From an uncultured Bacilli bacterium (GTDB lineage Bacteria > Bacillota_I > Bacilli_A > RFN20 > CAG-449): a stretch of DNA of 57,191 bases. The number at the start of each line of letters is the position of its first letter. Position 1 is the first letter of the stretch. Both the position numbers and the translations under genes were made by a program. Shown piece by piece: positions 1 through 57,191 of this stretch. A model generated the notes under the pieces. That model was not told where the DNA came from. It saw nothing but the letters and a program-made list of their open reading frames with translations, and ran no database searches. The stretch lies in NCBI GenBank assembly GCA_944332075.1, contig CALVJL010000009.1, positions 1 through 57,191 on the forward strand, given 5' to 3'.

Positions 1-77
1 TTCCTATTCAAATTATATTTACTTTTAATTAATTATTTTTATACTTTTTCCTGTCTACTTGACAAGGAGCAGTTCAA
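1..77. mobile_element. Left terminal inverted repeat, probable IS3/IS150-type insertion sequence end
   Basis: These 77 bases are the exact reverse complement of the last 77 bases of the window; the next base on each side no longer matches. Read outward to inward, the element tip is TGAACTGCTCC followed by AAGTAGACAGG, a 5'-TG...CA-3' edge of the kind seen in IS3-family (IS150 group) elements. No transposase is present because the window ends inside the element. The edge lies 22 bases past the stop codon of the lipoprotein gene. Family assignment rests on the shape of the tip only. Confidence 0.65.
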
Positions 78-98
78 ATTGAATAGTCCTTTATTTTT

Positions 99-2513
99 TT
101 ATTTAATATCGATACGAGTTGATATACCTGATAACGTCATTTCATAGAAGTGACCATCTCCTACAACACCTCCGTTACCATAACTATAATAATATATCTT
201 ATTATTTAGATAAGTTAAATTATATGCGTAAGTATTATCTGCTACTATGGTATTTTTATTAGTTTCTAAATTGAATTTACTTATTGAATAGTCACCAATA
301 ACATCATTAAAGTAATAAATTTCATTACCGACTATGGTAAATGATGTCGGATCGCAATCATTATCATAAATATCTTTAACTTCATTCGTTGTTATATCAT
401 AACTAGACAAGCATTTGCTCGTATAACCTATTCCGTATAGTCTTCTAAAATAGATTTTATTACCTAAAAATTCAAAATATGATGTTCGGCAATCTTCATA
501 TTTGATCGGTTTAGCATCAGAAGTATTTAGATCTAGTGAGTATAGGTAACCATGATTATATAATCCAGAATCTTGAATAAAATAGAGTTTACCATCATGA
601 ACTCTTAAATTATAAGTTTCTTCATCGTAAATAACCTGATTGTTACTGCCATCTAAATTCATACTATTCAAAGTGTTTGAACCAGTATAATTAACGTAAT
701 AAATTTTATCGTTATAAATCTCTAATTCGCCGCAATCGTCTTCGGAAATTAATTCAGGTTCTCCACCATTTTCGATGTCGAGACGATATAAATCCTTATT
801 GATAAAATATGATACTTGACGATAATAGAGATAATTTTTATAAATATATAGGTCGTCAACACTGCTAGAAACTACTCTTATATTCTCTCCAGTTTTAGTG
901 TTATAGCAATATAAATTTCCATCATCGTATTGGTTTTGATAATAAATACTACCTTTATAAGTGGCAACTGCACCTTTGCTAGCTAATAAATTGCGTTCCT
1001 CAGGAATAACAAAATCACTTAATAAATCTTTTACTTTCCCAGTTTGAATATCACAAGAATATAACTTTTTATCGAAAGTACGATAGAAATATAAATTTCC
1101 ATTAAAGTAATATAAAGAGCTTAATTCATATTCTTCCTCAGTATCAGAAATTACCTTGGTTCCTGGTAAAGATGAATCGTTACTCAATAATGTTGAAACT
1201 TTATATATTCCTTTACCGATTAAAGTCGAATTGACTAAATCAACATTAACATAATATAAATCATCTCCAACAAGAGTTAAGTATTCTCCAGCATCAGATG
1301 TCAATTTTGTTAATTTACTGTTTGCAATATTATATTTAGCTATATAATCGCCGGTAAGATTATTGATAGTAAAATATAGAACTCCATTTCCAGCGACTAG
1401 ATTATTAATTTTTTCATCAATCACTAATGTCGGTGATTGAATAGTTTCGCTATCTTTGGTGATGGAAGATAATTTCTTTGAATTCTTTCCATCTGCAAAA
1501 TATATTTTATCTCCTAAGCATTGTAAATAATAAGCTTTGCCATCGTAAATTCTTTTGGTAACTACAACATCATTCTCAATTGATAACCGATAAATACCAT
1601 TATTTTTCCCTAGCAGAGAATTAATTGCATAATACAAATTTGTTCCGTCACTAATAATGTATTCAGCATTAGCTGAAACGATTTGCACAGCTTTAGTGCT
1701 AACACCATCAATTCTAACAATTGATGGAGAGAGTAATGAATCACTCCTATAATATAGATAATTGCCTACTCTTGTGAAATACTGAGCTTTGTTGTTATTG
1801 ACTTTAGTAACACTGGTTGAATCATAGGTGTATAAGCGATCCTTATCTAATGCGTTTTGAAAATAGATCTTTCCTCCATAGTAAGTTATAAAACGCTCTT
1901 CTTCCTTGGCTTTGATAGTCGCCTGGCAAGTTAACACTAATGTATTATAGTTTTTATTTTCAATCGTGGCTTGAATAGTGTATTGACCTGGCTCTTGAAT
2001 TGAATTAGTAATTGATTCATCTTCTAGACATTTATATGTCACAGTAGAACCTTGAGGTAAGTTTCCAGTTATCGTTACTAGATGAGGATTTCCATCGTAT
2101 TCTATTGTTACATCTTTTAAACTAATTCCTTCAAAATCAGCTTTAATAATGCTTAATGTCGCGGTTAATGTTTCAGTAATATATCCTTCTTTAGATATTG
2201 TTGCGTCGATCTCATATTCACCAACGTCTTTAAAAGAATTTTCGCTACTATATGTTACTTTCGCGCCGTCTATAACGTTTTCAACAACTAAAGAATGGAA
2301 GTTTCCATCATATACAATAGTTTCATCTTCAAATAATAAGTTTTCAAATTCAAGTAACTTTATTTCGCTTGAATTGTTATTTGATATAGCTGAACTAGTA
2401 TTGTTAGTTATGCTAGAGGTTGTTGAAGTTTGTTGAAAAGAAGTTGTGCCTTGACCTCCACAAGAAAATAGTAATACGGCTAAACTTAAAATCATTATTT
2501 TTTTTCTTTTCAT
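99..2513 (-). CDS. Surface lipoprotein with two Ig-like repeats and a beta-propeller-like (DUF5050-type) region
   Basis: Encodes about 804 residues. I start at the ATG at 2513 rather than nine codons upstream, because AAAGGAG lies just before it and it begins directly with a lipoprotein signal: basic MKRKK, a hydrophobic stretch and the lipobox LLFSC. A Ser/Thr/Asn-rich linker follows, then two repeats sharing a YDGN motif and a DVGEYEI/EPGQYTI motif (about residues 60-200), which resemble MBG/YDG-type bacterial Ig-like modules. The remaining ~600 residues repeat short patterns such as YYxN, KIYYxN and LYxYD, typical of DUF5050-like six-bladed propellers. It is probably membrane-anchored outside the cell and may bind a ligand; no catalytic motif was seen. 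It lies 20 bases downstream of a small HTH gene and may be cotranscribed with it. Confidence 0.85.
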   Translation of the reverse strand: MKRKKIMILSLAVLLFSCGGQGTTSFQQTSTTSSITNNTSSAISNNNSSEIKLLEFENLLFEDETIVYDGNFHSLVVENVIDGAKVTYSSENSFKDVGEYEIDATISKEGYITETLTATLSIIKADFEGISLKDVTIEYDGNPHLVTITGNLPQGSTVTYKCLEDESITNSIQEPGQYTIQATIENKNYNTLVLTCQATIKAKEEERFITYYGGKIYFQNALDKDRLYTYDSTSVTKVNNNKAQYFTRVGNYLYYRSDSLLSPSIVRIDGVSTKAVQIVSANAEYIISDGTNLYYAINSLLGKNNGIYRLSIENDVVVTKRIYDGKAYYLQCLGDKIYFADGKNSKKLSSITKDSETIQSPTLVIDEKINNLVAGNGVLYFTINNLTGDYIAKYNIANSKLTKLTSDAGEYLTLVGDDLYYVNVDLVNSTLIGKGIYKVSTLLSNDSSLPGTKVISDTEEEYELSSLYYFNGNLYFYRTFDKKLYSCDIQTGKVKDLLSDFVIPEERNLLASKGAVATYKGSIYYQNQYDDGNLYCYNTKTGENIRVVSSSVDDLYIYKNYLYYRQVSYFINKDLYRLDIENGGEPELISEDDCGELEIYNDKIYYVNYTGSNTLNSMNLDGSNNQVIYDEETYNLRVHDGKLYFIQDSGLYNHGYLYSLDLNTSDAKPIKYEDCRTSYFEFLGNKIYFRRLYGIGYTSKCLSSYDITTNEVKDIYDNDCDPTSFTIVGNEIYYFNDVIGDYSISKFNLETNKNTIVADNTYAYNLTYLNNKIYYYSYGNGGVVGDGHFYEMTLSGISTRIDIK

Positions 2514-2533
2514 TTTTCTTTCTCCTTTTAATA

Positions 2534-2740
2534 TCAACACTCAATATCATCTAATAATAAAAAATCGTATGAAACTTCAAAAATTTTTACTAATTTATCA
2601 AGATTGGTTTTACTTGGCCATGATAAATTGCATTCCCATTTGTATATTGTTTGTCGTGAAACATTAAGTATTTCAGCCAGAGATTCTTGAGACAATCTTT
2701 TTTCTTTGCGAAGATAAATAATTTTTTCACCAAGGCTCAT
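2534..2740 (-). CDS. Small XRE-family HTH regulator
   Basis: Encodes a 68-residue protein that is almost only a Cro/C1-type helix-turn-helix. The motif LSQESLAEILNVSRQTIYKW at about residues 17-36 is the classic recognition unit. The C-terminus (VSYDFLLLDD) matches small XRE regulators lacking a dimerisation domain. A G-rich ribosome site (GGGGG) lies upstream. The lipoprotein gene starts 20 bases after its stop, so it may regulate that gene or its own promoter. Repeated ATGCAT boxes upstream are possible operators. It resembles regulators found with mobile or surface-protein loci; the target is not known. Confidence 0.85.
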   Translation of the reverse strand: MSLGEKIIYLRKEKRLSQESLAEILNVSRQTIYKWECNLSWPSKTNLDKLVKIFEVSYDFLLLDDIEC

Positions 2741-2766
2741 AATATGTTAAATACCCCCAATCAATA

Positions 2767-2886
2767 ATGCATTTATATAATTATGCATCTAAAACATGCA
2801 AATAACCATAAACCACCAGTTAACATATTTATCTGCAACGTTTGAAAAAATACATAGAATAACCAGTTTTTAGATTATCATGCATA
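2767..2886. promoter_or_regulatory. Cluster of ATGCAT boxes, candidate operator
   Basis: ATGCAT occurs at 2767-2772 and 2783-2788, sixteen bases apart on an AT-only spacer. CATGCA follows at 2795-2800 and CATGCAT at about 2880-2886. The cluster lies between two minus-strand HTH genes and directly upstream of the first. Repetition of a palindromic hexamer next to a repressor-like gene suggests autoregulation, which is inference. Confidence 0.35.
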
Positions 2887-2948
2887 GATTAAATCATGGC
2901 ACTATTGATGAATAGGTCAAAAAAAATCCTAAAAAAAGATGCTATGAG

Positions 2949-3164
2949 CTAGAGCATCATAACATCTTTAATGCCAATTTCTAAAACAATAGCGATTTGC
3001 TCAACAACTGAAATTTTATCAATTCCCTTTTGAATCCACTTTCTTACTGTTCTGGCTTCAACTGAGCAATACTCGGCAAATTTTTCTTGAGTTAAATGCC
3101 TTTGTCTTAGAAGTTCTTTTAAGTTGCGACCAATCTTTTCTTGTAAGGTCACTGGCTGTGTCAT
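2949..3164 (-). CDS. Small XRE-family HTH regulator
   Basis: Encodes 71 residues with a helix-turn-helix at about residues 14-55. HLTQEKFAEYCSVEARTVRK supplies the two DNA-binding helices, followed by an isoleucine-rich helix (ISVEQIAIVLEIGIKDVM shape). AGGAGGATGAGG-type bases precede the ATG. It is separate from the other HTH gene by about 200 bases containing the ATGCAT boxes and faces away from the PH-domain gene at 3344. It is a probable transcriptional regulator with unknown target. Confidence 0.8.
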   Translation of the reverse strand: MTQPVTLQEKIGRNLKELLRQRHLTQEKFAEYCSVEARTVRKWIQKGIDKISVVEQIAIVLEIGIKDVMML

Positions 3165-3343
3165 TTAACCTCATCCTCCTTTGCGAGCTTGCGCTTTATG
3201 CTCTGGAGTGGATAAATGAACAAATTTATTATAGCAAATTTTAAAAGTTTTTTAGCCTAAAGGCTAATGATATTTAGGTATTTTTTTACCTTGACGGCTG
3301 AAATTTTGAGTGATATAAAAAAATTGTTTTATGGAGGTATATT

Positions 3344-3706
3344 ATGAGTGAAGTTATTCTTGAAGCAAGAAAATGCTTTTTATGGTTTCCAATTCGTTTC
3401 ACTAAATATAGCATAATTAAAAATTTTGATGATTATGAATTGGTGGTCAAAACAGGATTATTAAGTCAACGTGAAGAAAAAATGAAACTTTTCAAAATTA
3501 ACGATGTCGGATACGAAAGAACATTAGGTAATCTTATCTGTGGAGTCGGCAATATCTGTATTTCATCGTCTGATTCTTCGTCTAGAAGACTAACGATTTC
3601 TAAAATTAAAGGATTTCGTGATTTTGGAAAACAACTTGAAGATTTAGTTTATTCAGAACGTAAGAAGATGAATGTTAACTATTCTGAAACAAATATAGTT
3701 AGATAA
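3344..3706 (+). CDS. Small PH-like domain protein (bPH_2/DUF304 type)
   Basis: Encodes 120 residues starting after a GGAGG site (atggaggtatatt). The order FTKYSIIKNFDDYELVVKTG, then LLSQREEKMKLFKINDVGYE, then a glycine-rich turn and a KIKGFRDFGKQLEDLV helix matches the bacterial pleckstrin-homology-like fold: beta strands carrying a basic/hydrophobic alternation followed by a C-terminal helix. No transmembrane helix is obvious, unlike many DUF304 proteins, so it is probably soluble. Such proteins usually lack a known substrate. It stands alone between the HTH gene and a convergent pair, with a strong hairpin at its 3' end. Confidence 0.7.
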   Translation: MSEVILEARKCFLWFPIRFTKYSIIKNFDDYELVVKTGLLSQREEKMKLFKINDVGYERTLGNLICGVGNICISSSDSSSRRLTISKIKGFRDFGKQLEDLVYSERKKMNVNYSETNIVR

Positions 3707-3711
3707 AAATA

Positions 3712-3756
3712 AGATTAGAATCGATATTTGCAAAGTAATATCATTCTAATCTTTTT
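3712..3756. terminator. Bidirectional intrinsic terminator
   Basis: AGATTAGAAT plus GATATT pairs with AATATC plus ATTCTAATCT with one bulged base and an 8-base loop. TTTTT follows on the plus strand and an A-rich run precedes it, so it can serve both the PH-domain gene and the convergent membrane-protein gene whose stop lies inside it. Confidence 0.8.
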
Positions 3757-4489
3757 GTTTTTCTTCTTTTATCCATTCCATGAGATTTACATCAAAATAT
3801 CGCTTGATTTTTACTTTGTTTTCAATGCCAGAAAATAAAATTAAACTATAAGATCTATAAAATTTTTTTAGAAATAATGCACTTAAAAAAGTTAAAACGA
3901 TTAATGATATTTCAAGCAAAGTTATAATTGCCCGTACCCATTTAATTTGGTTAAGTGTGTATATGCCAGCAATGCTTAAAAACGAACCGATATAGCTGAT
4001 GATTCTGAAAATTTTGAATGAAACTTTTTCTCCGCTATTAAATATATATACTTTTGGATCAATTGTTACTGCTGAGAAAACTGTTTTTCGCTTGAAATCG
4101 AGCATTTCATTAGTTTTTGCAAGATTAATGAAACGCCATAAATTTACTAATAAAACTATAAAAAATAAATTTTCTAAAAATGACCAAGTTACGTAATATG
4201 TATAAAATATTGTGGAAAAAACTGTGTTAGCAAAATTGATCATTAAGCATAATGAAATAGTTATTATCGCTATAATTTTTTTCTTATAAAATGAAGTGTC
4301 ATCTAAGTTTGATATATAAAATTTATCAGACAAAATCAAAAAACCACGAAACTGGAGCTTTTCGCTTTCTGATAAATTATTTTTAGCTTTTTTACCATTA
4401 TCTAAAGAAGAAATTCTATCGTTTAATTCATCGATTTTTTTGTTTTGTTCCTTTAGATAATCTATGACACTTTTATCGTTTTCATCCAT
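3746..4489 (-). CDS. Uncharacterised four-helix membrane protein with N-terminal coiled coil
   Basis: Encodes 247 residues not recognised as a named family. Residues 1-35 are hydrophilic and heptad-like (LKEQNKKIDELNDRISSLD). Two hydrophobic hairpins follow: about residues 70-120 (KIIAIITISLCLMI and FIVLLVNLW) and about 165-210 (IISYIGSFLSIAGIY and LEISLIVLTFLSALFL). The C-terminal tail is basic. It follows the coiled-coil gene by only five bases, so the two are almost certainly cotranscribed and probably interact through their coiled coils. There is no separate ribosome site, which suggests translational coupling. Membrane effector-like partners of this shape occur in accessory regions, but no function can be assigned. 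Confidence 0.7.
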   Translation of the reverse strand: MDENDKSVIDYLKEQNKKIDELNDRISSLDNGKKAKNNLSESEKLQFRGFLILSDKFYISNLDDTSFYKKKIIAIITISLCLMINFANTVFSTIFYTYYVTWSFLENLFFIVLLVNLWRFINLAKTNEMLDFKRKTVFSAVTIDPKVYIFNSGEKVSFKIFRIISYIGSFLSIAGIYTLNQIKWVRAIITLLEISLIVLTFLSALFLKKFYRSYSLILFSGIENKVKIKRYFDVNLMEWIKEEKQKD

Positions 4490-4494
4490 AATTC

Positions 4495-5307
4495 TTATTT
4501 GTTATACAATTTTTCCTTTTCTTGTTCAATTAAATCTTTGGTGATATCCTTACCGCAGATGATTTTATAAATCAAAGAGTTGGCAATTCGATTTTCCGCA
4601 ACATAATCTTTTAAATCGGATAGCATGGATAAGGCTTTGTTTAATTTTATCTCTAAAGAATTCAGCTTAATTTCTTGTAATGTCTGTATTTGCTTTTGCA
4701 GTTCATTGTTTTGCTCTTCTAATGAAAGTAAATTAATTTTGTTAATAGATAATAATTTTTTGTATTTTGCAAGATCTTCATCTGACAAATTTTTAGAATC
4801 AACAACTTCTTTTAATTCATCTTTAAGATTTTTAATTGTTATGCGATATTGGTTATTTTCTTTTAGTGTTATACCAAATATTTGAAGATAGTATTCTTCA
4901 GAAAATGTCTCATTAAATTGTTTGTTTATGTATTTGAAATATGATTCCATAAAATTAAAATAGATTTTTTGATGATTAATAATAGTTTCTAATGATACGT
5001 TTTTCTCTTTTTTATGTTTGTGGTCGTTACTCTTTTTAATGTAGTCAATTAACTTATCATATGTATATTGATTTAGTTTTAGTTGGTCAAACAAAAATTC
5101 TCTTACTTCATTAGTTTTTATAATATAACCACAAGTTCTAGTATCGTCGTAATAAACATTATTAGCTTGGAGCATATGTTTTAATGAAGATTCAACAAGT
5201 GAAAGATAAGCATCATAAAAAGAGTTGCTTTGACTTTTGATGTTTCTTTCTAGTGTCTTATAACGTCTCCATAATTCTTCATTAAGCTCTTTTAATGATT
5301 CAAACAT
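4495..5307 (-). CDS. Uncharacterised soluble coiled-coil protein
   Basis: Encodes 270 residues beginning after AAAGGATT. The N-terminal ~150 residues are helical and contain a charged KKSNDHKHKKEKN segment, faintly like the conserved loop of DUF4145/HEPN-type helical domains; this is weak. Residues 150-235 form a long coiled coil (NLKDELKEVVDSKNLSDEDL and NNELQKQIQTLQEI). It is the first gene of a two-gene minus-strand unit with the membrane protein at 3746-4489. It borders the truncated transposase, so its promoter region may have been altered by the insertion. Function unknown. Confidence 0.7.
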   Translation of the reverse strand: MFESLKELNEELWRRYKTLERNIKSQSNSFYDAYLSLVESSLKHMLQANNVYYDDTRTCGYIIKTNEVREFLFDQLKLNQYTYDKLIDYIKKSNDHKHKKEKNVSLETIINHQKIYFNFMESYFKYINKQFNETFSEEYYLQIFGITLKENNQYRITIKNLKDELKEVVDSKNLSDEDLAKYKKLLSINKINLLSLEEQNNELQKQIQTLQEIKLNSLEIKLNKALSMLSDLKDYVAENRIANSLIYKIICGKDITKDLIEQEKEKLYNK

Positions 5308-5350
5308 AACTAAATCCTTTAATTTATTTTCATCTTTAAAATAATTATAA

Positions 5351-6727
5351 TTTAATCAAATAATATATTCATTTATTTTTTATTCATTATTTGAAGGAAC
5401 TAAAAAAATTATCGATATCAATGATAAGGTTCTTTATTATGACTGTACAAATTTTTATTTTGAAACCGAACAAGCTGATGAAGATGTTTTAGACGATGAA
5501 GGAGAGATTCTTCGTTGGGGTTTAAGAAAATATGGTTTAAGCAAAGAACATAGACCTAATCCAATCGTTCAAATGGGATTATTTACTGATGCCAATGGAG
5601 TGCCTATTTCCTATGAACTTTATCATGGAAACAACAACGAGCAAAATACAGTTATCCCCTTAGAAGATAGAATGATAAAAGATTATGGAACATCACAGTT
5701 TATTTATTGTTCAGATGCTGGTTTAGGTAGTCTAGACAATCGTTTTTTTAATGTTTTAGGTAATAGAAACTATATAGTTACTCATTCTTTAAAGAATACA
5801 GCTAAAGAAGAAGTTGATTTAATGATGAAAGATTCAAACTGGAAAATTTTATCATTTGATTCAAAAGACGAATTAAAAGACAAAAATGTATCTATTGAAA
5901 AATTTAAAAATGTCTGGAGCAAGAAAGTTAAGGGAGAAAAATTAACTCCAAAAGAAATTTTATTAACTAATTATGATATGGTTTATAAAGTCTTTCCGTT
6001 AAAGAGAAAAATACCTGCGAATTTCTTAAAAAAACAAAATATTAAATTATTAAAAGATATTGAATTAGAAGAAACTATCTATATTACCTTTTCAATATCA
6101 AACTATTTTTATCAAAGTGATATCTTCAATCAGCAGCTTGCAAGAGCAGGTGACATTGTTGAAAAGAATAAACCTATTGGAAGAAAAGGGCCTAATGATC
6201 CAGGAAGATTAGTTAAGAATCAAGCCTATACTAGTGAAGGCGAGGTAGCGACAGAAAGTATTAATTTTATTGATGAAAAGAAGGTCGAAAAAGAAAAAAG
6301 ATTTCATGGCTTTTATGCTTTAGCAACTAGCCTAGATTATCCTGTTGAAGACCTTTTAAGAATTAATGCTTCACGTTGGAAAATAGAACAATCCTTTAGA
6401 ATCTTAAAGACAGATTTTGAAGCAAGACCAGCTTTTGTTTACACAGAGTCTAACCTAAGAGGACATTTTGCCATCTGTTATATAGCATTATTGCTTTATA
6501 GAATTATAGAAGAATTATTTAAGAAAACAGGTAAGCATTTTACAACAAGGCAGATTTTAACAACTCTTAGAAATATGAAGGTTTTGGAAGCATATGAAAA
6601 AAAGGCTTTTATCTCTGCTTATACAAGTTCAACTGTTTTAGATGCATTAGAGGAAACATTTAAATGTGGGTTTGACAAGAAAAAACTTAAGCCTTCCTAC
6701 TTAGAAAGATTAGTAAAAAAGAACTAA
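5351..6727 (+). pseudogene. 5'-truncated IS1634/IS4-type DDE transposase
   Basis: An open frame without an in-frame ATG runs from 5351 into the ATG at 5573 and ends at 6727. Homology-like text begins near 5400. The upstream part carries LYYDCTNFYFE, whose Asp (codon 5441) is the first catalytic acid. Counting from the ATG at 5573, D48 lies in YCSDAGLGS and E272 in RWKIEQSFRILK, completing the DDE triad of IS1634-like transposases. Full-length relatives are usually well over 500 residues, so about 100-200 N-terminal residues containing DNA-binding parts are missing. Starting translation at 5573 would also drop the first Asp. The element is therefore probably dead. The IS1634 group is well known in Mollicutes. 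Confidence 0.85.
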
Positions 6728-6805
6728 AAAAGTAAAAATTTTACCACGTATTACTATATTTGATATGTGTTAACTGAAAAACTTGGGATTATACACCATA
6801 ATTTT

Positions 6806-6832
6806 TAAAAAATCCTCTTTTTGAGGTTTTTT
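6806..6832 (+). terminator. Intrinsic terminator downstream of the transposase remnant
   Basis: CCTC pairs with GAGG around a T5 loop, extended by an A-run before and a T6 run after (aatcctctttttgaggtttt). It lies about 80 bases after the transposase stop codon. Confidence 0.6.
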
Positions 6833-6833
6833 C

Positions 6834-7140
6834 GTCGTGGTTTTATGGTATATCAATTTATTGAAAAAAATATTAATTTAATACTTGATTTTCCTTATCT
6901 AATTTTTTGTGCCAAAATTAGCAAAATTTAGCAGTTATTTAACATAAATTGAGCATAAGCGACTTAGCATCCTATCCTTCGTTTGTGAAGTTTTAGCGCG
7001 TGATTTTGCACTAAAAACTTTTTATAGCACAATAACCTTTTTGTCGCACAAAAAACTTTCTATTCTTTTTGAGAAAAAATCTCGTCAAAGTTCTACGAAA
7101 ATATCGAAATTTAACCTTGTTTATGTTAAAATAATGATAA
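6834..7140. other. AT-rich spacer without a recognisable gene
   Basis: No reading frame with a credible start or family resemblance was seen on either strand. The right end (TTGTTTATGTTAAAATAATG near 7118-7137) contains a possible -10 element for the HTH gene at 7158, but the -35 is poor. Confidence 0.5.
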
Positions 7141-7157
7141 CCATTTGAGGTGACCAT

Positions 7158-7352
7158 ATGTTTGATTATGCAAAGAAAATAAGAGAATACCGTGAAAGAA
7201 AATGCTTAACGCAAGAGGAATTAGCTAAAATATTAAATGTTAGCTATGTTTCTGTTTGCAGATGGGAAACAGGTAGATTTGAACCAACTATGGATACCAA
7301 GAAAAAACTTGTCGCTCTCTTTAATGAGATAGGCATGAAATTAGATGTTTAA
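7158..7352 (+). CDS. Small XRE-family HTH regulator
   Basis: Encodes 64 residues starting after TGAGGTGACC. The motif LTQEELAKILNVSYVSVCRW at about residues 17-36 is a typical Cro/C1 helix-turn-helix, followed by a short helix ending MKLDV. A second gene appears to have followed: GAGGGGAT precedes an ATG at 7367 with codons reading MDNKKEITLP, but within about ten codons the sequence runs into the reversed methyltransferase fragment. The regulator has therefore probably lost its operon partner through a rearrangement. The target is unknown. Confidence 0.8.
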   Translation: MFDYAKKIREYRERKCLTQEELAKILNVSYVSVCRWETGRFEPTMDTKKKLVALFNEIGMKLDV

Positions 7353-7383
7353 GAGGGGATATTAAAATGGATAACAAAAAAGA

Positions 7384-7551
7384 GATAACTTTACCAAAAA
7401 AGCTATCTTTCTTTTCATAAGTTATTTCAATTAATGCTTCTTCTTCAGGCAAGAGATTATCGATAAAACCAATTTTATCTTGATATTTAACCACACCCTT
7501 GCCGTCAAAAGTTAAATCATAGCAATTAACCGTGGCCTGTTTATTTGCCAT
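7384..7551 (-). pseudogene. 5' fragment of an RlmD/RumA-type 23S rRNA methyltransferase gene (TRAM domain), copy A
   Basis: A GGAGG site precedes the ATG at 7551. The first ~55 codons read as a TRAM domain: YDLTFDGKGVVKYQDKIGF, NLLPEEEALIEITYEKKD and SFFGKVI. TRAM is the RNA-binding N-terminus of the SAM-dependent uracil-5 methyltransferases RlmD/RumA, which are usually above 400 residues. After GKVI the frame runs into sequence antisense to the HTH gene, so the catalytic part is absent. A diverged second copy of the same segment lies at 13900-14048 in the same orientation, on the far side of the GC-rich block. Confidence 0.75.
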
Positions 7552-7726
7552 TTAATTTTCCTCCATAATTTAAAAACAGCTAAAATAAAATTAAAAGTAA
7601 ATCAACAAAGCTATTTTAACATAAGACTATCAAAGTTAGAGATTAGCTTTAAAAAAAGATTTATATAAAATAATAATTCCAAGAAAATTATTTTTGTGCT
7701 AGACTATTATCGGATAGGAAAATGAA

Positions 7727-8440
7727 ATGGTCAATATAATTATAATAGAAGATTCGGAAGAAGATTATAAATATCTTGCGAACGCTATTCACAGATATTC
7801 GGAGCAGAGCGGAGAAGTATTTTCAATCAAGCGATATATCAGCGCGCTAATTTTTCTGAACGAATACAAGGCGGATGCGGATATAATATTTATGGATATA
7901 GAACTTACTGATATAAATGGCGTACTTGCAAGCGAAAAGTTGAGAACTCGCGATTCGAGCGTTGCGCTGGTGTTTGTTACAAACTTTGCTCATCTCGCCA
8001 TAAAAGGGTATTCCGTTTCAGCGGCTGATTTTATCGTAAAACCTGTAAACTATTATAAACTTTCCGCGCTACTGACAAAACTTATCAAAAATATAAAGGT
8101 CAACTGTGACGATTATATAACCATTTCTACAGCAGGTGGCTTCGAGCGGATAAGTTTGATTCGGATTTTGTTTATCGATGCAGAGGCGCACCGTATCACG
8201 TTCCACCTTTCTGATAAGGAAGTGACTTATTCTGGCACGCTCACAGCATGCGAAAAATTACTGCCGCAACAAAGTTTTGTGCGCTGCTATCAAAGTTATA
8301 TCGTAAATATAAAATATGTGGAAAGTTGCAGTGGGGAGGAACTCACCCTTACCGACGGCTCAAAGATCCCCATCAGTCGTTTGAGAAAAAAGGAAGTAAT
8401 GCAAAAACTTTCGTCATATTTCACTCGTGGAAAGGTATAA
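7727..8440 (+). CDS. LytTR-type response regulator
   Basis: Encodes 237 residues. The N-terminal receiver domain has the acidic pair in IIIEDSEED, phospho-acceptor D57 in FMDIEL, and K105 in DFIVKPVN. Residues 135-235 form a LytTR DNA-binding domain (FVRCYQSYIVNIKYVESCSG, then LTLTDGSKIPISRLRKKEV). It belongs to the AgrA/VirR-like class that binds imperfect direct repeats near promoters. Its stop codon directly abuts the ATG of the sensor kinase, so the pair forms one two-component system. The likely targets are the lipoprotein and GH3 genes immediately downstream, which is inference from context. Codon use matches the GC-rich block. Confidence 0.92.
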   Translation: MVNIIIIEDSEEDYKYLANAIHRYSEQSGEVFSIKRYISALIFLNEYKADADIIFMDIELTDINGVLASEKLRTRDSSVALVFVTNFAHLAIKGYSVSAADFIVKPVNYYKLSALLTKLIKNIKVNCDDYITISTAGGFERISLIRILFIDAEAHRITFHLSDKEVTYSGTLTACEKLLPQQSFVRCYQSYIVNIKYVESCSGEELTLTDGSKIPISRLRKKEVMQKLSSYFTRGKV

Positions 8441-9724
8441 ATGATATTTTTATATGAACTCTTAGTCTATATTCCTTACTACTGGGAATGTTTTTTCTTA
8501 GTGTGGCTTATGCTCCGCAGGTGCGAAAAAAAGCAGAATTATTGGCGTAATCTTACGTTGTTGCTTGTCTTGGGAACTGTGTGGCAGACCGCCGTTTCGG
8601 CATTAATATTTCTTAATACCCCCCGTTTTTTTGCAGCTTTCGGTGTGATAAAATTTTTGCTTAGTGCTCTTCCCCTCTATTTCTTTGCTTTTGTATATCG
8701 TATAAGGATGCTGCGCTTAACGTATACTCTCGCGCTTTCTATAATTTTTTGGCGCTGGTCAAGCGTGTTTGCGGGGATAATTGTCAGCTTTACTCCACTC
8801 GACGATGAAATTTTTTTCGAGAGGGCTATTACCTATTTGAGCTTCGCGTTGACGGCGGCAATAGTTTGGTTCTTTTTCATTTGCAAAGCTACAATAGAAG
8901 AAGTTGCCGACCAGGATGGCACAACGCTCATTTTATTCGTTGTGTCATTTATGCTTTTTGAAATTCTTCAAGTACTGGTCAACAATTTTTTTGAGAGCAG
9001 AAATTGTAAGCTCGTTTTAAGTATTTTGGAATTGTCGTTTCTGCTGTTTATGCTTTATCAGTCCGTGCGCGTGGCTAGGCGCAACCGCGAGAGGATGGAG
9101 ACTATAATTTCTGCCGCCCTGCTTGAAAAAGAGCGACGGCAGTTTGAACAGCTGAAACAGAATATGGATAATATGAAAACGCAGGTGCACGACATAAAGT
9201 ATATACTTCGCGCCGCAAAGAATTTAGGAGTAAGTGCTGAACTTACATCTAAACTCGAAGACGTAGCAAGTATGTATGAAAGTAGTTTCAACACAGGAAA
9301 TCCTGCATTGGACACCATACTTTCAGATGCCGAAAACAAGTTTAGAGCAAAGTGCATACGCTTTGAATGTTTTACCGAAAGCTGCGACCTTTCTTTTATT
9401 AAGAATTATGATTTGTATTCCCTTTTGGGAAATGCTTTCGATAATGCCGCAGAATATCTTACTGGAAAAGAGGAGCAGAAGCGCTATACAAGTTTTACGC
9501 TTAAAAGAAGTGGAGCATTTGTTTTTATTGAAGTTTCCAACTACTATGATGGCGACGAAAAAGTGTATGTGGGTATGAGAACTTCCAAACCTGACAAAGC
9601 TATGCACGGCTACGGGATGAAGAATATGCAGCGGATAGTGGAAAAGTATGACGGCGAATTCTCCGTCCGTGCTGAAGGCGGCGCGTTTTATGTGACGGTA
9701 CTTATTCCCATTGTGAAAATATGA
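8441..9724 (+). CDS. GHKL-type membrane sensor histidine kinase (AgrC-like)
   Basis: Encodes 427 residues. The first ~205 residues form about six transmembrane helices with no large extracellular domain, as in AgrC-type receptors. A coiled-coil linker leads to H250 in QVHDIKY, the probable phosphorylated His. The ATP-binding domain shows an N-box at N331-N335 (LLGNAFDNAAEYL) and a G-box at 389-395 (HGYGMKN). The polytopic sensor suggests a small membrane-permeant or peptide signal, but no peptide precursor gene was seen nearby. It is translated directly after its response regulator. Confidence 0.92.
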   Translation: MIFLYELLVYIPYYWECFFLVWLMLRRCEKKQNYWRNLTLLLVLGTVWQTAVSALIFLNTPRFFAAFGVIKFLLSALPLYFFAFVYRIRMLRLTYTLALSIIFWRWSSVFAGIIVSFTPLDDEIFFERAITYLSFALTAAIVWFFFICKATIEEVADQDGTTLILFVVSFMLFEILQVLVNNFFESRNCKLVLSILELSFLLFMLYQSVRVARRNRERMETIISAALLEKERRQFEQLKQNMDNMKTQVHDIKYILRAAKNLGVSAELTSKLEDVASMYESSFNTGNPALDTILSDAENKFRAKCIRFECFTESCDLSFIKNYDLYSLLGNAFDNAAEYLTGKEEQKRYTSFTLKRSGAFVFIEVSNYYDGDEKVYVGMRTSKPDKAMHGYGMKNMQRIVEKYDGEFSVRAEGGAFYVTVLIPIVKI

Positions 9725-9926
9725 GATAAAATTACACGATATGCGAAGAGGCCTACCAGATTTGCGGCGGGTCTTTTTATTTGGAATGCAGATGTTAGAA
9801 TACGTGTGGAAGCAGAAAAGAACGTACAACAGAAAATAATGTACATAAATTCAAGTGAAGTCTGTTAGTTATATATAGCTTCCGAATAAAAGTTTTGCGC
9901 AATTTTTGCGCGCAGGAGGTAATTTT

Positions 9927-10760
9927 ATGAAAAAGAAACTTTTAGCATGCCTTGCTGGCGTGTGCGCTCTTTGTAGTGCGGCGACGCTGCTTACCAGTTG
10001 CAGCGACAATAATCCCAGCAGCGATAGCTCTGGCAAAAATCCTTCGGAAACTACCATAGAGTGGCAGTTTAACGGAGCGTATCACGAACTGATCAACAAC
10101 GGATTTGATTTTTATTTTCTTGGCAATATGATGAGCGATGGAAGCGGCGTTATATATCATGCACAATGGTTTAACAACAATATTACATATACGGAGATAG
10201 AGCTTGAATGGGAATCGGCGACTGACCGCGACGGACTTGTTACTTTTACTGCGTCAACGGATAATACCTCCGCAGGGTTTAACGAAGTCACCTTATATGC
10301 CGAAAGTGATGGGACTTTCAATTGGGAATATAAGTTCTTATTTGCGGGTGGCTACTCACGCACAATAGATTTCATTGGTACGGAAGAGCCAGAATACGAT
10401 ACCGTAGACGCATGGAAAGCGTTTGTAAATGAGAACGCTGGTACCAGCGGCACCGATACGCCAGATGACCCTGAAAAGGAAGCAATCGTCACGTTTGATG
10501 GAGGGGAAGGAAACAGTATAGAATTCTATGCTGATGGAACTGCTTTGCTCTCTGCTTATAATGGCGCAATGAATTTTGATTATACTTGGACAATTGAGGG
10601 TGGAGTCATTACCATGACTAGCGTGAGCAATCCTTCCGAAAAGATAACTTCTACTACGGTCGACGGCGTCACCACCATTGTATATACTGCTTCTTTCCTA
10701 GGTGATAAAAGCATTACCTTTACTTGTAACGATATAAGCGCTCTTGAGAGTTTGAAATAA
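9927..10760 (+). CDS. Secreted lipoprotein of the GC-rich block
   Basis: Encodes 277 residues from the ATG at 9927, placed seven bases after AGGAGG; an ATG seven codons upstream would overlap that site. The signal is MKKKLLACLAGVCALCSAA with lipobox LLTSC. A Ser/Asn-rich linker follows, then two beta-rich regions: residues 45-150 (acidic, YHAQWFNN, FNEVTLYAESDGTFN) and residues 185-270, where EFYADGTALLSAY and YTWTIEGGVITM resemble lipocalin-like repeats of small Clostridia lipoproteins. It probably acts at the cell surface beside the GH3 enzyme encoded 18 bases downstream. No catalytic residues can be named. Confidence 0.85.
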   Translation: MKKKLLACLAGVCALCSAATLLTSCSDNNPSSDSSGKNPSETTIEWQFNGAYHELINNGFDFYFLGNMMSDGSGVIYHAQWFNNNITYTEIELEWESATDRDGLVTFTASTDNTSAGFNEVTLYAESDGTFNWEYKFLFAGGYSRTIDFIGTEEPEYDTVDAWKAFVNENAGTSGTDTPDDPEKEAIVTFDGGEGNSIEFYADGTALLSAYNGAMNFDYTWTIEGGVITMTSVSNPSEKITSTTVDGVTTIVYTASFLGDKSITFTCNDISALESLK

Positions 10761-10778
10761 AATTAATGGCAGGTTTAT

Positions 10779-13700
10779 ATGAATAAAAAGCAGAAAATAC
10801 GGCTCAGCATAGTATCTGCAGCCTGCGGAGTGGCCTTGGCGATACTTATGGTTCTCAACTGCATTGCGGCGTCTTATAACAACATACTTGTGACACAGTT
10901 TGGCAAAGTGGGCGAAACTACGAGTATGGGACAGTCTAATTATGACAGCATGGAAGAGGCGTTGAATGACTTTACCACAGATATGAATGAAAGAGTGGTA
11001 GAGGAAGGCGCCGTACTTTTAAAAAACGACGGTGCTCTACCTTTGAATAAGGAGAGTGAGGCTGTAAGCGTATTCGGAATGAGTTCAACATTGTGGATGA
11101 CGCTTGATAAGATAAAGACGGCGAAAGACGCTGTTTTTGCTAATGCTCTCGAAGATTACGGCTTTGAAGTGAATGGAACGTTGCGCGCCTTTTATAACCG
11201 TTCAAGCCATACCGACTGGGGTATAGGTGACAACAAGGGTGATGGTTCTTCCCCTGGATCATGGAAAATAGATGAAGTGCCTCAGAGCGAATATACAGAT
11301 GAGGTAAAGAATAGCTACGCAAAATATAATGACGCTGCCATTGTAGTCATCTCCCGCAGTAGTGGCGAAGGAGCTGACCTACCAAGGAATATGGACAGAT
11401 TCGGCGGTTCAGCTGATGAACATTATTTGGAACTTTCCAAGAATGAAAAGGATATGCTTCAAGCCGTAAACGATGCTGGATTTAAAAAGGTGATCGTGCT
11501 TTTACATTCGGCTAATCCTATGCAGATGGACTTTTTAAACGAATACGATGTTGACGCGGTAATATGGGCGCCTGGAACAGGCACAGGAACCGGTGGAATA
11601 AATGCTCTGTGCAAACTTATATCAGGTGATGCAAATTTTTCCGGTAAACTTGTCGATACATATGTGTACGACAATCTGTCAGCGCCTGCAATGCAGAATT
11701 TCGGCGATTACCGCTTTGTAGACTCTAGCGGGAATATGATAGACGCCTCTTCCAACGGCAGTGGTTATTACTCTTACATCAATTATTCCGAAGGTATGTA
11801 TGTAGGTTATAAGTACTATGAAACTAGATACGAAGATGTCGTTTTAAACCAGGGCAATGCATGTGATTATAAATATGAAAATGTTGTTGCATATCCATTC
11901 GGTTATGGTCTCTCGTATACTGAATTCGACTGGAGTGGGTTTAGTGGTAGCTATGACGCGGAAAACGACGAATTTACTTTTAAAGTGGATGTAAAGAACA
12001 ACGGCGAAATCGCCGGAAAGGAAGTCGTTCAACTGTATATGCAGTCGCCATACACCGCTTACGATGTGGAAAATAAGATTGAAAAATCATCCGTTCAGCT
12101 CGTCGGGTTTGCTAAGACGCAGGAGCTTGCTCCTGGCGCAAGCGAATCGGTGGAAATAAAGGTCGATGGCGAGGAGATGCGTGCCTATGACCAATTCGGA
12201 GCAGGAACATATATTCTTGAAGCGGGACAGTACTATTTTACTGCGTCGGAAAACGCACACGAGGCAATCAACAATATCCTTGCCGAAAAGGGCAAGACTG
12301 TGGACGACGGCATGACGGAAAATGGGGATGCATCCTTTGTTTACGGACATGAAGTCGGAGAAAATGACGATGAAGTATATGCAACAGGTGAAGGCGGTGG
12401 CAAAATCGAAAATCAGTTTGCCAATGCCGCACTTGAGGACGCCGTATATCTCTCTAGAAGCGACTGGTCTAAGATGGAAAATAACGGACTTGAATATGCT
12501 ACTGGCATATTGTCTGGCGTTTCTAACACGACTAACGCGGCGGGTGAGGCAAAGACCTCGCAGGCATCACAGGAGATAATAGAGGCGCTTAAAGCTACCG
12601 GATGGGCAGCCTCCGGCAATCCAAATTCAAAAGATTCCTACGAAGCTATCACTACGGGCGTTGCCTCTGATCTCAAACTTGCCGATATGGCAGATCTAGA
12701 CTTTGACGATGAACTATGGGACGAACTACTTAACAGCCTCTCTTTGGAAACCATGTACAATATCTACAAGTCATCCGCATACGGCACGGCGGCGATTTCT
12801 TCCATAAATAAGCCTACAGCGTATGTTTATGACGGCCCAGAGGGTGTTCATAACGTTGTCGGCCCTGCGGAAATATTGCTCGCTGCAACGTATAATGAAG
12901 AATTGGTATATGAATATGGCGTAATTAACGGTGAACTTGCAATATTGGATAACTATACCGGCTGGTATGCGCCAGCTACGAATATTCACCGCACGCCATT
13001 CTCTGGCAGAAATTATGAGTATTTCTCTGAGGATTCATTTATGAGCGGAGCCATGTCGGTGGCAATGATAAAGGGAGCGGCAAGCAAAGGGCTAAACGCA
13101 GTGCCTAAGCACATGGCGCTGAACGACCAGGAAACTAACCGCGATGCAAACGGTGGAGTTGCTACCTATTGCCGCGAACAGGCTATACGGGAAATATATC
13201 TACGTCCGTTTGAAGACGCACTCACTGAAGGCGGTGCCATGGGCGTTATGTCGAGCATGGCAAGGATAGGCAGTATTCGTTGCCGTTCAAACTATAACTT
13301 AAACATAAACGTATTGCGTGGCGAATGGGGTTATGAAGGCTTTGTTATAACGGATTATAACGTTATAAATTCATCGGAGTCTGAAGCTTGCCTCGCCGGT
13401 GGATGTAACCTGCAGCTTACCGGAATGGCAAATCCTCTTGTGGAAACTTCTTCCAACGGAGTTCAGAGCATGCTGCGCGACAGCCTTCACCGCTCACTCT
13501 ATTTCTGCGCGAATAGCAGGCTTGTTGCCGGCATAGGTGACAATTACAGCGAGGGTGTTCCCGTCTACGTGCTGTTGCTTATCTTGATAGACGCGATAAT
13601 AGTGGCCTATGTGGTCTGCGGTATATTGCTCAATATCTATAATATACGCTTTGCTAACCGTGCTGAGGTCACCGTTGCAATGAAAAAGAAGAAGCTGATA

Positions 13701-13808
13701 CTAAACATTGTCTATTACGCGCTCCTTGCAGCGTTCCTGATAGCGGTGATAGTTATATTCTTCTCGTGGGGACTACCACTGTTGGAGCAGGCTTTCAAGA
13801 TATCTTAA
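10779..13808 (+). CDS. Membrane-anchored GH3 family glycosidase with reversed domain order
   Basis: Encodes 1009 residues of a glycoside hydrolase family 3 enzyme, likely a beta-glucosidase or related exo-enzyme. The family C-terminal domain comes first: EEGAVLLKNDGALPLN at 75-90 and PFGYGLSYTEF near 375. A fibronectin-III-like part follows (FKVDVKNNGEIAGKEVVQLY). The TIM-barrel domain comes last: YDGPEGVHNV, the substrate-binding KH in AVPKHMALND, and nucleophile D859 in FVITDYNVI. Reversed GH3 order is known, for example in a Ruminococcus albus beta-glucosidase. One N-terminal helix (10-30) and two C-terminal helices (about 930-955 and 975-1000) anchor it, so the catalytic part faces outward. 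It ends the two-component/lipoprotein cluster and has a strong terminator. Confidence 0.92.
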   Translation: MNKKQKIRLSIVSAACGVALAILMVLNCIAASYNNILVTQFGKVGETTSMGQSNYDSMEEALNDFTTDMNERVVEEGAVLLKNDGALPLNKESEAVSVFGMSSTLWMTLDKIKTAKDAVFANALEDYGFEVNGTLRAFYNRSSHTDWGIGDNKGDGSSPGSWKIDEVPQSEYTDEVKNSYAKYNDAAIVVISRSSGEGADLPRNMDRFGGSADEHYLELSKNEKDMLQAVNDAGFKKVIVLLHSANPMQMDFLNEYDVDAVIWAPGTGTGTGGINALCKLISGDANFSGKLVDTYVYDNLSAPAMQNFGDYRFVDSSGNMIDASSNGSGYYSYINYSEGMYVGYKYYETRYEDVVLNQGNACDYKYENVVAYPFGYGLSYTEFDWSGFSGSYDAENDEFTFKVDVKNNGEIAGKEVVQLYMQSPYTAYDVENKIEKSSVQLVGFAKTQELAPGASESVEIKVDGEEMRAYDQFGAGTYILEAGQYYFTASENAHEAINNILAEKGKTVDDGMTENGDASFVYGHEVGENDDEVYATGEGGGKIENQFANAALEDAVYLSRSDWSKMENNGLEYATGILSGVSNTTNAAGEAKTSQASQEIIEALKATGWAASGNPNSKDSYEAITTGVASDLKLADMADLDFDDELWDELLNSLSLETMYNIYKSSAYGTAAISSINKPTAYVYDGPEGVHNVVGPAEILLAATYNEELVYEYGVINGELAILDNYTGWYAPATNIHRTPFSGRNYEYFSEDSFMSGAMSVAMIKGAASKGLNAVPKHMALNDQETNRDANGGVATYCREQAIREIYLRPFEDALTEGGAMGVMSSMARIGSIRCRSNYNLNINVLRGEWGYEGFVITDYNVINSSESEACLAGGCNLQLTGMANPLVETSSNGVQSMLRDSLHRSLYFCANSRLVAGIGDNYSEGVPVYVLLLILIDAIIVAYVVCGILLNIYNIRFANRAEVTVAMKKKKLILNIVYYALLAAFLIAVIVIFFSWGLPLLEQAFKIS

Positions 13809-13812
13809 TGGT

Positions 13813-13851
13813 AAAAAACCGTGTTACAAAATTTTGCGACACGGTTTTTTT
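13813..13851 (+). terminator. Intrinsic terminator of the GH3 gene
   Basis: AAAAAACCGTGT pairs with ACACGGTTTTTT around a 14-base loop and ends in a T7 run. It starts five bases after the GH3 stop codon. Confidence 0.85.
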
Positions 13852-13899
13852 GTTGACGTGTTTAAATAACGATAAGGATTCGTTGATATATAACCCAGA

Positions 13900-14048
13900 A
13901 ACTATCTTTCTTTTTTATAAGTTATTTCAATTAATGCTTCTTTAGGCAAAAGATTATCGACAAAACCGATTTTATCTTGATATTTGACTACGCCTTTACC
14001 ATCAAAAGTTAAATCATAGCAATTAACCGTGATCTGTTTATTTGCCAT
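13900..14048 (-). pseudogene. 5' fragment of an RlmD/RumA-type methyltransferase gene (TRAM domain), copy B
   Basis: The ATG at 14048 opens the same TRAM-domain start as copy A: YDLTFDGKGVVKYQDKIGF followed by NLLPKEALIEITYKK. Relative to copy A it has lost three bases in the LLPEEE region and gained a base in the A-run, which shifts the frame and gives a stop directly after KKER. Similarity to copy A extends about 35 bases upstream of the ATG and stops abruptly on the left near 13900, close to where copy A also diverges. The copies differ at roughly one base in nine, so they are not a fresh duplication. Confidence 0.75.
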
Positions 14049-14155
14049 TTAATTTTCCTTCATAGTTTAAAAACAGATAAAATACAAAAATCTCTTATAA
14101 TTAAAAATCTATAACAATGTATTTTATTAGCAATGTAAGTTAAGTATAAACAATT

Positions 14156-14279
14156 AAATAAATTGTCATAAATGTCAAAAATTTGGAGTGTTATTTAGCA
14201 ATAAATTGACAAATTGCAATAAAAGCAATAAAATATAATCAAATAAACTGACATAAATGCCAAAAATTTGGAGTATAAT
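14156..14279 (+). repeat. Imperfect 39-bp direct repeat upstream of the AAA_14 ATPase
   Basis: Copy 1 at 14156-14194 and copy 2 at 14241-14279 match at about 34 of 39 bases. Both contain CATAAATG, CAAAAATTTGGAGT and an AT-rich end. Copy 2 includes the ribosome site (GGAG at 14270) of the ATPase gene; copy 1 leads to no gene. It may be a duplicated leader or an operator pair. Confidence 0.6.
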
Positions 14280-14283
14280 CATT

Positions 14284-15576
14284 ATGGAAATAAGAAGAGA
14301 CAAATACTTGAATCAATTAATAATTAGAAAACATAATAGACTTGTAAAGGTCATAACCGGAATAAGAAGATGTGGTAAATCATATCTATTAAATAACTTA
14401 TTCTACACTCATTTAATAAGTGAAGGAGTAGATGAAGCGCATATTATTAAATTTGCTTTTGATTCAAGTGTTGATTTGGGATTGATTGGGGAAAGTGCAT
14501 TGCAAATTGAAGAGCAGAAACGAAAAGTTGATCCTCAAAAATTCACAAATTATATTTCTTCGAAAATAATTGATGATAAAATGTATTATCTTTTATTAGA
14601 CGAAGTTCAAAATTTAGGAGCATTTGAATCTGTTTTAAATTCGTATTTAAGAAAAAATAACATTGATGTTTATGTAATAGGTAGTAATTCAAAATTCTTA
14701 TCTACAGATGTTATTACTGAATTTGCAGGACGTGGTGATGAAATTCATATGATGCCATTATCATTTTCAGAATTTTATTCATGCTATGATGGATCTTTTG
14801 ATGAAGCGCTGGATTACTATTTTGTTTACGGAGGTCTTCCTGCGATTGTATCGATGAAAGATGAAACACAAAAAGTACAGTACTTAAAAACGCAAATGCA
14901 AAATGTTTATTTAAGAGATATTATTAATCGATATAAATTAAATAATCATAACTCAATTGGTGAATTATTAGATATATTAGCTTCTAGTATTGCATCTTTT
15001 GTAAATCCATCAAAATTATCAAATACCTTCAAAAGTTTAAAAAAAGAGACACTGACAGATAAGACTATTTCAAATTATATAGAGTATATGCAAGATGCAT
15101 ATATAATTAAAATAGCGAAGCGTTACGATGTAAAAGGCAAAAAATATATATCAACCCCATTTAAGATATATTTTGAAGATGTTGGATTAAGAAATGCTCG
15201 ACTTGATTTTAGACAAATCGAAGAAACACATCTTATGGAGAACATTATCTTTAATGAACTTAGATTCCGCGGTTTTAATGTTGACGTTGGTGTAGTGGAA
15301 CAAAGGACAACAATTGATGGAAAAACAGATAGAAAATATTATGAAGTTGATTTTATCGCAAATTTAGGAAGAAAAAAATACTATATTCAATCAGCTTATG
15401 ATATTCCTAGTAACGAAAAATTACAACAAGAAACAAATTCATTTGATAGAATAGATGACTCATTTAAGAAAATTATTATTGTGAAAAAAACAATTAAACC
15501 AAGAACTACTGAAAAAGGATATACAATTTTAGGACTAAAAGACTTTTTGTTGGATGAAAAAAGTTTGGATGCCTAG
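14284..15576 (+). CDS. AAA_14/DUF4143-type ATPase
   Basis: Encodes about 430 residues. I start at the ATG at 14284 (MEIRRDKYLNQLI), which matches the usual N-terminus of this family and follows GGAG by ten bases; nine codons upstream is a poorer choice. The Walker A variant is TGIRRCGKSYLL, the Walker B region YYLLLDEVQNLGAFE, and sensor-like VIGSNSKFL with the family motif FAGRGDEIHMMPLSFSEF. The C-terminal DUF4143 domain contains YFEDVGLRNARLDF, NIIFNELRFRGFNVDVG and VDFIANLGRKKYYIQ, a PD-(D/E)xK-like nuclease-fold region. Family members are abundant in gut bacteria; roles are largely unproven. It stands alone after the repeat pair. Confidence 0.9.
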   Translation: MEIRRDKYLNQLIIRKHNRLVKVITGIRRCGKSYLLNNLFYTHLISEGVDEAHIIKFAFDSSVDLGLIGESALQIEEQKRKVDPQKFTNYISSKIIDDKMYYLLLDEVQNLGAFESVLNSYLRKNNIDVYVIGSNSKFLSTDVITEFAGRGDEIHMMPLSFSEFYSCYDGSFDEALDYYFVYGGLPAIVSMKDETQKVQYLKTQMQNVYLRDIINRYKLNNHNSIGELLDILASSIASFVNPSKLSNTFKSLKKETLTDKTISNYIEYMQDAYIIKIAKRYDVKGKKYISTPFKIYFEDVGLRNARLDFRQIEETHLMENIIFNELRFRGFNVDVGVVEQRTTIDGKTDRKYYEVDFIANLGRKKYYIQSAYDIPSNEKLQQETNSFDRIDDSFKKIIIVKKTIKPRTTEKGYTILGLKDFLLDEKSLDA

Positions 15577-15721
15577 AATATATGTGCAGATTTGTGATGT
15601 TAGTATGTCACTTTAAGTTATTAAAAAAGTGCGTTATTCATAAAATCTTATTTGATATATCTTATAAATCTAAAGAAGCAATAGATAAAATGTATTTATA
15701 ATTAATATAGAGGTTAAAAAC

Positions 15722-16681
15722 ATGGGGTTAAATAATATAAAATTATTAGATGTTTTGAAAATATTATTAAATGATGATTATAAGAACTATCAAGATCAAT
15801 GGCAAGAAATTGATTATCACACTTATTTTAAGTTTGTTGATAATCAATTATTATTAACGATGCCTTTTTATTTTAATAACTCGTCAGAAGCACTAACTAT
15901 CTCTATTGATAAAAAGGAAGATGATTCATATTTAGTTTCTGATTTAGGAAACACTTATGACTATTTAGAAGGCGAAATAGATGTCGTTGAAGTATACGAT
16001 GATTTAATTGATCAGATATGTTCTCGTTTCAATGTAAAAAGAAGTAACCATACCTTATATATTGATGTTCCACCTCTTGTGACTAATCAAACATATAAAG
16101 TTCTGTATCGCTTTTTACAATGCCTTTCGATCGTTTCTAACGTAGATTTATTTTCCTTAAAAAAATATAATTTGCAAAAACAAGAAAATAAAATTGATGA
16201 AATTAATCTTTTAACGAAAAAAGATCATTTAAGTATCTATGAAAGATATTTATCTGAATGCGATGATAAAATAGTTTTACCAACAACAATGGTTAATCCT
16301 TTATTTTTTAAAGAAATAGCCTCTGATTTAGATATTTCATTGAGTGATGTATTTGATGTTGCTCATTATAAAAAATTTGTTGAGGTTTTTAATAATATTT
16401 CATCAATTACAAAAAACTATGTTAAGAATGGTTATGAAGGTGCAGCAGCCATTTTAGAACTTTATAAACTCGTTAATAAAATTCCAAATTCTAATTACTT
16501 TATTGATGTTTTATCAATTCCAAAATCAAATTTAAAATTAGATGAAAAGGTTCAATCAATAAGATATTTTGTTAATATGCATAATGAAACATGTCCTGAA
16601 TCAATTATTAGAAATAATAAAGCGATGATTCAAAAGAGTCTATATAATCTTTTTGCAAGGTTTATCAAAATTAGTTTGTAG
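15722..16681 (+). CDS. DUF1828-domain protein
   Basis: Encodes 319 residues. Residues 30-115 resemble DUF1828: LLTMPFYFNNSSEALTISID, then YLVSDLGNTYDYLEGE, with the conserved SDLG turn. The C-terminal half is helical with KKFVEVFNNISSITKNYV and has no recognised motif; in relatives this part is sometimes DUF1829. A weak site (AGAGG) lies upstream. The family occurs on phage, plasmid and island DNA of Firmicutes and has no established biochemical role. It follows the AAA_14 gene by about 145 bases without an obvious terminator between them, so cotranscription is possible. Confidence 0.75.
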   Translation: MGLNNIKLLDVLKILLNDDYKNYQDQWQEIDYHTYFKFVDNQLLLTMPFYFNNSSEALTISIDKKEDDSYLVSDLGNTYDYLEGEIDVVEVYDDLIDQICSRFNVKRSNHTLYIDVPPLVTNQTYKVLYRFLQCLSIVSNVDLFSLKKYNLQKQENKIDEINLLTKKDHLSIYERYLSECDDKIVLPTTMVNPLFFKEIASDLDISLSDVFDVAHYKKFVEVFNNISSITKNYVKNGYEGAAAILELYKLVNKIPNSNYFIDVLSIPKSNLKLDEKVQSIRYFVNMHNETCPESIIRNNKAMIQKSLYNLFARFIKISL

Positions 16682-16768
16682 TTAAATATTCTAAATAGAT
16701 TCTTAAAAATAACATTGTTTCAAAGAATATAATTGTATTTTAAATTGGTTAATCGTTAAATGAAGTTT

Positions 16769-17089
16769 TTATTGCTCATTCTCTTTAATATTAACCGGAA
16801 TTATAGCATTTTTTGTTTCTGTTGAAATATTGATTTCATATGTCACAGTTTTATCATCAATTGTTCGTTCATTTTCTAAGGTTATTGAAATATTATTAGA
16901 AAATTCAATTGGTATAAAATTGGACATTCTATTTGCTCCATTAGAACTTGTTAATTCTAAATAAGCTACTATTTCATATGTTCTTTCCATTAAATTAGAT
17001 AAATTAATTATTTCTTCACATGACAAAGCAATTTGGAAGGCTGTTCCGTCATATGTAGCATTCGCAGATGTAATATAGTGAATTTGCAT
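16769..17089 (-). CDS. Hypothetical small beta-rich protein
   Basis: Encodes 106 residues after AGAGG. The sequence is rich in alternating hydrophobic and polar residues (FQIALSCEEIINLSNLMERT, TVTYEINISTETK), suggesting a beta-sandwich with one central helix, faintly like small SecB-type or tubular-fold proteins. There is no signal peptide or membrane segment. It lies convergent to the DUF1828 gene in an accessory region with decayed genes. I do not recognise it. Confidence 0.5.
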   Translation of the reverse strand: MQIHYITSANATYDGTAFQIALSCEEIINLSNLMERTYEIVAYLELTSSNGANRMSNFIPIEFSNNISITLENERTIDDKTVTYEINISTETKNAIIPVNIKENEQ

Positions 17090-17272
17090 ATTGCCTCTGA
17101 CGGCGATTATAAAAGACTATGGCTCTCCTTTAATTATAAAGGCATTTTGAGGTGTAATTAACCCCAAAAGTTAGACAAAAAAACTAATTGCATTTATCTT
17201 ACAAAAACTAAGAAAATTTTGAATTTTTGAAAGAAAACTTGTAATATACTTGTAATATATAAGAGAGGTGAT

Positions 17273-17436
17273 TTGATACTTATATCGCGTGAACGCTACC
17301 TAGATAAAATCCTCATAAATATATTGCTACGTCAGTGGAAGCAATGGTAGCTGCGATTTATTTAAATATCGGAAAAAAATTTAAATCGATTATTAAGTTA
17401 ATGAGATATTGGATGTATTTAAAAAATTAATATAAA
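17273..17436 (+). pseudogene. Two joined gene remnants (AAA_14-like start, RNase III-like tail)
   Basis: AGAGAGGTGATT precedes TTG at 17273, from which LISRERYLDKILIN is read. This looks like the N-terminus of an AAA_14 ATPase of the kind encoded at 14284, but stops after 26 codons. In a second frame, IATSVEAMVAAIYLN followed by a basic helix and a stop at 17436 resembles the EALIGAIYLD helix of ribonuclease III. Both readings are short, and chance similarity is possible. An 11-bp unit, ACTTGTAATAT, is repeated twice just upstream (17237-17258). Confidence 0.3.
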
Positions 17437-17440
17437 TAAC

Positions 17441-17480
17441 ATTTTACAAAAACTTAAAAAATTTTTAGTTTTTGTAAAAT
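17441..17480. repeat. Perfect 14-bp inverted repeat
   Basis: ATTTTACAAAAACT at 17441-17454 and AGTTTTTGTAAAAT at 17467-17480 are exact inverted repeats around an AT-only centre. A related partial copy (TTACAAAAACTAAGAAAATTTT) lies near 17200-17222. There is no T-run after it, so it is more likely an operator or element edge than a terminator. Confidence 0.6.
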
Positions 17481-17535
17481 AAACATATTCTCTGCTGCTA
17501 AAATATGCATTTTTTTAATATAAAGGTAAAAAATA

Positions 17536-18042
17536 ATGATTGATGAATTGAGTATAAAAAAATCCTATGAATATATAAGGCGAATAAAAGAATTAAATAC
17601 AGGATTAATTATTGAATTGATAGTCTTCTTGGCTAATATTATTGTTGGTTTTATTGTTCTTGCAATATATATTGATGAAGAATTTTTTTCTTTTACCTAT
17701 TTTTTTATTGTTGCTTTGTGTGTTTGGATTGTTTTCTTTTTGATGATATCACCAAGTGTTCTTTATCCATTATTTCAGATGATGTATCTTAAAAGAAATT
17801 ATAAATCTTTTAGATTATGTAACGTTAAAATGATGCATCCTATAAGTTCTGTTTTCTCACGTCGACAATTATATCGCTTTGAGGAAGAAATTGATGTGAA
17901 TGGCAAAAAAATAATAGTTTCGACAAACTATATTTTTGATGTAAGAGAAGAATTAAATGGGAATCCTTTTAATAATCAAATCTTTGAATGCTTATATGAT
18001 GACAAAAAGAATAAATTATATGTCATGAAAAGAATATCGTAA
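17536..18042 (+). CDS. Hypothetical membrane protein with two transmembrane helices
   Basis: Encodes 168 residues; GGTAAAAAATA precedes the ATG. Two hydrophobic helices at about 22-46 (IIELIVFLANIIVGFIVLAI) and 55-78 (YFFIVALCVWIVFFLMI) form a hairpin. The cytoplasmic C-terminal ~85 residues include FRLCNVKMMHPISSVFSRRQ and a beta-rich segment (EIDVNGKKIIVSTNYIFD). The family was not recognised. The topology resembles small DUF3592-like proteins, but the match is too weak to name. The next gene is a second small membrane protein about 95 bases on. Confidence 0.65.
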   Translation: MIDELSIKKSYEYIRRIKELNTGLIIELIVFLANIIVGFIVLAIYIDEEFFSFTYFFIVALCVWIVFFLMISPSVLYPLFQMMYLKRNYKSFRLCNVKMMHPISSVFSRRQLYRFEEEIDVNGKKIIVSTNYIFDVREELNGNPFNNQIFECLYDDKKNKLYVMKRIS

Positions 18043-18137
18043 ATGATTTATTATTGGCATGTATTTGATTTTTTTATTAGTTGATAACTCAAAAGAAAAA
18101 AGTGCACTATAATATTTTCTTGGAGGATTCATTTGTT

Positions 18138-18311
18138 ATGAAAAAAGGATTATTGATTTTATTATTAATCAATATAGTTATATGTATTGTCTTTTTAATC
18201 TTTATGCTTAGGTCGTCAAGCAATAACTATCCAATTATTTTGTTCCTATTTTTATGCATAATTTTAATAGAAATACCTGTTTCTCTTATGATTAAAAATT
18301 CAGAAAAGTAA
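18138..18311 (+). CDS. Small membrane protein (57 residues, two helices)
   Basis: I start at the ATG at 18138 because GGAGG at 18122-18126 is positioned for it; an upstream ATG at 18081 has no ribosome site. The protein is almost only two hydrophobic helices (GLLILLLINIVICIVFLIFM and IILFLFLCIILIEIPVSLMI) joined by RSSSNNY. A clear terminator follows 34 bases after the stop codon. It could be a small membrane regulator or immunity-like protein; nothing in the sequence decides this. Confidence 0.6.
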   Translation: MKKGLLILLLINIVICIVFLIFMLRSSSNNYPIILFLFLCIILIEIPVSLMIKNSEK

Positions 18312-18858
18312 TTAATATATAGTTGCTTCTAAGCAGAAGATAAGGATTGCTTATGGCAATCTTTTTCTTTTCTTCTTCATCATCGCTTTCTTTTGGCTGC
18401 TTAATAATTAATATTACATAAATAATTAAGATGATTATTGAGATAGCGTTAATACTGCCGAGCATCGGCTGCCAAGAAGCTGGAGCGAAAATAGCATATG
18501 CTGTAAGTAAATACATAACAATCAACACGATTAATGATATAAAATGCCATTTATCTATTTTGCTTGTTTTAAAGTTTTTAAAGAAGATAATAGTTAATAC
18601 GGCCAAAATCATTAAGTTAAAAATATCAGATCCAAGAATATCACCGACAACTAATTCTGGTGAATTAACAATCGCGACCGCGGATATTGCCGTGAATAAT
18701 TCTGGGAGAGAAGTAACTGCCGCGAGCATGACTCCTCCAATAAAGGCTCCGCTGATTTTGGTCTTTTTATCAAGTAAATCAACTAAATCAGCTAGCTTAA
18801 TTGATAAAAAGACAACAAAGCATAGTAAAATTACATACAAAGGATATATATACCACAT
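18292..18858 (-). pseudogene. Truncated sodium/calcium exchanger (CaCA family), first half only
   Basis: Encodes 188 residues. GGVMLAAVTSLPELFTAISA and GDILGSDIFNLMIL form one complete alpha-repeat of a cation/calcium exchanger (the TSLPE and GSDIFN signatures). Functional members normally have two such repeats in 300 or more residues. Here, after a hinge (ESDDEEEKKK), the frame runs into the plus-strand terminator at 18345-18366 and ends in unrelated sequence, so the second repeat is missing. It is likely a decayed gene, unless a partner half is encoded elsewhere. The plus-strand small membrane gene overlaps its 3' end by 20 bases. Confidence 0.65.
18345..18366 (+). terminator. Intrinsic terminator
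   Basis: GATTGC pairs with GCAATC around TTATG and is followed by TTTTT. It serves the small membrane protein gene ending at 18311 and lies inside the antisense exchanger remnant. Confidence 0.7.
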
Positions 18859-19130
18859 AAAACTCTCCCAAAGACTAAACTATACAAAGAAACGATTTTA
18901 AGTATAGCATTATCTTTACTATATTTAAGTCTCGTTTTTTAACGTTAGCCAGATTATATTAATCAGTATGTTGACTAATCACGATAATAATATCGCAAAC
19001 TACTCCCTTAAGTCGTTAATTATTATATTTTAAAAGTTGTAATAATGTAAATTGCAGATATCTTTTTTGCGTTGATGCAAAATTAAACATAAAAATAAGG
19101 TTAAATAGAAAAAAACAAATGTTTCGGTTA

Positions 19131-19136
19131 TATAAT
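19131..19136 (+). promoter_or_regulatory. Probable -10 element for the ADP-ribosylglycohydrolase gene
   Basis: TATAAT lies 20 bases before the ATG at 19157, with AGAGGATG between as ribosome site. No good -35 was seen. The remaining ~270 bases back to the exchanger remnant contain no recognisable gene. Confidence 0.45.
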
Positions 19137-19156
19137 AAAGAAAAGAGGATGTTTTT

Positions 19157-19969
19157 ATGTTAGGCGCAATGATTGGTGATACTGTTGGTTCAGTATATGA
19201 ATTTAATAATGTTCGAAGCAAAGATTTTCCTTTGTTTTCGAAAAATTCTTTTTTTACTGATGATTCAATTATGACTTTAGCCGTTGCTGAAATAATGCAA
19301 AATCATTATTACGATGATAAAGACAAAATAATTGATACTTTTAAAAAATGGGGAAGAGCTTATCCAGACCGCGGTTATGGTGGACACTTTTTTGATTGGT
19401 TATTTAGCGATGAGAGGGAATCTTATCATAGTTTTGGTAATGGAGCAGCCATGAGAATTTCCCCTGTTGGCTGGTATTGTCAAGATGAAGAAGAGGTCAA
19501 AAGAATATCAAAAGCCATCACTGAAGTAACGCATTCGCATCCGGAAGGATTAAAAGGCGCGGAAGTAACCGCGATGTGCATATTTTACGCGCGTAAAGGA
19601 AAGAGCAAAGAGTTTATTAAACAATATGTAGAAAAATACTATAATCTCGATTTTGAATATGAAGAATTAAGAAAAAATTATCGCTTTAATGAAACCTGCC
19701 AAAAAACTGTTCCTCAAGCAATCTTTTGCTTTCTAATTTCCTCGTCTTTTGAAGACTGTTTAAGAACGACGATTTCTATTGGAGGCGACTGCGATACAAC
19801 TGCTGCGATATCTTGCAGTATTGCTGAAGCATACTACAAAGATATAGATGAATCAATTTTAGATAATTTATATAAGTTTTTACCTAATGATAAAGGTGGA
19901 TGCCACATAAAATCAATAATTGAAAAATTTAATGAATATAAAGCTGTTGATTTAGCTTTTTTTGAATAA
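19157..19969 (+). CDS. ADP-ribosylglycohydrolase (DraG/ARH family)
   Basis: Encodes 270 residues, the normal size. The family signatures are complete: GAMIGDTVGSVYEF at the N-terminus, the metal-binding FTDDSIMTLAVAE, FGNGAAMRISPVGW, THSHPEGLKGAEVTA, and the C-terminal GGDCDTTAAISCSIAEAYY with the second acidic metal cluster. These enzymes use two Mg ions to remove ADP-ribose from proteins, nucleic acids or small molecules. AGAGGATG precedes the ATG. It is not next to an ADP-ribosyltransferase. A TIR-domain gene, whose family often cleaves NAD, lies about 7 kb away, but a functional link is not supported by position alone. Confidence 0.92.
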   Translation: MLGAMIGDTVGSVYEFNNVRSKDFPLFSKNSFFTDDSIMTLAVAEIMQNHYYDDKDKIIDTFKKWGRAYPDRGYGGHFFDWLFSDERESYHSFGNGAAMRISPVGWYCQDEEEVKRISKAITEVTHSHPEGLKGAEVTAMCIFYARKGKSKEFIKQYVEKYYNLDFEYEELRKNYRFNETCQKTVPQAIFCFLISSSFEDCLRTTISIGGDCDTTAAISCSIAEAYYKDIDESILDNLYKFLPNDKGGCHIKSIIEKFNEYKAVDLAFFE

Positions 19970-20069
19970 AAAATTCTATATAGCATTTGATAATATTTGT
20001 TTTAATTAAGTTTTCATTACTAATCAACTATCATTTAAATAAAGAGGTTGATGAAATTAGGAGAAGATT

Positions 20070-20705
20070 ATGTTTAAAGGTTATTTCAAGAAAAGAGAAC
20101 ACGCGAAAAAATCAGCTGAAAGAATGTATAAAGAGCTTTCTAATCAAAGCGTCGAACATTTCTATAATATTGAAAATGATGATGAGAAAAAAATCAGCAC
20201 GATTACTTTGGATTTGACGGAAGGTGATGTCTATAAGCCTTATTCAAATCAAACAATGCTTAGCGATGATATTTTTGATTTTCTCGAAGAATCATTTAAA
20301 TTAGCTAAAAAGACTTATGATATCCATTTAGTTTTAATTGTTGCAGAAGAAATGGATGAAAATGAGATTGAGAAAATAAAAAAATTAATTTATTTTCATT
20401 ATGCGGTAAAACATACTGAGATAAAAAAAGAGTTGAGAAGAACAAAATTTGTTGGTTTAGCTCTTTTAATAACAGGAATGGTAACATATTGTATTTATGG
20501 TTTGCTTCAATGGTTTAAGATAAACTTTATTTTCCAAGAAGTCATTGAAATTTTTGCTTGGGTATTTATTTGGGAATCTTGCGATCAATTTTTCTTTGTC
20601 ACTTTTGGCAAAAGAATCGAAGCGACGCGTTCTTTGCTTTTATTTAATTCAGATATTAAAATTAAAAGAAAACAATTAGTTGAAGAAAGAAATGAAAATA
20701 TTTAA
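20070..20705 (+). CDS. Hypothetical protein with two C-terminal transmembrane helices
   Basis: Encodes 211 residues after AGGAGAAG. Residues 1-125 are soluble and mixed alpha/beta (ISTITLDLTEGDVYKPY, DDIFDFLEESFKLAKKTYDI, HLVLIVAEEMDENEIEKIKK). Two hydrophobic helices follow: 134-153 (FVGLALLITGMVTYCIYGLL) and 162-182 (FQEVIEIFAWVFIWESCDQF). The tail is basic. I do not recognise the family. The next gene overlaps its last codons, so the two form a unit and probably a membrane complex. Confidence 0.7.
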   Translation: MFKGYFKKREHAKKSAERMYKELSNQSVEHFYNIENDDEKKISTITLDLTEGDVYKPYSNQTMLSDDIFDFLEESFKLAKKTYDIHLVLIVAEEMDENEIEKIKKLIYFHYAVKHTEIKKELRRTKFVGLALLITGMVTYCIYGLLQWFKINFIFQEVIEIFAWVFIWESCDQFFFVTFGKRIEATRSLLLFNSDIKIKRKQLVEERNENI

Positions 20706-21066
20706 TATATTAAGGCATATTTCAAATATAGTTGTTGCTTCTGGCAAGAAAAGAATTTTTTATACAATAATTAATGCTTTGGTTTTAGCCGCGGCATTTT
20801 TTTCTTGTTACGGCATATATTATTTTGTTAAGCATCTTTGTGATTCCACATACGCGCTTATTGGAGGAGCCATTGGAATTGTGATATGCACTGCTATTGC
20901 CATTTCCTCATTTCTTGAAGGAGTAGTATCCCAATTAGTGTTAACGATAATGTCATTTATTGGAATTTTTGTATCAAAGGAAAAATTAAATAATTTTATC
21001 GCGTTTTCATTAACAATAATCATTTACATTATAGTTATTATAGTAATTGAAATACTTATATGGTAA
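20692..21066 (+). CDS. Hypothetical four-helix membrane protein
   Basis: Encodes 124 residues from the ATG at 20692, overlapping the preceding gene by 14 bases; a TTG four codons upstream is possible. GAAGAAAG inside the previous gene may act as ribosome site, which implies coupled translation. Four hydrophobic segments are visible: IINALVLAAAFFSCYGIYYF, IGGAIGIVICTAIAISSFLE, LVLTIMSFIGIFV and FSLTIIIYIIVIIVIEILIW. There are no charged membrane residues or known motifs. Confidence 0.65.
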   Translation: MKIFNILRHISNIVVASGKKRIFYTIINALVLAAAFFSCYGIYYFVKHLCDSTYALIGGAIGIVICTAIAISSFLEGVVSQLVLTIMSFIGIFVSKEKLNNFIAFSLTIIIYIIVIIVIEILIW

Positions 21067-21101
21067 AAATATTCTAACTAAATTAGAAAGGTTAAATTAA
21101 A

Positions 21102-21596
21102 ATGAAATCATTAATTGTTTTCTTTTCTCATCGCGGTGAGAATTATAGTGTCGGTTACATAAAAGAAGGAAATGTTGAGCATATTGCAAAAGTTATTAAA
21201 GAACTAACTAATGCTGACATCTATGAATTAGTTCCAGAAGTGCCTTATTCTGAGAATTACCGCGAATGCGTTAAGCAATCTGTTAAGGAGATGCAAGAAA
21301 ATTCTCGGCCAATGTTTAAAAATCCATTACCTAATCTTGATGGGTATGATTTAATCTATCTTTGCTATCCAAATTGGTGCGGTTCTTTTCCGCGTATCGT
21401 TGCAACCTTTTTAGAAAAATATGATTTTCATAATAAAATTATAAAACCTCTCTGCAGCCATGAAGGCAGTGGATTAGCGCGTTCTGTTGATGAAATTAAA
21501 TCTTTAACCGCGGCAGAAGTTAAGCCAGGATTAGCCATAAAAGGTACAGAAGCGCATACTAGCGATGATAAAATCCGCGAATGGATAAGTAAGTAA
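21102..21596 (+). CDS. Flavodoxin-like protein
   Basis: Encodes 164 residues, normal for flavodoxins. The N-terminus MKSLIVFFSHRGENYSVG gives the FMN phosphate loop in a variant form, GYDLIYLCYPNWCGSFPRIV matches the strand and loop contacting the isoalloxazine ring, and KPLCSHEGSGLARSVDEIK is the third FMN loop. It belongs to the flavodoxin_4-like group used as low-potential electron carriers or oxidoreductase partners in anaerobes. AGAAAGG lies upstream and a strong terminator follows at once. Confidence 0.88.
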   Translation: MKSLIVFFSHRGENYSVGYIKEGNVEHIAKVIKELTNADIYELVPEVPYSENYRECVKQSVKEMQENSRPMFKNPLPNLDGYDLIYLCYPNWCGSFPRIVATFLEKYDFHNKIIKPLCSHEGSGLARSVDEIKSLTAAEVKPGLAIKGTEAHTSDDKIREWISK

Positions 21597-21602
21597 AAAA
21601 AT

Positions 21603-21632
21603 AACTAAGCACATATCATGCTTAGTTTTTTT
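21603..21632 (+). terminator. Intrinsic terminator of the flavodoxin gene
   Basis: AACTAAGCA pairs with TGCTTAGTT around a 7-base loop and is followed by a T-run. It lies between convergent genes, immediately before the pepC stop codon. Confidence 0.8.
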
Positions 21633-21634
21633 CT

Positions 21635-22978
21635 TTAAGCTAAAGTTCCCATCGGATCATAAATTGGAAAAACTTTTAATTCTTTTTCTAAGGCTTTCTT
21701 TTCGTTTTCATTAAGATATTTTTTATTAACAACTGCTTGGTAAACGAAAGTTTTAAAGAAATCTTCGCTCATGATAAAGAATCCTTTTTCGCCGCGTTGA
21801 TCACCCCAAGAGTTTTCAATTTTCCATTTAGTCGGTTTGCCGTCAACTAAGTTTACTCCGGTGATGCACATAGCATGGTTCATCGCCGATTGATAATAAT
21901 CAAGCATGCCGCCTTTATCAAATTTTAAATCCATGCTAAAGGCTGAAAGGTAATCATAGGCATTATCATCCCATTTTCCGGAATCTCTATCTCCGTAATA
22001 CGAAACATCGCTGCCAAACCAGACGATTTGTCCGTCTTTTAATTGATTAATAATTAATTCTTCAATTCTCTCCATCGGTAAGTTGAGATGAGTAACCTTT
22101 TTGCCTTCGACGACATTACCTAAGTAATCAATAGTATAGGCGAGATAGTAAGGTTTATCTTTCGTTGGTGAATTAGTAATCGATTGATAGTTATTAACTT
22201 CCTCACCAAGATATTTTTCAAAAAAAGACTTCGGTGTTAAATCTTTTTCAAGATGATATTGTCCATCTCTATCGACATATTCAAAATCAAATTTTTCAGG
22301 GACTAAGCCAAAGCATGAAGAAAGAAAATTATAGATTTTTTCGATAGTGTTATTCTTTAATTCTTGAATTTCTTCATATTTTTTATCTTTAAAAAGTTTT
22401 TGAGCTTGGAAAGTAAAATTTCTAATTTCCGCATTAATTAATAAATCAGATTCTCTTGTCGCTGATGATTGGAATGTTTCTTCCATAGCTTTTTTAGGGC
22501 AGAGACCATATTTGTTAACGAGATTAACAAACATATCAAATTGTCCTCCATCGCCGACAGCATTAATTAATAAGTGTGAGAGAATTCGATTATCATGTTC
22601 TTTATCTAATAATTCCATGATTGATGATAATGTGTAATTTGCTTTTTCAAGTTTATCATAGAAAGCGACATAGTTTTGAGAAAGCTCAAAATTGTCGAGA
22701 TTAAGTTTTTTAGCGATAATTTCTCTAAAGAGATTGCAGCCAGCAAAAATCCAGCAGCGGCCTGATTGCTTTTGATTGCAAATCGGTAGAGTTTTAACTT
22801 CTAAAGAAAACTTAAAATCATTATTTTTTTCGCTTTCGTTTACAAAGCAAATATCGGATATTTTGTTTTTACTTAATGCGTGGCGAAGAATGGTTTGCTC
22901 GTTATTCTTCACGTATTTTTCATGTAAAGAAGATAATTCTTCTGCTGTTAACATTTCTTTTTCTTTGATAAATTTCAT
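21635..22978 (-). CDS. pepC: Aminopeptidase C (bleomycin hydrolase family, C1B)
   Basis: Encodes 447 residues, as usual for PepC. The papain-like triad is complete: C75 in QSGRCWIFAGCN, H368 in SAMNHAMCITGV and N389 in KWKIENSWG. The N-terminal hook region and the C-terminal extension ending MGTLA are present; in this hexameric barrel peptidase the C-terminus reaches into the active site and sets aminopeptidase activity. It is a cytoplasmic enzyme releasing N-terminal amino acids from peptides. CGAGG precedes the ATG by eight bases. It is separated from the upstream TIR/RyR operon by about 60 bases with no clear terminator, so read-through from that operon is possible. Confidence 0.95.
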   Translation of the reverse strand: MKFIKEKEMLTAEELSSLHEKYVKNNEQTILRHALSKNKISDICFVNESEKNNDFKFSLEVKTLPICNQKQSGRCWIFAGCNLFREIIAKKLNLDNFELSQNYVAFYDKLEKANYTLSSIMELLDKEHDNRILSHLLINAVGDGGQFDMFVNLVNKYGLCPKKAMEETFQSSATRESDLLINAEIRNFTFQAQKLFKDKKYEEIQELKNNTIEKIYNFLSSCFGLVPEKFDFEYVDRDGQYHLEKDLTPKSFFEKYLGEEVNNYQSITNSPTKDKPYYLAYTIDYLGNVVEGKKVTHLNLPMERIEELIINQLKDGQIVWFGSDVSYYGDRDSGKWDDNAYDYLSAFSMDLKFDKGGMLDYYQSAMNHAMCITGVNLVDGKPTKWKIENSWGDQRGEKGFFIMSEDFFKTFVYQAVVNKKYLNENEKKALEKELKVFPIYDPMGTLA

Positions 22979-23037
22979 ATTATATACCTCGTAAAAATAT
23001 TATTAACCGCGAAAAGAAAAAATCAAGGAAATAATCT

Positions 23038-23937
23038 TCAAAAAAGGTTATCGCTTTTCAAATAGACGAGTCCCGCGGCGATGACATCAAGAAAATCATA
23101 AATTAAGATATCATCTTGATAATAATCAATGGTTTCTTTAGAAATCTTAGTTAATGATAAATATAAATCTTTGAAAGAAACAAATAGATGTCTTTTTCTT
23201 TTATAGATATCATCTGCATCATAAAGAAGCGTCCTAATCATCCATCTTTGATGCTCAATATCGCTTAAAAAAGCAAATGGTGATTCATTAAGATAATTAT
23301 TAAAGATATAAAGGTATAATTCTTCTCCGCGTAAAGAGAGAATCTCTTTTATCATCTGCGTAAATTCATTTTTTTGATAGGTAGTTTTTAGATATTTTTC
23401 AACATAGAGATAAAGAACATCGGAAAAAATATAATGAAAAGAATAATCATTTATTAAATTATGATCAATTGGCAATAAAATGTGAAAGTCTTTAATATCC
23501 TTACTTTTACTATCTAAGACCGTTTTAACTATTTCATGGATGCTTTCATCTAATTTAATCAAAGCATTATAATCTTTTAAAAAATAACGAGTTAAGTTGC
23601 TTGTATCATAGATAACAAACTTATCTTCACTTTCTAAGATGTGTTCACCTCCAGAAAAAATATAAGTTCCTTGAGGAAGTTCATCTAGCGAAGAAATTTC
23701 TTGATATTTTAACAAAATAAGTGACGAAATCTTTTCTAGTTTAGAAACTATATCTCTATACATTTTGCCTTTAAAATAGATTTTTTCATCGTTAAAAAGA
23801 CAGAGATTCGCGGATAAAAAATATTTAAACAACTCTTTGTTTGTCTCCGTTTCTCCAATGAAGCAGACATTAAATTTTTGACTAACGATTCTTCTTAATA
23901 CTTCTTGAGAAAAAAGAATTTCTTCTTGACTAATCAT
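23038..23937 (-). CDS. RyR-like domain protein, last gene of the TIR operon
   Basis: Encodes 299 residues. The C-terminal ~85 residues carry the signature of prokaryotic RyR-like domains: E228-H229-x-R231-W232, then R249-x-H250 with LFVSFKDL, then an acidic DYYQDD and a terminal helix. The N-terminal ~220 residues are mixed alpha/beta (FNVCFIGETETNKELFKYFL, KFVIYDTSNLTRYFL) and could be a degenerate Rossmann or SLOG-like part; this is uncertain. The ATG overlaps the stop of the 958-residue gene by four bases (ATGA), so the two proteins are coupled and made together. Both share the RyR-type motif, suggesting they sense the same ligand or form a complex. Confidence 0.75.
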   Translation of the reverse strand: MISQEEILFSQEVLRRIVSQKFNVCFIGETETNKELFKYFLSANLCLFNDEKIYFKGKMYRDIVSKLEKISSLILLKYQEISSLDELPQGTYIFSGGEHILESEDKFVIYDTSNLTRYFLKDYNALIKLDESIHEIVKTVLDSKSKDIKDFHILLPIDHNLINDYSFHYIFSDVLYLYVEKYLKTTYQKNEFTQMIKEILSLRGEELYLYIFNNYLNESPFAFLSDIEHQRWMIRTLLYDADDIYKRKRHLFVSFKDLYLSLTKISKETIDYYQDDILIYDFLDVIAAGLVYLKSDNLF

Positions 23938-26810
23938 AACTTGATTCCGCCTTTATTTTTGAAATAATAGATAACTTTTTGATTATTACCGACACTTAAT
24001 TTATCCTTAAGCGAAGTCAATGAAGAGATATCGTTATAATAGACTAGTTTATAGATATCCTTTAATACATTGCTAGGCGAAGTTTCAATATGACGTAATA
24101 ATTCTTCTAGGGTAGCAAAATTTATTAGTTCATCGACTTTTCCCTTGTTTTGGTCGTTTTCTTTTTCGCTTAGTTTAAAGCGAATGATTAATCTAGCTAA
24201 TTCGTTAAGACCTTCATTGCTAGTCATGCAGCAATGACGTAAGCCGTCTTGACTCTTTTTAAAGCCATCTAAAATTTCTTCTTTGGTTAACGGAACAATA
24301 CCTTCTTCGGCGTTAAGAACATACCAGCGATTATGTTCAATGTTACGAATAATCAAAGCGGATTGATTGATAATTCTATTTAAGTCAAAGGTTAATGCAT
24401 ACAAATCAGTAAATAAGGAAATATCACCTTTTTTTGTCTCTTTAAATTTTACAATATTCTTTTTAAATTCGAGATAGTCATCTTTATAGATTTTTAAAAA
24501 GTGCTTTCTTAATAAATTATAAGTAATTATTTCGCCTTGATAAGTTGATAGAAACTTTTCTGAAAAGATAGGTTTCAAATCATTTTTTGTCAAAAGTAAT
24601 TGGGAATCTTTGCCTTCAATATCATTATTGATGTTAAATGGCTGACGTAACGAAAAATTGATAGAATCTATGACTTTTTGGTTATGCAAAGAAAAATTTT
24701 GTATTTCTTTTAAATTTTCACTCATTTTAAATTTGTAACCGAATAATCCAAGTTTATATGGTAAGGATAAGATAGCTCCGATATTTGCCATCTGCTGATA
24801 ATGGTTTAACGAATTATTCCAAAGCTCAAGAGCGATTTGATAATCGGATAGCTTAATATTCTTTCGCTCATTTTTGTCTTTAATATCTTGAATTTTACTT
24901 TTTGAAGTATAAGAGAAATTTTCCATAGCCGCTAAATCGCGGATATGATCAGAAAGCTCATCGCGGAGATATCCCCCACGTCCAAAAGCGACAATCGGAA
25001 CGGTTTCTAAAATATAAATCGCACGTCTTAAATGCTTAAAGAAATTTAAAGGATTAAGATTTTTATAAGTCTTTTGAAAAAGATGATAATCTTCTTTCTT
25101 GGCAAAGCATTCTTTTAATGTAACATCATCTGCTTGAACATCAAAAACATAGAGCCGAGATGATTCATAATCTTTTCCATAGTCAAATAAGCGTTCACCA
25201 TAGCCATGTTCATTAGTATCTGTAAGTATCTTGACGATTTCTTTAGTTGAAGGAATAGTATCCTTCGCGCGCTTAGACATTATTTCATTAATAAAGCTTC
25301 CATAGTAAAGAGGGTTTGCCATAAAGGCATTGCTCTCTTTAATATATGGATAGACAATTAAAGATTTCTTAAATGATTTATCTTTTAAATTTATATTAAA
25401 GGCTGATGAATAGTTTTTGATAATCCGACGGATATTCATCGCTAAAGTAAGATTAGTAAATGAGGCTCCTAAAGCGATAATTATCATGTGCTGCTGGTTA
25501 TCTTTTAATGAAGGCAAGATAACATCAGTGATGTATTTTCTAATTTGATCTTCTTTATTTAAATCAATATCGTATCCAATAAAGGCATCAGCAAAACTTC
25601 TTTGCTCAAGATATTCTTCTTTGTTTTTAAAAAAGCTGTTGAAAGCATCAAACTGGGAAAGATACGATGAACAGAGATTTTTGCCTTCAGTATCTAAAAT
25701 ATGATAAATAACTTTTTTATCTTTATAAGGCAGTTGATAATTTGGAAACATTTTATTTAATAAACTACGAGAGATATTACCAAAGCCGAAGAAATGAACA
25801 TGGAGCTGAGGTGGATTAGCTATTTTCTTTAAAAAAGCGTATTTATCTTCTTTTAATGTTCCTAAATCAAGAATTCTCGTCAAAGGATTATAGAAAACAA
25901 ATTTTGTTGCAGCCCAATCATATTCGCTAACGAGTTGGATGCAACCATTGCTTTCTTTAGAAAAGTCGAGCTTGCTATTATATGATTCATCTTGATAGCT
26001 AACATAAAAATTTAAAAGCTGCTTAGAAACTTTTCTTTTCATTGCTTTGCTATTACAGAGTTTTAAAGCAATTTTTGCAAATTCAATGTTGTCTTCATCT
26101 CGATAAAATAAGGAATAAACGTTAACCTTGCCGTTAGGAGCAAAAATCATTTTTCTTAATGAAGTTACCGATAAATATTCATTGCTAACATCATAGCCGT
26201 TAATTTTTAAGATATCGGTTAAATGTTCAGCCCGATCAGTTTTCGTTGAAGAAAGTAACACGACAACTTTTAAAACCATTCCGTCAATCTTCTTTAACTT
26301 TTTCAAAAAATAATCAATATCATCAAAAGGTAAATCGGTATAGACGACGTTTTTTACGCATCTTTTCTTATTTCTTAAATCAAAGATATACGGGAGAGAC
26401 TTAATGCTTTTTCCAAAGTTAAACATCTTCGCGCGTAAGGTTTTAATGAAGGTAGTAAGGATAACTAATGAAACGGATAACAAACAGATTAATTGATCAA
26501 TATAAATTATCAAAATTTTATAAGTATCGTACATCCATGGATAGCCTTGGAAAGTATAATTTAAATCCTCAACGCTGTTACCTAAAGCAAACATGCTAAT
26601 CGCTTTAAAAATCGGCGAAAAGATTAAATCGCCAATATCTTCATGGTTAATTAGACCTGATAAAAAGAAAATAAAGAATGATAATAAAAATAAGGTGACA
26701 AGTAAAAAGGTATTGTTGCAATAAGTTTTATATTTAGTGTTTTTAAACGTGAAAAAGACAATAAAGATTATCGGTATCAATATTGCTAAAATTAAAATAA
26801 CTATCTGCAT
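23934..26810 (-). CDS. Large membrane protein with Rossmann-like region and C-terminal RyR-like domain
   Basis: Encodes 958 residues. Three or four hydrophobic helices occupy residues 2-22, 34-54 and 98-123, with a weaker one at 62-76; the arrangement suggests a small channel-like pore but no selectivity filter was recognised. Residues 150-250 are alpha/beta. HVHFFGFGNISRSLL at 337-351 has the G-x-G-x-x-x-R shape of TrkA-N/RCK-type dinucleotide-binding domains, and MIIIALGASFTNLTLAMNI at 442-460 continues that fold. Near the C-terminus, E825-H826-x-R828-W829 and R858-H859 match the RyR-like domain. Known relatives combine TrkA-N and RyR parts. A plausible job is a ligand-gated membrane effector of the neighbouring TIR protein; this is inference. 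Confidence 0.8.
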   Translation of the reverse strand: MQIVILILAILIPIIFIVFFTFKNTKYKTYCNNTFLLVTLFLLSFFIFFLSGLINHEDIGDLIFSPIFKAISMFALGNSVEDLNYTFQGYPWMYDTYKILIIYIDQLICLLSVSLVILTTFIKTLRAKMFNFGKSIKSLPYIFDLRNKKRCVKNVVYTDLPFDDIDYFLKKLKKIDGMVLKVVVLLSSTKTDRAEHLTDILKINGYDVSNEYLSVTSLRKMIFAPNGKVNVYSLFYRDEDNIEFAKIALKLCNSKAMKRKVSKQLLNFYVSYQDESYNSKLDFSKESNGCIQLVSEYDWAATKFVFYNPLTRILDLGTLKEDKYAFLKKIANPPQLHVHFFGFGNISRSLLNKMFPNYQLPYKDKKVIYHILDTEGKNLCSSYLSQFDAFNSFFKNKEEYLEQRSFADAFIGYDIDLNKEDQIRKYITDVILPSLKDNQQHMIIIALGASFTNLTLAMNIRRIIKNYSSAFNINLKDKSFKKSLIVYPYIKESNAFMANPLYYGSFINEIMSKRAKDTIPSTKEIVKILTDTNEHGYGERLFDYGKDYESSRLYVFDVQADDVTLKECFAKKEDYHLFQKTYKNLNPLNFFKHLRRAIYILETVPIVAFGRGGYLRDELSDHIRDLAAMENFSYTSKSKIQDIKDKNERKNIKLSDYQIALELWNNSLNHYQQMANIGAILSLPYKLGLFGYKFKMSENLKEIQNFSLHNQKVIDSINFSLRQPFNINNDIEGKDSQLLLTKNDLKPIFSEKFLSTYQGEIITYNLLRKHFLKIYKDDYLEFKKNIVKFKETKKGDISLFTDLYALTFDLNRIINQSALIIRNIEHNRWYVLNAEEGIVPLTKEEILDGFKKSQDGLRHCCMTSNEGLNELARLIIRFKLSEKENDQNKGKVDELINFATLEELLRHIETSPSNVLKDIYKLVYYNDISSLTSLKDKLSVGNNQKVIYYFKNKGGIKL

Positions 26811-26822
26811 ATGTCACCTCAT

Positions 26823-28184
26823 TTAAACTCTTTTAGCTACAGCGACAAAATCAATTTCGCAATACCAAAAAGATTCTTCAGAAAATTTGTTTTCAAGCAT
26901 ATCAAGCGCATAGACCATCGCTTCTAAAGCGTTCTTTTTTTCAATATTATATGGATCTTTTTCGAAAGCGTTTTGAAGATAATTTTTACGGTAAGCAAAT
27001 CTTTCAAGAAACACATCTTCTTTTTCGTCTATATCAAGAGACGAAGTATCCTTAATATAAGACATCATTTTGACGTTTTTATATCCCGAGGCAATTAGTT
27101 GACCATAGAGTTTTCTTCCGTTAAAACGGTCAGAAATACCATCGGTTTTGACGTGCATATCGATGATTTTGTTAATTAATCCGTCATCTCCGCAGCTGAC
27201 CATGGATCCGTCATCGGAACCCCTTAAAATAATAAAACCGTCCTTAGAAAGATATTTCCGAATTTTTCTTAAAAAACGGTTTGGGTTTTTTAAGTGATGG
27301 ATAACCAATGAAGAGAAGATAATATCAAATTTATCAATACTATACTTTTCCATTAAGGAAGTGAGATTATCATCAAAATCTTCGTTTTCTAAATCAAGAT
27401 ATTCATAGACAATGTTATCGGAATGATTATGTTCTCGTGCATATTCTAAACATTTATTTGAAATGTCTACGCCTAAGGTAAAAGCATTTTCGATTTTTGA
27501 AAATCGATTAGAAGTTACATATCCATAAGCGCATCCTGCATCAAGAATATATATTTTATCTTTGTGCGGTAAATTTTTAAGGCAATATTCGATTGCAGGC
27601 ATATCGGCCGGACGGGTATAATCACTTTGAATTTTTAATCGTTTCAACTCTTTGCCTTTAGTAGGGTCGTATGTCGAGACGTTTTTTCCGGTAGTTAAAG
27701 ATTTTTCAAATTTTTTTTCTTTATATTCGTTATTCTTTTTAAGGCAAGCGATAATAAACATCACCACTTCTTCAACATTATTATTAATTTGAAATGTTTC
27801 ATAACCTCTTAAAGAACGCGGTAAAGAATTAACGTTGATATTTTTTATATAAGGAACGATATAAGCATTTTCTTTTCGCCCAGCTAAAATATCTTCATGG
27901 AAGGATTCGCGTTCATATTTAACCCATTTGCTGTTTAAGAATTCTTCGTTTGTTGCAATTGCTACAAGAACTTTGCTATCATCAAGGGCTTTTTCAATGG
28001 CATCTTTATAGGCGGCTTCGCCAAATTGAAATAATCTAACATTGCTAAAAAAAGCTTTAATGCCGCGCTGCTCTAATTCTTTATAAAGAATTGCTGCGAT
28101 TTGGCTATCTTCGGTAGGATTATTGTCTTTATCGGTGTTTTTAAAAGAAATAAAGACATCATATCTAATGTCGTTCATAGGCAT
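26823..28184 (-). CDS. TIR domain fused to a class I SAM-dependent methyltransferase
   Basis: Encodes 453 residues. Residues 6-145 are a bacterial TIR domain: YDVFISFKNTD, then SNVRLFQFGEAAYKDAIEKA, then W87-V-K-Y-E91, where E91 matches the catalytic Glu of NAD-cleaving TIR domains. Residues 195-450 are a Rossmann methyltransferase: motif I YILDAGCAYGYVT (212-224), the acidic residue D240 in LGVDIS, and motif IV FDIIFSSLVIHHL (286-298). The substrate cannot be read from sequence. The ATG overlaps the flavin reductase stop (TAATG), and the 958-residue membrane gene starts 12 bases after its stop. TIR proteins often convert NAD into toxic depletion or signal nucleotides; here a signal might be methylated or sensed by the RyR proteins (inference). 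Confidence 0.88.
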   Translation of the reverse strand: MPMNDIRYDVFISFKNTDKDNNPTEDSQIAAILYKELEQRGIKAFFSNVRLFQFGEAAYKDAIEKALDDSKVLVAIATNEEFLNSKWVKYERESFHEDILAGRKENAYIVPYIKNINVNSLPRSLRGYETFQINNNVEEVVMFIIACLKKNNEYKEKKFEKSLTTGKNVSTYDPTKGKELKRLKIQSDYTRPADMPAIEYCLKNLPHKDKIYILDAGCAYGYVTSNRFSKIENAFTLGVDISNKCLEYAREHNHSDNIVYEYLDLENEDFDDNLTSLMEKYSIDKFDIIFSSLVIHHLKNPNRFLRKIRKYLSKDGFIILRGSDDGSMVSCGDDGLINKIIDMHVKTDGISDRFNGRKLYGQLIASGYKNVKMMSYIKDTSSLDIDEKEDVFLERFAYRKNYLQNAFEKDPYNIEKKNALEAMVYALDMLENKFSEESFWYCEIDFVAVAKRV

Positions 28185-28741
28185 TATTTAAGTTTCAATC
28201 CGATTTTAAAAGCATCGGCTACTTTTTCACCTAATTCAATATAAGTATTATTTGCTTGATCAAAGGTAATGACATGAAATTTTTTCATGTCGATTTTGCC
28301 ATCGGTTAAAATTGAATCATCAACCGTAACATTAACGATATTACCAATCACTAATCCTTCTTCTTCAGTGATTCTGTCAAGTGTGCATTCTAAAGTTAAA
28401 GGTAGTTCTTTAATTGTCGGAGCGTGAACTTTTTCACTATCAATGGCATGAAATCCGGATTTAGCAAATTTGTCTTTAACTTGCTTGCCCGAGACGATAC
28501 CTAAATAATCGCATTCCGTTACATATTCCTTAATGCCGATAGAAACAGTGAATTCTTTATTTCTAATGATATTGTCAGTTGTTTTATGACTGCTATCGAG
28601 AGAAATAGCAATTTTTTCATAATCAGCTGTGCCTCCCCAAGCAGCATTCATGCAGTCGACGCTACCATCTTCATTATAAGTAGCAATCATTAAAACTGGC
28701 ATTGGAAATAAATAAGGTTTAGCACCTAAACTTTTTCTCAT
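28184..28741 (-). CDS. Flavin reductase-like FMN-binding protein
   Basis: Encodes 185 residues from the ATG at 28741, eight bases after GGAGG; an upstream start at 28774 has no such site. It is a split-barrel flavoprotein of the flavin reductase-like (DIM6/NTAB) family: LFPMPVLMIATYNEDGSVDC, NAAWGGTADYEKIAISL, the family motif KEFTVSIGIKEYVTECDYLG and a C-terminal HVITFDQANNTYIELGEKVA. Such proteins bind FMN and reduce flavins or small substrates with NAD(P)H. It is the first gene of the operon and shares a base with the TIR gene. It could be a housekeeping gene that the TIR cassette follows, or a part of it; comparative synteny would decide. Confidence 0.88.
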   Translation of the reverse strand: MRKSLGAKPYLFPMPVLMIATYNEDGSVDCMNAAWGGTADYEKIAISLDSSHKTTDNIIRNKEFTVSIGIKEYVTECDYLGIVSGKQVKDKFAKSGFHAIDSEKVHAPTIKELPLTLECTLDRITEEEGLVIGNIVNVTVDDSILTDGKIDMKKFHVITFDQANNTYIELGEKVADAFKIGLKLK

Positions 28742-28772
28742 AACAAAATCCTCCATATAATTTATTAATAAC

Positions 28773-28781
28773 ATTATATCA
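28773..28781 (-). promoter_or_regulatory. Extended -10 promoter of the flavin reductase/TIR operon
   Basis: Read on the minus strand, TGATATAAT is an extended -10 (TGnTATAAT) about 30 bases before the ATG at 28741. The -35 position is poor, as allowed for extended -10 promoters. Confidence 0.6.
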
Positions 28782-28887
28782 TATTAATTTTTATTGCGAG
28801 ATACATTGTTTGCTGAGGATAGAAAAATAATTTATTCACAAATGGCATAAATATCATTTAAGTGTTTTCAAATAACTTATATACGTG

Positions 28888-28893
28888 TATAAT
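28888..28893 (+). promoter_or_regulatory. -10 element for the barnase-like lipoprotein gene
   Basis: TATAAT lies 19 bases before the ATG at 28913, with TTTTCA about 17 bases further upstream as a weak -35. The leader would be about 12 bases, with AAGTGAT as a poor ribosome site. Confidence 0.45.
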
Positions 28894-28912
28894 TCACATT
28901 AAGTGATATTTT

Positions 28913-30298
28913 ATGAAAAAACAGTTAAAAACCTTACTATTATTTCCACTTTTACTAGCACCAGTAATAAGCTTAAACTCTTGCCAAATTAACTTTGGGC
29001 AACATGATACTATTTTAAGTATTGTCGATGATGATTTGACTTTGTTAGCAGGGGGAAGTTATCAACTATCTGTTCGGTGCGATGATTCATCTTTAACCTT
29101 ATCTTATTATTCAAGCGATATCTCGGTTGCGACTATTGATCAAAAGGGAACAATTCGCGCGTTAAAACCAGGAGAGACAACAATAAGCGTTAAAGCAGGA
29201 TCACATGAAGATTCAATTAAATTAACAGTTATTGAAAGTCAAGAAATTCAAAGCATTTCTTTAACTTTATCTAAGAATGTTTTAAATCTCGGTGAATCAG
29301 CCTTTGCCTCTTATGAAGTTACACCTTCAACCTATGTTGGAGAAGTTAAAATTGAAGAGACTAATGAAAAAGGATTATTAGAAATAAGCGGTGATAAAAT
29401 TACTGCAGTTGAAGCTGGAACGACATCAATCTATGCAGTCCTTGATGATGTCATTAGCAATGTAATAACTATTGAAATCACCGACACGGATCCTTACGAC
29501 AATATTGATGTTGATGAATTTTACGAAAATTATCATGTCGCGACATCAGCTTATGATGCTAAACTTAGAAGCGAACATTATTTGATGTCAGGAGAAATTA
29601 CGGTTCCTGATCCAGAACCAGAGATTAGCCGTTATCAACCTCAAGATGGCGGAAAGTTAATTAAAAATAGCAGCGAATTATTTTCAGAAGATGGCGATAC
29701 TTATTATGTCGTTAATAGTTATGGTGAAGTTGTTAAAGAAATATATCGTGACGGAGCATATATCACATTAGAAGATGTTGCAGCGTATGTTTATGCTTTT
29801 GGAGAAATTCCAGCTAACTATGTCGAAAGTAAAAAAATGGATCCAGAAGCATCACCATGGGGAGAATATTTAAGATTAAACCTTTCTGCTTTCTCTGGTG
29901 ATACGGATAAGTATCCTTATGAACCAGAATTACCGCGGATCCAAGGGTGCGGTGGTGATTTATATTATTATGAAATCGATATTGGTACAACTGGAACGAG
30001 AACAAGTTCACATATTAGTTCGATTTATAATAATGGTTATTATATTGATCGCGGTGCTGCTAGAATTGTTTTCTCACGGCGCACGGAAAGCCATCAGCCG
30101 ATTACTGATTTTGAGGATCGTTATGTTTTCTACACATACAATCATTATAATGACTTCCAAGAATATCTTAATTATGAGAATGGTTGGGGAAAAATCTTCG
30201 GTAATGAAACCGGCGGTGGAAAACAAGATAAGTATAGTTCAAAATATCCACCTACTCCATATGTTGATGTTAAAAGAGAGAATCTAGCTTTAAAGTAA
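28913..30298 (+). CDS. Surface lipoprotein with two Big_2 Ig-like domains and a C-terminal barnase-like RNase domain
   Basis: Encodes 461 residues. The signal is MKKQLKTLLLFPLLLAPVIS with lipobox LNSC (C24). Two Big_2-like domains follow, at about 38-107 (YYSSDISVATIDQKGTIRAL) and 112-190 (LEISGDKITAVEAGTTSIYA). Residues 280-420 match the barnase/RNase N1 family along their length: DVAAYVYAFGEIPANYVESK, GGDLYYYEIDIG, RGAARIVFS and FYTYNHYNDFQEY. The catalytic set appears intact: E354 (barnase E73), R380/R384 (R83/R87 region) and H411 (H102). It would be anchored outside the cell, where it could degrade RNA for nutrients or act on neighbours. No barstar-like gene was seen, as expected for an exported RNase. 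It is divergent from the TIR operon. Confidence 0.85.
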   Translation: MKKQLKTLLLFPLLLAPVISLNSCQINFGQHDTILSIVDDDLTLLAGGSYQLSVRCDDSSLTLSYYSSDISVATIDQKGTIRALKPGETTISVKAGSHEDSIKLTVIESQEIQSISLTLSKNVLNLGESAFASYEVTPSTYVGEVKIEETNEKGLLEISGDKITAVEAGTTSIYAVLDDVISNVITIEITDTDPYDNIDVDEFYENYHVATSAYDAKLRSEHYLMSGEITVPDPEPEISRYQPQDGGKLIKNSSELFSEDGDTYYVVNSYGEVVKEIYRDGAYITLEDVAAYVYAFGEIPANYVESKKMDPEASPWGEYLRLNLSAFSGDTDKYPYEPELPRIQGCGGDLYYYEIDIGTTGTRTSSHISSIYNNGYYIDRGAARIVFSRRTESHQPITDFEDRYVFYTYNHYNDFQEYLNYENGWGKIFGNETGGGKQDKYSSKYPPTPYVDVKRENLALK

Positions 30299-30310
30299 GC
30301 TAGATTTTTT
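30281..30310 (+). terminator. Intrinsic terminator of the barnase-like lipoprotein gene
   Basis: AATCTAGCTT pairs with AAGCTAGATT around a 6-base loop containing the stop codon and is followed by a T-run. Confidence 0.85.
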
Positions 30311-30373
30311 TAATAAATATTCAATATATAAATGAATTATTTATTCCTACAAATAATATTTTATTGAAATTTC

Positions 30374-30402
30374 TTTACAATATTTAACTAATATAGTAAA
30401 AT
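30374..30402 (+). promoter_or_regulatory. Promoter of the HTH gene at 30489
   Basis: TTTACA (30374-30379) and TAAAAT (30397-30402) are separated by exactly 17 bases, close to the sigma-A consensus. The start codon lies about 85 bases downstream. Confidence 0.6.
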
Positions 30403-30488
30403 CTTTTCACTGACTAAAGAACATATTAATATTTCTAAATAGAACTTTTTCTTTTGTTTTTTTGTCCTATGAAAAGGAGTGATTGAAG

Positions 30489-30680
30489 ATGGAAAAAATT
30501 GCACAAAACATTAAAAACATTCGCTTAATCAACCAACTCACTCAGGTGGAAATGGGCAACCTTCTTGGCTATAGTGAACGACAAATCCGCCGCTTTGAAA
30601 CTATTGGCACTTCTTCTCTCGCGGTGATTAAAAGAATAAGCGAAGTATTCAATGTATCAATTATGGAAATCCTCTCTTAA
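30489..30680 (+). CDS. Small XRE-family HTH regulator
   Basis: Encodes 63 residues from the ATG at 30489, nine bases after AAGGAG; an in-frame TTG two codons upstream lies too close to that site. LTQVEMGNLLGYSERQIRRF is the helix-turn-helix, and the protein ends after one more helix (VIKRISEVFNVSIMEILS). The stop codon lies in the loop of its own terminator. It sits between the barnase-like lipoprotein and the large structured RNA transcribed toward it. It might control the RNA or the lipoprotein, but no operator was identified. Confidence 0.82.
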   Translation: MEKIAQNIKNIRLINQLTQVEMGNLLGYSERQIRRFETIGTSSLAVIKRISEVFNVSIMEILS

Positions 30681-30692
30681 GAGGATTTTTTT
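30668..30692 (+). terminator. Intrinsic terminator of the HTH gene
   Basis: AATCCTCT pairs with AGAGGATT around CTTA, which contains part of the stop codon, followed by T5. It stands back to back with the terminator of the minus-strand RNA. Confidence 0.85.
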
Positions 30693-30695
30693 CAT

Positions 30696-30720
30696 AAAAA
30701 AAGTTACCTTTAAGGTAACT
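30696..30720 (-). terminator. Intrinsic terminator of the large structured RNA
   Basis: On the minus strand AGTTACCTT pairs with AAGGTAACT and is followed by a T7 run. It lies directly after the closing helix of the RNA. Confidence 0.8.
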
Positions 30721-31304
30721 AATTCATCGTTCCCTGAAAATTAGAATGTTACGGATCTTCACCCTACTGAATTTATTGTAATCTGTTATTCATGCACGTT
30801 CACGTTGGGCTGAATTTAAAGGAGCTACCTTTAAACTTCCAAAATGGGATAAACCGAACAACGGGATGAACTAAATCATCATCCAACTTTCACAGAGCTT
30901 CAGCTATAAGCATACAAATTCCTTACTTTGCAAACATGGACATTCTGCTACTCAATCCTTCTCAAACAGTTATAGCTAATTACTTAGCATCAAGTCGCAC
31001 GCTTAGTTGAGAGCGAAGAAACAAGTTTCTCAGGCTTGCTTCTTGACGCGGGACATATCACTATGGAGCCTCTTATCGCGCCTGATGAGAAGACATTTAC
31101 ATCGAACAACATTCAGCGACATTGACCTCAGCGCATTTGTTAATGCGGATACCTTTTTGTTTCCTCAAGGTCTCACCTACATCTGCAGTATCCCGCAGAA
31201 GAGATTATCAAGGCCACGCCTCGGCCATCGCACAAGATGCCTGCACCGAGGTGTAACAAACTAATTTTCAAAGAACGATATTTGTTACTAAGGGTTTCTT
31301 AGTA
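30696..31304 (-). ncRNA. Large structured non-coding RNA (~600 nt), ROOL-class candidate
   Basis: No convincing protein is encoded here on either strand, yet the region is much richer in G+C and hairpins than other spacers. The two ends of the minus-strand transcript are complementary: 31261-31279 pairs with 30726-30744 over 19 bases (two G-U pairs), then a 2x2 internal loop, then 31253-31258 with 30747-30752 over 6 more. Inside are further helices: AGCTATAA/TTATAGCT (30902/30970), TTTAAAGG/CCTTTAAA, GCATT/AATGC, CTGC/GCAG and CCTCGG/CCGAGG. It has its own -10 and an intrinsic terminator. Length, closing stem and host type fit ROOL RNAs of gut Firmicutes; OLE (no OapA-like neighbour) and GOLLD (longer) fit less well. 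The class is inference from size and shape. Confidence 0.75.
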
Positions 31305-31309
31305 AAGTT

Positions 31310-31315
31310 ATTATA
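31310..31315 (-). promoter_or_regulatory. -10 element of the large structured RNA
   Basis: TATAAT on the minus strand predicts a start near 31303. A small hairpin, TACTAAG/CTTAGTA (31286-31304), would open the transcript. No good -35 was seen. Confidence 0.5.
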
Positions 31316-31429
31316 AGCGATAAAAACTTAATTATGTGAGGACATGTTTTGTCCGGTTAGAAAGTTTATGTTCTTAACTTTATTTATAAATTAATTTGTT
31401 ATAAGATAAAAATATATAAGAGGTTTATC

Positions 31430-32047
31430 ATGACAGAAAAGGAAAAGATGTTAGCAAATAAGATTTATGATCCTAATGATGATGAATTACTTTTTTTAAG
31501 AACAAGAGCTCATCATTATTGCCTTGATTATAATCATACATATGATGAAGAAGATACGAAAAGAAAAGAAATTCTTGATGTTTTGATGCCTAATCGCGGA
31601 GAAAATACCTATTTACAAGGACCAATTTTTTTCGATTACGGAATAAATATTTATACTGGAAAGAATTTCTACGCTAATTTTAATTTCACATGTTTAGATG
31701 TCGCTAAAGTTGTGATTGGAAATGATGTTTTCTTTGGACCTAATGTTTCTTTATTAACGCCTATGCATCCTTTTTTGCCTAATGAAAGAGCTTATTATAT
31801 TAATGAAAAACATCGTGTAACCGATAAAGAATATAGTAAAGAAATTCATATCGGTGATAACTGCTGGGTTTGCGGTAATGTTACGATTATTGGAGGAGTA
31901 ACTATCGGTGAAGGCTCAATTATTGGAGTGGGAAGCGTTGTTACTAAAAGCATCCCTCCACATTCATTGGCCTGCGGTAATCCTTGCAAAGTTATTCGAA
32001 AGATTACTGATCAAGATTCGATTTATTTAAAGAAAGAACTTTTTTAG
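31430..32047 (+). CDS. maa: Maltose/galactoside O-acetyltransferase-like enzyme
   Basis: Encodes 205 residues, the usual size of maltose or galactoside acetyltransferases. The N-terminal MTEKEKMLANKIYDPNDDEL segment is the typical Mac domain, followed by a left-handed beta-helix with hexapeptide repeats (VVIGNDVFFGPNVSL, IHIGDNCWVCGNVTIIGGVT, IGEGSIIGVGSVV). The catalytic His lies in LLTPMHPF. It transfers acetyl from acetyl-CoA to a sugar hydroxyl. AAGAGG precedes the ATG, and the zinc-ribbon gene begins nine bases after its stop. Confidence 0.93.
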   Translation: MTEKEKMLANKIYDPNDDELLFLRTRAHHYCLDYNHTYDEEDTKRKEILDVLMPNRGENTYLQGPIFFDYGINIYTGKNFYANFNFTCLDVAKVVIGNDVFFGPNVSLLTPMHPFLPNERAYYINEKHRVTDKEYSKEIHIGDNCWVCGNVTIIGGVTIGEGSIIGVGSVVTKSIPPHSLACGNPCKVIRKITDQDSIYLKKELF

Positions 32048-32056
32048 GAGCAAAAT

Positions 32057-32371
32057 ATGATATATTGCAAAAAATGTGGAGCTAGATTGCAAGATGATGA
32101 AAAAATCTGCCCCTTCTGCGGATTTGATAATGATCCATCATCAAAAAATACTTCATTTATTTCACCTTTAGAATTAAAAGAAAAATGGCCGCTTTATCAA
32201 ATTATTCTTTCCGCGGCTATTCCTTTCTATGGTTTAATTCTCGGTTATTTAAATCGAAAGAACCTCGCGCGCGATGATAAAATTATTATTTTATTAGGTA
32301 TCGCGTCAATTGCCTTTTACTTACTTATTGTGATTATAGTTGTTTTTGTTTTATTGATGATTAAAGGTTAA
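32057..32371 (+). CDS. Zinc-ribbon membrane protein
   Basis: Encodes 104 residues. An N-terminal zinc ribbon has two CxxC pairs (YCKKCGAR and CPFCGFDN). After a short linker, two hydrophobic helices follow: about 50-66 (LYQIILSAAIPFYGLILGYL) and 77-102 (IIILLGIASIAFYLLIVIIV). Such small proteins are common in Firmicutes and have no defined function. GGAG lies upstream. The 3' end overlaps the convergent chromate-transporter gene by 11 bases. Confidence 0.8.
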   Translation: MIYCKKCGARLQDDEKICPFCGFDNDPSSKNTSFISPLELKEKWPLYQIILSAAIPFYGLILGYLNRKNLARDDKIIILLGIASIAFYLLIVIIVVFVLLMIKG

Positions 32372-32936
32372 ATAAAACATTGACAATAATACCCAAAGCC
32401 GCGGAGCAGATAATTAAAGGTATCGTTCCGAGGCTTTTTTTGAATGCAAAGCGATAAACAAAATAAATAACGAGTATCAAGATAGTAATGATTAGTGATA
32501 TATAATCAAAACTAAATGTTTCAATATCAACGAATCCTAAATTCTTGATTAGCATAATAATCCCGGCTTCTAAGATTAAAGCGATAATAACCGGTCTAAT
32601 TCCTTTTAAAAAGGCATTAACGATTTTATTTTGTAATAGTTTAGCAAAGACAGCCGCGATTAAAACAATGATGATAAATGAAGGTAAGACTACTCCGATA
32701 GTCGCGCAGATAGAACCGAGTATTCCTCCCTGAACTGATCCAACATAAGTCGCCATATTGACCGCGATTGGACCAGGCGTTGATTCGCAGACACCGATAA
32801 AAGAATAAAACGTTTCTTCGCTCATCCAGTTATGCTGCTCAATTGTTTCTTTAAGCATGGGAATCATGGCGTAGCCCCCGCCAAAGGTGAATAAACCGAT
32901 TTTTAAAAATTCGAAGAAGAGAGTTAGATAAATCAT
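32361..32936 (-). CDS. chrA: Chromate transporter family protein, second half of a pair
   Basis: Encodes 191 residues of a single-domain (short-chain) CHR protein. The family signatures are GLFTFGGGYAMIPMLKE and CESTPGPIAVNMATYVGSVQ. Six or so hydrophobic segments follow. Short CHR proteins work in pairs, equivalent to the two halves of long ChrA. Its ATG overlaps the stop of the partner gene by four bases (ATGA). The pair may export chromate, but in gut anaerobes the natural anion is uncertain. Confidence 0.9.
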   Translation of the reverse strand: MIYLTLFFEFLKIGLFTFGGGYAMIPMLKETIEQHNWMSEETFYSFIGVCESTPGPIAVNMATYVGSVQGGILGSICATIGVVLPSFIIIVLIAAVFAKLLQNKIVNAFLKGIRPVIIALILEAGIIMLIKNLGFVDIETFSFDYISLIITILILVIYFVYRFAFKKSLGTIPLIICSAALGIIVNVLFNL

Positions 32937-33523
32937 TTTTTCTCCTCCTCATTTTTGCTTTTGCTTTTATTTTTAAAATAGATGATTAAGTAGATAAAGA
33001 TACTTAAGCAGCCTCCGATTAAAATAAAGTAAATAGATGAAAATGAAATAGCAAAAAGTTCTAATAGCAACATGGCTATGAAAACAGCAGCAAAAACTAT
33101 AACGTTAAATATTGTTTTTTCTAACTTGATGAACATTTCAATTGCCGCTTTAATTATTAAAAAAGCAACCGCGCATTTAATTCCCGAAAAAGCATATGCG
33201 ACATATTTATTCGCAATAAAAGCGTCAAAGAATAATGAGATAATAAAAATGATAATTAATGATGGTAAAACAACACCTAAAGTAGCAAAAAAAGCACCTA
33301 AAATCTTTTTTTGCTGATATCCGACAAAAGTTGCTGAATTAATGGCTAATGGACCAGGTGTGGATTCGGCAATTGCGATTATTTCCATCATTTTGTCTTC
33401 AGTTAAAAAATGTTCTTTTTCAACAATTATTTCTTTTAACTGAGGAATCATCGCGTAACCGCCGCCAAAAGTAAATAATCCGAGTTTAAAAAATATCCAG
33501 AAAAGTTTTAAACACATTTTCAT
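32933..33523 (-). CDS. chrA: Chromate transporter family protein, first half of a pair
   Basis: Encodes 196 residues, paralogous to the downstream gene. LGLFTFGGGYAMIPQLKEII and AESTPGPLAINSATFVGYQQ are the same CHR signatures, followed by about six transmembrane segments and a basic tail (NKSKSKNEEEKK). It is translated first and coupled to its partner by a four-base overlap, so the two probably assemble as a heterodimer with antiparallel topology. The promoter should lie in the short divergent gap with exonuclease III. Confidence 0.9.
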   Translation of the reverse strand: MKMCLKLFWIFFKLGLFTFGGGYAMIPQLKEIIVEKEHFLTEDKMMEIIAIAESTPGPLAINSATFVGYQQKKILGAFFATLGVVLPSLIIIFIISLFFDAFIANKYVAYAFSGIKCAVAFLIIKAAIEMFIKLEKTIFNVIVFAAVFIAMLLLELFAISFSSIYFILIGGCLSIFIYLIIYFKNKSKSKNEEEKK

Positions 33524-33622
33524 ACAACTATAATTTTACACATGGGCAATTAATTATAAAGATAAATAATTTGTGTTTACCAAAATTTTAAAATTATCTA
33601 TGATATGAAAGAGGAACTAATT

Positions 33623-34378
33623 ATGAAATTTATCTCATTTAATGTAAATGGCTTAAGAGCAATTTTAAAAAAAGATTTTGAAAAGACTTTTGATGATTTA
33701 AACGCTGATATCTTTTCTTTAAACGAAACTAAACTTTCTGATGACGCTTTTCCTTTTCAAAAAGAAGGGTACGAAATCTTCTACACTAATTCAAAAGTAA
33801 AAAAGGGTTATTCCGGAGTTGCAGTTTTTTCAAAAATTAAACCATTATCAGTTCATTATGGTTTAATTGATAATCTTTATGATGAAGAGGGCAGAGTAAT
33901 TACTTTAGAATTTGATAATTTTTTCTATGTAGCTTGCTATGTCCCAAATTCAGGAGAAAATTTAAAGAGATTAGATTTCCGCCTAGAGTTTGAAAAAAAC
34001 TTGGTTAATTATTTAAATTCTTTAAAAGAGAAAAAGCATGTTGTCTACGCTGGTGATTTAAATGTTGCCCATGAAGAAATCGATATTAAAAATCCAGCGA
34101 CTAATCATCATAACGCTGGTTTTACTGATGAAGAAAGAGCAGCTTTCAGCGCTTTATTAAAAGAAGGTTATATTGATACTTATCGTTACTTACATCCTGA
34201 ACAAGTTGAATATTCTTGGTGGAGCTATCGTTTCAACGCTAGAAAAAACAATGCTGGTTGGCGAATTGATTACTTTCTTATTGATGAAGGATTAAAAGAT
34301 AAATTACTTTCTTCCTGCATTCATACCGATATAATGGGATCAGACCACTGCCCGATTGAATTAAATTTAAGCATTTAA
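33623..34378 (+). CDS. xth: Exodeoxyribonuclease III / AP endonuclease
   Basis: Encodes about 251 residues from the ATG at 33623, eight bases after AAGAGGA; an ATG six codons upstream overlaps that site. The length is typical of Xth/ExoA. Motifs in order: FNVNGLRAI, the metal-binding Glu in SLNETKLS, the nucleophile-activating region VYAGDLNVAHEEIDI, SWWSYRFNARKNNAGWRIDY, and the catalytic Asp-His pair in GSDHCPIELNL. It cleaves DNA at abasic sites and removes 3' blocks in base excision repair. A bidirectional terminator follows. Confidence 0.95.
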   Translation: MKFISFNVNGLRAILKKDFEKTFDDLNADIFSLNETKLSDDAFPFQKEGYEIFYTNSKVKKGYSGVAVFSKIKPLSVHYGLIDNLYDEEGRVITLEFDNFFYVACYVPNSGENLKRLDFRLEFEKNLVNYLNSLKEKKHVVYAGDLNVAHEEIDIKNPATNHHNAGFTDEERAAFSALLKEGYIDTYRYLHPEQVEYSWWSYRFNARKNNAGWRIDYFLIDEGLKDKLLSSCIHTDIMGSDHCPIELNLSI

Positions 34379-34406
34379 AAAGATGTCCGAAAGGACACCT
34401 TTTTTA
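34377..34406. terminator. Bidirectional intrinsic terminator
   Basis: TGTCC pairs with GGACA around a GAAA tetraloop, extended by an A-run before and a T-run after. It separates convergent xth and the ABC permease gene. Confidence 0.8.
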
Positions 34407-37310
34407 ATCGACTGATTTTAACGATTCAACCATTTTAATCTTCTCAAGTTTAAAATAGAGAAGCACGTCGACGATAATTAAGAAAAGATAAGATAATAAG
34501 ATAGAATAAATATAAGAATACCATCTAATTCCTCGATACATCATCACACCTGGTGAATCAATGTTAAACATAATGAATTGATGAAGCAAGAAACCAACTA
34601 ATAACCCAACTAAGATACCTAATGTAGTAAGAATAAAGGTTTCTTTATAGACGTAGTTAGCAACCTCTATTCTCTTGTATCCGAGAACTTTTAAAGTCGC
34701 GATTTCTTTATTTCTTTCAATGATATTAATATTTGTTAGGTTATATATAACAATAATTGCTAAAGCGCCTGAGCAAATGATCAAGAAATAAACCAAAGTG
34801 CCAATATTTTCAAAGGTGTTTTTATATGTTTGCTCAGTGTCGCTAGTAAATTCATACGAGGTAACGTTTTCATCATCAAGCAAAGTTTGAGAAATCTCTT
34901 CTTTTAATGAATTATCTAGCGAGGAAATTTTAACCCAGAATGTATTTAAGGTTATTTCCTTTTCAAATATCTTTTGGTAGTTTTCAAGAGTCATAAAGAC
35001 ATAATTACCAAGGTAATTCGTCATTACATCGGTGTAGGTTAGCTGATACTCATTTCTGCCCTGATCAATCAAAGTAAATGTTTTATCTTCTGATATTTTA
35101 TCGCTTAATTGTTTTGAAACAATAATGGAATTGGCATTATAAGTAACATTTTCTAATTGGACATATGATTTTAATTCGTTTAAATCGCTAGTGATAACTA
35201 ATGAGAAATCATAACGGGTATCAGCTTTATCATTTAAATATGCGGATTCAACTGCCACGGATGTCTTTTCATATGGTGTAAGAATTTCTATATCTTTATT
35301 CGTGTCAGCAACTGACGCGGATAGTTGATAACGTAAAACATCTTGATATTGATTGATGACCATATCATCGAAAGAATCTTTGATTCCAAAGCCGCAGACG
35401 AGTAAGGCAGAACAGCCAGCGACACCGACAATAGTCATAATCATGTGTTTCTTATAGCGGAAGACATTTCTTAAAGCTGACTTATTTTTGAATTTTAAGT
35501 GATTCCAAATAAAATGGATTCGTTCAAGTAAAATCTTTTTACCAGGCTTAGGTGCTCTTTTTACCATCAAATCAGCAGGTTTTTCTTTCAAGGTTCTTCC
35601 TACAGTTAGAACTGTTGTTAGCAAAATGATAATTACCATTAAGAAGAAAGATAAAAGAATTGATGGATAAGAAAACGTCATAACGAATGGCGGCAAAAGA
35701 TAATTAGCGTTGAAGATATTATAGATGATTGACGGCAAAATATATACTCCGCATGCAACACCGAGCAAACCACCAAAAACTGATGAGAAAAGACCATAAC
35801 CAATATAATTGGCCATAATAGCTCCGCGTGTGTAACCAAGAGACTTTAAGGTTCCGATTTGTAAACGTTCTTCTTCTACCATTCTCGTCATGGTAGTTAA
35901 AACAACTAACGCGGCAACTAAGAAGAAGAAAACAGGGAAGATTAAGGCAATTACATTGATTTTATTGACGTTTTCTTGAATAGAACGGAAAGCTTGATAA
36001 TATTGACGGTCGAGAACAATCAGCATAAATGATTCTTCATCGACGTTCTCACTATATTGCTGATCAACTGTATCATTAATAACTTTTACTACTGCTTCGC
36101 TTTTCATAGCGTTTTCGATAGCAGTCGAAACTTGTGAAAGAAAACTTTCACTAGTTATTTGATTTTCATAGAGAGAGTTAATCGTCGTTAAAACGTCATC
36201 TGATTGCATCTGAGTTTCAACTGTTGAAGCAATTAAATCTTTAGTTTCTTGACTATTCATCTGCTGAGAAACCAATGAGGCGATTGCTTGAGTGATACTA
36301 TCTGATGCCATTTGCTGAGCCGCTAAGGATTCAACTTCTTCATCAGAAAGGTTAGGCTGAGATTGTTTAATTTGTTGGATTAATTGTTCTTTAATGCTAT
36401 TTGTTACTTCTTCTGTTATTTGCTTTTCTATTGATGAAGTAACAGATGACTCAACCTGACTTTGAATTAAAGATGTAATTTGTTCTTTAGCAGCTGCTTG
36501 AGCTTGTGATGTAACTGATTTACTAGTTTCTTCGTAGACTGCCTGATAAACGGATGAGTAGATTTCATCGCGGATTGCTTGAAATTTATATTCTTTGATT
36601 TCATCTTTGAGATTATCTATTTGTGTTGTGACATTAGATATTAAATCATCATATCGACTAGAGAAGGCGTCTAATTCTTCAGCTCCTTTAATAGTTATAA
36701 ATATATCGGTATAATATTCAACATCAATATATTTAGCATCGCGGTAAATGACTGCCTCAAGATAACCTTTTCCTAATGATGATGTTACTTTAGCCTTATC
36801 AAAATAATTTGGATCAAGTACTTTACCGACAATTGTATATTGATGATCATCAATAGTAACTTTTGAACCAATCTGTAAATTTAATAACCAGTTGTTAGAT
36901 ATGTTAACAACTATTTCATCGCCATTTTCTGGCAAACGACCTTCTTTTAATTCGATTTTATTGATGATGGAATCAAAATCATAATCGATTACTTTAGCTA
37001 CGAGAGTATCGTTATTGTAGGTAACGTACATATCATTACGCGATTCAAGCTTAATATTTTCGATTTCATCAATGTTTTCAAGAAGAAATTCTTTATCTTT
37101 CTCATCAACGCCAAGAGTTGACATAATATCGATATCAGATACATTGTATTGATCATAATAATGGTCAATAGAATTTTCAACGTTTGGCGCACTTGTGAGT
37201 AAGCCAACTAAAAATCCCACGCCTAGAATTACGATGCATACGATTGATAGAAGACGTGATAAACTATGAACAATATTTTTGAAAAAAGAACGGATAAAAG
37301 TTTTTTTCAT
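34404..37310 (-). CDS. FtsX/MacB-type ABC transporter permease with long extracytoplasmic coiled-coil stalk
   Basis: Encodes 968 residues. An N-terminal helix (about 15-37) is followed by a large extracytoplasmic domain, then a first FtsX core near 450-570 (VFFFLVAALVVLTTMTRMVE, then LKSLGYTRGAIMANYIGYG), a second N-terminal-like helix and domain, and a last FtsX core near 840-955 with ERNKEIATLKVLGYKRIEVA. Residues about 245-425 are a Gln/Ser/Glu-rich helical stretch (KEQITSLIQSQVESSVTSSI), an unusually long predicted coiled coil. Such permeases couple cytoplasmic ATP hydrolysis to movements outside the membrane, for peptide or lipid handling or resistance. The ATPase gene lies 12 bases upstream, forming a MarR-ATPase-permease operon. 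Confidence 0.9.
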   Translation of the reverse strand: MKKTFIRSFFKNIVHSLSRLLSIVCIVILGVGFLVGLLTSAPNVENSIDHYYDQYNVSDIDIMSTLGVDEKDKEFLLENIDEIENIKLESRNDMYVTYNNDTLVAKVIDYDFDSIINKIELKEGRLPENGDEIVVNISNNWLLNLQIGSKVTIDDHQYTIVGKVLDPNYFDKAKVTSSLGKGYLEAVIYRDAKYIDVEYYTDIFITIKGAEELDAFSSRYDDLISNVTTQIDNLKDEIKEYKFQAIRDEIYSSVYQAVYEETSKSVTSQAQAAAKEQITSLIQSQVESSVTSSIEKQITEEVTNSIKEQLIQQIKQSQPNLSDEEVESLAAQQMASDSITQAIASLVSQQMNSQETKDLIASTVETQMQSDDVLTTINSLYENQITSESFLSQVSTAIENAMKSEAVVKVINDTVDQQYSENVDEESFMLIVLDRQYYQAFRSIQENVNKINVIALIFPVFFFLVAALVVLTTMTRMVEEERLQIGTLKSLGYTRGAIMANYIGYGLFSSVFGGLLGVACGVYILPSIIYNIFNANYLLPPFVMTFSYPSILLSFFLMVIIILLTTVLTVGRTLKEKPADLMVKRAPKPGKKILLERIHFIWNHLKFKNKSALRNVFRYKKHMIMTIVGVAGCSALLVCGFGIKDSFDDMVINQYQDVLRYQLSASVADTNKDIEILTPYEKTSVAVESAYLNDKADTRYDFSLVITSDLNELKSYVQLENVTYNANSIIVSKQLSDKISEDKTFTLIDQGRNEYQLTYTDVMTNYLGNYVFMTLENYQKIFEKEITLNTFWVKISSLDNSLKEEISQTLLDDENVTSYEFTSDTEQTYKNTFENIGTLVYFLIICSGALAIIVIYNLTNINIIERNKEIATLKVLGYKRIEVANYVYKETFILTTLGILVGLLVGFLLHQFIMFNIDSPGVMMYRGIRWYSYIYSILLSYLFLIIVDVLLYFKLEKIKMVESLKSVD

Positions 37311-37322
37311 AAACGATCCCTC

Positions 37323-38024
37323 CTAGTAGACAAGATCATCAATGCTCATAACATCCTGATTCTTGATTTCGCTTTGAATATGGCCGTTGCGAATTTCAAT
37401 GACTTTATCCGCTAATTTTGTAAATGCTAGGTTATGAGTAACAATAATAACCGTCTTATGCATTTTATTAGATACTTCGCGGAGCAACTTTAAAATTTGT
37501 TTACCTGTTTCATAATCAAGAGCGCCAGTTGGTTCATCGCAGAGAAGGATTTTAGGATTTTTAGCAATCGCACGAGCAATCGCGACTCTTTGCTGTTCAC
37601 CACCAGATAGTTGCGATGGAAAGTTGTTCATCCTTTCTTTTAAACCCACCTGCTCTAAAGTTTTGATGGTATCAAGCGGTTTTTTAACAATTTCATTAGC
37701 AAGTTCTACGTTCTCTTTTGCAGTTAAGTGCGGCATTAGATTATAAAATTGAAAGACGAAGCCAACATCATTTCTCCGATAAAGAGTTAAATCTTTTTCT
37801 TTGAATGAAGAAATGATTTTATCGCCGACTTTAACTTTTCCATCTGTGCATGTATCCATCCCACCTAAAATATTAAGAATCGTGGTTTTACCTGCTCCAG
37901 ATGGACCGACAACAACGACAAATTCGCCTTCATCAATAGTAAAATTGACATCATCATTGGCTTTGACGATGGAATCGCCCATATGATAGATTTTATTAAC
38001 GTGGCTAAATTCTATAAAACTCAT
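37323..38024 (-). CDS. ABC transporter ATPase (LolD/MacB type)
   Basis: Encodes 233 residues with all motifs of an active ATPase: Walker [11 protein letters not shown]-loop [14 protein letters not shown], signature [14 protein letters not shown], Walker [13 protein letters not shown] and the H-switch VIIVTHN. This subclass pairs with FtsX-domain permeases, encoded here next. The ATG overlaps the stop of the MarR gene by four bases, so synthesis is coupled to the regulator. Confidence 0.95.
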
Positions 38025-38437
38025 AACGTTACTCCTTTCATTACCTGATTGATCTTTTTCAGCATTGCAATCAACTGCTCTGTTTGTTCCTTGCCGAGTC
38101 TTTCAAACAGGATATCAAAATATTTTTCGGCTTTTTCACCGATCCTTTTAAAATAATTTAAACCGACCGATGTTAACTCAAGGTCAACTTTTCGGTGATC
38201 ATCTTTATTTATACTCATTTCGATATAATTCTTTTTGGTAAGATTTCTTAAAAGAACGCTGATTCTACCTTTAGTCACGTTGAGCATATGTGCTAATTCT
38301 TGAGGTGATATACCTTTATTAAAAAAAATGCACCGTAAGACTGCATCTTCGCCTGAAAGAAAAGTCGTTAGATAATTAATGCCTTCAAGTTTAGTCATAG
38401 CGATTAATTCGGATATAAATTCTTGTTCATTATTCAT
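38021..38437 (-). CDS. MarR-family regulator of the ABC transporter operon
   Basis: Encodes 138 residues, normal for MarR. The winged HTH is GISPQELAHMLNVTKGRISV followed by LLRNLTKKNYIEMSINKDDH, with the wing motif DDHRKVDLELTSVGLNYF. As the first gene of the operon, it probably represses its own promoter until a ligand binds. Repeated AATAGT/ACTATT boxes at 38457-38498 upstream are the likely operator. GAAG precedes the ATG. Confidence 0.92.
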   Translation of the reverse strand: MNNEQEFISELIAMTKLEGINYLTTFLSGEDAVLRCIFFNKGISPQELAHMLNVTKGRISVLLRNLTKKNYIEMSINKDDHRKVDLELTSVGLNYFKRIGEKAEKYFDILFERLGKEQTEQLIAMLKKINQVMKGVTL

Positions 38438-38456
38438 AATGATTCACTTCCTTATA

Positions 38457-38498
38457 AATAGTATACACTATATAACTATTTTAGTATATAGAACTATT
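38457..38498. promoter_or_regulatory. Palindromic operator region of the MarR-ABC operon
   Basis: AATAGT at 38457-38462 and ACTATT at 38493-38498 are inverted, and ACTATA and ACTATT recur inside (ATAGT-ATAC-ACTAT near 38458-38471). The spacing suits two MarR dimers over the promoter. Confidence 0.5.
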
Positions 38499-38510
38499 AA
38501 TAAAAGTAAA

Positions 38511-38534
38511 TAAAAATCCGGTATTAACCGGATT
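38511..38534 (-). terminator. Intrinsic terminator of the ZIP transporter gene
   Basis: On the minus strand AATCCGGT pairs with ACCGGATT around TAAT and is followed by T5. It lies about 20 bases past the ZIP stop codon. Confidence 0.8.
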
Positions 38535-38553
38535 AGTAATTTAATCTAATTTA

Positions 38554-39342
38554 TTAAAGAACAAGCTCTAAAACCAGCATCACGCAGAAGCCAATCATAA
38601 ATGACCAAAGACCATAGTGACCATGATTACCTTTTCTCGAAGAAGGGATTAATTCATCGATGGTAACATAGAACATTGCTCCAGCAGCAAATGCCAGAAG
38701 CCATGGTAAGAATACAGTCAAATGCGTAGAAATAAAAACGCCGAGTAATCCGAAGATTGGTTCAACAGATCCTGAAAGAGCACCATAGGTAAAAGCTTTG
38801 CCTTTACTAACATTTTCTTCTAATAACGGAATAGAAACCGCGGCACCTTCTGGAAAGTTTTGTATAGTAATACCAATAGCTAATGACAAAGCACTAAAAA
38901 TCAATGCGCTATCGTTTGTCGAAAGAGCCATTCCGCAAGCAAAGCCAACGGCTAAACCTTCTGGAATATTATGGATAGTAACTGCTAAGAAAAATTTGGT
39001 TTGATTGGATAATTTGCTTTGCAAACCTTCTTCTTCTCCAGAAAGCTTATGAAAATGCGGAACTAATTGATCTATTAAGGTTAAGAATAAACCTCCGAGA
39101 ATAAATCCTCCGACAACTGGTAAAACAGCTAGATTGTCGTAAATTGATTCACCTTGCTCGATTGAAGGTAATAAAAGACCGAAAATTGCCGCGCTGATCA
39201 TAATACCTGATGCTAAGCCTAAAATAACATTAGATGTTTTATTAGAAAAGCTCTTTTTAAAAAAGAAAACAAGGGCGGAACCTAAGGTAGTTCCGGCAAA
39301 AATAATACATAAAGATATAATAGTTACAGTAATCGCAGACAT
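38554..39342 (-). CDS. ZIP-family metal transporter (GufA-like)
   Basis: Encodes about 262 residues from the ATG at 39342, which follows GAGGAGG by five bases; an earlier ATG at 39360 precedes that site. Eight transmembrane segments are visible, with metal-binding motifs HNIPEGLAVGFACG and QNFPEGAAVSIPLL. The cytoplasmic loop is short and has HFHKLSGEEEG, a modest His-rich metal site. It probably imports zinc or other divalent metal ions. It stands alone, between two MarR-controlled transporter loci. Confidence 0.93.
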   Translation of the reverse strand: MSAITVTIISLCIIFAGTTLGSALVFFFKKSFSNKTSNVILGLASGIMISAAIFGLLLPSIEQGESIYDNLAVLPVVGGFILGGLFLTLIDQLVPHFHKLSGEEEGLQSKLSNQTKFFLAVTIHNIPEGLAVGFACGMALSTNDSALIFSALSLAIGITIQNFPEGAAVSIPLLEENVSKGKAFTYGALSGSVEPIFGLLGVFISTHLTVFLPWLLAFAAGAMFYVTIDELIPSSRKGNHGHYGLWSFMIGFCVMLVLELVL

Positions 39343-39400
39343 AGTTGCCTCCTCAAACATTTCTATTATAGTCTCATATATAAAAAATTAAATTATTTTA

Positions 39401-39838
39401 TTATTTACTTGAAAGGATTTCTCCAATTGCCTTGATATGTTGATTTATAGAAGTTAATTCTTCCTCAGAATATTTTTTTAAAGTGGATTTTAAAACTTCA
39501 AAGTGTTCCTTTCTTATTTTTTTTATAAAGTCTTTTCCCTTCTCACTTAATGAAAGAAGAATTTGTCTCCGATTATTTGGATCGATTTCACGTTTGACTA
39601 ATTCTAAATTAGTTAAACTTTCGACAACTTTTGACATTTGCTGTTTGGTTACGTTATTTAATTCACTTAACTGATTTAAAGTTAAAGGTTCGTGGTCATT
39701 TAAAATGACAATGGAAATATGCTGAAGAAAAGATAGCTTTTTGCCATCAAAGATTGGTGGCGTCATTACTTTTTGCTTATAGTTAGGCATTATTTTAAAG
39801 ATTTCTTCTAGAAATATTTTTATTTGTTCCTCTTTCAT
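39401..39838 (-). CDS. MarR-family regulator of the heterodimeric ABC exporter
   Basis: Encodes 145 residues from the ATG at 39838, preceded by GAGGGAG; the longer frame upstream has no ribosome site and crosses the promoter region. The winged HTH is LTLNQLSELNNVTKQQMSKV then ESLTNLELVKREIDPNNRRQ. It is divergent from the ABC exporter pair, so it probably represses both directions from the AT-rich repeats in the 123-base gap and responds to an exported drug-like compound. Confidence 0.92.
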   Translation of the reverse strand: MKEEQIKIFLEEIFKIMPNYKQKVMTPPIFDGKKLSFLQHISIVILNDHEPLTLNQLSELNNVTKQQMSKVVESLTNLELVKREIDPNNRRQILLSLSEKGKDFIKKIRKEHFEVLKSTLKKYSEEELTSINQHIKAIGEILSSK

Positions 39839-39879
39839 TTTTTTCTCCCTCAACGTGATTATAAATAAAGGCGAAAGAA

Positions 39880-39935
39880 ATGTAAATAAATATTTATAGT
39901 AAATAAATATTGACAAATATTTCGCTAAATATGTA
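39880..39935 (+). promoter_or_regulatory. Promoter and likely MarR operator of the ABC exporter operon
   Basis: TTGACA at 39910-39915 is a consensus -35; TATGTAAC about 15-17 bases on is a weak -10. The box TAAATAAATATT and its variants (AAATATTTATAGTAAATAAATATT, shortened here as AAATATTTATAG plus TAAATATT) overlap the -35, as expected for a repressor site. Confidence 0.55.
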
Positions 39936-39961
39936 ACATTACTCAATAGGAGGAATTTTGA

Positions 39962-41728
39962 ATGCTTAGATTGTTTAAATATCTGAAGGCTAAAGATTAT
40001 TTAGCATTAGTTGTCGCAATAATTTTAATTGTCTTTGGAGTCATGCTCGATCTTAAATTACCAGACTATATGTCTGACTTGACTAAGTTATTTTATAGTC
40101 CAAATTATCAACTTTCCGATGTTGCTTTGCCGGGCATTAAAATGCTTTTATGCGCGGTTGGAAGCGGAATAATTTCAGCAATTGTCGGCTTCTTATCAGC
40201 TGTTTTATCATCTAATTTTGCTAAATATGTTAGATATGCTCTTTTTAGTAAAGTTTTATCATTGTCACCAAGTGAGATTGATAAATTTTCAACTGCCTCA
40301 TTAATAACCAGAACCACAAACGATGTCACTCAGATGCAGATGACAATTGCAATGGGAATGCAGGTTATGGTAAGAGCTCCGATTACCGCGGTTTTAGCTA
40401 TTATAAAGATTATTGATAAAGGAACAACTGGCTGGGTCATGGCTACGGGAATTTCCGTAGGTGTGTTAATCATCGTTTTGGCGATAATTGTTTCCTTATG
40501 CTTACCACGCTTTAGAAAAGTTCAAAGATTAACTGATGCAGTTAATGGTGTTTCACGTGAAAATTTAACTGGATTAAGAGTTATAAAAGCTTTTAATGCT
40601 GAAAAATATCAATTAAACAAATTTGAAATAGTTAATACTGATTTAACTAAAAACAATTTATTTACTTCTGTGGCCACGGCTCTTTTAAATCCGCTTATGA
40701 TGTTAATCATGAATGGATTATCCTTAGCAATTTATTGGATAGGTGCTTATACGATTAATAATGCTGTGTCACTTGAATCGCAAGAACAAATTTTTTCAAA
40801 TATGATTGTCTTCTCTTCATATGCGATGCAAGTCGTCATGGCTTTCTTGTTGCTGGTTGCAATTTTCATGATTGTCCCAAGAGCTATGGTATCCGGCAAG
40901 AGAATCAATCAAGTATTAAGAACAAAAATTGACATTAAAGAAGGTAGTTTCAACAAGCAAACCGAGATTAAGGGCGAACTAGAATTTAAACACGTTTCCT
41001 TCTCTTATAATGATGAAAAAGACGAAGATAACGAAGAAGTATTACAAGATATTTCCTTTAAAGTTGAAAGAGGTAAAACTTTAGCTTTCATTGGAGCGAC
41101 TGGTTCAGGAAAATCGACTCTAGTAAACTTGGCCGTGCGTTTCTATGATCCTGATCAAGGTGAAATTTTACTTGATGGGGTCAATATAAAAGATTATACA
41201 TTTAAAAATCTATATAACCGTTTTGGTTATGTTTCTCAAAAGTCGATTATGTTTAACGGAAGTGTTAAAGAAAACATTTTCTACGGACAATCATTAGCAG
41301 CTGAAGATGAAGAAAATCTTTTGCAGTCGCTTAATGTCTCTCAGGCAGAAGAATTTGTTAATAGTAAGCCTGGAAAAGAAGAATATATTATTGAGCAAGG
41401 CGGAAAAAATCTTTCTGGAGGGCAAAAGCAGAGATTATCCATTGCTCGGGCCATCGCTAGAAAGCCAGAGATTTTAATCTTTGATGATTCCTTCTCCGCG
41501 CTTGATTATAAAACCGATTTGAAAGTGAGAACTCTTCTTAATGAAAAGATGAAAGATACAACAAAAATAATCGTTGCCCAAAGAATAGGAACAATTAAAA
41601 ATGCTGACGAAATTATCGTTTTAGATGAAGGTAAAATTGTTGGCAAAGGTACTCATGAAGAGTTATTGAAAAACTGTAAAGTCTATCAAGAAATAGCACT
41701 TTCTCAGTTAGATAAGGAGGAATTATAA
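39962..41728 (+). CDS. ABC exporter half-transporter, degenerate-site subunit
   Basis: Encodes 588 residues after AGGAGG. Six transmembrane helices occupy about 1-310, followed by the nucleotide-binding domain: Walker A GATGSGKST, signature LSGGQKQRLSIARA, Walker B ILIFDDSFSALD. The residue after the Walker B Asp is Asp, not the catalytic Glu, while the signature is perfect. This matches the asymmetric LmrCD/BmrCD/PatAB-type exporters, where one composite ATP site is inactive. The partner gene begins at the stop codon (TAATG). Confidence 0.94.
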   Translation: MLRLFKYLKAKDYLALVVAIILIVFGVMLDLKLPDYMSDLTKLFYSPNYQLSDVALPGIKMLLCAVGSGIISAIVGFLSAVLSSNFAKYVRYALFSKVLSLSPSEIDKFSTASLITRTTNDVTQMQMTIAMGMQVMVRAPITAVLAIIKIIDKGTTGWVMATGISVGVLIIVLAIIVSLCLPRFRKVQRLTDAVNGVSRENLTGLRVIKAFNAEKYQLNKFEIVNTDLTKNNLFTSVATALLNPLMMLIMNGLSLAIYWIGAYTINNAVSLESQEQIFSNMIVFSSYAMQVVMAFLLLVAIFMIVPRAMVSGKRINQVLRTKIDIKEGSFNKQTEIKGELEFKHVSFSYNDEKDEDNEEVLQDISFKVERGKTLAFIGATGSGKSTLVNLAVRFYDPDQGEILLDGVNIKDYTFKNLYNRFGYVSQKSIMFNGSVKENIFYGQSLAAEDEENLLQSLNVSQAEEFVNSKPGKEEYIIEQGGKNLSGGQKQRLSIARAIARKPEILIFDDSFSALDYKTDLKVRTLLNEKMKDTTKIIVAQRIGTIKNADEIIVLDEGKIVGKGTHEELLKNCKVYQEIALSQLDKEEL

Positions 41729-43530
41729 TGCCTAGAATGATGATGCATCAACAAGCTCAATCACAGAGCAGAAATGGTTCGTTTTTATCAGCGATGAAAC
41801 AGTTAGTTAAATACTGTAAAAGATTCGTTCCATTTATGATAGTTGCGATTATTTTCGCAGTTATCGGTACAATTTTTTCCATAGCCGGTCCTTCTTATAT
41901 TGAAAAAGTGACCAATCTTATTTCTTCGGGAATTGTTAATAGACATATTGATATTGAAGAAGTTGCAAAAATTTGCATCATTTTAATGATATTTTATATT
42001 TCTTCGGCTGTATTAAATTACGTTCAGCATTTAATTATGGCAATTATCACCAATAAGGTGAGTAAAAAGTTAAGACAAGATATCAATATTAAAATTAATA
42101 AGGTTCCATTAAAATATATCGATGGAACTTCAACCGGTGATATCCTTAGCAGAATTACTAATGATGTCGATATGATTAGTCAGGCTCTTAATAGCTCGGT
42201 TGCTCCATTATTTTCCTCAATTACCTTGCTTTTAGGCTGCGTAATAATGATGTTTGTCACGAACTATATCATGGCATTCACAGCAATCATTTCAACAATT
42301 ATTGGATTTGCATTGATGATTTTAATAATGAAAAATTCCCAAAAGTATTTCTTAGCAAGACAAATTATTTTAGGAAAAGTTAATGGACAAGTCGAAGAAA
42401 TCTATACAAATCACTCAATTGTAAGAGTCTCAAATGGTATTGAAGAAAATGAAGAGTCATTTAAGAAAATTAATGATAAATTATTTTCTACCGATTGGAA
42501 ATCTCAGTTCCTTTCTGGATTAATGCAGCCAATTATGGCTTTTATTGGTAACTTAGGTTTTGCTGCAGTCTGCGTCGTCGGAGCAGTATTGATGTTTTAT
42601 AAGCAAATCGATATCGGGGTTATTACCGCGTTTATGATCTATGTTAGACTCTTTTCTAATCCTTTAAGCCAAATCGCTCAATGCAATAACTATCTCCAAC
42701 AAGCGTCCGCGGCAAGTGAAAGAGTCTTTGAATTCCTCAATCAAGTAGAAGTTAGCGATGAATCAAATAAAACCACCTATCTCGATCCAGCTAAATTAAA
42801 AGGTGATGTGACTTTCTCACATATCCGTTTTGGGTATACAAGCGATAAAATTATTATTCCGGATTTCTCTTTAGATGTTAAAGCCGGGATGAAAGTTGCA
42901 ATTGTTGGACCGACTGGTGCAGGTAAAACAACTTTGGTAAATTTATTAATGCGCTTTTATGAACTTAATTCCGGTTATATCGCAATCGATTCAATTAAAA
43001 CCAGCGATTTAACAAGGGAAAACGTTCATTCACTTTTCGGTATGGTCTTACAAGATACTTGGTTATTTAATGGAACGATTAGAGATAATTTAAAATACAA
43101 TAATGATGTATCTGATGAAGAGATGATTAAAGCTGCAAAGGCATGCGGAGTTCATCATTTCATTAAAACCCTTCCACATGGTTATGATACAATCTTAGAT
43201 GAAAACTTATCTATCTCCGCTGGACAAAAGCAGTTATTGACGATTACCAGAGCAATGATTCAAAATGCTCCAATGCTAATTCTTGATGAAGCTACTTCCT
43301 CGGTTGATACTAGAACGGAAATCTTGATACAAGATGCGATGGATAAGTTAACAGAAAAGAGAACTTCATTTGTTATCGCTCACCGCTTAAGCACGATTAA
43401 AAATGCTGATTTGATTTTAGTTATGCGCGATGGAAATATTGTAGAAAAAGGAACTCATAAAGAATTGATGGAACAAAATGGTTTCTACGCAGAACTTTAT
43501 AATTCGCAATTTGCAAATGCTGCCGAGTAA
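41728..43530 (+). CDS. ABC exporter half-transporter, catalytic-site partner
   Basis: Encodes 600 residues. Six transmembrane helices lead to a nucleotide-binding domain with Walker A GPTGAGKTT, a changed signature LSISAGQKQL and an intact Walker B LILDEATSSVD with catalytic Glu. Combined with its partner, one composite site has LSGGQ plus Glu (active) and the other SAGQ plus Asp (degenerate), a complementary pattern showing that the two work as a heterodimer. It probably exports drugs or lipids. GGAGG lies just before its start, inside the upstream gene. Confidence 0.94.
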   Translation: MPRMMMHQQAQSQSRNGSFLSAMKQLVKYCKRFVPFMIVAIIFAVIGTIFSIAGPSYIEKVTNLISSGIVNRHIDIEEVAKICIILMIFYISSAVLNYVQHLIMAIITNKVSKKLRQDINIKINKVPLKYIDGTSTGDILSRITNDVDMISQALNSSVAPLFSSITLLLGCVIMMFVTNYIMAFTAIISTIIGFALMILIMKNSQKYFLARQIILGKVNGQVEEIYTNHSIVRVSNGIEENEESFKKINDKLFSTDWKSQFLSGLMQPIMAFIGNLGFAAVCVVGAVLMFYKQIDIGVITAFMIYVRLFSNPLSQIAQCNNYLQQASAASERVFEFLNQVEVSDESNKTTYLDPAKLKGDVTFSHIRFGYTSDKIIIPDFSLDVKAGMKVAIVGPTGAGKTTLVNLLMRFYELNSGYIAIDSIKTSDLTRENVHSLFGMVLQDTWLFNGTIRDNLKYNNDVSDEEMIKAAKACGVHHFIKTLPHGYDTILDENLSISAGQKQLLTITRAMIQNAPMLILDEATSSVDTRTEILIQDAMDKLTEKRTSFVIAHRLSTIKNADLILVMRDGNIVEKGTHKELMEQNGFYAELYNSQFANAAE

Positions 43531-43580
43531 TCTTTATTACCGTTTTTTAAAATATTAGTTTAAAATAAAATAAACTTTTG

Positions 43581-43586
43581 TATAAT
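43581..43586 (+). promoter_or_regulatory. -10 element of the flavodiiron protein gene
   Basis: TATAAT follows TTTTG directly and lies 22 bases before the ATG at 43609; AGAAGG is the ribosome site. The -35 is weak (GTTTAA at 43558). Confidence 0.5.
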
Positions 43587-43608
43587 AGACGCGGAAAGAA
43601 GGTTAATT

Positions 43609-44778
43609 ATGATTAAAGTCAGTAACAATATTATCAATGTCGGCGTCGATGATAAAAACATCGATTTGTTCGAAGGACAATATAAAGTACCATTTGGTAT
43701 GCGTTATAATTCTTATCTGATTCTCGATGATAAAACTTGTCTTCTCGATACCGTTGATAGCAATTTTAAAGATGAATTTCTTAGCAATGTCAAATCTTCA
43801 TTAGGTGATAGAACTCTTGATTATCTTGTAATTCATCATATGGAGCCTGATCACTCAGCTTTAATTTCTGAAATTGTTAAACTCTACCCGGATGTCAATA
43901 TTTTGATTTCTGTTCAGGGACTTGCAATGCTCAGAAATTTCTTCCCAGAAGATGAAAATGTAACAAAACACGTAAAAGTAACTAAAGAAGGCGATATCTT
44001 AGAATTAGGACACCATTCTTTACATTTTATCGGTGCTCCGTTTATTCATTGGCCAGAAGTTATGATGAGCTATGAAGAAAATGAAAAGATTCTCTTCTCA
44101 GCTGATGCATTTGGACGCTTTGGTACTTATGATTCCGTTGAAAATTTCCATGATGAAAGCAGAAGATACTATATTGGCATTGTTGGCAAATTTGGATTAC
44201 AAGTTAAAAATCTCTTAAATAAAGCTTTAAAACTCGATATTAAAAAAATTTGCTCATTACATGGCAATCTTCTAGAAGGTGATTTAACGCCTTATATCAA
44301 AGACTACATAACCTATGCGAATTATGATAGTGAAGATAATGATGTCACCATCGCCTATGGTTCGGTTTACGGACATACTAAAGAAGCAGCTTTGCTTTTA
44401 AAGGATGAATTAGAGCATCTCGGCAAGAAGGTTTATCTTTTTGATTTAGCTAGAGATGATATTCATGAAGCTATTTCTCGTGCCTTTGCTCATAAGAATC
44501 TTGTTATCGCTTCGGTGACATATAATAATGGACTTTTCCCATGCGTTAGAAACTTTATCGAGAATTTAACTGAGAGAAATTTCCAAAAGAAAAATGTTTC
44601 CTTTATCGAAAATGGCTCTTGGGGACCAATGGCTAATAAGGTTATGAAAGATCTTTTAGCTAATTCAAAAGAGATTAACTATATTGGTGAAGGCGTAACT
44701 ATTCGCTCAGCAATTAATCCGATCGTCCGCGGCAATATTAAAGCTCTCGCTGAAGCAATCGCTAATAGCGATAATTAA
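43609..44778 (+). CDS. fprA: Flavodiiron protein (A-type flavoprotein)
   Basis: Encodes 389 residues with the two standard domains. The N-terminal beta-lactamase-like domain holds the diiron ligands, including H77-x-E79-x-D81 in HHMEPDHS, the bridging Asp in FSADAFGRFG and the His in SLHGNLLEG. The C-terminal flavodoxin domain binds FMN at AYGSVYGHTKEAA. These enzymes reduce oxygen to water or nitric oxide to nitrous oxide, protecting anaerobes. No rubredoxin domain is fused; an electron donor must be encoded elsewhere, and the flavodoxin at 21102 is only one option. Its 3' end overlaps the convergent AraC-type gene by four bases. Confidence 0.95.
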   Translation: MIKVSNNIINVGVDDKNIDLFEGQYKVPFGMRYNSYLILDDKTCLLDTVDSNFKDEFLSNVKSSLGDRTLDYLVIHHMEPDHSALISEIVKLYPDVNILISVQGLAMLRNFFPEDENVTKHVKVTKEGDILELGHHSLHFIGAPFIHWPEVMMSYEENEKILFSADAFGRFGTYDSVENFHDESRRYYIGIVGKFGLQVKNLLNKALKLDIKKICSLHGNLLEGDLTPYIKDYITYANYDSEDNDVTIAYGSVYGHTKEAALLLKDELEHLGKKVYLFDLARDDIHEAISRAFAHKNLVIASVTYNNGLFPCVRNFIENLTERNFQKKNVSFIENGSWGPMANKVMKDLLANSKEINYIGEGVTIRSAINPIVRGNIKALAEAIANSDN

Positions 44779-45638
44779 TAATTATCTATCAATACAGAAC
44801 TCTTCTCTGTTGGGTCAAAAGCCTCAGGGAAGAGTTTTATTTTTATATTATTTAATTCATAATCCTGAGGTAGACTTTTTGGTGAATAAGAGGTTAGCTT
44901 TTTAAATACTCGATTAAAGTTTCTTATTGATGAAAATCCGCTTAAGGAGGCGATATCAGTAAATGAATATTTGTTTTCCTTGATTAGTTCTATCGCTTTT
45001 TCAATACGGATATATGATAAATAGGTTGTAAAAGTTAGACCGTTTATCTTTTCAAAAAGACGGGAGAAATGCGATGGTGAATATGAAAATTTTTCACAGA
45101 TTGCTGAAAAGGAAATTTTTTGATAATTATCCTCTATTTCTTTTAAAATATTTTTAAGCAGCAAATAATCATTATTATATTTTATTTGACATTTCTGATA
45201 TCCTTCTTGACGAAAAATATCAATTATTTTTTTCATAAATTCATTTTCTATTCGCGTTTTAAAAAAAGGCTTTTGTTTTCTTAATTCATCAATATATAAC
45301 TCGTAAAGAGAATTTAATGAATAATTTTTGCTTAATAAGAAATTGTTTGGTTGATATTTTAGCAAATTTGGATTTAATTCAGGCGAAATAATAAATGTCG
45401 TAAGCAAAGCTGAATTATCCGCGATAATTTTATGAATTGTTCCTTGAGGTACGTAAAACGATTGATTGCTTTCAAGACTAAAAAAAGTGTCGTTAAGAAA
45501 GACTGTCGCCCTTCCATAATTGACATAGATGATTTCGATTTCGTCATGATAATGCGAAATATTTTTTAAATTGAGATATTTTCCGCACCAAACGCGAAGC
45601 TCGTTTTTAAATATCCTTTTTTCATAACGTGCTAACAT
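44775..45638 (-). CDS. AraC-family regulator of the arabinose locus
   Basis: Encodes about 287 residues from the ATG at 45638. The N-terminal half is a cupin-like sensing domain (SHYHDEIEIIYVNYGRATVF), and the C-terminal half has two helix-turn-helices (FSAICEKFSYSPSHFSRLFE and SFTDIASLSGFSSIRNFNRV). No ribosome site precedes the ATG, while TATATT lies six bases before it, so the mRNA may be leaderless. A TTG nine codons upstream is possible. It is divergent from the arabinose operon and shares a 93-base gap containing an inverted repeat, which makes it the likely activator responding to arabinose. Confidence 0.9.
   Translation of the reverse strand: MLARYEKRIFKNELRVWCGKYLNLKNISHYHDEIEIIYVNYGRATVFLNDTFFSLESNQSFYVPQGTIHKIIADNSALLTTFIISPELNPNLLKYQPNNFLLSKNYSLNSLYELYIDELRKQKPFFKTRIENEFMKKIIDIFRQEGYQKCQIKYNNDYLLLKNILKEIEDNYQKISFSAICEKFSYSPSHFSRLFEKINGLTFTTYLSYIRIEKAIELIKENKYSFTDIASLSGFSSIRNFNRVFKKLTSYSPKSLPQDYELNNIKIKLFPEAFDPTEKSSVLIDNY
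44798..44844 (+). terminator. Terminator of fprA inside the AraC-type gene
   Basis: AACTCTTCTCTG pairs with CAGGGAAGAGTT (one G-T pair) around a 15-base loop and is followed by TTATTTTTATA. It lies 20 bases past the fprA stop, within the antisense 3' coding end of the regulator. Confidence 0.7.
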
Positions 45639-45662
45639 AACTATAATATAGCAATAAATGTC

Positions 45663-45711
45663 CAAAGAAAGCGATTAATTTTCTTTGATTTAGCAAAAAA
45701 TGACCTATTAT
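45663..45711 (+). promoter_or_regulatory. Arabinose operon promoter and candidate operator
   Basis: CAAAGAAA (45663-45670) and TTTCTTTG (45680-45687) form a perfect 8-bp inverted repeat. It overlaps a TTTGAT/TTGATT -35 (45684-45690), followed by TATTAT at 45706-45711. AAGGTGG before the ATG at 45732 is the ribosome site. The position fits an AraC-type activator or catabolite control. Confidence 0.55.
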
Positions 45712-45731
45712 AGACTTGAAGGTGGTAATTT

Positions 45732-47996
45732 ATGGTTCAAGATAATCTCTATTTAGGAATTGAATTAGGCTCAACTAGAATAAAATGTGTCTTATTAAAT
45801 GACGATGGTGTCGTTTGTAATGGCTTTTCTGATTGGGAAAATGAATTAATCAATAATCTCTATACCTACCGTTATGAGGTGATTACAAACAAAATTCAAG
45901 AAGCTTACCATAACCTTAAGGAAAATTATTTTCTTAAGACAAAAAAGACTTTGACCGATATTAAATCAATTGGCATATCAGGTATGATGCATGGTTATTT
46001 ACCTCTTGATAAAAATTATCAACCATTAACATTTTTTAGAACTTGGAGAAACACCAATACTTCTGTCGCAGCAGAAAAACTTTCGCGTTTATTTTCTTTT
46101 AATATTCCAGAGCGCTGGTCAATCGCCCATCTTTATCAAGCGATGATTGATCAGGAAGACCATCTTAAGTCTTTAGAAAAATTAACAACATTAAGCGGAT
46201 ATATTCATTATCTTTTAACCGGACATTTTGTTTTAGGTGTCGGAGAAGCTTCCGGAATGTTTCCTTTAAATGGTCATGATTATGACGAAAAGATGATTTC
46301 GCTTTTTGAACGCACCGAAGAAAACAAAAATTATCATTTTTCGCTTCATTCAATTTTTCCAAAAATTCTTCTCTGTGGAGAAGAAGGTGGAAGGCTCACT
46401 GAAAGCGGCGCACTTTATCTCGATCCACAAGGAGACTTAAAACCTGGTTCAGTTTTAGTTCCTCCAGAAGGCGACGCGGGAACAGGCATGGTCGCTACCA
46501 ATTCTTTAAAAGAAAGAAAAGGCAATATTTCGGTTGGTACATCAATATTTTTAATGGTTGTTTTGGAAAAGAATTTAAAAAATTATTATCACTCTCTTGA
46601 TATTGTCGCAACACCTGAAGGAAAACCGACAGCAATGGTTCATGCTAATAACTGCTCTAGCGATTTAAATAAATGGCTAAATTTATTTAAAGAATACGAC
46701 AAAGTCAATAATATTGAAAGAAAAGCTGATGAGCGTTATGCTGCATTATTTAATGAAGCCATGAAATATCAAGAAGATATCAAAGTTTATAATTATAATT
46801 TTTTCTCTGGTGAGCCGATTCTCTCGTTAGAAGACGGTAGACCGATGGTAATTAGAGAAAAGGATGATAAATTTTCGCTAAGTGAATTTACTTTATCGCT
46901 TCTTTATTCAACTTTTAATGTCATAGCAATTGGAATGGACCCGCTTAAAGAGGAAAATGTAAATATTGATGCATTAGTTGGGCATGGGGGATTATTTAAA
47001 ACGAAAAATGTCATATCTTCTTTATTGGCATCAGCCTTAAATACACCTTTAATTACATATGAACACGCTAACGAAGGTGGACCATATGGCATGGCCTTAC
47101 TAGCGAGATATTATTTCTATCACGATATGTCACTAGAAGATTTTTTAGATAATAAGGTTTTTAATGAAGAAAAAAAGACGATTACTAATCCTGATTTATC
47201 GCGGCATGAGCAATACTTAAAATATTTAGAAGAATTCAAGAAATATTTGAATTTGCAAAAGAATTTTACTTTACCATCAGCTAATGTTTCACCATACCAA
47301 GAGTTAAAAGAACGCGTTTACAAGGCAAATCTTGATTTAGTAAAGCACAATTTAGTGGTTTTAACATGGGGCAATGCAAGTGAAATCGACCGCGAAAAAG
47401 GTGTGATTGCGATAAAACCAAGCGGGGTAGATTATTCAAAGATGACAGTTGATGATATTGTAGTCGTCGATTTAAATGGAAAGGTAATTGAAGGAAAATT
47501 AAAACCATCCTCAGACTTAAAAACGCACATAGAAATATATAAAGCCTTCAATTCAATTAACGGAGTTGTTCATACCCATTCGACTTTTGCCGTAGCATTT
47601 TGTCAAGCTGGAAAAGATATTAAATGTTATGGAACGACCCATGCTGATTACTTCTATGGACCAATCCCATGCGCGAGAACTATCACCAAAGAGGAAATTG
47701 ATGAAGACTATGAGAAAAATACAGGAAAAGTCATCGTTGAGTATTTCAAGGAGCATAATCTTGATCCGTTAGCTATGGGAGCTGTTCTATTAAAAAATCA
47801 TGGACCATTTACTTTTGCAAAAAATGCTGCAAAAGCAGTTGAAAACGCGGTGGTTTTAGAGGAAGTTGCTAAGATGGCTTATTTAAGTGAAACACTTTCT
47901 CCAAAGATTGAAGAAGCGAATAAATATATTCAAGATAAGCATTATTTCCGTAAACATGGTAAGAATGCCTATTACGGACAAGGTGATCATCAATGA
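45732..47996 (+). CDS. araBD: Fused L-ribulokinase / L-ribulose-5-phosphate 4-epimerase
   Basis: Encodes 754 residues in two complete enzymes. Residues 1-515 are an FGGY kinase: LYLGIELGSTRIKCVLLN for ATP phosphate binding, SIGISGMMHGYLPL, VPPEGDAGTGMVATN and the C-terminal LVGHGGLFKTKNV with NEGGPYGMALLA. Residues 522-754 are a class II aldolase-type epimerase: LVVLTWGNASEID, KPSGVDYSKM, zinc ligands in VVHTHSTFAVAF and GAVLLKNHGPFTF. Together they convert L-ribulose to D-xylulose-5-phosphate. The frame is continuous with no stop or slippery site at the joint, so it is a genuine fusion. Similar fusions may exist elsewhere, but separate genes are the usual form. The esterase gene overlaps its stop by four bases. 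Confidence 0.93.
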   Translation: MVQDNLYLGIELGSTRIKCVLLNDDGVVCNGFSDWENELINNLYTYRYEVITNKIQEAYHNLKENYFLKTKKTLTDIKSIGISGMMHGYLPLDKNYQPLTFFRTWRNTNTSVAAEKLSRLFSFNIPERWSIAHLYQAMIDQEDHLKSLEKLTTLSGYIHYLLTGHFVLGVGEASGMFPLNGHDYDEKMISLFERTEENKNYHFSLHSIFPKILLCGEEGGRLTESGALYLDPQGDLKPGSVLVPPEGDAGTGMVATNSLKERKGNISVGTSIFLMVVLEKNLKNYYHSLDIVATPEGKPTAMVHANNCSSDLNKWLNLFKEYDKVNNIERKADERYAALFNEAMKYQEDIKVYNYNFFSGEPILSLEDGRPMVIREKDDKFSLSEFTLSLLYSTFNVIAIGMDPLKEENVNIDALVGHGGLFKTKNVISSLLASALNTPLITYEHANEGGPYGMALLARYYFYHDMSLEDFLDNKVFNEEKKTITNPDLSRHEQYLKYLEEFKKYLNLQKNFTLPSANVSPYQELKERVYKANLDLVKHNLVVLTWGNASEIDREKGVIAIKPSGVDYSKMTVDDIVVVDLNGKVIEGKLKPSSDLKTHIEIYKAFNSINGVVHTHSTFAVAFCQAGKDIKCYGTTHADYFYGPIPCARTITKEEIDEDYEKNTGKVIVEYFKEHNLDPLAMGAVLLKNHGPFTFAKNAAKAVENAVVLEEVAKMAYLSETLSPKIEEANKYIQDKHYFRKHGKNAYYGQGDHQ

Positions 47997-48856
47997 AATA
48001 TATTGCAACATTATTTGCTCCGCTTCAGGGAGCAGATTTCTTTAAAAGGAAGAGAAGAAAAAAACTCCTTTGCCAATTAGAAAAAGAATATTTTGAAAAA
48101 ACTCATCTCGATTTACTTTACGCAAGTGGTAAAGGCGGTCTAATCGTCAATATCCATGGAGGGGGATTTTGTTACGGAACATCGCTAGATGAAGACTGCT
48201 TTTCTTACCTTTTAAATCAAAAAACATCAATGCATGTTATCGCAGTTAATTATTCATTGTCATATAAAAAACATTTTCCAGCTCAGTTAGAGGAGATTGA
48301 TAATCAAATAAAATATATACTAAATAAATATCCAGAGATTGACCGAGATAATATCATTATTATTGGACATTCGGCAGGAGGCAATTTAGCCGCGGCGATG
48401 GTGATTAAGAAAAACCGCGAGAATGATTATAAGTTTAAAAAGATGATTCTTGATTATCCGTATACCGAACTATATTTACCGATGTCTGAACGTTATAAAA
48501 AGCCATATAACTTTTCAAATCGCCTTCTCTCAGAATTTGAAGAACGATACTGTCCTGGTCATGAAAAAAGAAATAATCCGCTTGTTTCACCAAATTATCT
48601 AAATGAAGAAGAAGCAAAAAAATTACCGAAAACATATTTGATAATTTCTGATAACGACCGATTAGGGCAAGATGGCTTAAGATTTGAAAAAGTATTAAAA
48701 AGCGGAGGGGTGGATTATATCGCTGAACATACTGACGCTGTGCATGGATATATTGAGATTTATCTAAGAAAATATCATGATGGTGATAAGATAACACCAA
48801 AAATTAATTCAGCGTTAAAGACTGTAAAAAATATCATTAACTTTATTTTGAATTAA
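47993..48856 (+). CDS. Alpha/beta hydrolase (HSL-type esterase)
   Basis: Encodes 287 residues. The oxyanion-hole motif is VNIHGGGFCYG and the nucleophile Ser lies in IIIGHSAGGNLAAA; the acid (SDNDRLGQDG) and His (DAVHGYIEIY) of the triad are recognisable. There is no signal peptide, so it acts in the cytoplasm. Lying between araBD and araA with overlaps on one side and 13 bases on the other, it is part of the arabinose operon and may remove acetyl, feruloyl or similar esters from imported arabinose-containing oligosaccharides. The substrate is inferred from context. Confidence 0.9.
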   Translation: MKYIATLFAPLQGADFFKRKRRKKLLCQLEKEYFEKTHLDLLYASGKGGLIVNIHGGGFCYGTSLDEDCFSYLLNQKTSMHVIAVNYSLSYKKHFPAQLEEIDNQIKYILNKYPEIDRDNIIIIGHSAGGNLAAAMVIKKNRENDYKFKKMILDYPYTELYLPMSERYKKPYNFSNRLLSEFEERYCPGHEKRNNPLVSPNYLNEEEAKKLPKTYLIISDNDRLGQDGLRFEKVLKSGGVDYIAEHTDAVHGYIEIYLRKYHDGDKITPKINSALKTVKNIINFILN

Positions 48857-48869
48857 GGAGGAAAAAGTT

Positions 48870-50300
48870 ATGGATAAAATTTATTTCTTGACAGGTAGTC
48901 AATTTCTCTACGGAGATGAAGCTTTATTAAAAGTTAGAAATGATGCCGAAAAAATTGCTAGTTACTTTAATGCTCATTTGAAAAATGTTGAAATTATTGT
49001 TACGGATCTCTGCACGACTAGTGAAGCTATTGAAACTATTATTAAACAAGCAAATTACGATGATGAGGTTATCGGTGTTATGGCTTGGATGCATACTTTT
49101 TCGCCGAGTAAAATGTGGATTAGAGGATTAAAATTGCTTCAAAAACCATATTTGCATTTACATACTCAGGCAAATAAAGAAATCCCTTATCCGACAATTG
49201 ATATGGATTTTATGAATCTCAATCAATCAGCCCATGGCGACAAAGAACATAGCTTTATTTTGACAAGAATGCATATTAACCGGGAAATTGCTATTGGCTA
49301 TTATCAGGATTCCAGCGTTTTGAAAAAAATTCAATCATGGGTTGATGTGATTCGCGCATATAAATTTTCTAAACATCTCAATATCGTGCGTTTTGGCGAT
49401 AATATGCGCGATGTTGCAGTCACTGAAGGCGATAAAGTTGAAGCTGAAATTGTCTTGGGTTGGTCTTGCAATACTTACGCGGTTGGCGATTTAGTAAGTA
49501 AAGTGGCTGAGATTAAAGATGAAGAGGTTGAAGCTACTTTCCATGCTTTAACTAAAAAATATATTTTAAATACAGAAAATATTCATGCGGTAAATGAACA
49601 GATTAAATATTATCTCGCGATGAAGAAATTCTTTGCATTACATAAAGCATCTGCTTTCTCAAATACTTTTGAAGATTTATACGGAATGGAAGAATTACCG
49701 GGTTTAGCAACTCAGCTTTTGATGGATGAAGGTATTGGTTATGCCGGAGAAGGTGACTGGAAGACAGCTGCGCTTGATGCAGTTATCATGAAACTTGCTG
49801 AAGGAAGAAAAGGTGCAACTGGATTCATGGAAGATTATACATATGACTTTGAAAAAGAATGCGTTCTTGGCGCGCATATGCTTGAAGTTTCACCGCGCTT
49901 TGCTGAAACAACTCCAAAAATCGAGGTTCATCCATTATCTATTGGAGGAAAACAAGATCCAGCGAGATTAGTTTTTGAAGGTACTCAAGGTGATGGTTAT
50001 GCATTATCACTCATCGACTTAGGAACCCATTTCCGCCTTATCGCTCAAGCAATCACTTTAATAAAAGAAGAAGAGTCAATGCCTAATTTACCAGTCGCTT
50101 CAATTATGTGGAAGATTAGACCAACATTTAAAGATGGTGTTAAAGCTTGGTTATTGGCTGGAGGAGCTCATCACTCTGTTGTGACCACTCAAGTAAGTTT
50201 AGATGAGATAAAAATGCTCGCAAATCTTTATAATTTAGAATTAATTGTAATTGATGAACATTTAGATATGTCAAAATTTGAAAGGGAAATAAATAAATAA
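48870..50300 (+). CDS. araA: L-arabinose isomerase
   Basis: Encodes 476 residues, close to the usual ~490. It starts with YFLTGSQFLYGDEALLKV, typical of AraA, and contains MHTFSPSKMWIRGL, the metal/substrate region MDEGIGYAGEGDWKTAAL with the catalytic Glu, TGFMEDYTYDFE and the C-terminal WLLAGGAHHSVVTT with metal-binding His. It converts L-arabinose to L-ribulose, the step before the fused kinase/epimerase. AAGGAGG precedes the ATG. No arabinose transporter is encoded in this operon. Confidence 0.95.
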   Translation: MDKIYFLTGSQFLYGDEALLKVRNDAEKIASYFNAHLKNVEIIVTDLCTTSEAIETIIKQANYDDEVIGVMAWMHTFSPSKMWIRGLKLLQKPYLHLHTQANKEIPYPTIDMDFMNLNQSAHGDKEHSFILTRMHINREIAIGYYQDSSVLKKIQSWVDVIRAYKFSKHLNIVRFGDNMRDVAVTEGDKVEAEIVLGWSCNTYAVGDLVSKVAEIKDEEVEATFHALTKKYILNTENIHAVNEQIKYYLAMKKFFALHKASAFSNTFEDLYGMEELPGLATQLLMDEGIGYAGEGDWKTAALDAVIMKLAEGRKGATGFMEDYTYDFEKECVLGAHMLEVSPRFAETTPKIEVHPLSIGGKQDPARLVFEGTQGDGYALSLIDLGTHFRLIAQAITLIKEEESMPNLPVASIMWKIRPTFKDGVKAWLLAGGAHHSVVTTQVSLDEIKMLANLYNLELIVIDEHLDMSKFEREINK

Positions 50301-50340
50301 TTTATTTCTGCTTGTATTCTTTTATAAAACAACTAAAATG

Positions 50341-50370
50341 GCAATTAGAAAGTATTCTAATTGCTTTTTT
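50341..50370 (+). terminator. Terminator of the arabinose operon
   Basis: GCAATTAGAA pairs perfectly with TTCTAATTGC around AGTA and is followed by T6. The next ATG (50371) begins at the last T, so the hairpin fills the space between araA and the LtaS-like gene. Confidence 0.85.
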
Positions 50371-52356
50371 ATGAAAAAAAATTTGGTGTTTAGGAAATCG
50401 ACAGAATATATAACATTTATATTTTTCTATATCATATTGCAAGTAATTCAATATGCATATATTTTTCATGAATTCATACCGACTTACTTTTTTTGTGATT
50501 TACTTTTGATTGCTGCATTAGCGTGTCCTATTTTCTTTTTCAAATCTTCACTTTTTGATTATATTTATTTTGATAGTATCATGCTTTTATTTGCTGTTTT
50601 AGTTGGGGCAAATTGCATGTTTTATCATAATTTTGGTACCATTTTTTCTTTGTTAAACTTATCGTTTTTTAATCACGGTGCCGCGATTGCTGGTGATCCA
50701 AGCTACTATGATTTTGCTTTGCTTTCATTAATTGTGCTTGTCTATGGTTTATTTGTGGCATCGCTATTTTTTATTAACAAAGTATTATTTAAAATCGACC
50801 AGCCATCTGATTTTAGAAGAAATAAGGTTAATACAAAAGGTCATCCATTTTTGACATTAGGGTTAATCGCCTGTTTATTAGGAAGTTATACTCTTTCAAT
50901 GTATTCTATTAATGATGATGGATTTGGTAGTTCGGTTGAGGATATTGTAACTATTTCTAAAAATAACAATTTTTCTCGTTATGGAATGATGTCGTATTAT
51001 ATCAAAGAACTTGACTATATACTTAATGGTGCACCAAAGCCAGATGAACAAAAAATGATAGATTATTTCAAGAAAAAGGTTGATTATCAAAATTCTTTTA
51101 CCGGACTTTTAGAAGGTAAAAATGTTTTTGTGATTATGATTGAAACCGGTGACGATTTGATGATTAATGAATATTTGACACCGAATATGTATGCATTAAC
51201 ACAAGATTCTCTTTATTGCGAGAATACTTTATCGAAAAATAAGACAAATATTTCTGAATTTATTGGATTAACTGGATCGGCTCCGACAGCTGGGGTTTTG
51301 GCATCGCGTTATGACTATAATCTACCATATTCCTTAGTTAGCCAGCTAAATAACATCGATTATCACACAATGTATTTTCATGATACTAGCGCCGAGCCTG
51401 AACATAACATGGATTTATATGGACGTGAAGTATTAATGCCTAAACTCGGATTTGATAATAGTTATTTCCATGAAGATTTATTTGGTGAAGATTATCCAAT
51501 GTGGGATTGGACAGGTAATTATACTTTTGATTCAATAACTATGCCAATCGTTACAGATACTATTCTCCAAAGCGATGAACCATTTTTTGCTTTCTATACA
51601 TCTTTATCAATGCATGGCCCATACGCTAATCGCGCTAATCAAAAAACTTTAGAAGAGATGTATGGTGAAAAGTTAGAATATGCTAAAGAAAATAATCTTT
51701 GGCGTAACCCATTAGAAATATATGCTCCTATTGATGCTCCATGCGTTGATACTTATATGATGTGCGCGATGGATTTTGATAAGGCATTAGGAGAGATGTT
51801 TGAAAGATTTGAAGAAGAAGGAAAACTTGACGATACCTTATTTGTTATCTATGGCGACCACGACATGTACTATCCTGGCTATAGCGGAAGATGTTTAAAT
51901 CAATTAATTTCGCGTCATGATAAAGAGGATAAATATTATTCAGATATCTATACGACAACTCTATTCTTTAAAAATGATGATTTACTCGATTATTACGTCG
52001 ATAAATACCATACTAATGTTTATAGCCGTCTCACTTCACCTTATAATGTCGTACCGACTGTTTTAGATTTATTAGGAATCAACTACAATCCTAACTTTTA
52101 TATCGGAAGCAGTCTTTTCAGTAAACAGATGGAAGAGGTTCAAGTTTTCTTTTCCATTGAAATATCAGCTTTTTTTGATAAATACTATTGGTCATTTGCT
52201 GAAGATAAGATCAGCCGCGTTTTTATTAGCTATGGTGAGAAGATTGAAGATTTTTTGGATGCTGTTTCTGAAATAGCAGAAAAGCAGAGCTATCTAGACA
52301 CAATTTTGACTACAGATTATTTTTCAACATATGATTATGACGATTTTATGCCTTAA
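50371..52356 (+). CDS. LtaS-like membrane sulfatase-fold enzyme, copy 1
   Basis: Encodes about 661 residues. I start at 50371 because the paralogue begins in the same way (MK followed by a short basic segment and helix 1), and the ATG at 50338 lies in the terminator. No ribosome site is visible. Five N-terminal transmembrane helices lead to an extracellular alkaline-phosphatase/sulfatase-fold domain: VIMIETGDD, nucleophile T292 in NKTNISEF, SMHGPYAN and the metal-binding D496-H497 in IYGDHDMYY. Lipoteichoic acid synthases and phosphoglycerol transferases have this layout and move glycerol-phosphate from phosphatidylglycerol. The GDHD-type metal site is intact, so it is probably active. Confidence 0.88.
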   Translation: MKKNLVFRKSTEYITFIFFYIILQVIQYAYIFHEFIPTYFFCDLLLIAALACPIFFFKSSLFDYIYFDSIMLLFAVLVGANCMFYHNFGTIFSLLNLSFFNHGAAIAGDPSYYDFALLSLIVLVYGLFVASLFFINKVLFKIDQPSDFRRNKVNTKGHPFLTLGLIACLLGSYTLSMYSINDDGFGSSVEDIVTISKNNNFSRYGMMSYYIKELDYILNGAPKPDEQKMIDYFKKKVDYQNSFTGLLEGKNVFVIMIETGDDLMINEYLTPNMYALTQDSLYCENTLSKNKTNISEFIGLTGSAPTAGVLASRYDYNLPYSLVSQLNNIDYHTMYFHDTSAEPEHNMDLYGREVLMPKLGFDNSYFHEDLFGEDYPMWDWTGNYTFDSITMPIVTDTILQSDEPFFAFYTSLSMHGPYANRANQKTLEEMYGEKLEYAKENNLWRNPLEIYAPIDAPCVDTYMMCAMDFDKALGEMFERFEEEGKLDDTLFVIYGDHDMYYPGYSGRCLNQLISRHDKEDKYYSDIYTTTLFFKNDDLLDYYVDKYHTNVYSRLTSPYNVVPTVLDLLGINYNPNFYIGSSLFSKQMEEVQVFFSIEISAFFDKYYWSFAEDKISRVFISYGEKIEDFLDAVSEIAEKQSYLDTILTTDYFSTYDYDDFMP

Positions 52357-52430
52357 ATAACTTAATTTAACAAAGAATGCTTATCAAAAAAAACAAATGA
52401 ATATATAATATCTTAATATAAAGAGGGATT

Positions 52431-54380
52431 ATGAAAGCGTTTTTAAATGTCAAAAAATTTGCTGAGATAATTTGCTATCTAGTATTTTTTTTAATTTTCC
52501 AAATTATTATCTTTGAAAAGATGTTTGGGTTATTTTTACCATCTTACTTGATTTTAGATTTTCTTTTGTCGCTTGCTTTTGCATCTGTAATCTTTTTTTT
52601 CAAAAAAGGTTACCTAGATATTATCTACTTAAGTGTTTTGACTTTAGTGACAACAGTATTAGTAATCGCTAATGGGGTATTTTATGAAAATTTTGGAACG
52701 ATTTTTTCTCTTTATAATTTAGCGATTGCTTCACAGGGCATGAGCGTTATTAATAATCCGGACTATTTCGATTTCACTTTTATCGCGATAATTGTTTCTT
52801 TATATATTCTTAGCGTTATTTGCTTGATTTTGATTAATTTCTTTTTCCGAAAAAGTAATTATCCAAAACTTAGTAAATCTCTAGCGTTACTTCCAGTTAT
52901 GACATTAATTGTCGTTTATACTTTTTCCTTTGGTTTAGTAAATAATCGCCTTAATGATTTTGATGGTGATACTGTTATATCTATTCTTCGCAGCCATAAT
53001 TACTCTGAATACGGGACATATTCTTATTATTTGCAAGAAATAAATTATCTGCTTTTTGGAGAAAAACTGCCTTCAGATGAATCGATGAAATCATTTTTTA
53101 GTCAAGAAAAACAACAAAAGAATGAATTTACGGGATTACTAGAAGGTAAAAATGTGTTTACGATTATGATTGAAACCGGCGATGATTTCATGATAAATGA
53201 ATATTTAACACCTAATATGTATCAGTTGACAAAAGATGCGATTTATTGCACGAATAATTATTCAAAAAATAAGACAAATATGACGGAATTTATCGGTATA
53301 ACTGGATCTGCTCCATCAATTGGTATTTTGCCTGAACGCTATAGTTATAATTTGCCTTATGCTGCTACCGAATTATTGAAAGATGATTACGAAACTTATT
53401 ATTTTCACGATACAAGTTCCTTGCCTGGCATGGACAGAGATATTTATGATCGAGAAATTTTAATGCCTAAATTAGGATTTGAACACTGCTACTTTCACGA
53501 GGATTTATATGGCAAAGATTATCCGATTTGGTCATGGGAAGGCGATTATATTTCTGACTGTGAAACCTTACCATTAGTAAGTGATGTCTTATTAAAAAGC
53601 GAAGAACCATTTTATGCTTTTTATACATCTTTATCAATGCATGGTCCATATTCAGATCGAAAGAACGCTGGTGAATTATATCAAAAATATGGTGAAAAAT
53701 TGAGCTACGCTAAAGAAAATAACCTTTGGATAAATCCATTGGATGAAACTAGTCCTATCAACGCTTCATGCATTGATATTTATATGATGAGCGCGATGGA
53801 TTTTGACAAAGCCTTGGGTAACCTTTTCCAAAGCTTTGAAGATGCAGGTAAAATGGATGACACTCTATTTATTTTGTTTGGTGATCACGATATTTATTAT
53901 CCTGGTAATGATGGAGAATGCCTTAATCAGCTATTAGCTAACCGCGAAGATAAACTCTATAGCGATATTTATACGACGACTTTATTTTTGAAAAATCCAT
54001 TGTTAGAGGAAACATATTTAAGCAAATATGGCACAAATCAATATGAAATCTTCTCTTCTCCTTACGATTTATTGCCGACTATGCTAGATTTATTAAATGT
54101 GGATTACAACCCAACCTTTTATCTCGGTGAGTCGCTTTTTAATAAAAGTGATGAAGGAATTTATTCATTTTATTCTGATGAATTATCAATTTGCTTCAAT
54201 GAATTTTATTTATCATTAGATGGTGAAACAATTTATCGAACATTTAAATCCGGACAAGATAAAGAAAAGTTCTTATCAGTAACAAGAAAAATTCTTTCCA
54301 AGCAAGCACATCTTGATTTAATAATGACTTCTAATTATTTTGATAATCACGAATTTGAAAATTATTGGATGGTGAAATAG
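52431..54380 (+). CDS. LtaS-like membrane sulfatase-fold enzyme, copy 2
   Basis: Encodes 649 residues after AGAGGGATT. It is a close paralogue of the preceding gene along its whole length, sharing FTGLLEGKNVF, MIETGDDFMINEYLTPNMYQ and FYTSLSMHGPYS. T282 in NKTNMTEF is the predicted nucleophile and D485-H486 in LFGDHDIYYPG are metal ligands. The five-helix N-terminus is kept. The tandem pair probably arose by duplication and may split polymer priming and elongation, as reported for some paired LTA enzymes, or act on different substrates. The DUF1963 gene starts directly after its stop codon. Confidence 0.9.
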   Translation: MKAFLNVKKFAEIICYLVFFLIFQIIIFEKMFGLFLPSYLILDFLLSLAFASVIFFFKKGYLDIIYLSVLTLVTTVLVIANGVFYENFGTIFSLYNLAIASQGMSVINNPDYFDFTFIAIIVSLYILSVICLILINFFFRKSNYPKLSKSLALLPVMTLIVVYTFSFGLVNNRLNDFDGDTVISILRSHNYSEYGTYSYYLQEINYLLFGEKLPSDESMKSFFSQEKQQKNEFTGLLEGKNVFTIMIETGDDFMINEYLTPNMYQLTKDAIYCTNNYSKNKTNMTEFIGITGSAPSIGILPERYSYNLPYAATELLKDDYETYYFHDTSSLPGMDRDIYDREILMPKLGFEHCYFHEDLYGKDYPIWSWEGDYISDCETLPLVSDVLLKSEEPFYAFYTSLSMHGPYSDRKNAGELYQKYGEKLSYAKENNLWINPLDETSPINASCIDIYMMSAMDFDKALGNLFQSFEDAGKMDDTLFILFGDHDIYYPGNDGECLNQLLANREDKLYSDIYTTTLFLKNPLLEETYLSKYGTNQYEIFSSPYDLLPTMLDLLNVDYNPTFYLGESLFNKSDEGIYSFYSDELSICFNEFYLSLDGETIYRTFKSGQDKEKFLSVTRKILSKQAHLDLIMTSNYFDNHEFENYWMVK

Positions 54381-54920
54381 ATGAAAACGTATCTCTGCCT
54401 TGAATTAAAAAAACAAAAGAAAGTTTCGCCGCTTGGGCGTAGCTGTTTTTTTGGTGATCCAGATTTTTATGAAATGGATAATTCCTATCAAGACGATGAT
54501 TTTTTTGTTTGCCAAATCAATCTTAGCGATATTCGAGAAAAAATTAATTCAGTTTACCTTCCTCCAAAGGGCTTGCTTTACTTTTTTATCTCATTAAAAG
54601 ATATGAAAGGTAAAGTTATCTATCGGGATTTCGATAATGCCGATAATTTGGAAAGAATCGCGTTTAATGAGGGTTTTTCCTTCCATCAAAAAGAATATAA
54701 AATCAATTTTACTTCTCATCATCATCACAAAGATTTTATGATGCTTTATGAAAATGAACGCCTCACCGGAATCAAAGTCGATGAAGTAGTTCTTTTAAAA
54801 TTACACTTTAAGCACTTTCTAAATAATAATAAAAAATTCTTTCTTTATTATGTCATTACTAAAGATGACTTGATGAAAAGAGTTTACGATAATGTTCGGA
54901 CATTAATCGTTTACCGTTAA
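54381..54920 (+). CDS. DUF1963 (YwqG-like) protein
   Basis: Encodes 179 residues and begins at the base after the LtaS-like stop codon. The core DFFVCQINLSDIREKINS, then YLPPKGLLYFFISLKDM, matches the Q-x-N-L...LP-x-x-G-L-L-x-F-F-I pattern of DUF1963. The N-terminal PLGRSCFFGDPDFY fits the GG-x-P part of that family in altered form. The C-terminal half (TSHHHHKDFMMLYENERL) has a His-rich loop of unknown meaning. The family is cytoplasmic and of unknown biochemical function. It is probably cotranscribed with the LtaS-like gene. Confidence 0.75.
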   Translation: MKTYLCLELKKQKKVSPLGRSCFFGDPDFYEMDNSYQDDDFFVCQINLSDIREKINSVYLPPKGLLYFFISLKDMKGKVIYRDFDNADNLERIAFNEGFSFHQKEYKINFTSHHHHKDFMMLYENERLTGIKVDEVVLLKLHFKHFLNNNKKFFLYYVITKDDLMKRVYDNVRTLIVYR

Positions 54921-54927
54921 AATACGT

Positions 54928-54933
54928 TATAAT
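54928..54933 (+). promoter_or_regulatory. -10 element directly before topB
   Basis: TATAAT ends seven bases before the topB ATG, and no ribosome site is present, so transcription would start at or next to the start codon. The -35 is weak. Confidence 0.45.
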
Positions 54934-54940
54934 TATTAAT

Positions 54941-57100
54941 ATGTATAAACTAATTATTGCTGAAAAGCCGTCTTTAGCGCGAAACATTTTAGCGGCTATC
55001 GATGGGACAGAAAAAAGAAATGATGGTTATTATGAGATAGGTGATTATTTAATTACCTATGCTTTTGGTCATCTTTTTACTTTATATGACGTGGAACAAT
55101 ATCTTCCTGATTATGATAAAGAGAAAAAGTATCGCTGGACTCTAGATAATCTTCCATTTTATCCAGAAAAATTTCGGTTTGGATTATCACACGATGAGGG
55201 GATAATTAAACAATTTAAGATTATTCGCGACTTGATAAATAGACAGGATGTCGAGATGGTTATCAATGCTGGAGACTCTGACCGCGAGGGTGAAATCATC
55301 GTCAGAATTATTGTTTCATACGCGATGAAAAATAGTAAACCGATTAAACGGTTATGGATGCCTGATCAAACAAAAAAGACTATTGGCGAAGAGTTAAGCA
55401 GACTTCAAGATGATTCTTATTATGATAATCTCGCTTTTGAAGGTTATGCTCGGACTTATATCGACTGGCTATACGGAATTAATTTAACGCGTTTAGCTTC
55501 AATTAAAAGCCATACTCTTTTAAGGGTCGGCCGAGTTATCTCTCCAATCGTTAAAGCGATTTATGATAAGGAAATGTCGATTATTAACTTCGTAAAAGAA
55601 AAATATTATGTTCTTTCAAGCAAAGAAAAGACCAATGGCGAAGTCGTTGAATTAGTTAGCAAAGTTGAATTCAAAGCCGATGAATTAGATCAAGCCAAGA
55701 CTCTCGCGGATATCTATAATGGCGAGAAAGCATATGTGACTAAGATTTCCTTAGAAAATAAAACAATTCCGTCTCCAAGACTTTTTTCGCTTAGCAAATT
55801 ACAAGGCGTACTTGGAAAAAAGTATAAGATGAGCTTGGAACATTCTTTAAAAATTGTTCAGTCTCTTTATGAAAAAGGGTATGTTTCATATCCGCGTACC
55901 CCGTCTGAATATTTGGCGACTAATGAAAAAGGAAAGTTTAAAGAAATTATCGCTTCATTTCAAAAACTTGGAGTTAAAATTAATTTTAAAGATAATAAAT
56001 TTATTTTTGATGATAGCAAAATTGAATCGCATTCGGCCTTGACCCCAACTTATAAAATTCCTAAGAAAAGCGATTTAAGCGAAGAAGAATATCAGGTCTA
56101 TAAAACGATTGTTAATCGCTTCTTTGCGGTTTTTGCCTCGGAGATGTGCGTTGTCGCAAAGACAAATATGGAAATATCTTTAGGTAAAAGAGAAGTATTT
56201 CGCTTAAATGGAGAGACGGTGATTACTCCAGGTTGGACTAGTTTTGACGAACGCGAACGTAAAGAAAAAATCTTACCGAAATTAAATCAAGGCGATGAAG
56301 TTATGATTAAATTTGCTCCTTTAGAAAAGGAAACAAAACCTCCAAAGCGTTATTCGGTTGAAAGCTTTAATAACTTTTTAAAAAATCCTTTCCGGGAACA
56401 ATTAGAGAAAAAAGATAATGATGATAATCCTAATGACGATGAAGATTATAAAGCGGTTTTTGAAGGTATTGAATTAGGTACAGAAGCGACGAGATCAACA
56501 ATTATTGATAATGCGGTTAAGCAAGGTTATATCTCATTGAAGGATAATACCTATAAACTAGAACCGATGGGCAAATATTATGTTGAGACTCTGACTGCGC
56601 TTAATTTGCTATTAGCTAAAGAAAAGACGGCATTACTTGGTAAATCGTTAAAGAAAGTATACCGTAAGGAAATTACCATCGATGATGCTGTTAAAGTAGC
56701 TGAAGAGGAAATAAGTTCATTATTTAATCAAATCGATAATAATGCAGCAATCGGTTTTCCTCCAAAAATTTTTGAAGTCGACAAAGCGCATACTCTTTGT
56801 AAATGCCCGCGTTGTTCCTATCCGATTGCTATTAGTGAAAAGGGATATCGCTGCGTTAATTCAGCTTGTTCGCTTTCACTTTTTAAGGATAATCACCTCT
56901 TTGCTTCTCTTAATAAAAAAATTACCAACAAAATCGCTAAAGAGATATTTACTAAAGGCGAAATAACTTTTGATGATTTAGTTTCAAAGAAAACGGGAAA
57001 TCAGTACAAAGCTACATTAAAAGCCGATTTTAAAGATAAGTACGTGAATTTTCATTTTGTCTTTGATAATAATGAGACAAATAAAAATCAAGGTAAATAA
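54941..57100 (+). CDS. topB: DNA topoisomerase III
   Basis: Encodes 719 residues, a normal length. The TOPRIM domain has IIAEKPSLARNIL and the acidic triad region INAGDSDREGEIIVR. The catalytic Tyr is Y317 in GYVSYPRTPSEYL. LEHSLKIVQSLYEKGY and GTEATRSTIIDNAVKQGYIS are type IA hallmarks, and the C-terminus has one zinc-ribbon unit (CKCPRCSYPI ... CVNSAC). It relaxes negative supercoils and decatenates by passing single strands. Lack of a ribosome site and closeness of the -10 suggest a leaderless transcript, unless it is read from the upstream genes. An IS-like end begins 14 bases after its stop codon. Confidence 0.95.
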   Translation: MYKLIIAEKPSLARNILAAIDGTEKRNDGYYEIGDYLITYAFGHLFTLYDVEQYLPDYDKEKKYRWTLDNLPFYPEKFRFGLSHDEGIIKQFKIIRDLINRQDVEMVINAGDSDREGEIIVRIIVSYAMKNSKPIKRLWMPDQTKKTIGEELSRLQDDSYYDNLAFEGYARTYIDWLYGINLTRLASIKSHTLLRVGRVISPIVKAIYDKEMSIINFVKEKYYVLSSKEKTNGEVVELVSKVEFKADELDQAKTLADIYNGEKAYVTKISLENKTIPSPRLFSLSKLQGVLGKKYKMSLEHSLKIVQSLYEKGYVSYPRTPSEYLATNEKGKFKEIIASFQKLGVKINFKDNKFIFDDSKIESHSALTPTYKIPKKSDLSEEEYQVYKTIVNRFFAVFASEMCVVAKTNMEISLGKREVFRLNGETVITPGWTSFDERERKEKILPKLNQGDEVMIKFAPLEKETKPPKRYSVESFNNFLKNPFREQLEKKDNDDNPNDDEDYKAVFEGIELGTEATRSTIIDNAVKQGYISLKDNTYKLEPMGKYYVETLTALNLLLAKEKTALLGKSLKKVYRKEITIDDAVKVAEEEISSLFNQIDNNAAIGFPPKIFEVDKAHTLCKCPRCSYPIAISEKGYRCVNSACSLSLFKDNHLFASLNKKITNKIAKEIFTKGEITFDDLVSKKTGNQYKATLKADFKDKYVNFHFVFDNNETNKNQGK

Positions 57101-57114
57101 AAAATCCAGCCATC

Positions 57115-57191
57115 TTGAACTGCTCCTTGTCAAGTAGACAGGAAAAAGTATAAAAATAATTAATTAAAAGTAAATATAATTTGAATAGGAA
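57115..57191. mobile_element. Right terminal inverted repeat, probable IS3/IS150-type insertion sequence end
   Basis: This is the exact reverse complement of bases 1-77. It opens TTGAACTGCTCC and continues into AT-rich sequence. The element tip lies 14 bases after the topB stop codon, inside what looks like the start of a terminator (aaaaatccagcc). Only one end of the element is visible. Confidence 0.65.

Follow-up and report, generated by a model that had tools for sequence, protein, structure and literature searches.

A chromosomal ROOL RNA gene and its conserved association with a small XRE-type HTH gene and an operator-like palindrome

The window analyzed here, which is the whole stretch of 57,191 nucleotides (57 kb) from an uncultured Bacilli bacterium, carries on the chromosome a gene for ROOL RNA, which belongs to a known class, and across the order to which this bacterium belongs the RNA shows a conserved linkage to a small gene for an XRE-type helix-turn-helix (HTH) protein and to an operator-like palindrome. 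The best explanation, to which we assign a probability of roughly 0.78, is a chromosomal ROOL whose linked HTH protein binds GGACA-N5-TGTCC and thereby switches ROOL. The initial annotation of this DNA, which had put the RNA forward as a ROOL candidate, mentioned neither the HTH gene, nor the operator, nor the setting outside prophages and tRNA islands. An HTH gene beside ROOL has already been reported for Ligilactobacillus salivarius (PMC5643018); we found no earlier report of a dedicated HTH subfamily, of a private operator, or of a minimal cassette at changing sites, nor of the alternative linkage to a WYL gene or the division between copies in phages and in cells, both described below, with the qualification that a linked HTH gene may be mentioned in Weinberg 2017 or Ling et al. 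2025.

When all 4227 Rfam models were scanned against the 57-kb window, ROOL (RF03087) was the single match, at 30734-31274 on the minus strand, covering model positions 1-574 of 574 with 196.9 bits (E 6.9e-43), about twice the curated cut-off of 99.1 bits, and the proposed ROOL identity is thus borne out. The GOLLD, OLE, and HEARO models, which had been suggested for comparison, gave no match at gathering score in the whole window and are ruled out as identities, and a permissive Rfam scan of the locus returned ROOL and two weak, unrelated sRNA models, nothing else. The earlier description of a minus-strand, non-coding RNA of ~600 nt with its own -10 and terminator holds as well, with the full-length RF03087 match, a TATAAT at 31315-31310, and a terminator hairpin recovered by a scan; a protein frame, the conservation of which would have spoken for a coding region, is neither conserved nor open through the region across relatives, and this rules out a protein-coding reading. 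The features of the locus are as follows:

30695..31303, minus strand: ROOL transcription unit (full-length RF03087; ends inferred from the -10 and the terminator)
Start ~31303, end in the T run near 30695, minus strand: predicted ends of the ROOL transcript
30734..31274, minus strand: ROOL core, covariance-model match 1-574 of 574 (Rfam and covariation)
31253..31279 (31279-31261 and 31258-31253), minus strand: closing helix, 5' arm (sequence, fold, and duplex)
30726..30752 (30752-30747 and 30744-30726), minus strand: closing helix, 3' arm (sequence, fold, and duplex)
31286..31304, minus strand: 5'-terminal hairpin UACUAAG..CUUAGUA, preceding the closing helix (fold)
30702..30720, minus strand: intrinsic terminator stem-loop of ROOL, with the T run to 30695 (terminator scan)
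31310..31315, minus strand: ROOL promoter -10, TATAAT (sequence; fixed operator spacing in relatives)
31340..31354, no strand assigned: candidate operator palindrome GGACAAAACATGTCC, followed by a conserved TCAC beside the -35 position
30483..30680, plus strand: small protein of the XRE/Cro HTH type, 65 aa (63 aa if started at ATG 30489), convergent with ROOL and its candidate dedicated regulator (HTH_3 match and ROOL linkage)
30667..30692, plus strand: terminator-like hairpin of the HTH gene, overlapping its stop codon (by eye)

In the window, the HTH gene lies directly 3' of ROOL in convergent orientation, and its product matches Pfam HTH_3 (PF01381) over residues 10-62 with 25.6 bits against a gathering score of 23. 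To place this arrangement, we use a cellular set of 20 ROOL loci from the window's order (other orders were sampled unevenly), the later members of which were fetched by Rfam in another family and by a DNA pattern internal to the RNA; one sequence that fits this pattern, L069, is not ROOL, and L050 is the same locus as L054. A homologue of the HTH gene stands beside ROOL in 8 of the 9 first-set loci of the order, and the profile built from these eight proteins finds it again, at 68-126 bits, in 7 of the 8 later loci with readable flanks, all seven of which lie outside the training set; the exception is L054. Across the 78 genomes searched in the order, HTH proteins outside ROOL loci stay at or below 54 bits; the 106-129 bits of the ROOL-linked proteins are those of the training set, and the informative part of this comparison is the absence of others. 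The dedicated subfamily is present in all operator-bearing loci with readable flanks (15/15), and its HTH gene is the only gene common to the loci, the window's genus aside. It is usually convergent with and adjacent to ROOL, the exceptions being the larger distances at L011 (0.9 kb, first set) and L055 (2.2 kb) and the arrangement at L071, where it is codirectional and upstream of ROOL; at L060, the contig ends ahead of the position at which alignment with L058 places the gene.

The second conserved element is the palindrome GGACA-N5-TGTCC, which is found upstream of ROOL in 18 of the 20 cellular loci, 14 times exactly and four times with one mismatch, the aligned copies having nearly invariant arms and a variable five-base loop. 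All 18 are followed, 23-24 nt past the palindrome, by a -10-like hexamer (14 by scan, 4 by eye), and the operator centre lies ~44 bp ahead of the predicted start (43-44 across relatives). The -35 of the ROOL promoter in the window is poor, which is why a sigma-70 scan reported no promoter at ROOL. The exact palindrome has a single occurrence in the 57-kb window and in the 1.47-Mb genome, at ROOL, and the same once-per-genome placement at ROOL holds in seven genomes, the window's own included (G000, G002, G011, G015, G045, G086, and G114); of 15 genomes without ROOL, 13 lack it altogether, and within 277 kb of locus DNA, 17 of the 19 GGACN7GTCC sites are just upstream of ROOL. Operator and HTH gene occur together in 15 loci and are both missing in 2, the flank being cut in 3 more, and by our own arithmetic the chance of such co-occurrence (15 with both, 2 with neither) is 1 in 136; as the window and L008 are near copies, ~14 of these loci are independent.

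Several observations on these elements stand somewhat to the side. At L059, two operator copies (6767 and 6986), 219 bp apart, lie upstream of one ROOL, the first being followed by another promoter-like sequence, and a second GGAC-N7-GTCC palindrome, of the form GCGGAC..GTCCGC, occurs upstream of the HTH gene at L068 (3833) and ~141 nt ahead of the HTH start codon at L058; it may serve autoregulation or termination. In six loci (L009, L010, L015, L016, L056, and L057), the HTH frame overlaps the ROOL 3' end in antisense by 70-100 nt, which would give a tail-to-tail overlap of the two transcripts. The 5' leader of the HTH gene contains a stretch able to pair over 7-9 nt with the bases immediately preceding the start codon, for example, in L056, L058, L063, L068, L011, L016, and L071, with the complementary sequence varying on both sides between loci; such pairing of at least 7 nt is present in 9 of 15 loci, against 0.7 expected from shuffles, is absent from the window's own leader, and possibly represents a translation-controlling hairpin or pseudoknot. 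Pairing of ROOL itself with the HTH leader was considered and rejected, own-locus pairing being no better than cross-locus pairing.

In the mechanism that we propose, the HTH protein (30483-30680) would bind 31340-31354 as a dimer, and the bound dimer would switch transcription of ROOL, which then most likely folds and assembles into an octameric cage, as its family membership suggests; for the cell, the unit would be an accessory, switchable cassette of ~0.9 kb, consisting of operator, ROOL, and HTH gene, placed at unrelated chromosomal sites. That this cassette serves in stress or phage conflict is a weakly held guess. With respect to the sign of control, the HTH protein appears somewhat likelier to be an activator than a repressor, because the operator centre is located 43-44 bp ahead of the start and beside a poor -35, as in the case of lambda cI at PRM: lambda cI activates PRM from a site centred near -42, at a promoter with a poor -35 and a good -10, and an operator near -43/-44 together with a poor -35 is typical of class-II activation. 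The opposite sign, with the HTH protein as a ROOL repressor in a switch resembling phage immunity or an antitoxin, from which stress or infection would release the RNA, is less favored and still a credible contender, given that the protein resembles RstR, PezA, and phage repressors, that the operator abuts the -35 and a bound dimer could block polymerase, and that the leader pairing before the start codon in nine loci makes HTH synthesis seem tightly controlled; it is opposed by the class-II geometry and by expression in L. salivarius, where the HTH gene next to ROOL peaks in the strains with the most ROOL (PMC5643018), an independent hint that also favors the proposed mechanism as such. Against the model of an HTH protein acting on ROOL, whichever the sign, stand the weak correlation between ROOL and HTH distances (Mantel r 0.34, 289 of 5000 permutations being as high), with which co-divergence of the two was set aside as a line of support, the distant HTH genes of L011 and L055, the arrangement at L071, and the unmatched HTH protein of L. 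salivarius.

It is improbable that the palindrome instead terminates the upstream gene or marks where a mobile cassette ends, with the HTH gene as a passenger. The cassette does occur at unrelated sites, T-rich stretches follow some of the palindrome copies, and the exact-match sites inspected elsewhere are mostly terminator- or coding-like; nevertheless, nearly invariant arms around a variable loop are unlike terminators, the -10 follows at a fixed distance, the cassettes showed neither a matching end nor a transposase, and palindrome and HTH gene are either both present or both absent.

The two operator-less loci, L017 and L054, have no HTH gene, and the gene that they have in common encodes a divergent WYL-domain protein directly upstream, at the ROOL promoter. 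The two WYL proteins share 27% identity (E 4e-35); the homologue at L054 matches the WYL model of PADLOC, and the nearest solved structure to that of L017 is WYL1 of the type VI-D CRISPR-Cas (Cas13d) system, 6oaw. Relatives of the protein were not found in viral contigs. With L017 and L054 carrying this gene, a regulator-type gene is linked to ROOL at every cellular locus of the order whose flanks can be read.

The surroundings of some of these loci deserve a separate mention. Next to or between ROOL and the HTH gene are found a HepT plus nucleotidyltransferase pair (L011, 7541-8364), a double TIR protein that is ThsB-like (L055, 7871-9973), a TIR-NB-ARC-TPR protein (L068, 3893-6280), a HEPN protein of the pEK499_p136 type (L056, 8075-8785), and a Macro-domain protein (L016, 7521-8045), and near the window ROOL lie a TIR-methyltransferase fusion and a large protein (23934-28184), homologues of which are again found together near the ROOL and HTH genes of L055 (10619-14452), in a genome from another family. 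The defence- or toxin-antitoxin-like genes at five ROOL loci, counted without a random-locus control, make a link to defence only a lead. We consider it possible, if rather doubtful, that the chromosomal ROOLs form switchable regulator modules, with either an XRE protein and a private operator or a WYL protein, that act in phage or mobile-element conflict.

ROOL is present as one copy in the window's own genome, in 3 of 3 genomes of the genus, in 6 of 18 of the family, and in scattered members of the order (Rfam). The usual context of this RNA in phages, prophages, and tRNA arrays, which is frequent and not defining, is not encountered in the window. Since ROOL has usually been described from phages and prophages (PMC12286853) and a phage-type repressor adjoins it here, the locus might be seen as a decayed prophage fragment in which the RNA is no longer used, a reading that we regard as very improbable and reject: there are no tRNA genes in the 57-kb window and no phage-specific genes beside its ROOL, the genes around it are of metabolic, transport, or lipoprotein type (flavin reductase, acetyltransferase, exonuclease-type enzyme, chromate transporters, and Ig-domain lipoprotein), and their matches to phage families involve domains shared with cells only. 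Furthermore, two other species of the genus retain the flanking genes on both sides at this site; protein identity is mostly >90% in one of these species, where a single additional gene has been inserted next to the HTH gene, and 45-77% in the other for the genes nearest ROOL. ROOL has therefore long been resident at one chromosomal place in the genus. Finally, covariation places the RNA structure under strong selection.

The evidence for that structure begins with the pairing of the RNA ends, which is present as originally described: on the minus strand, 31279-31261 pairs with 30744-30726 over 19 bp, including two G-U pairs, and beyond a 2x2 loop a further 6 bp join 31258-31253 to 30752-30747. 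The duplex, at -40.9 kcal/mol, is far stronger than in any of 30 shuffles (mean -19.8, minimum -31.1), and the 609-nt fold reaches -194.3 kcal/mol compared with -152.2 +/- 4.8 in 20 dinucleotide shuffles (z -8.7). The covariation that had been called for is strong: when 16 relatives are aligned, 79 of the 120 predicted pairs show compensatory two-sided changes, the 120-pair structure being RNAalifold's own prediction on that same alignment. The long closing helix is confined to some loci (the window, L007, L010, L054, L085, and others), most relatives having only the inner 5-7 conserved pairs. The fallback reading of a new large RNA class, for which only the low identity to other ROOLs speaks (~57-72% to the relatives compared), has a negligible probability and is excluded by the full-length Rfam match at twice the cut-off, which is likewise obtained in relatives with an uncut locus.

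A regulator linked in cis, with a private operator, makes a candidate and testable switch for ROOL, and the regulator's signal, once found, would reveal the condition under which ROOL is used. Moreover, one and the same RNA appears to have two lifestyles, sitting among tRNA genes in phages and being subject to a regulator in cells, and because the cellular copy is kept at the same site in three species of the genus, ROOL is indicated to be useful to the bacterium and not to phages alone.

Among known systems, lambda cI at PRM shares with the window, where the site is a candidate one, a site for a small XRE-fold dimer near -42, a poor -35, and a good -10, and differs in that the putative target here is a structured RNA rather than the regulator's own gene. 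WYL1 of type VI-D CRISPR-Cas, which binds single-stranded RNA (6oaw; PMC6547453), is the nearest solved relative of the L017 WYL protein, whereas no CRISPR system is seen beside the ROOLs of L017 and L054, two loci only. In L. salivarius, the lncRNA of megaplasmid pMP118 has a ROOL-adjacent HTH gene, and the authors reported correlated expression and suggested that the HTH protein may affect ROOL expression or stability (PMC5643018); this ROOL (L076; RF03087, 130.4 bits) likewise lies outside a tRNA island and adjoins an XRE-type HTH gene, but the gene is codirectional and of another subfamily, giving no match to our profile, there is no GGACA operator, and the locus is on a plasmid and in another order. 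In L. salivarius UCC118, published mutants have lost either ROOL alone or ROOL together with LSL_1884.

Phage-type ROOLs belong to the same RNA family and are distinguished by nearby tRNA genes and by the absence of the operator and of a linked subfamily HTH gene. The five ROOLs on viral contigs (IMG/VR: L078, L081, L082, L085, and L086; 129-353 bits) each share their contig piece with tRNA genes, which are close to ROOL in four cases and 5 kb away in L078; none of the five has the GGACA operator or an adjoining HTH gene of the subfamily, the best score being 30.6 bits at ~7 kb in L081. Blastn with the window ROOL against phage and plasmid records gave no match, nor did searches of viral contigs with patterns for the operator plus ROOL and for the ROOL of this group.

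The hollow cages formed by ROOL were solved in 2025, with their function unknown and no protein partner identified (PMC12286853; see also the structures of Ling et al., as described in PMC12515178). With RF03087 as a class, the window RNA shares the full-length match, the closing helix, many conserved stems, a poorly conserved variable linker, its own promoter and terminator, and a length of ~540-610 nt; it differs in being chromosomal, in lying outside a tRNA island, and in having a linked, dedicated candidate regulator of the XRE type and a candidate operator at its promoter.
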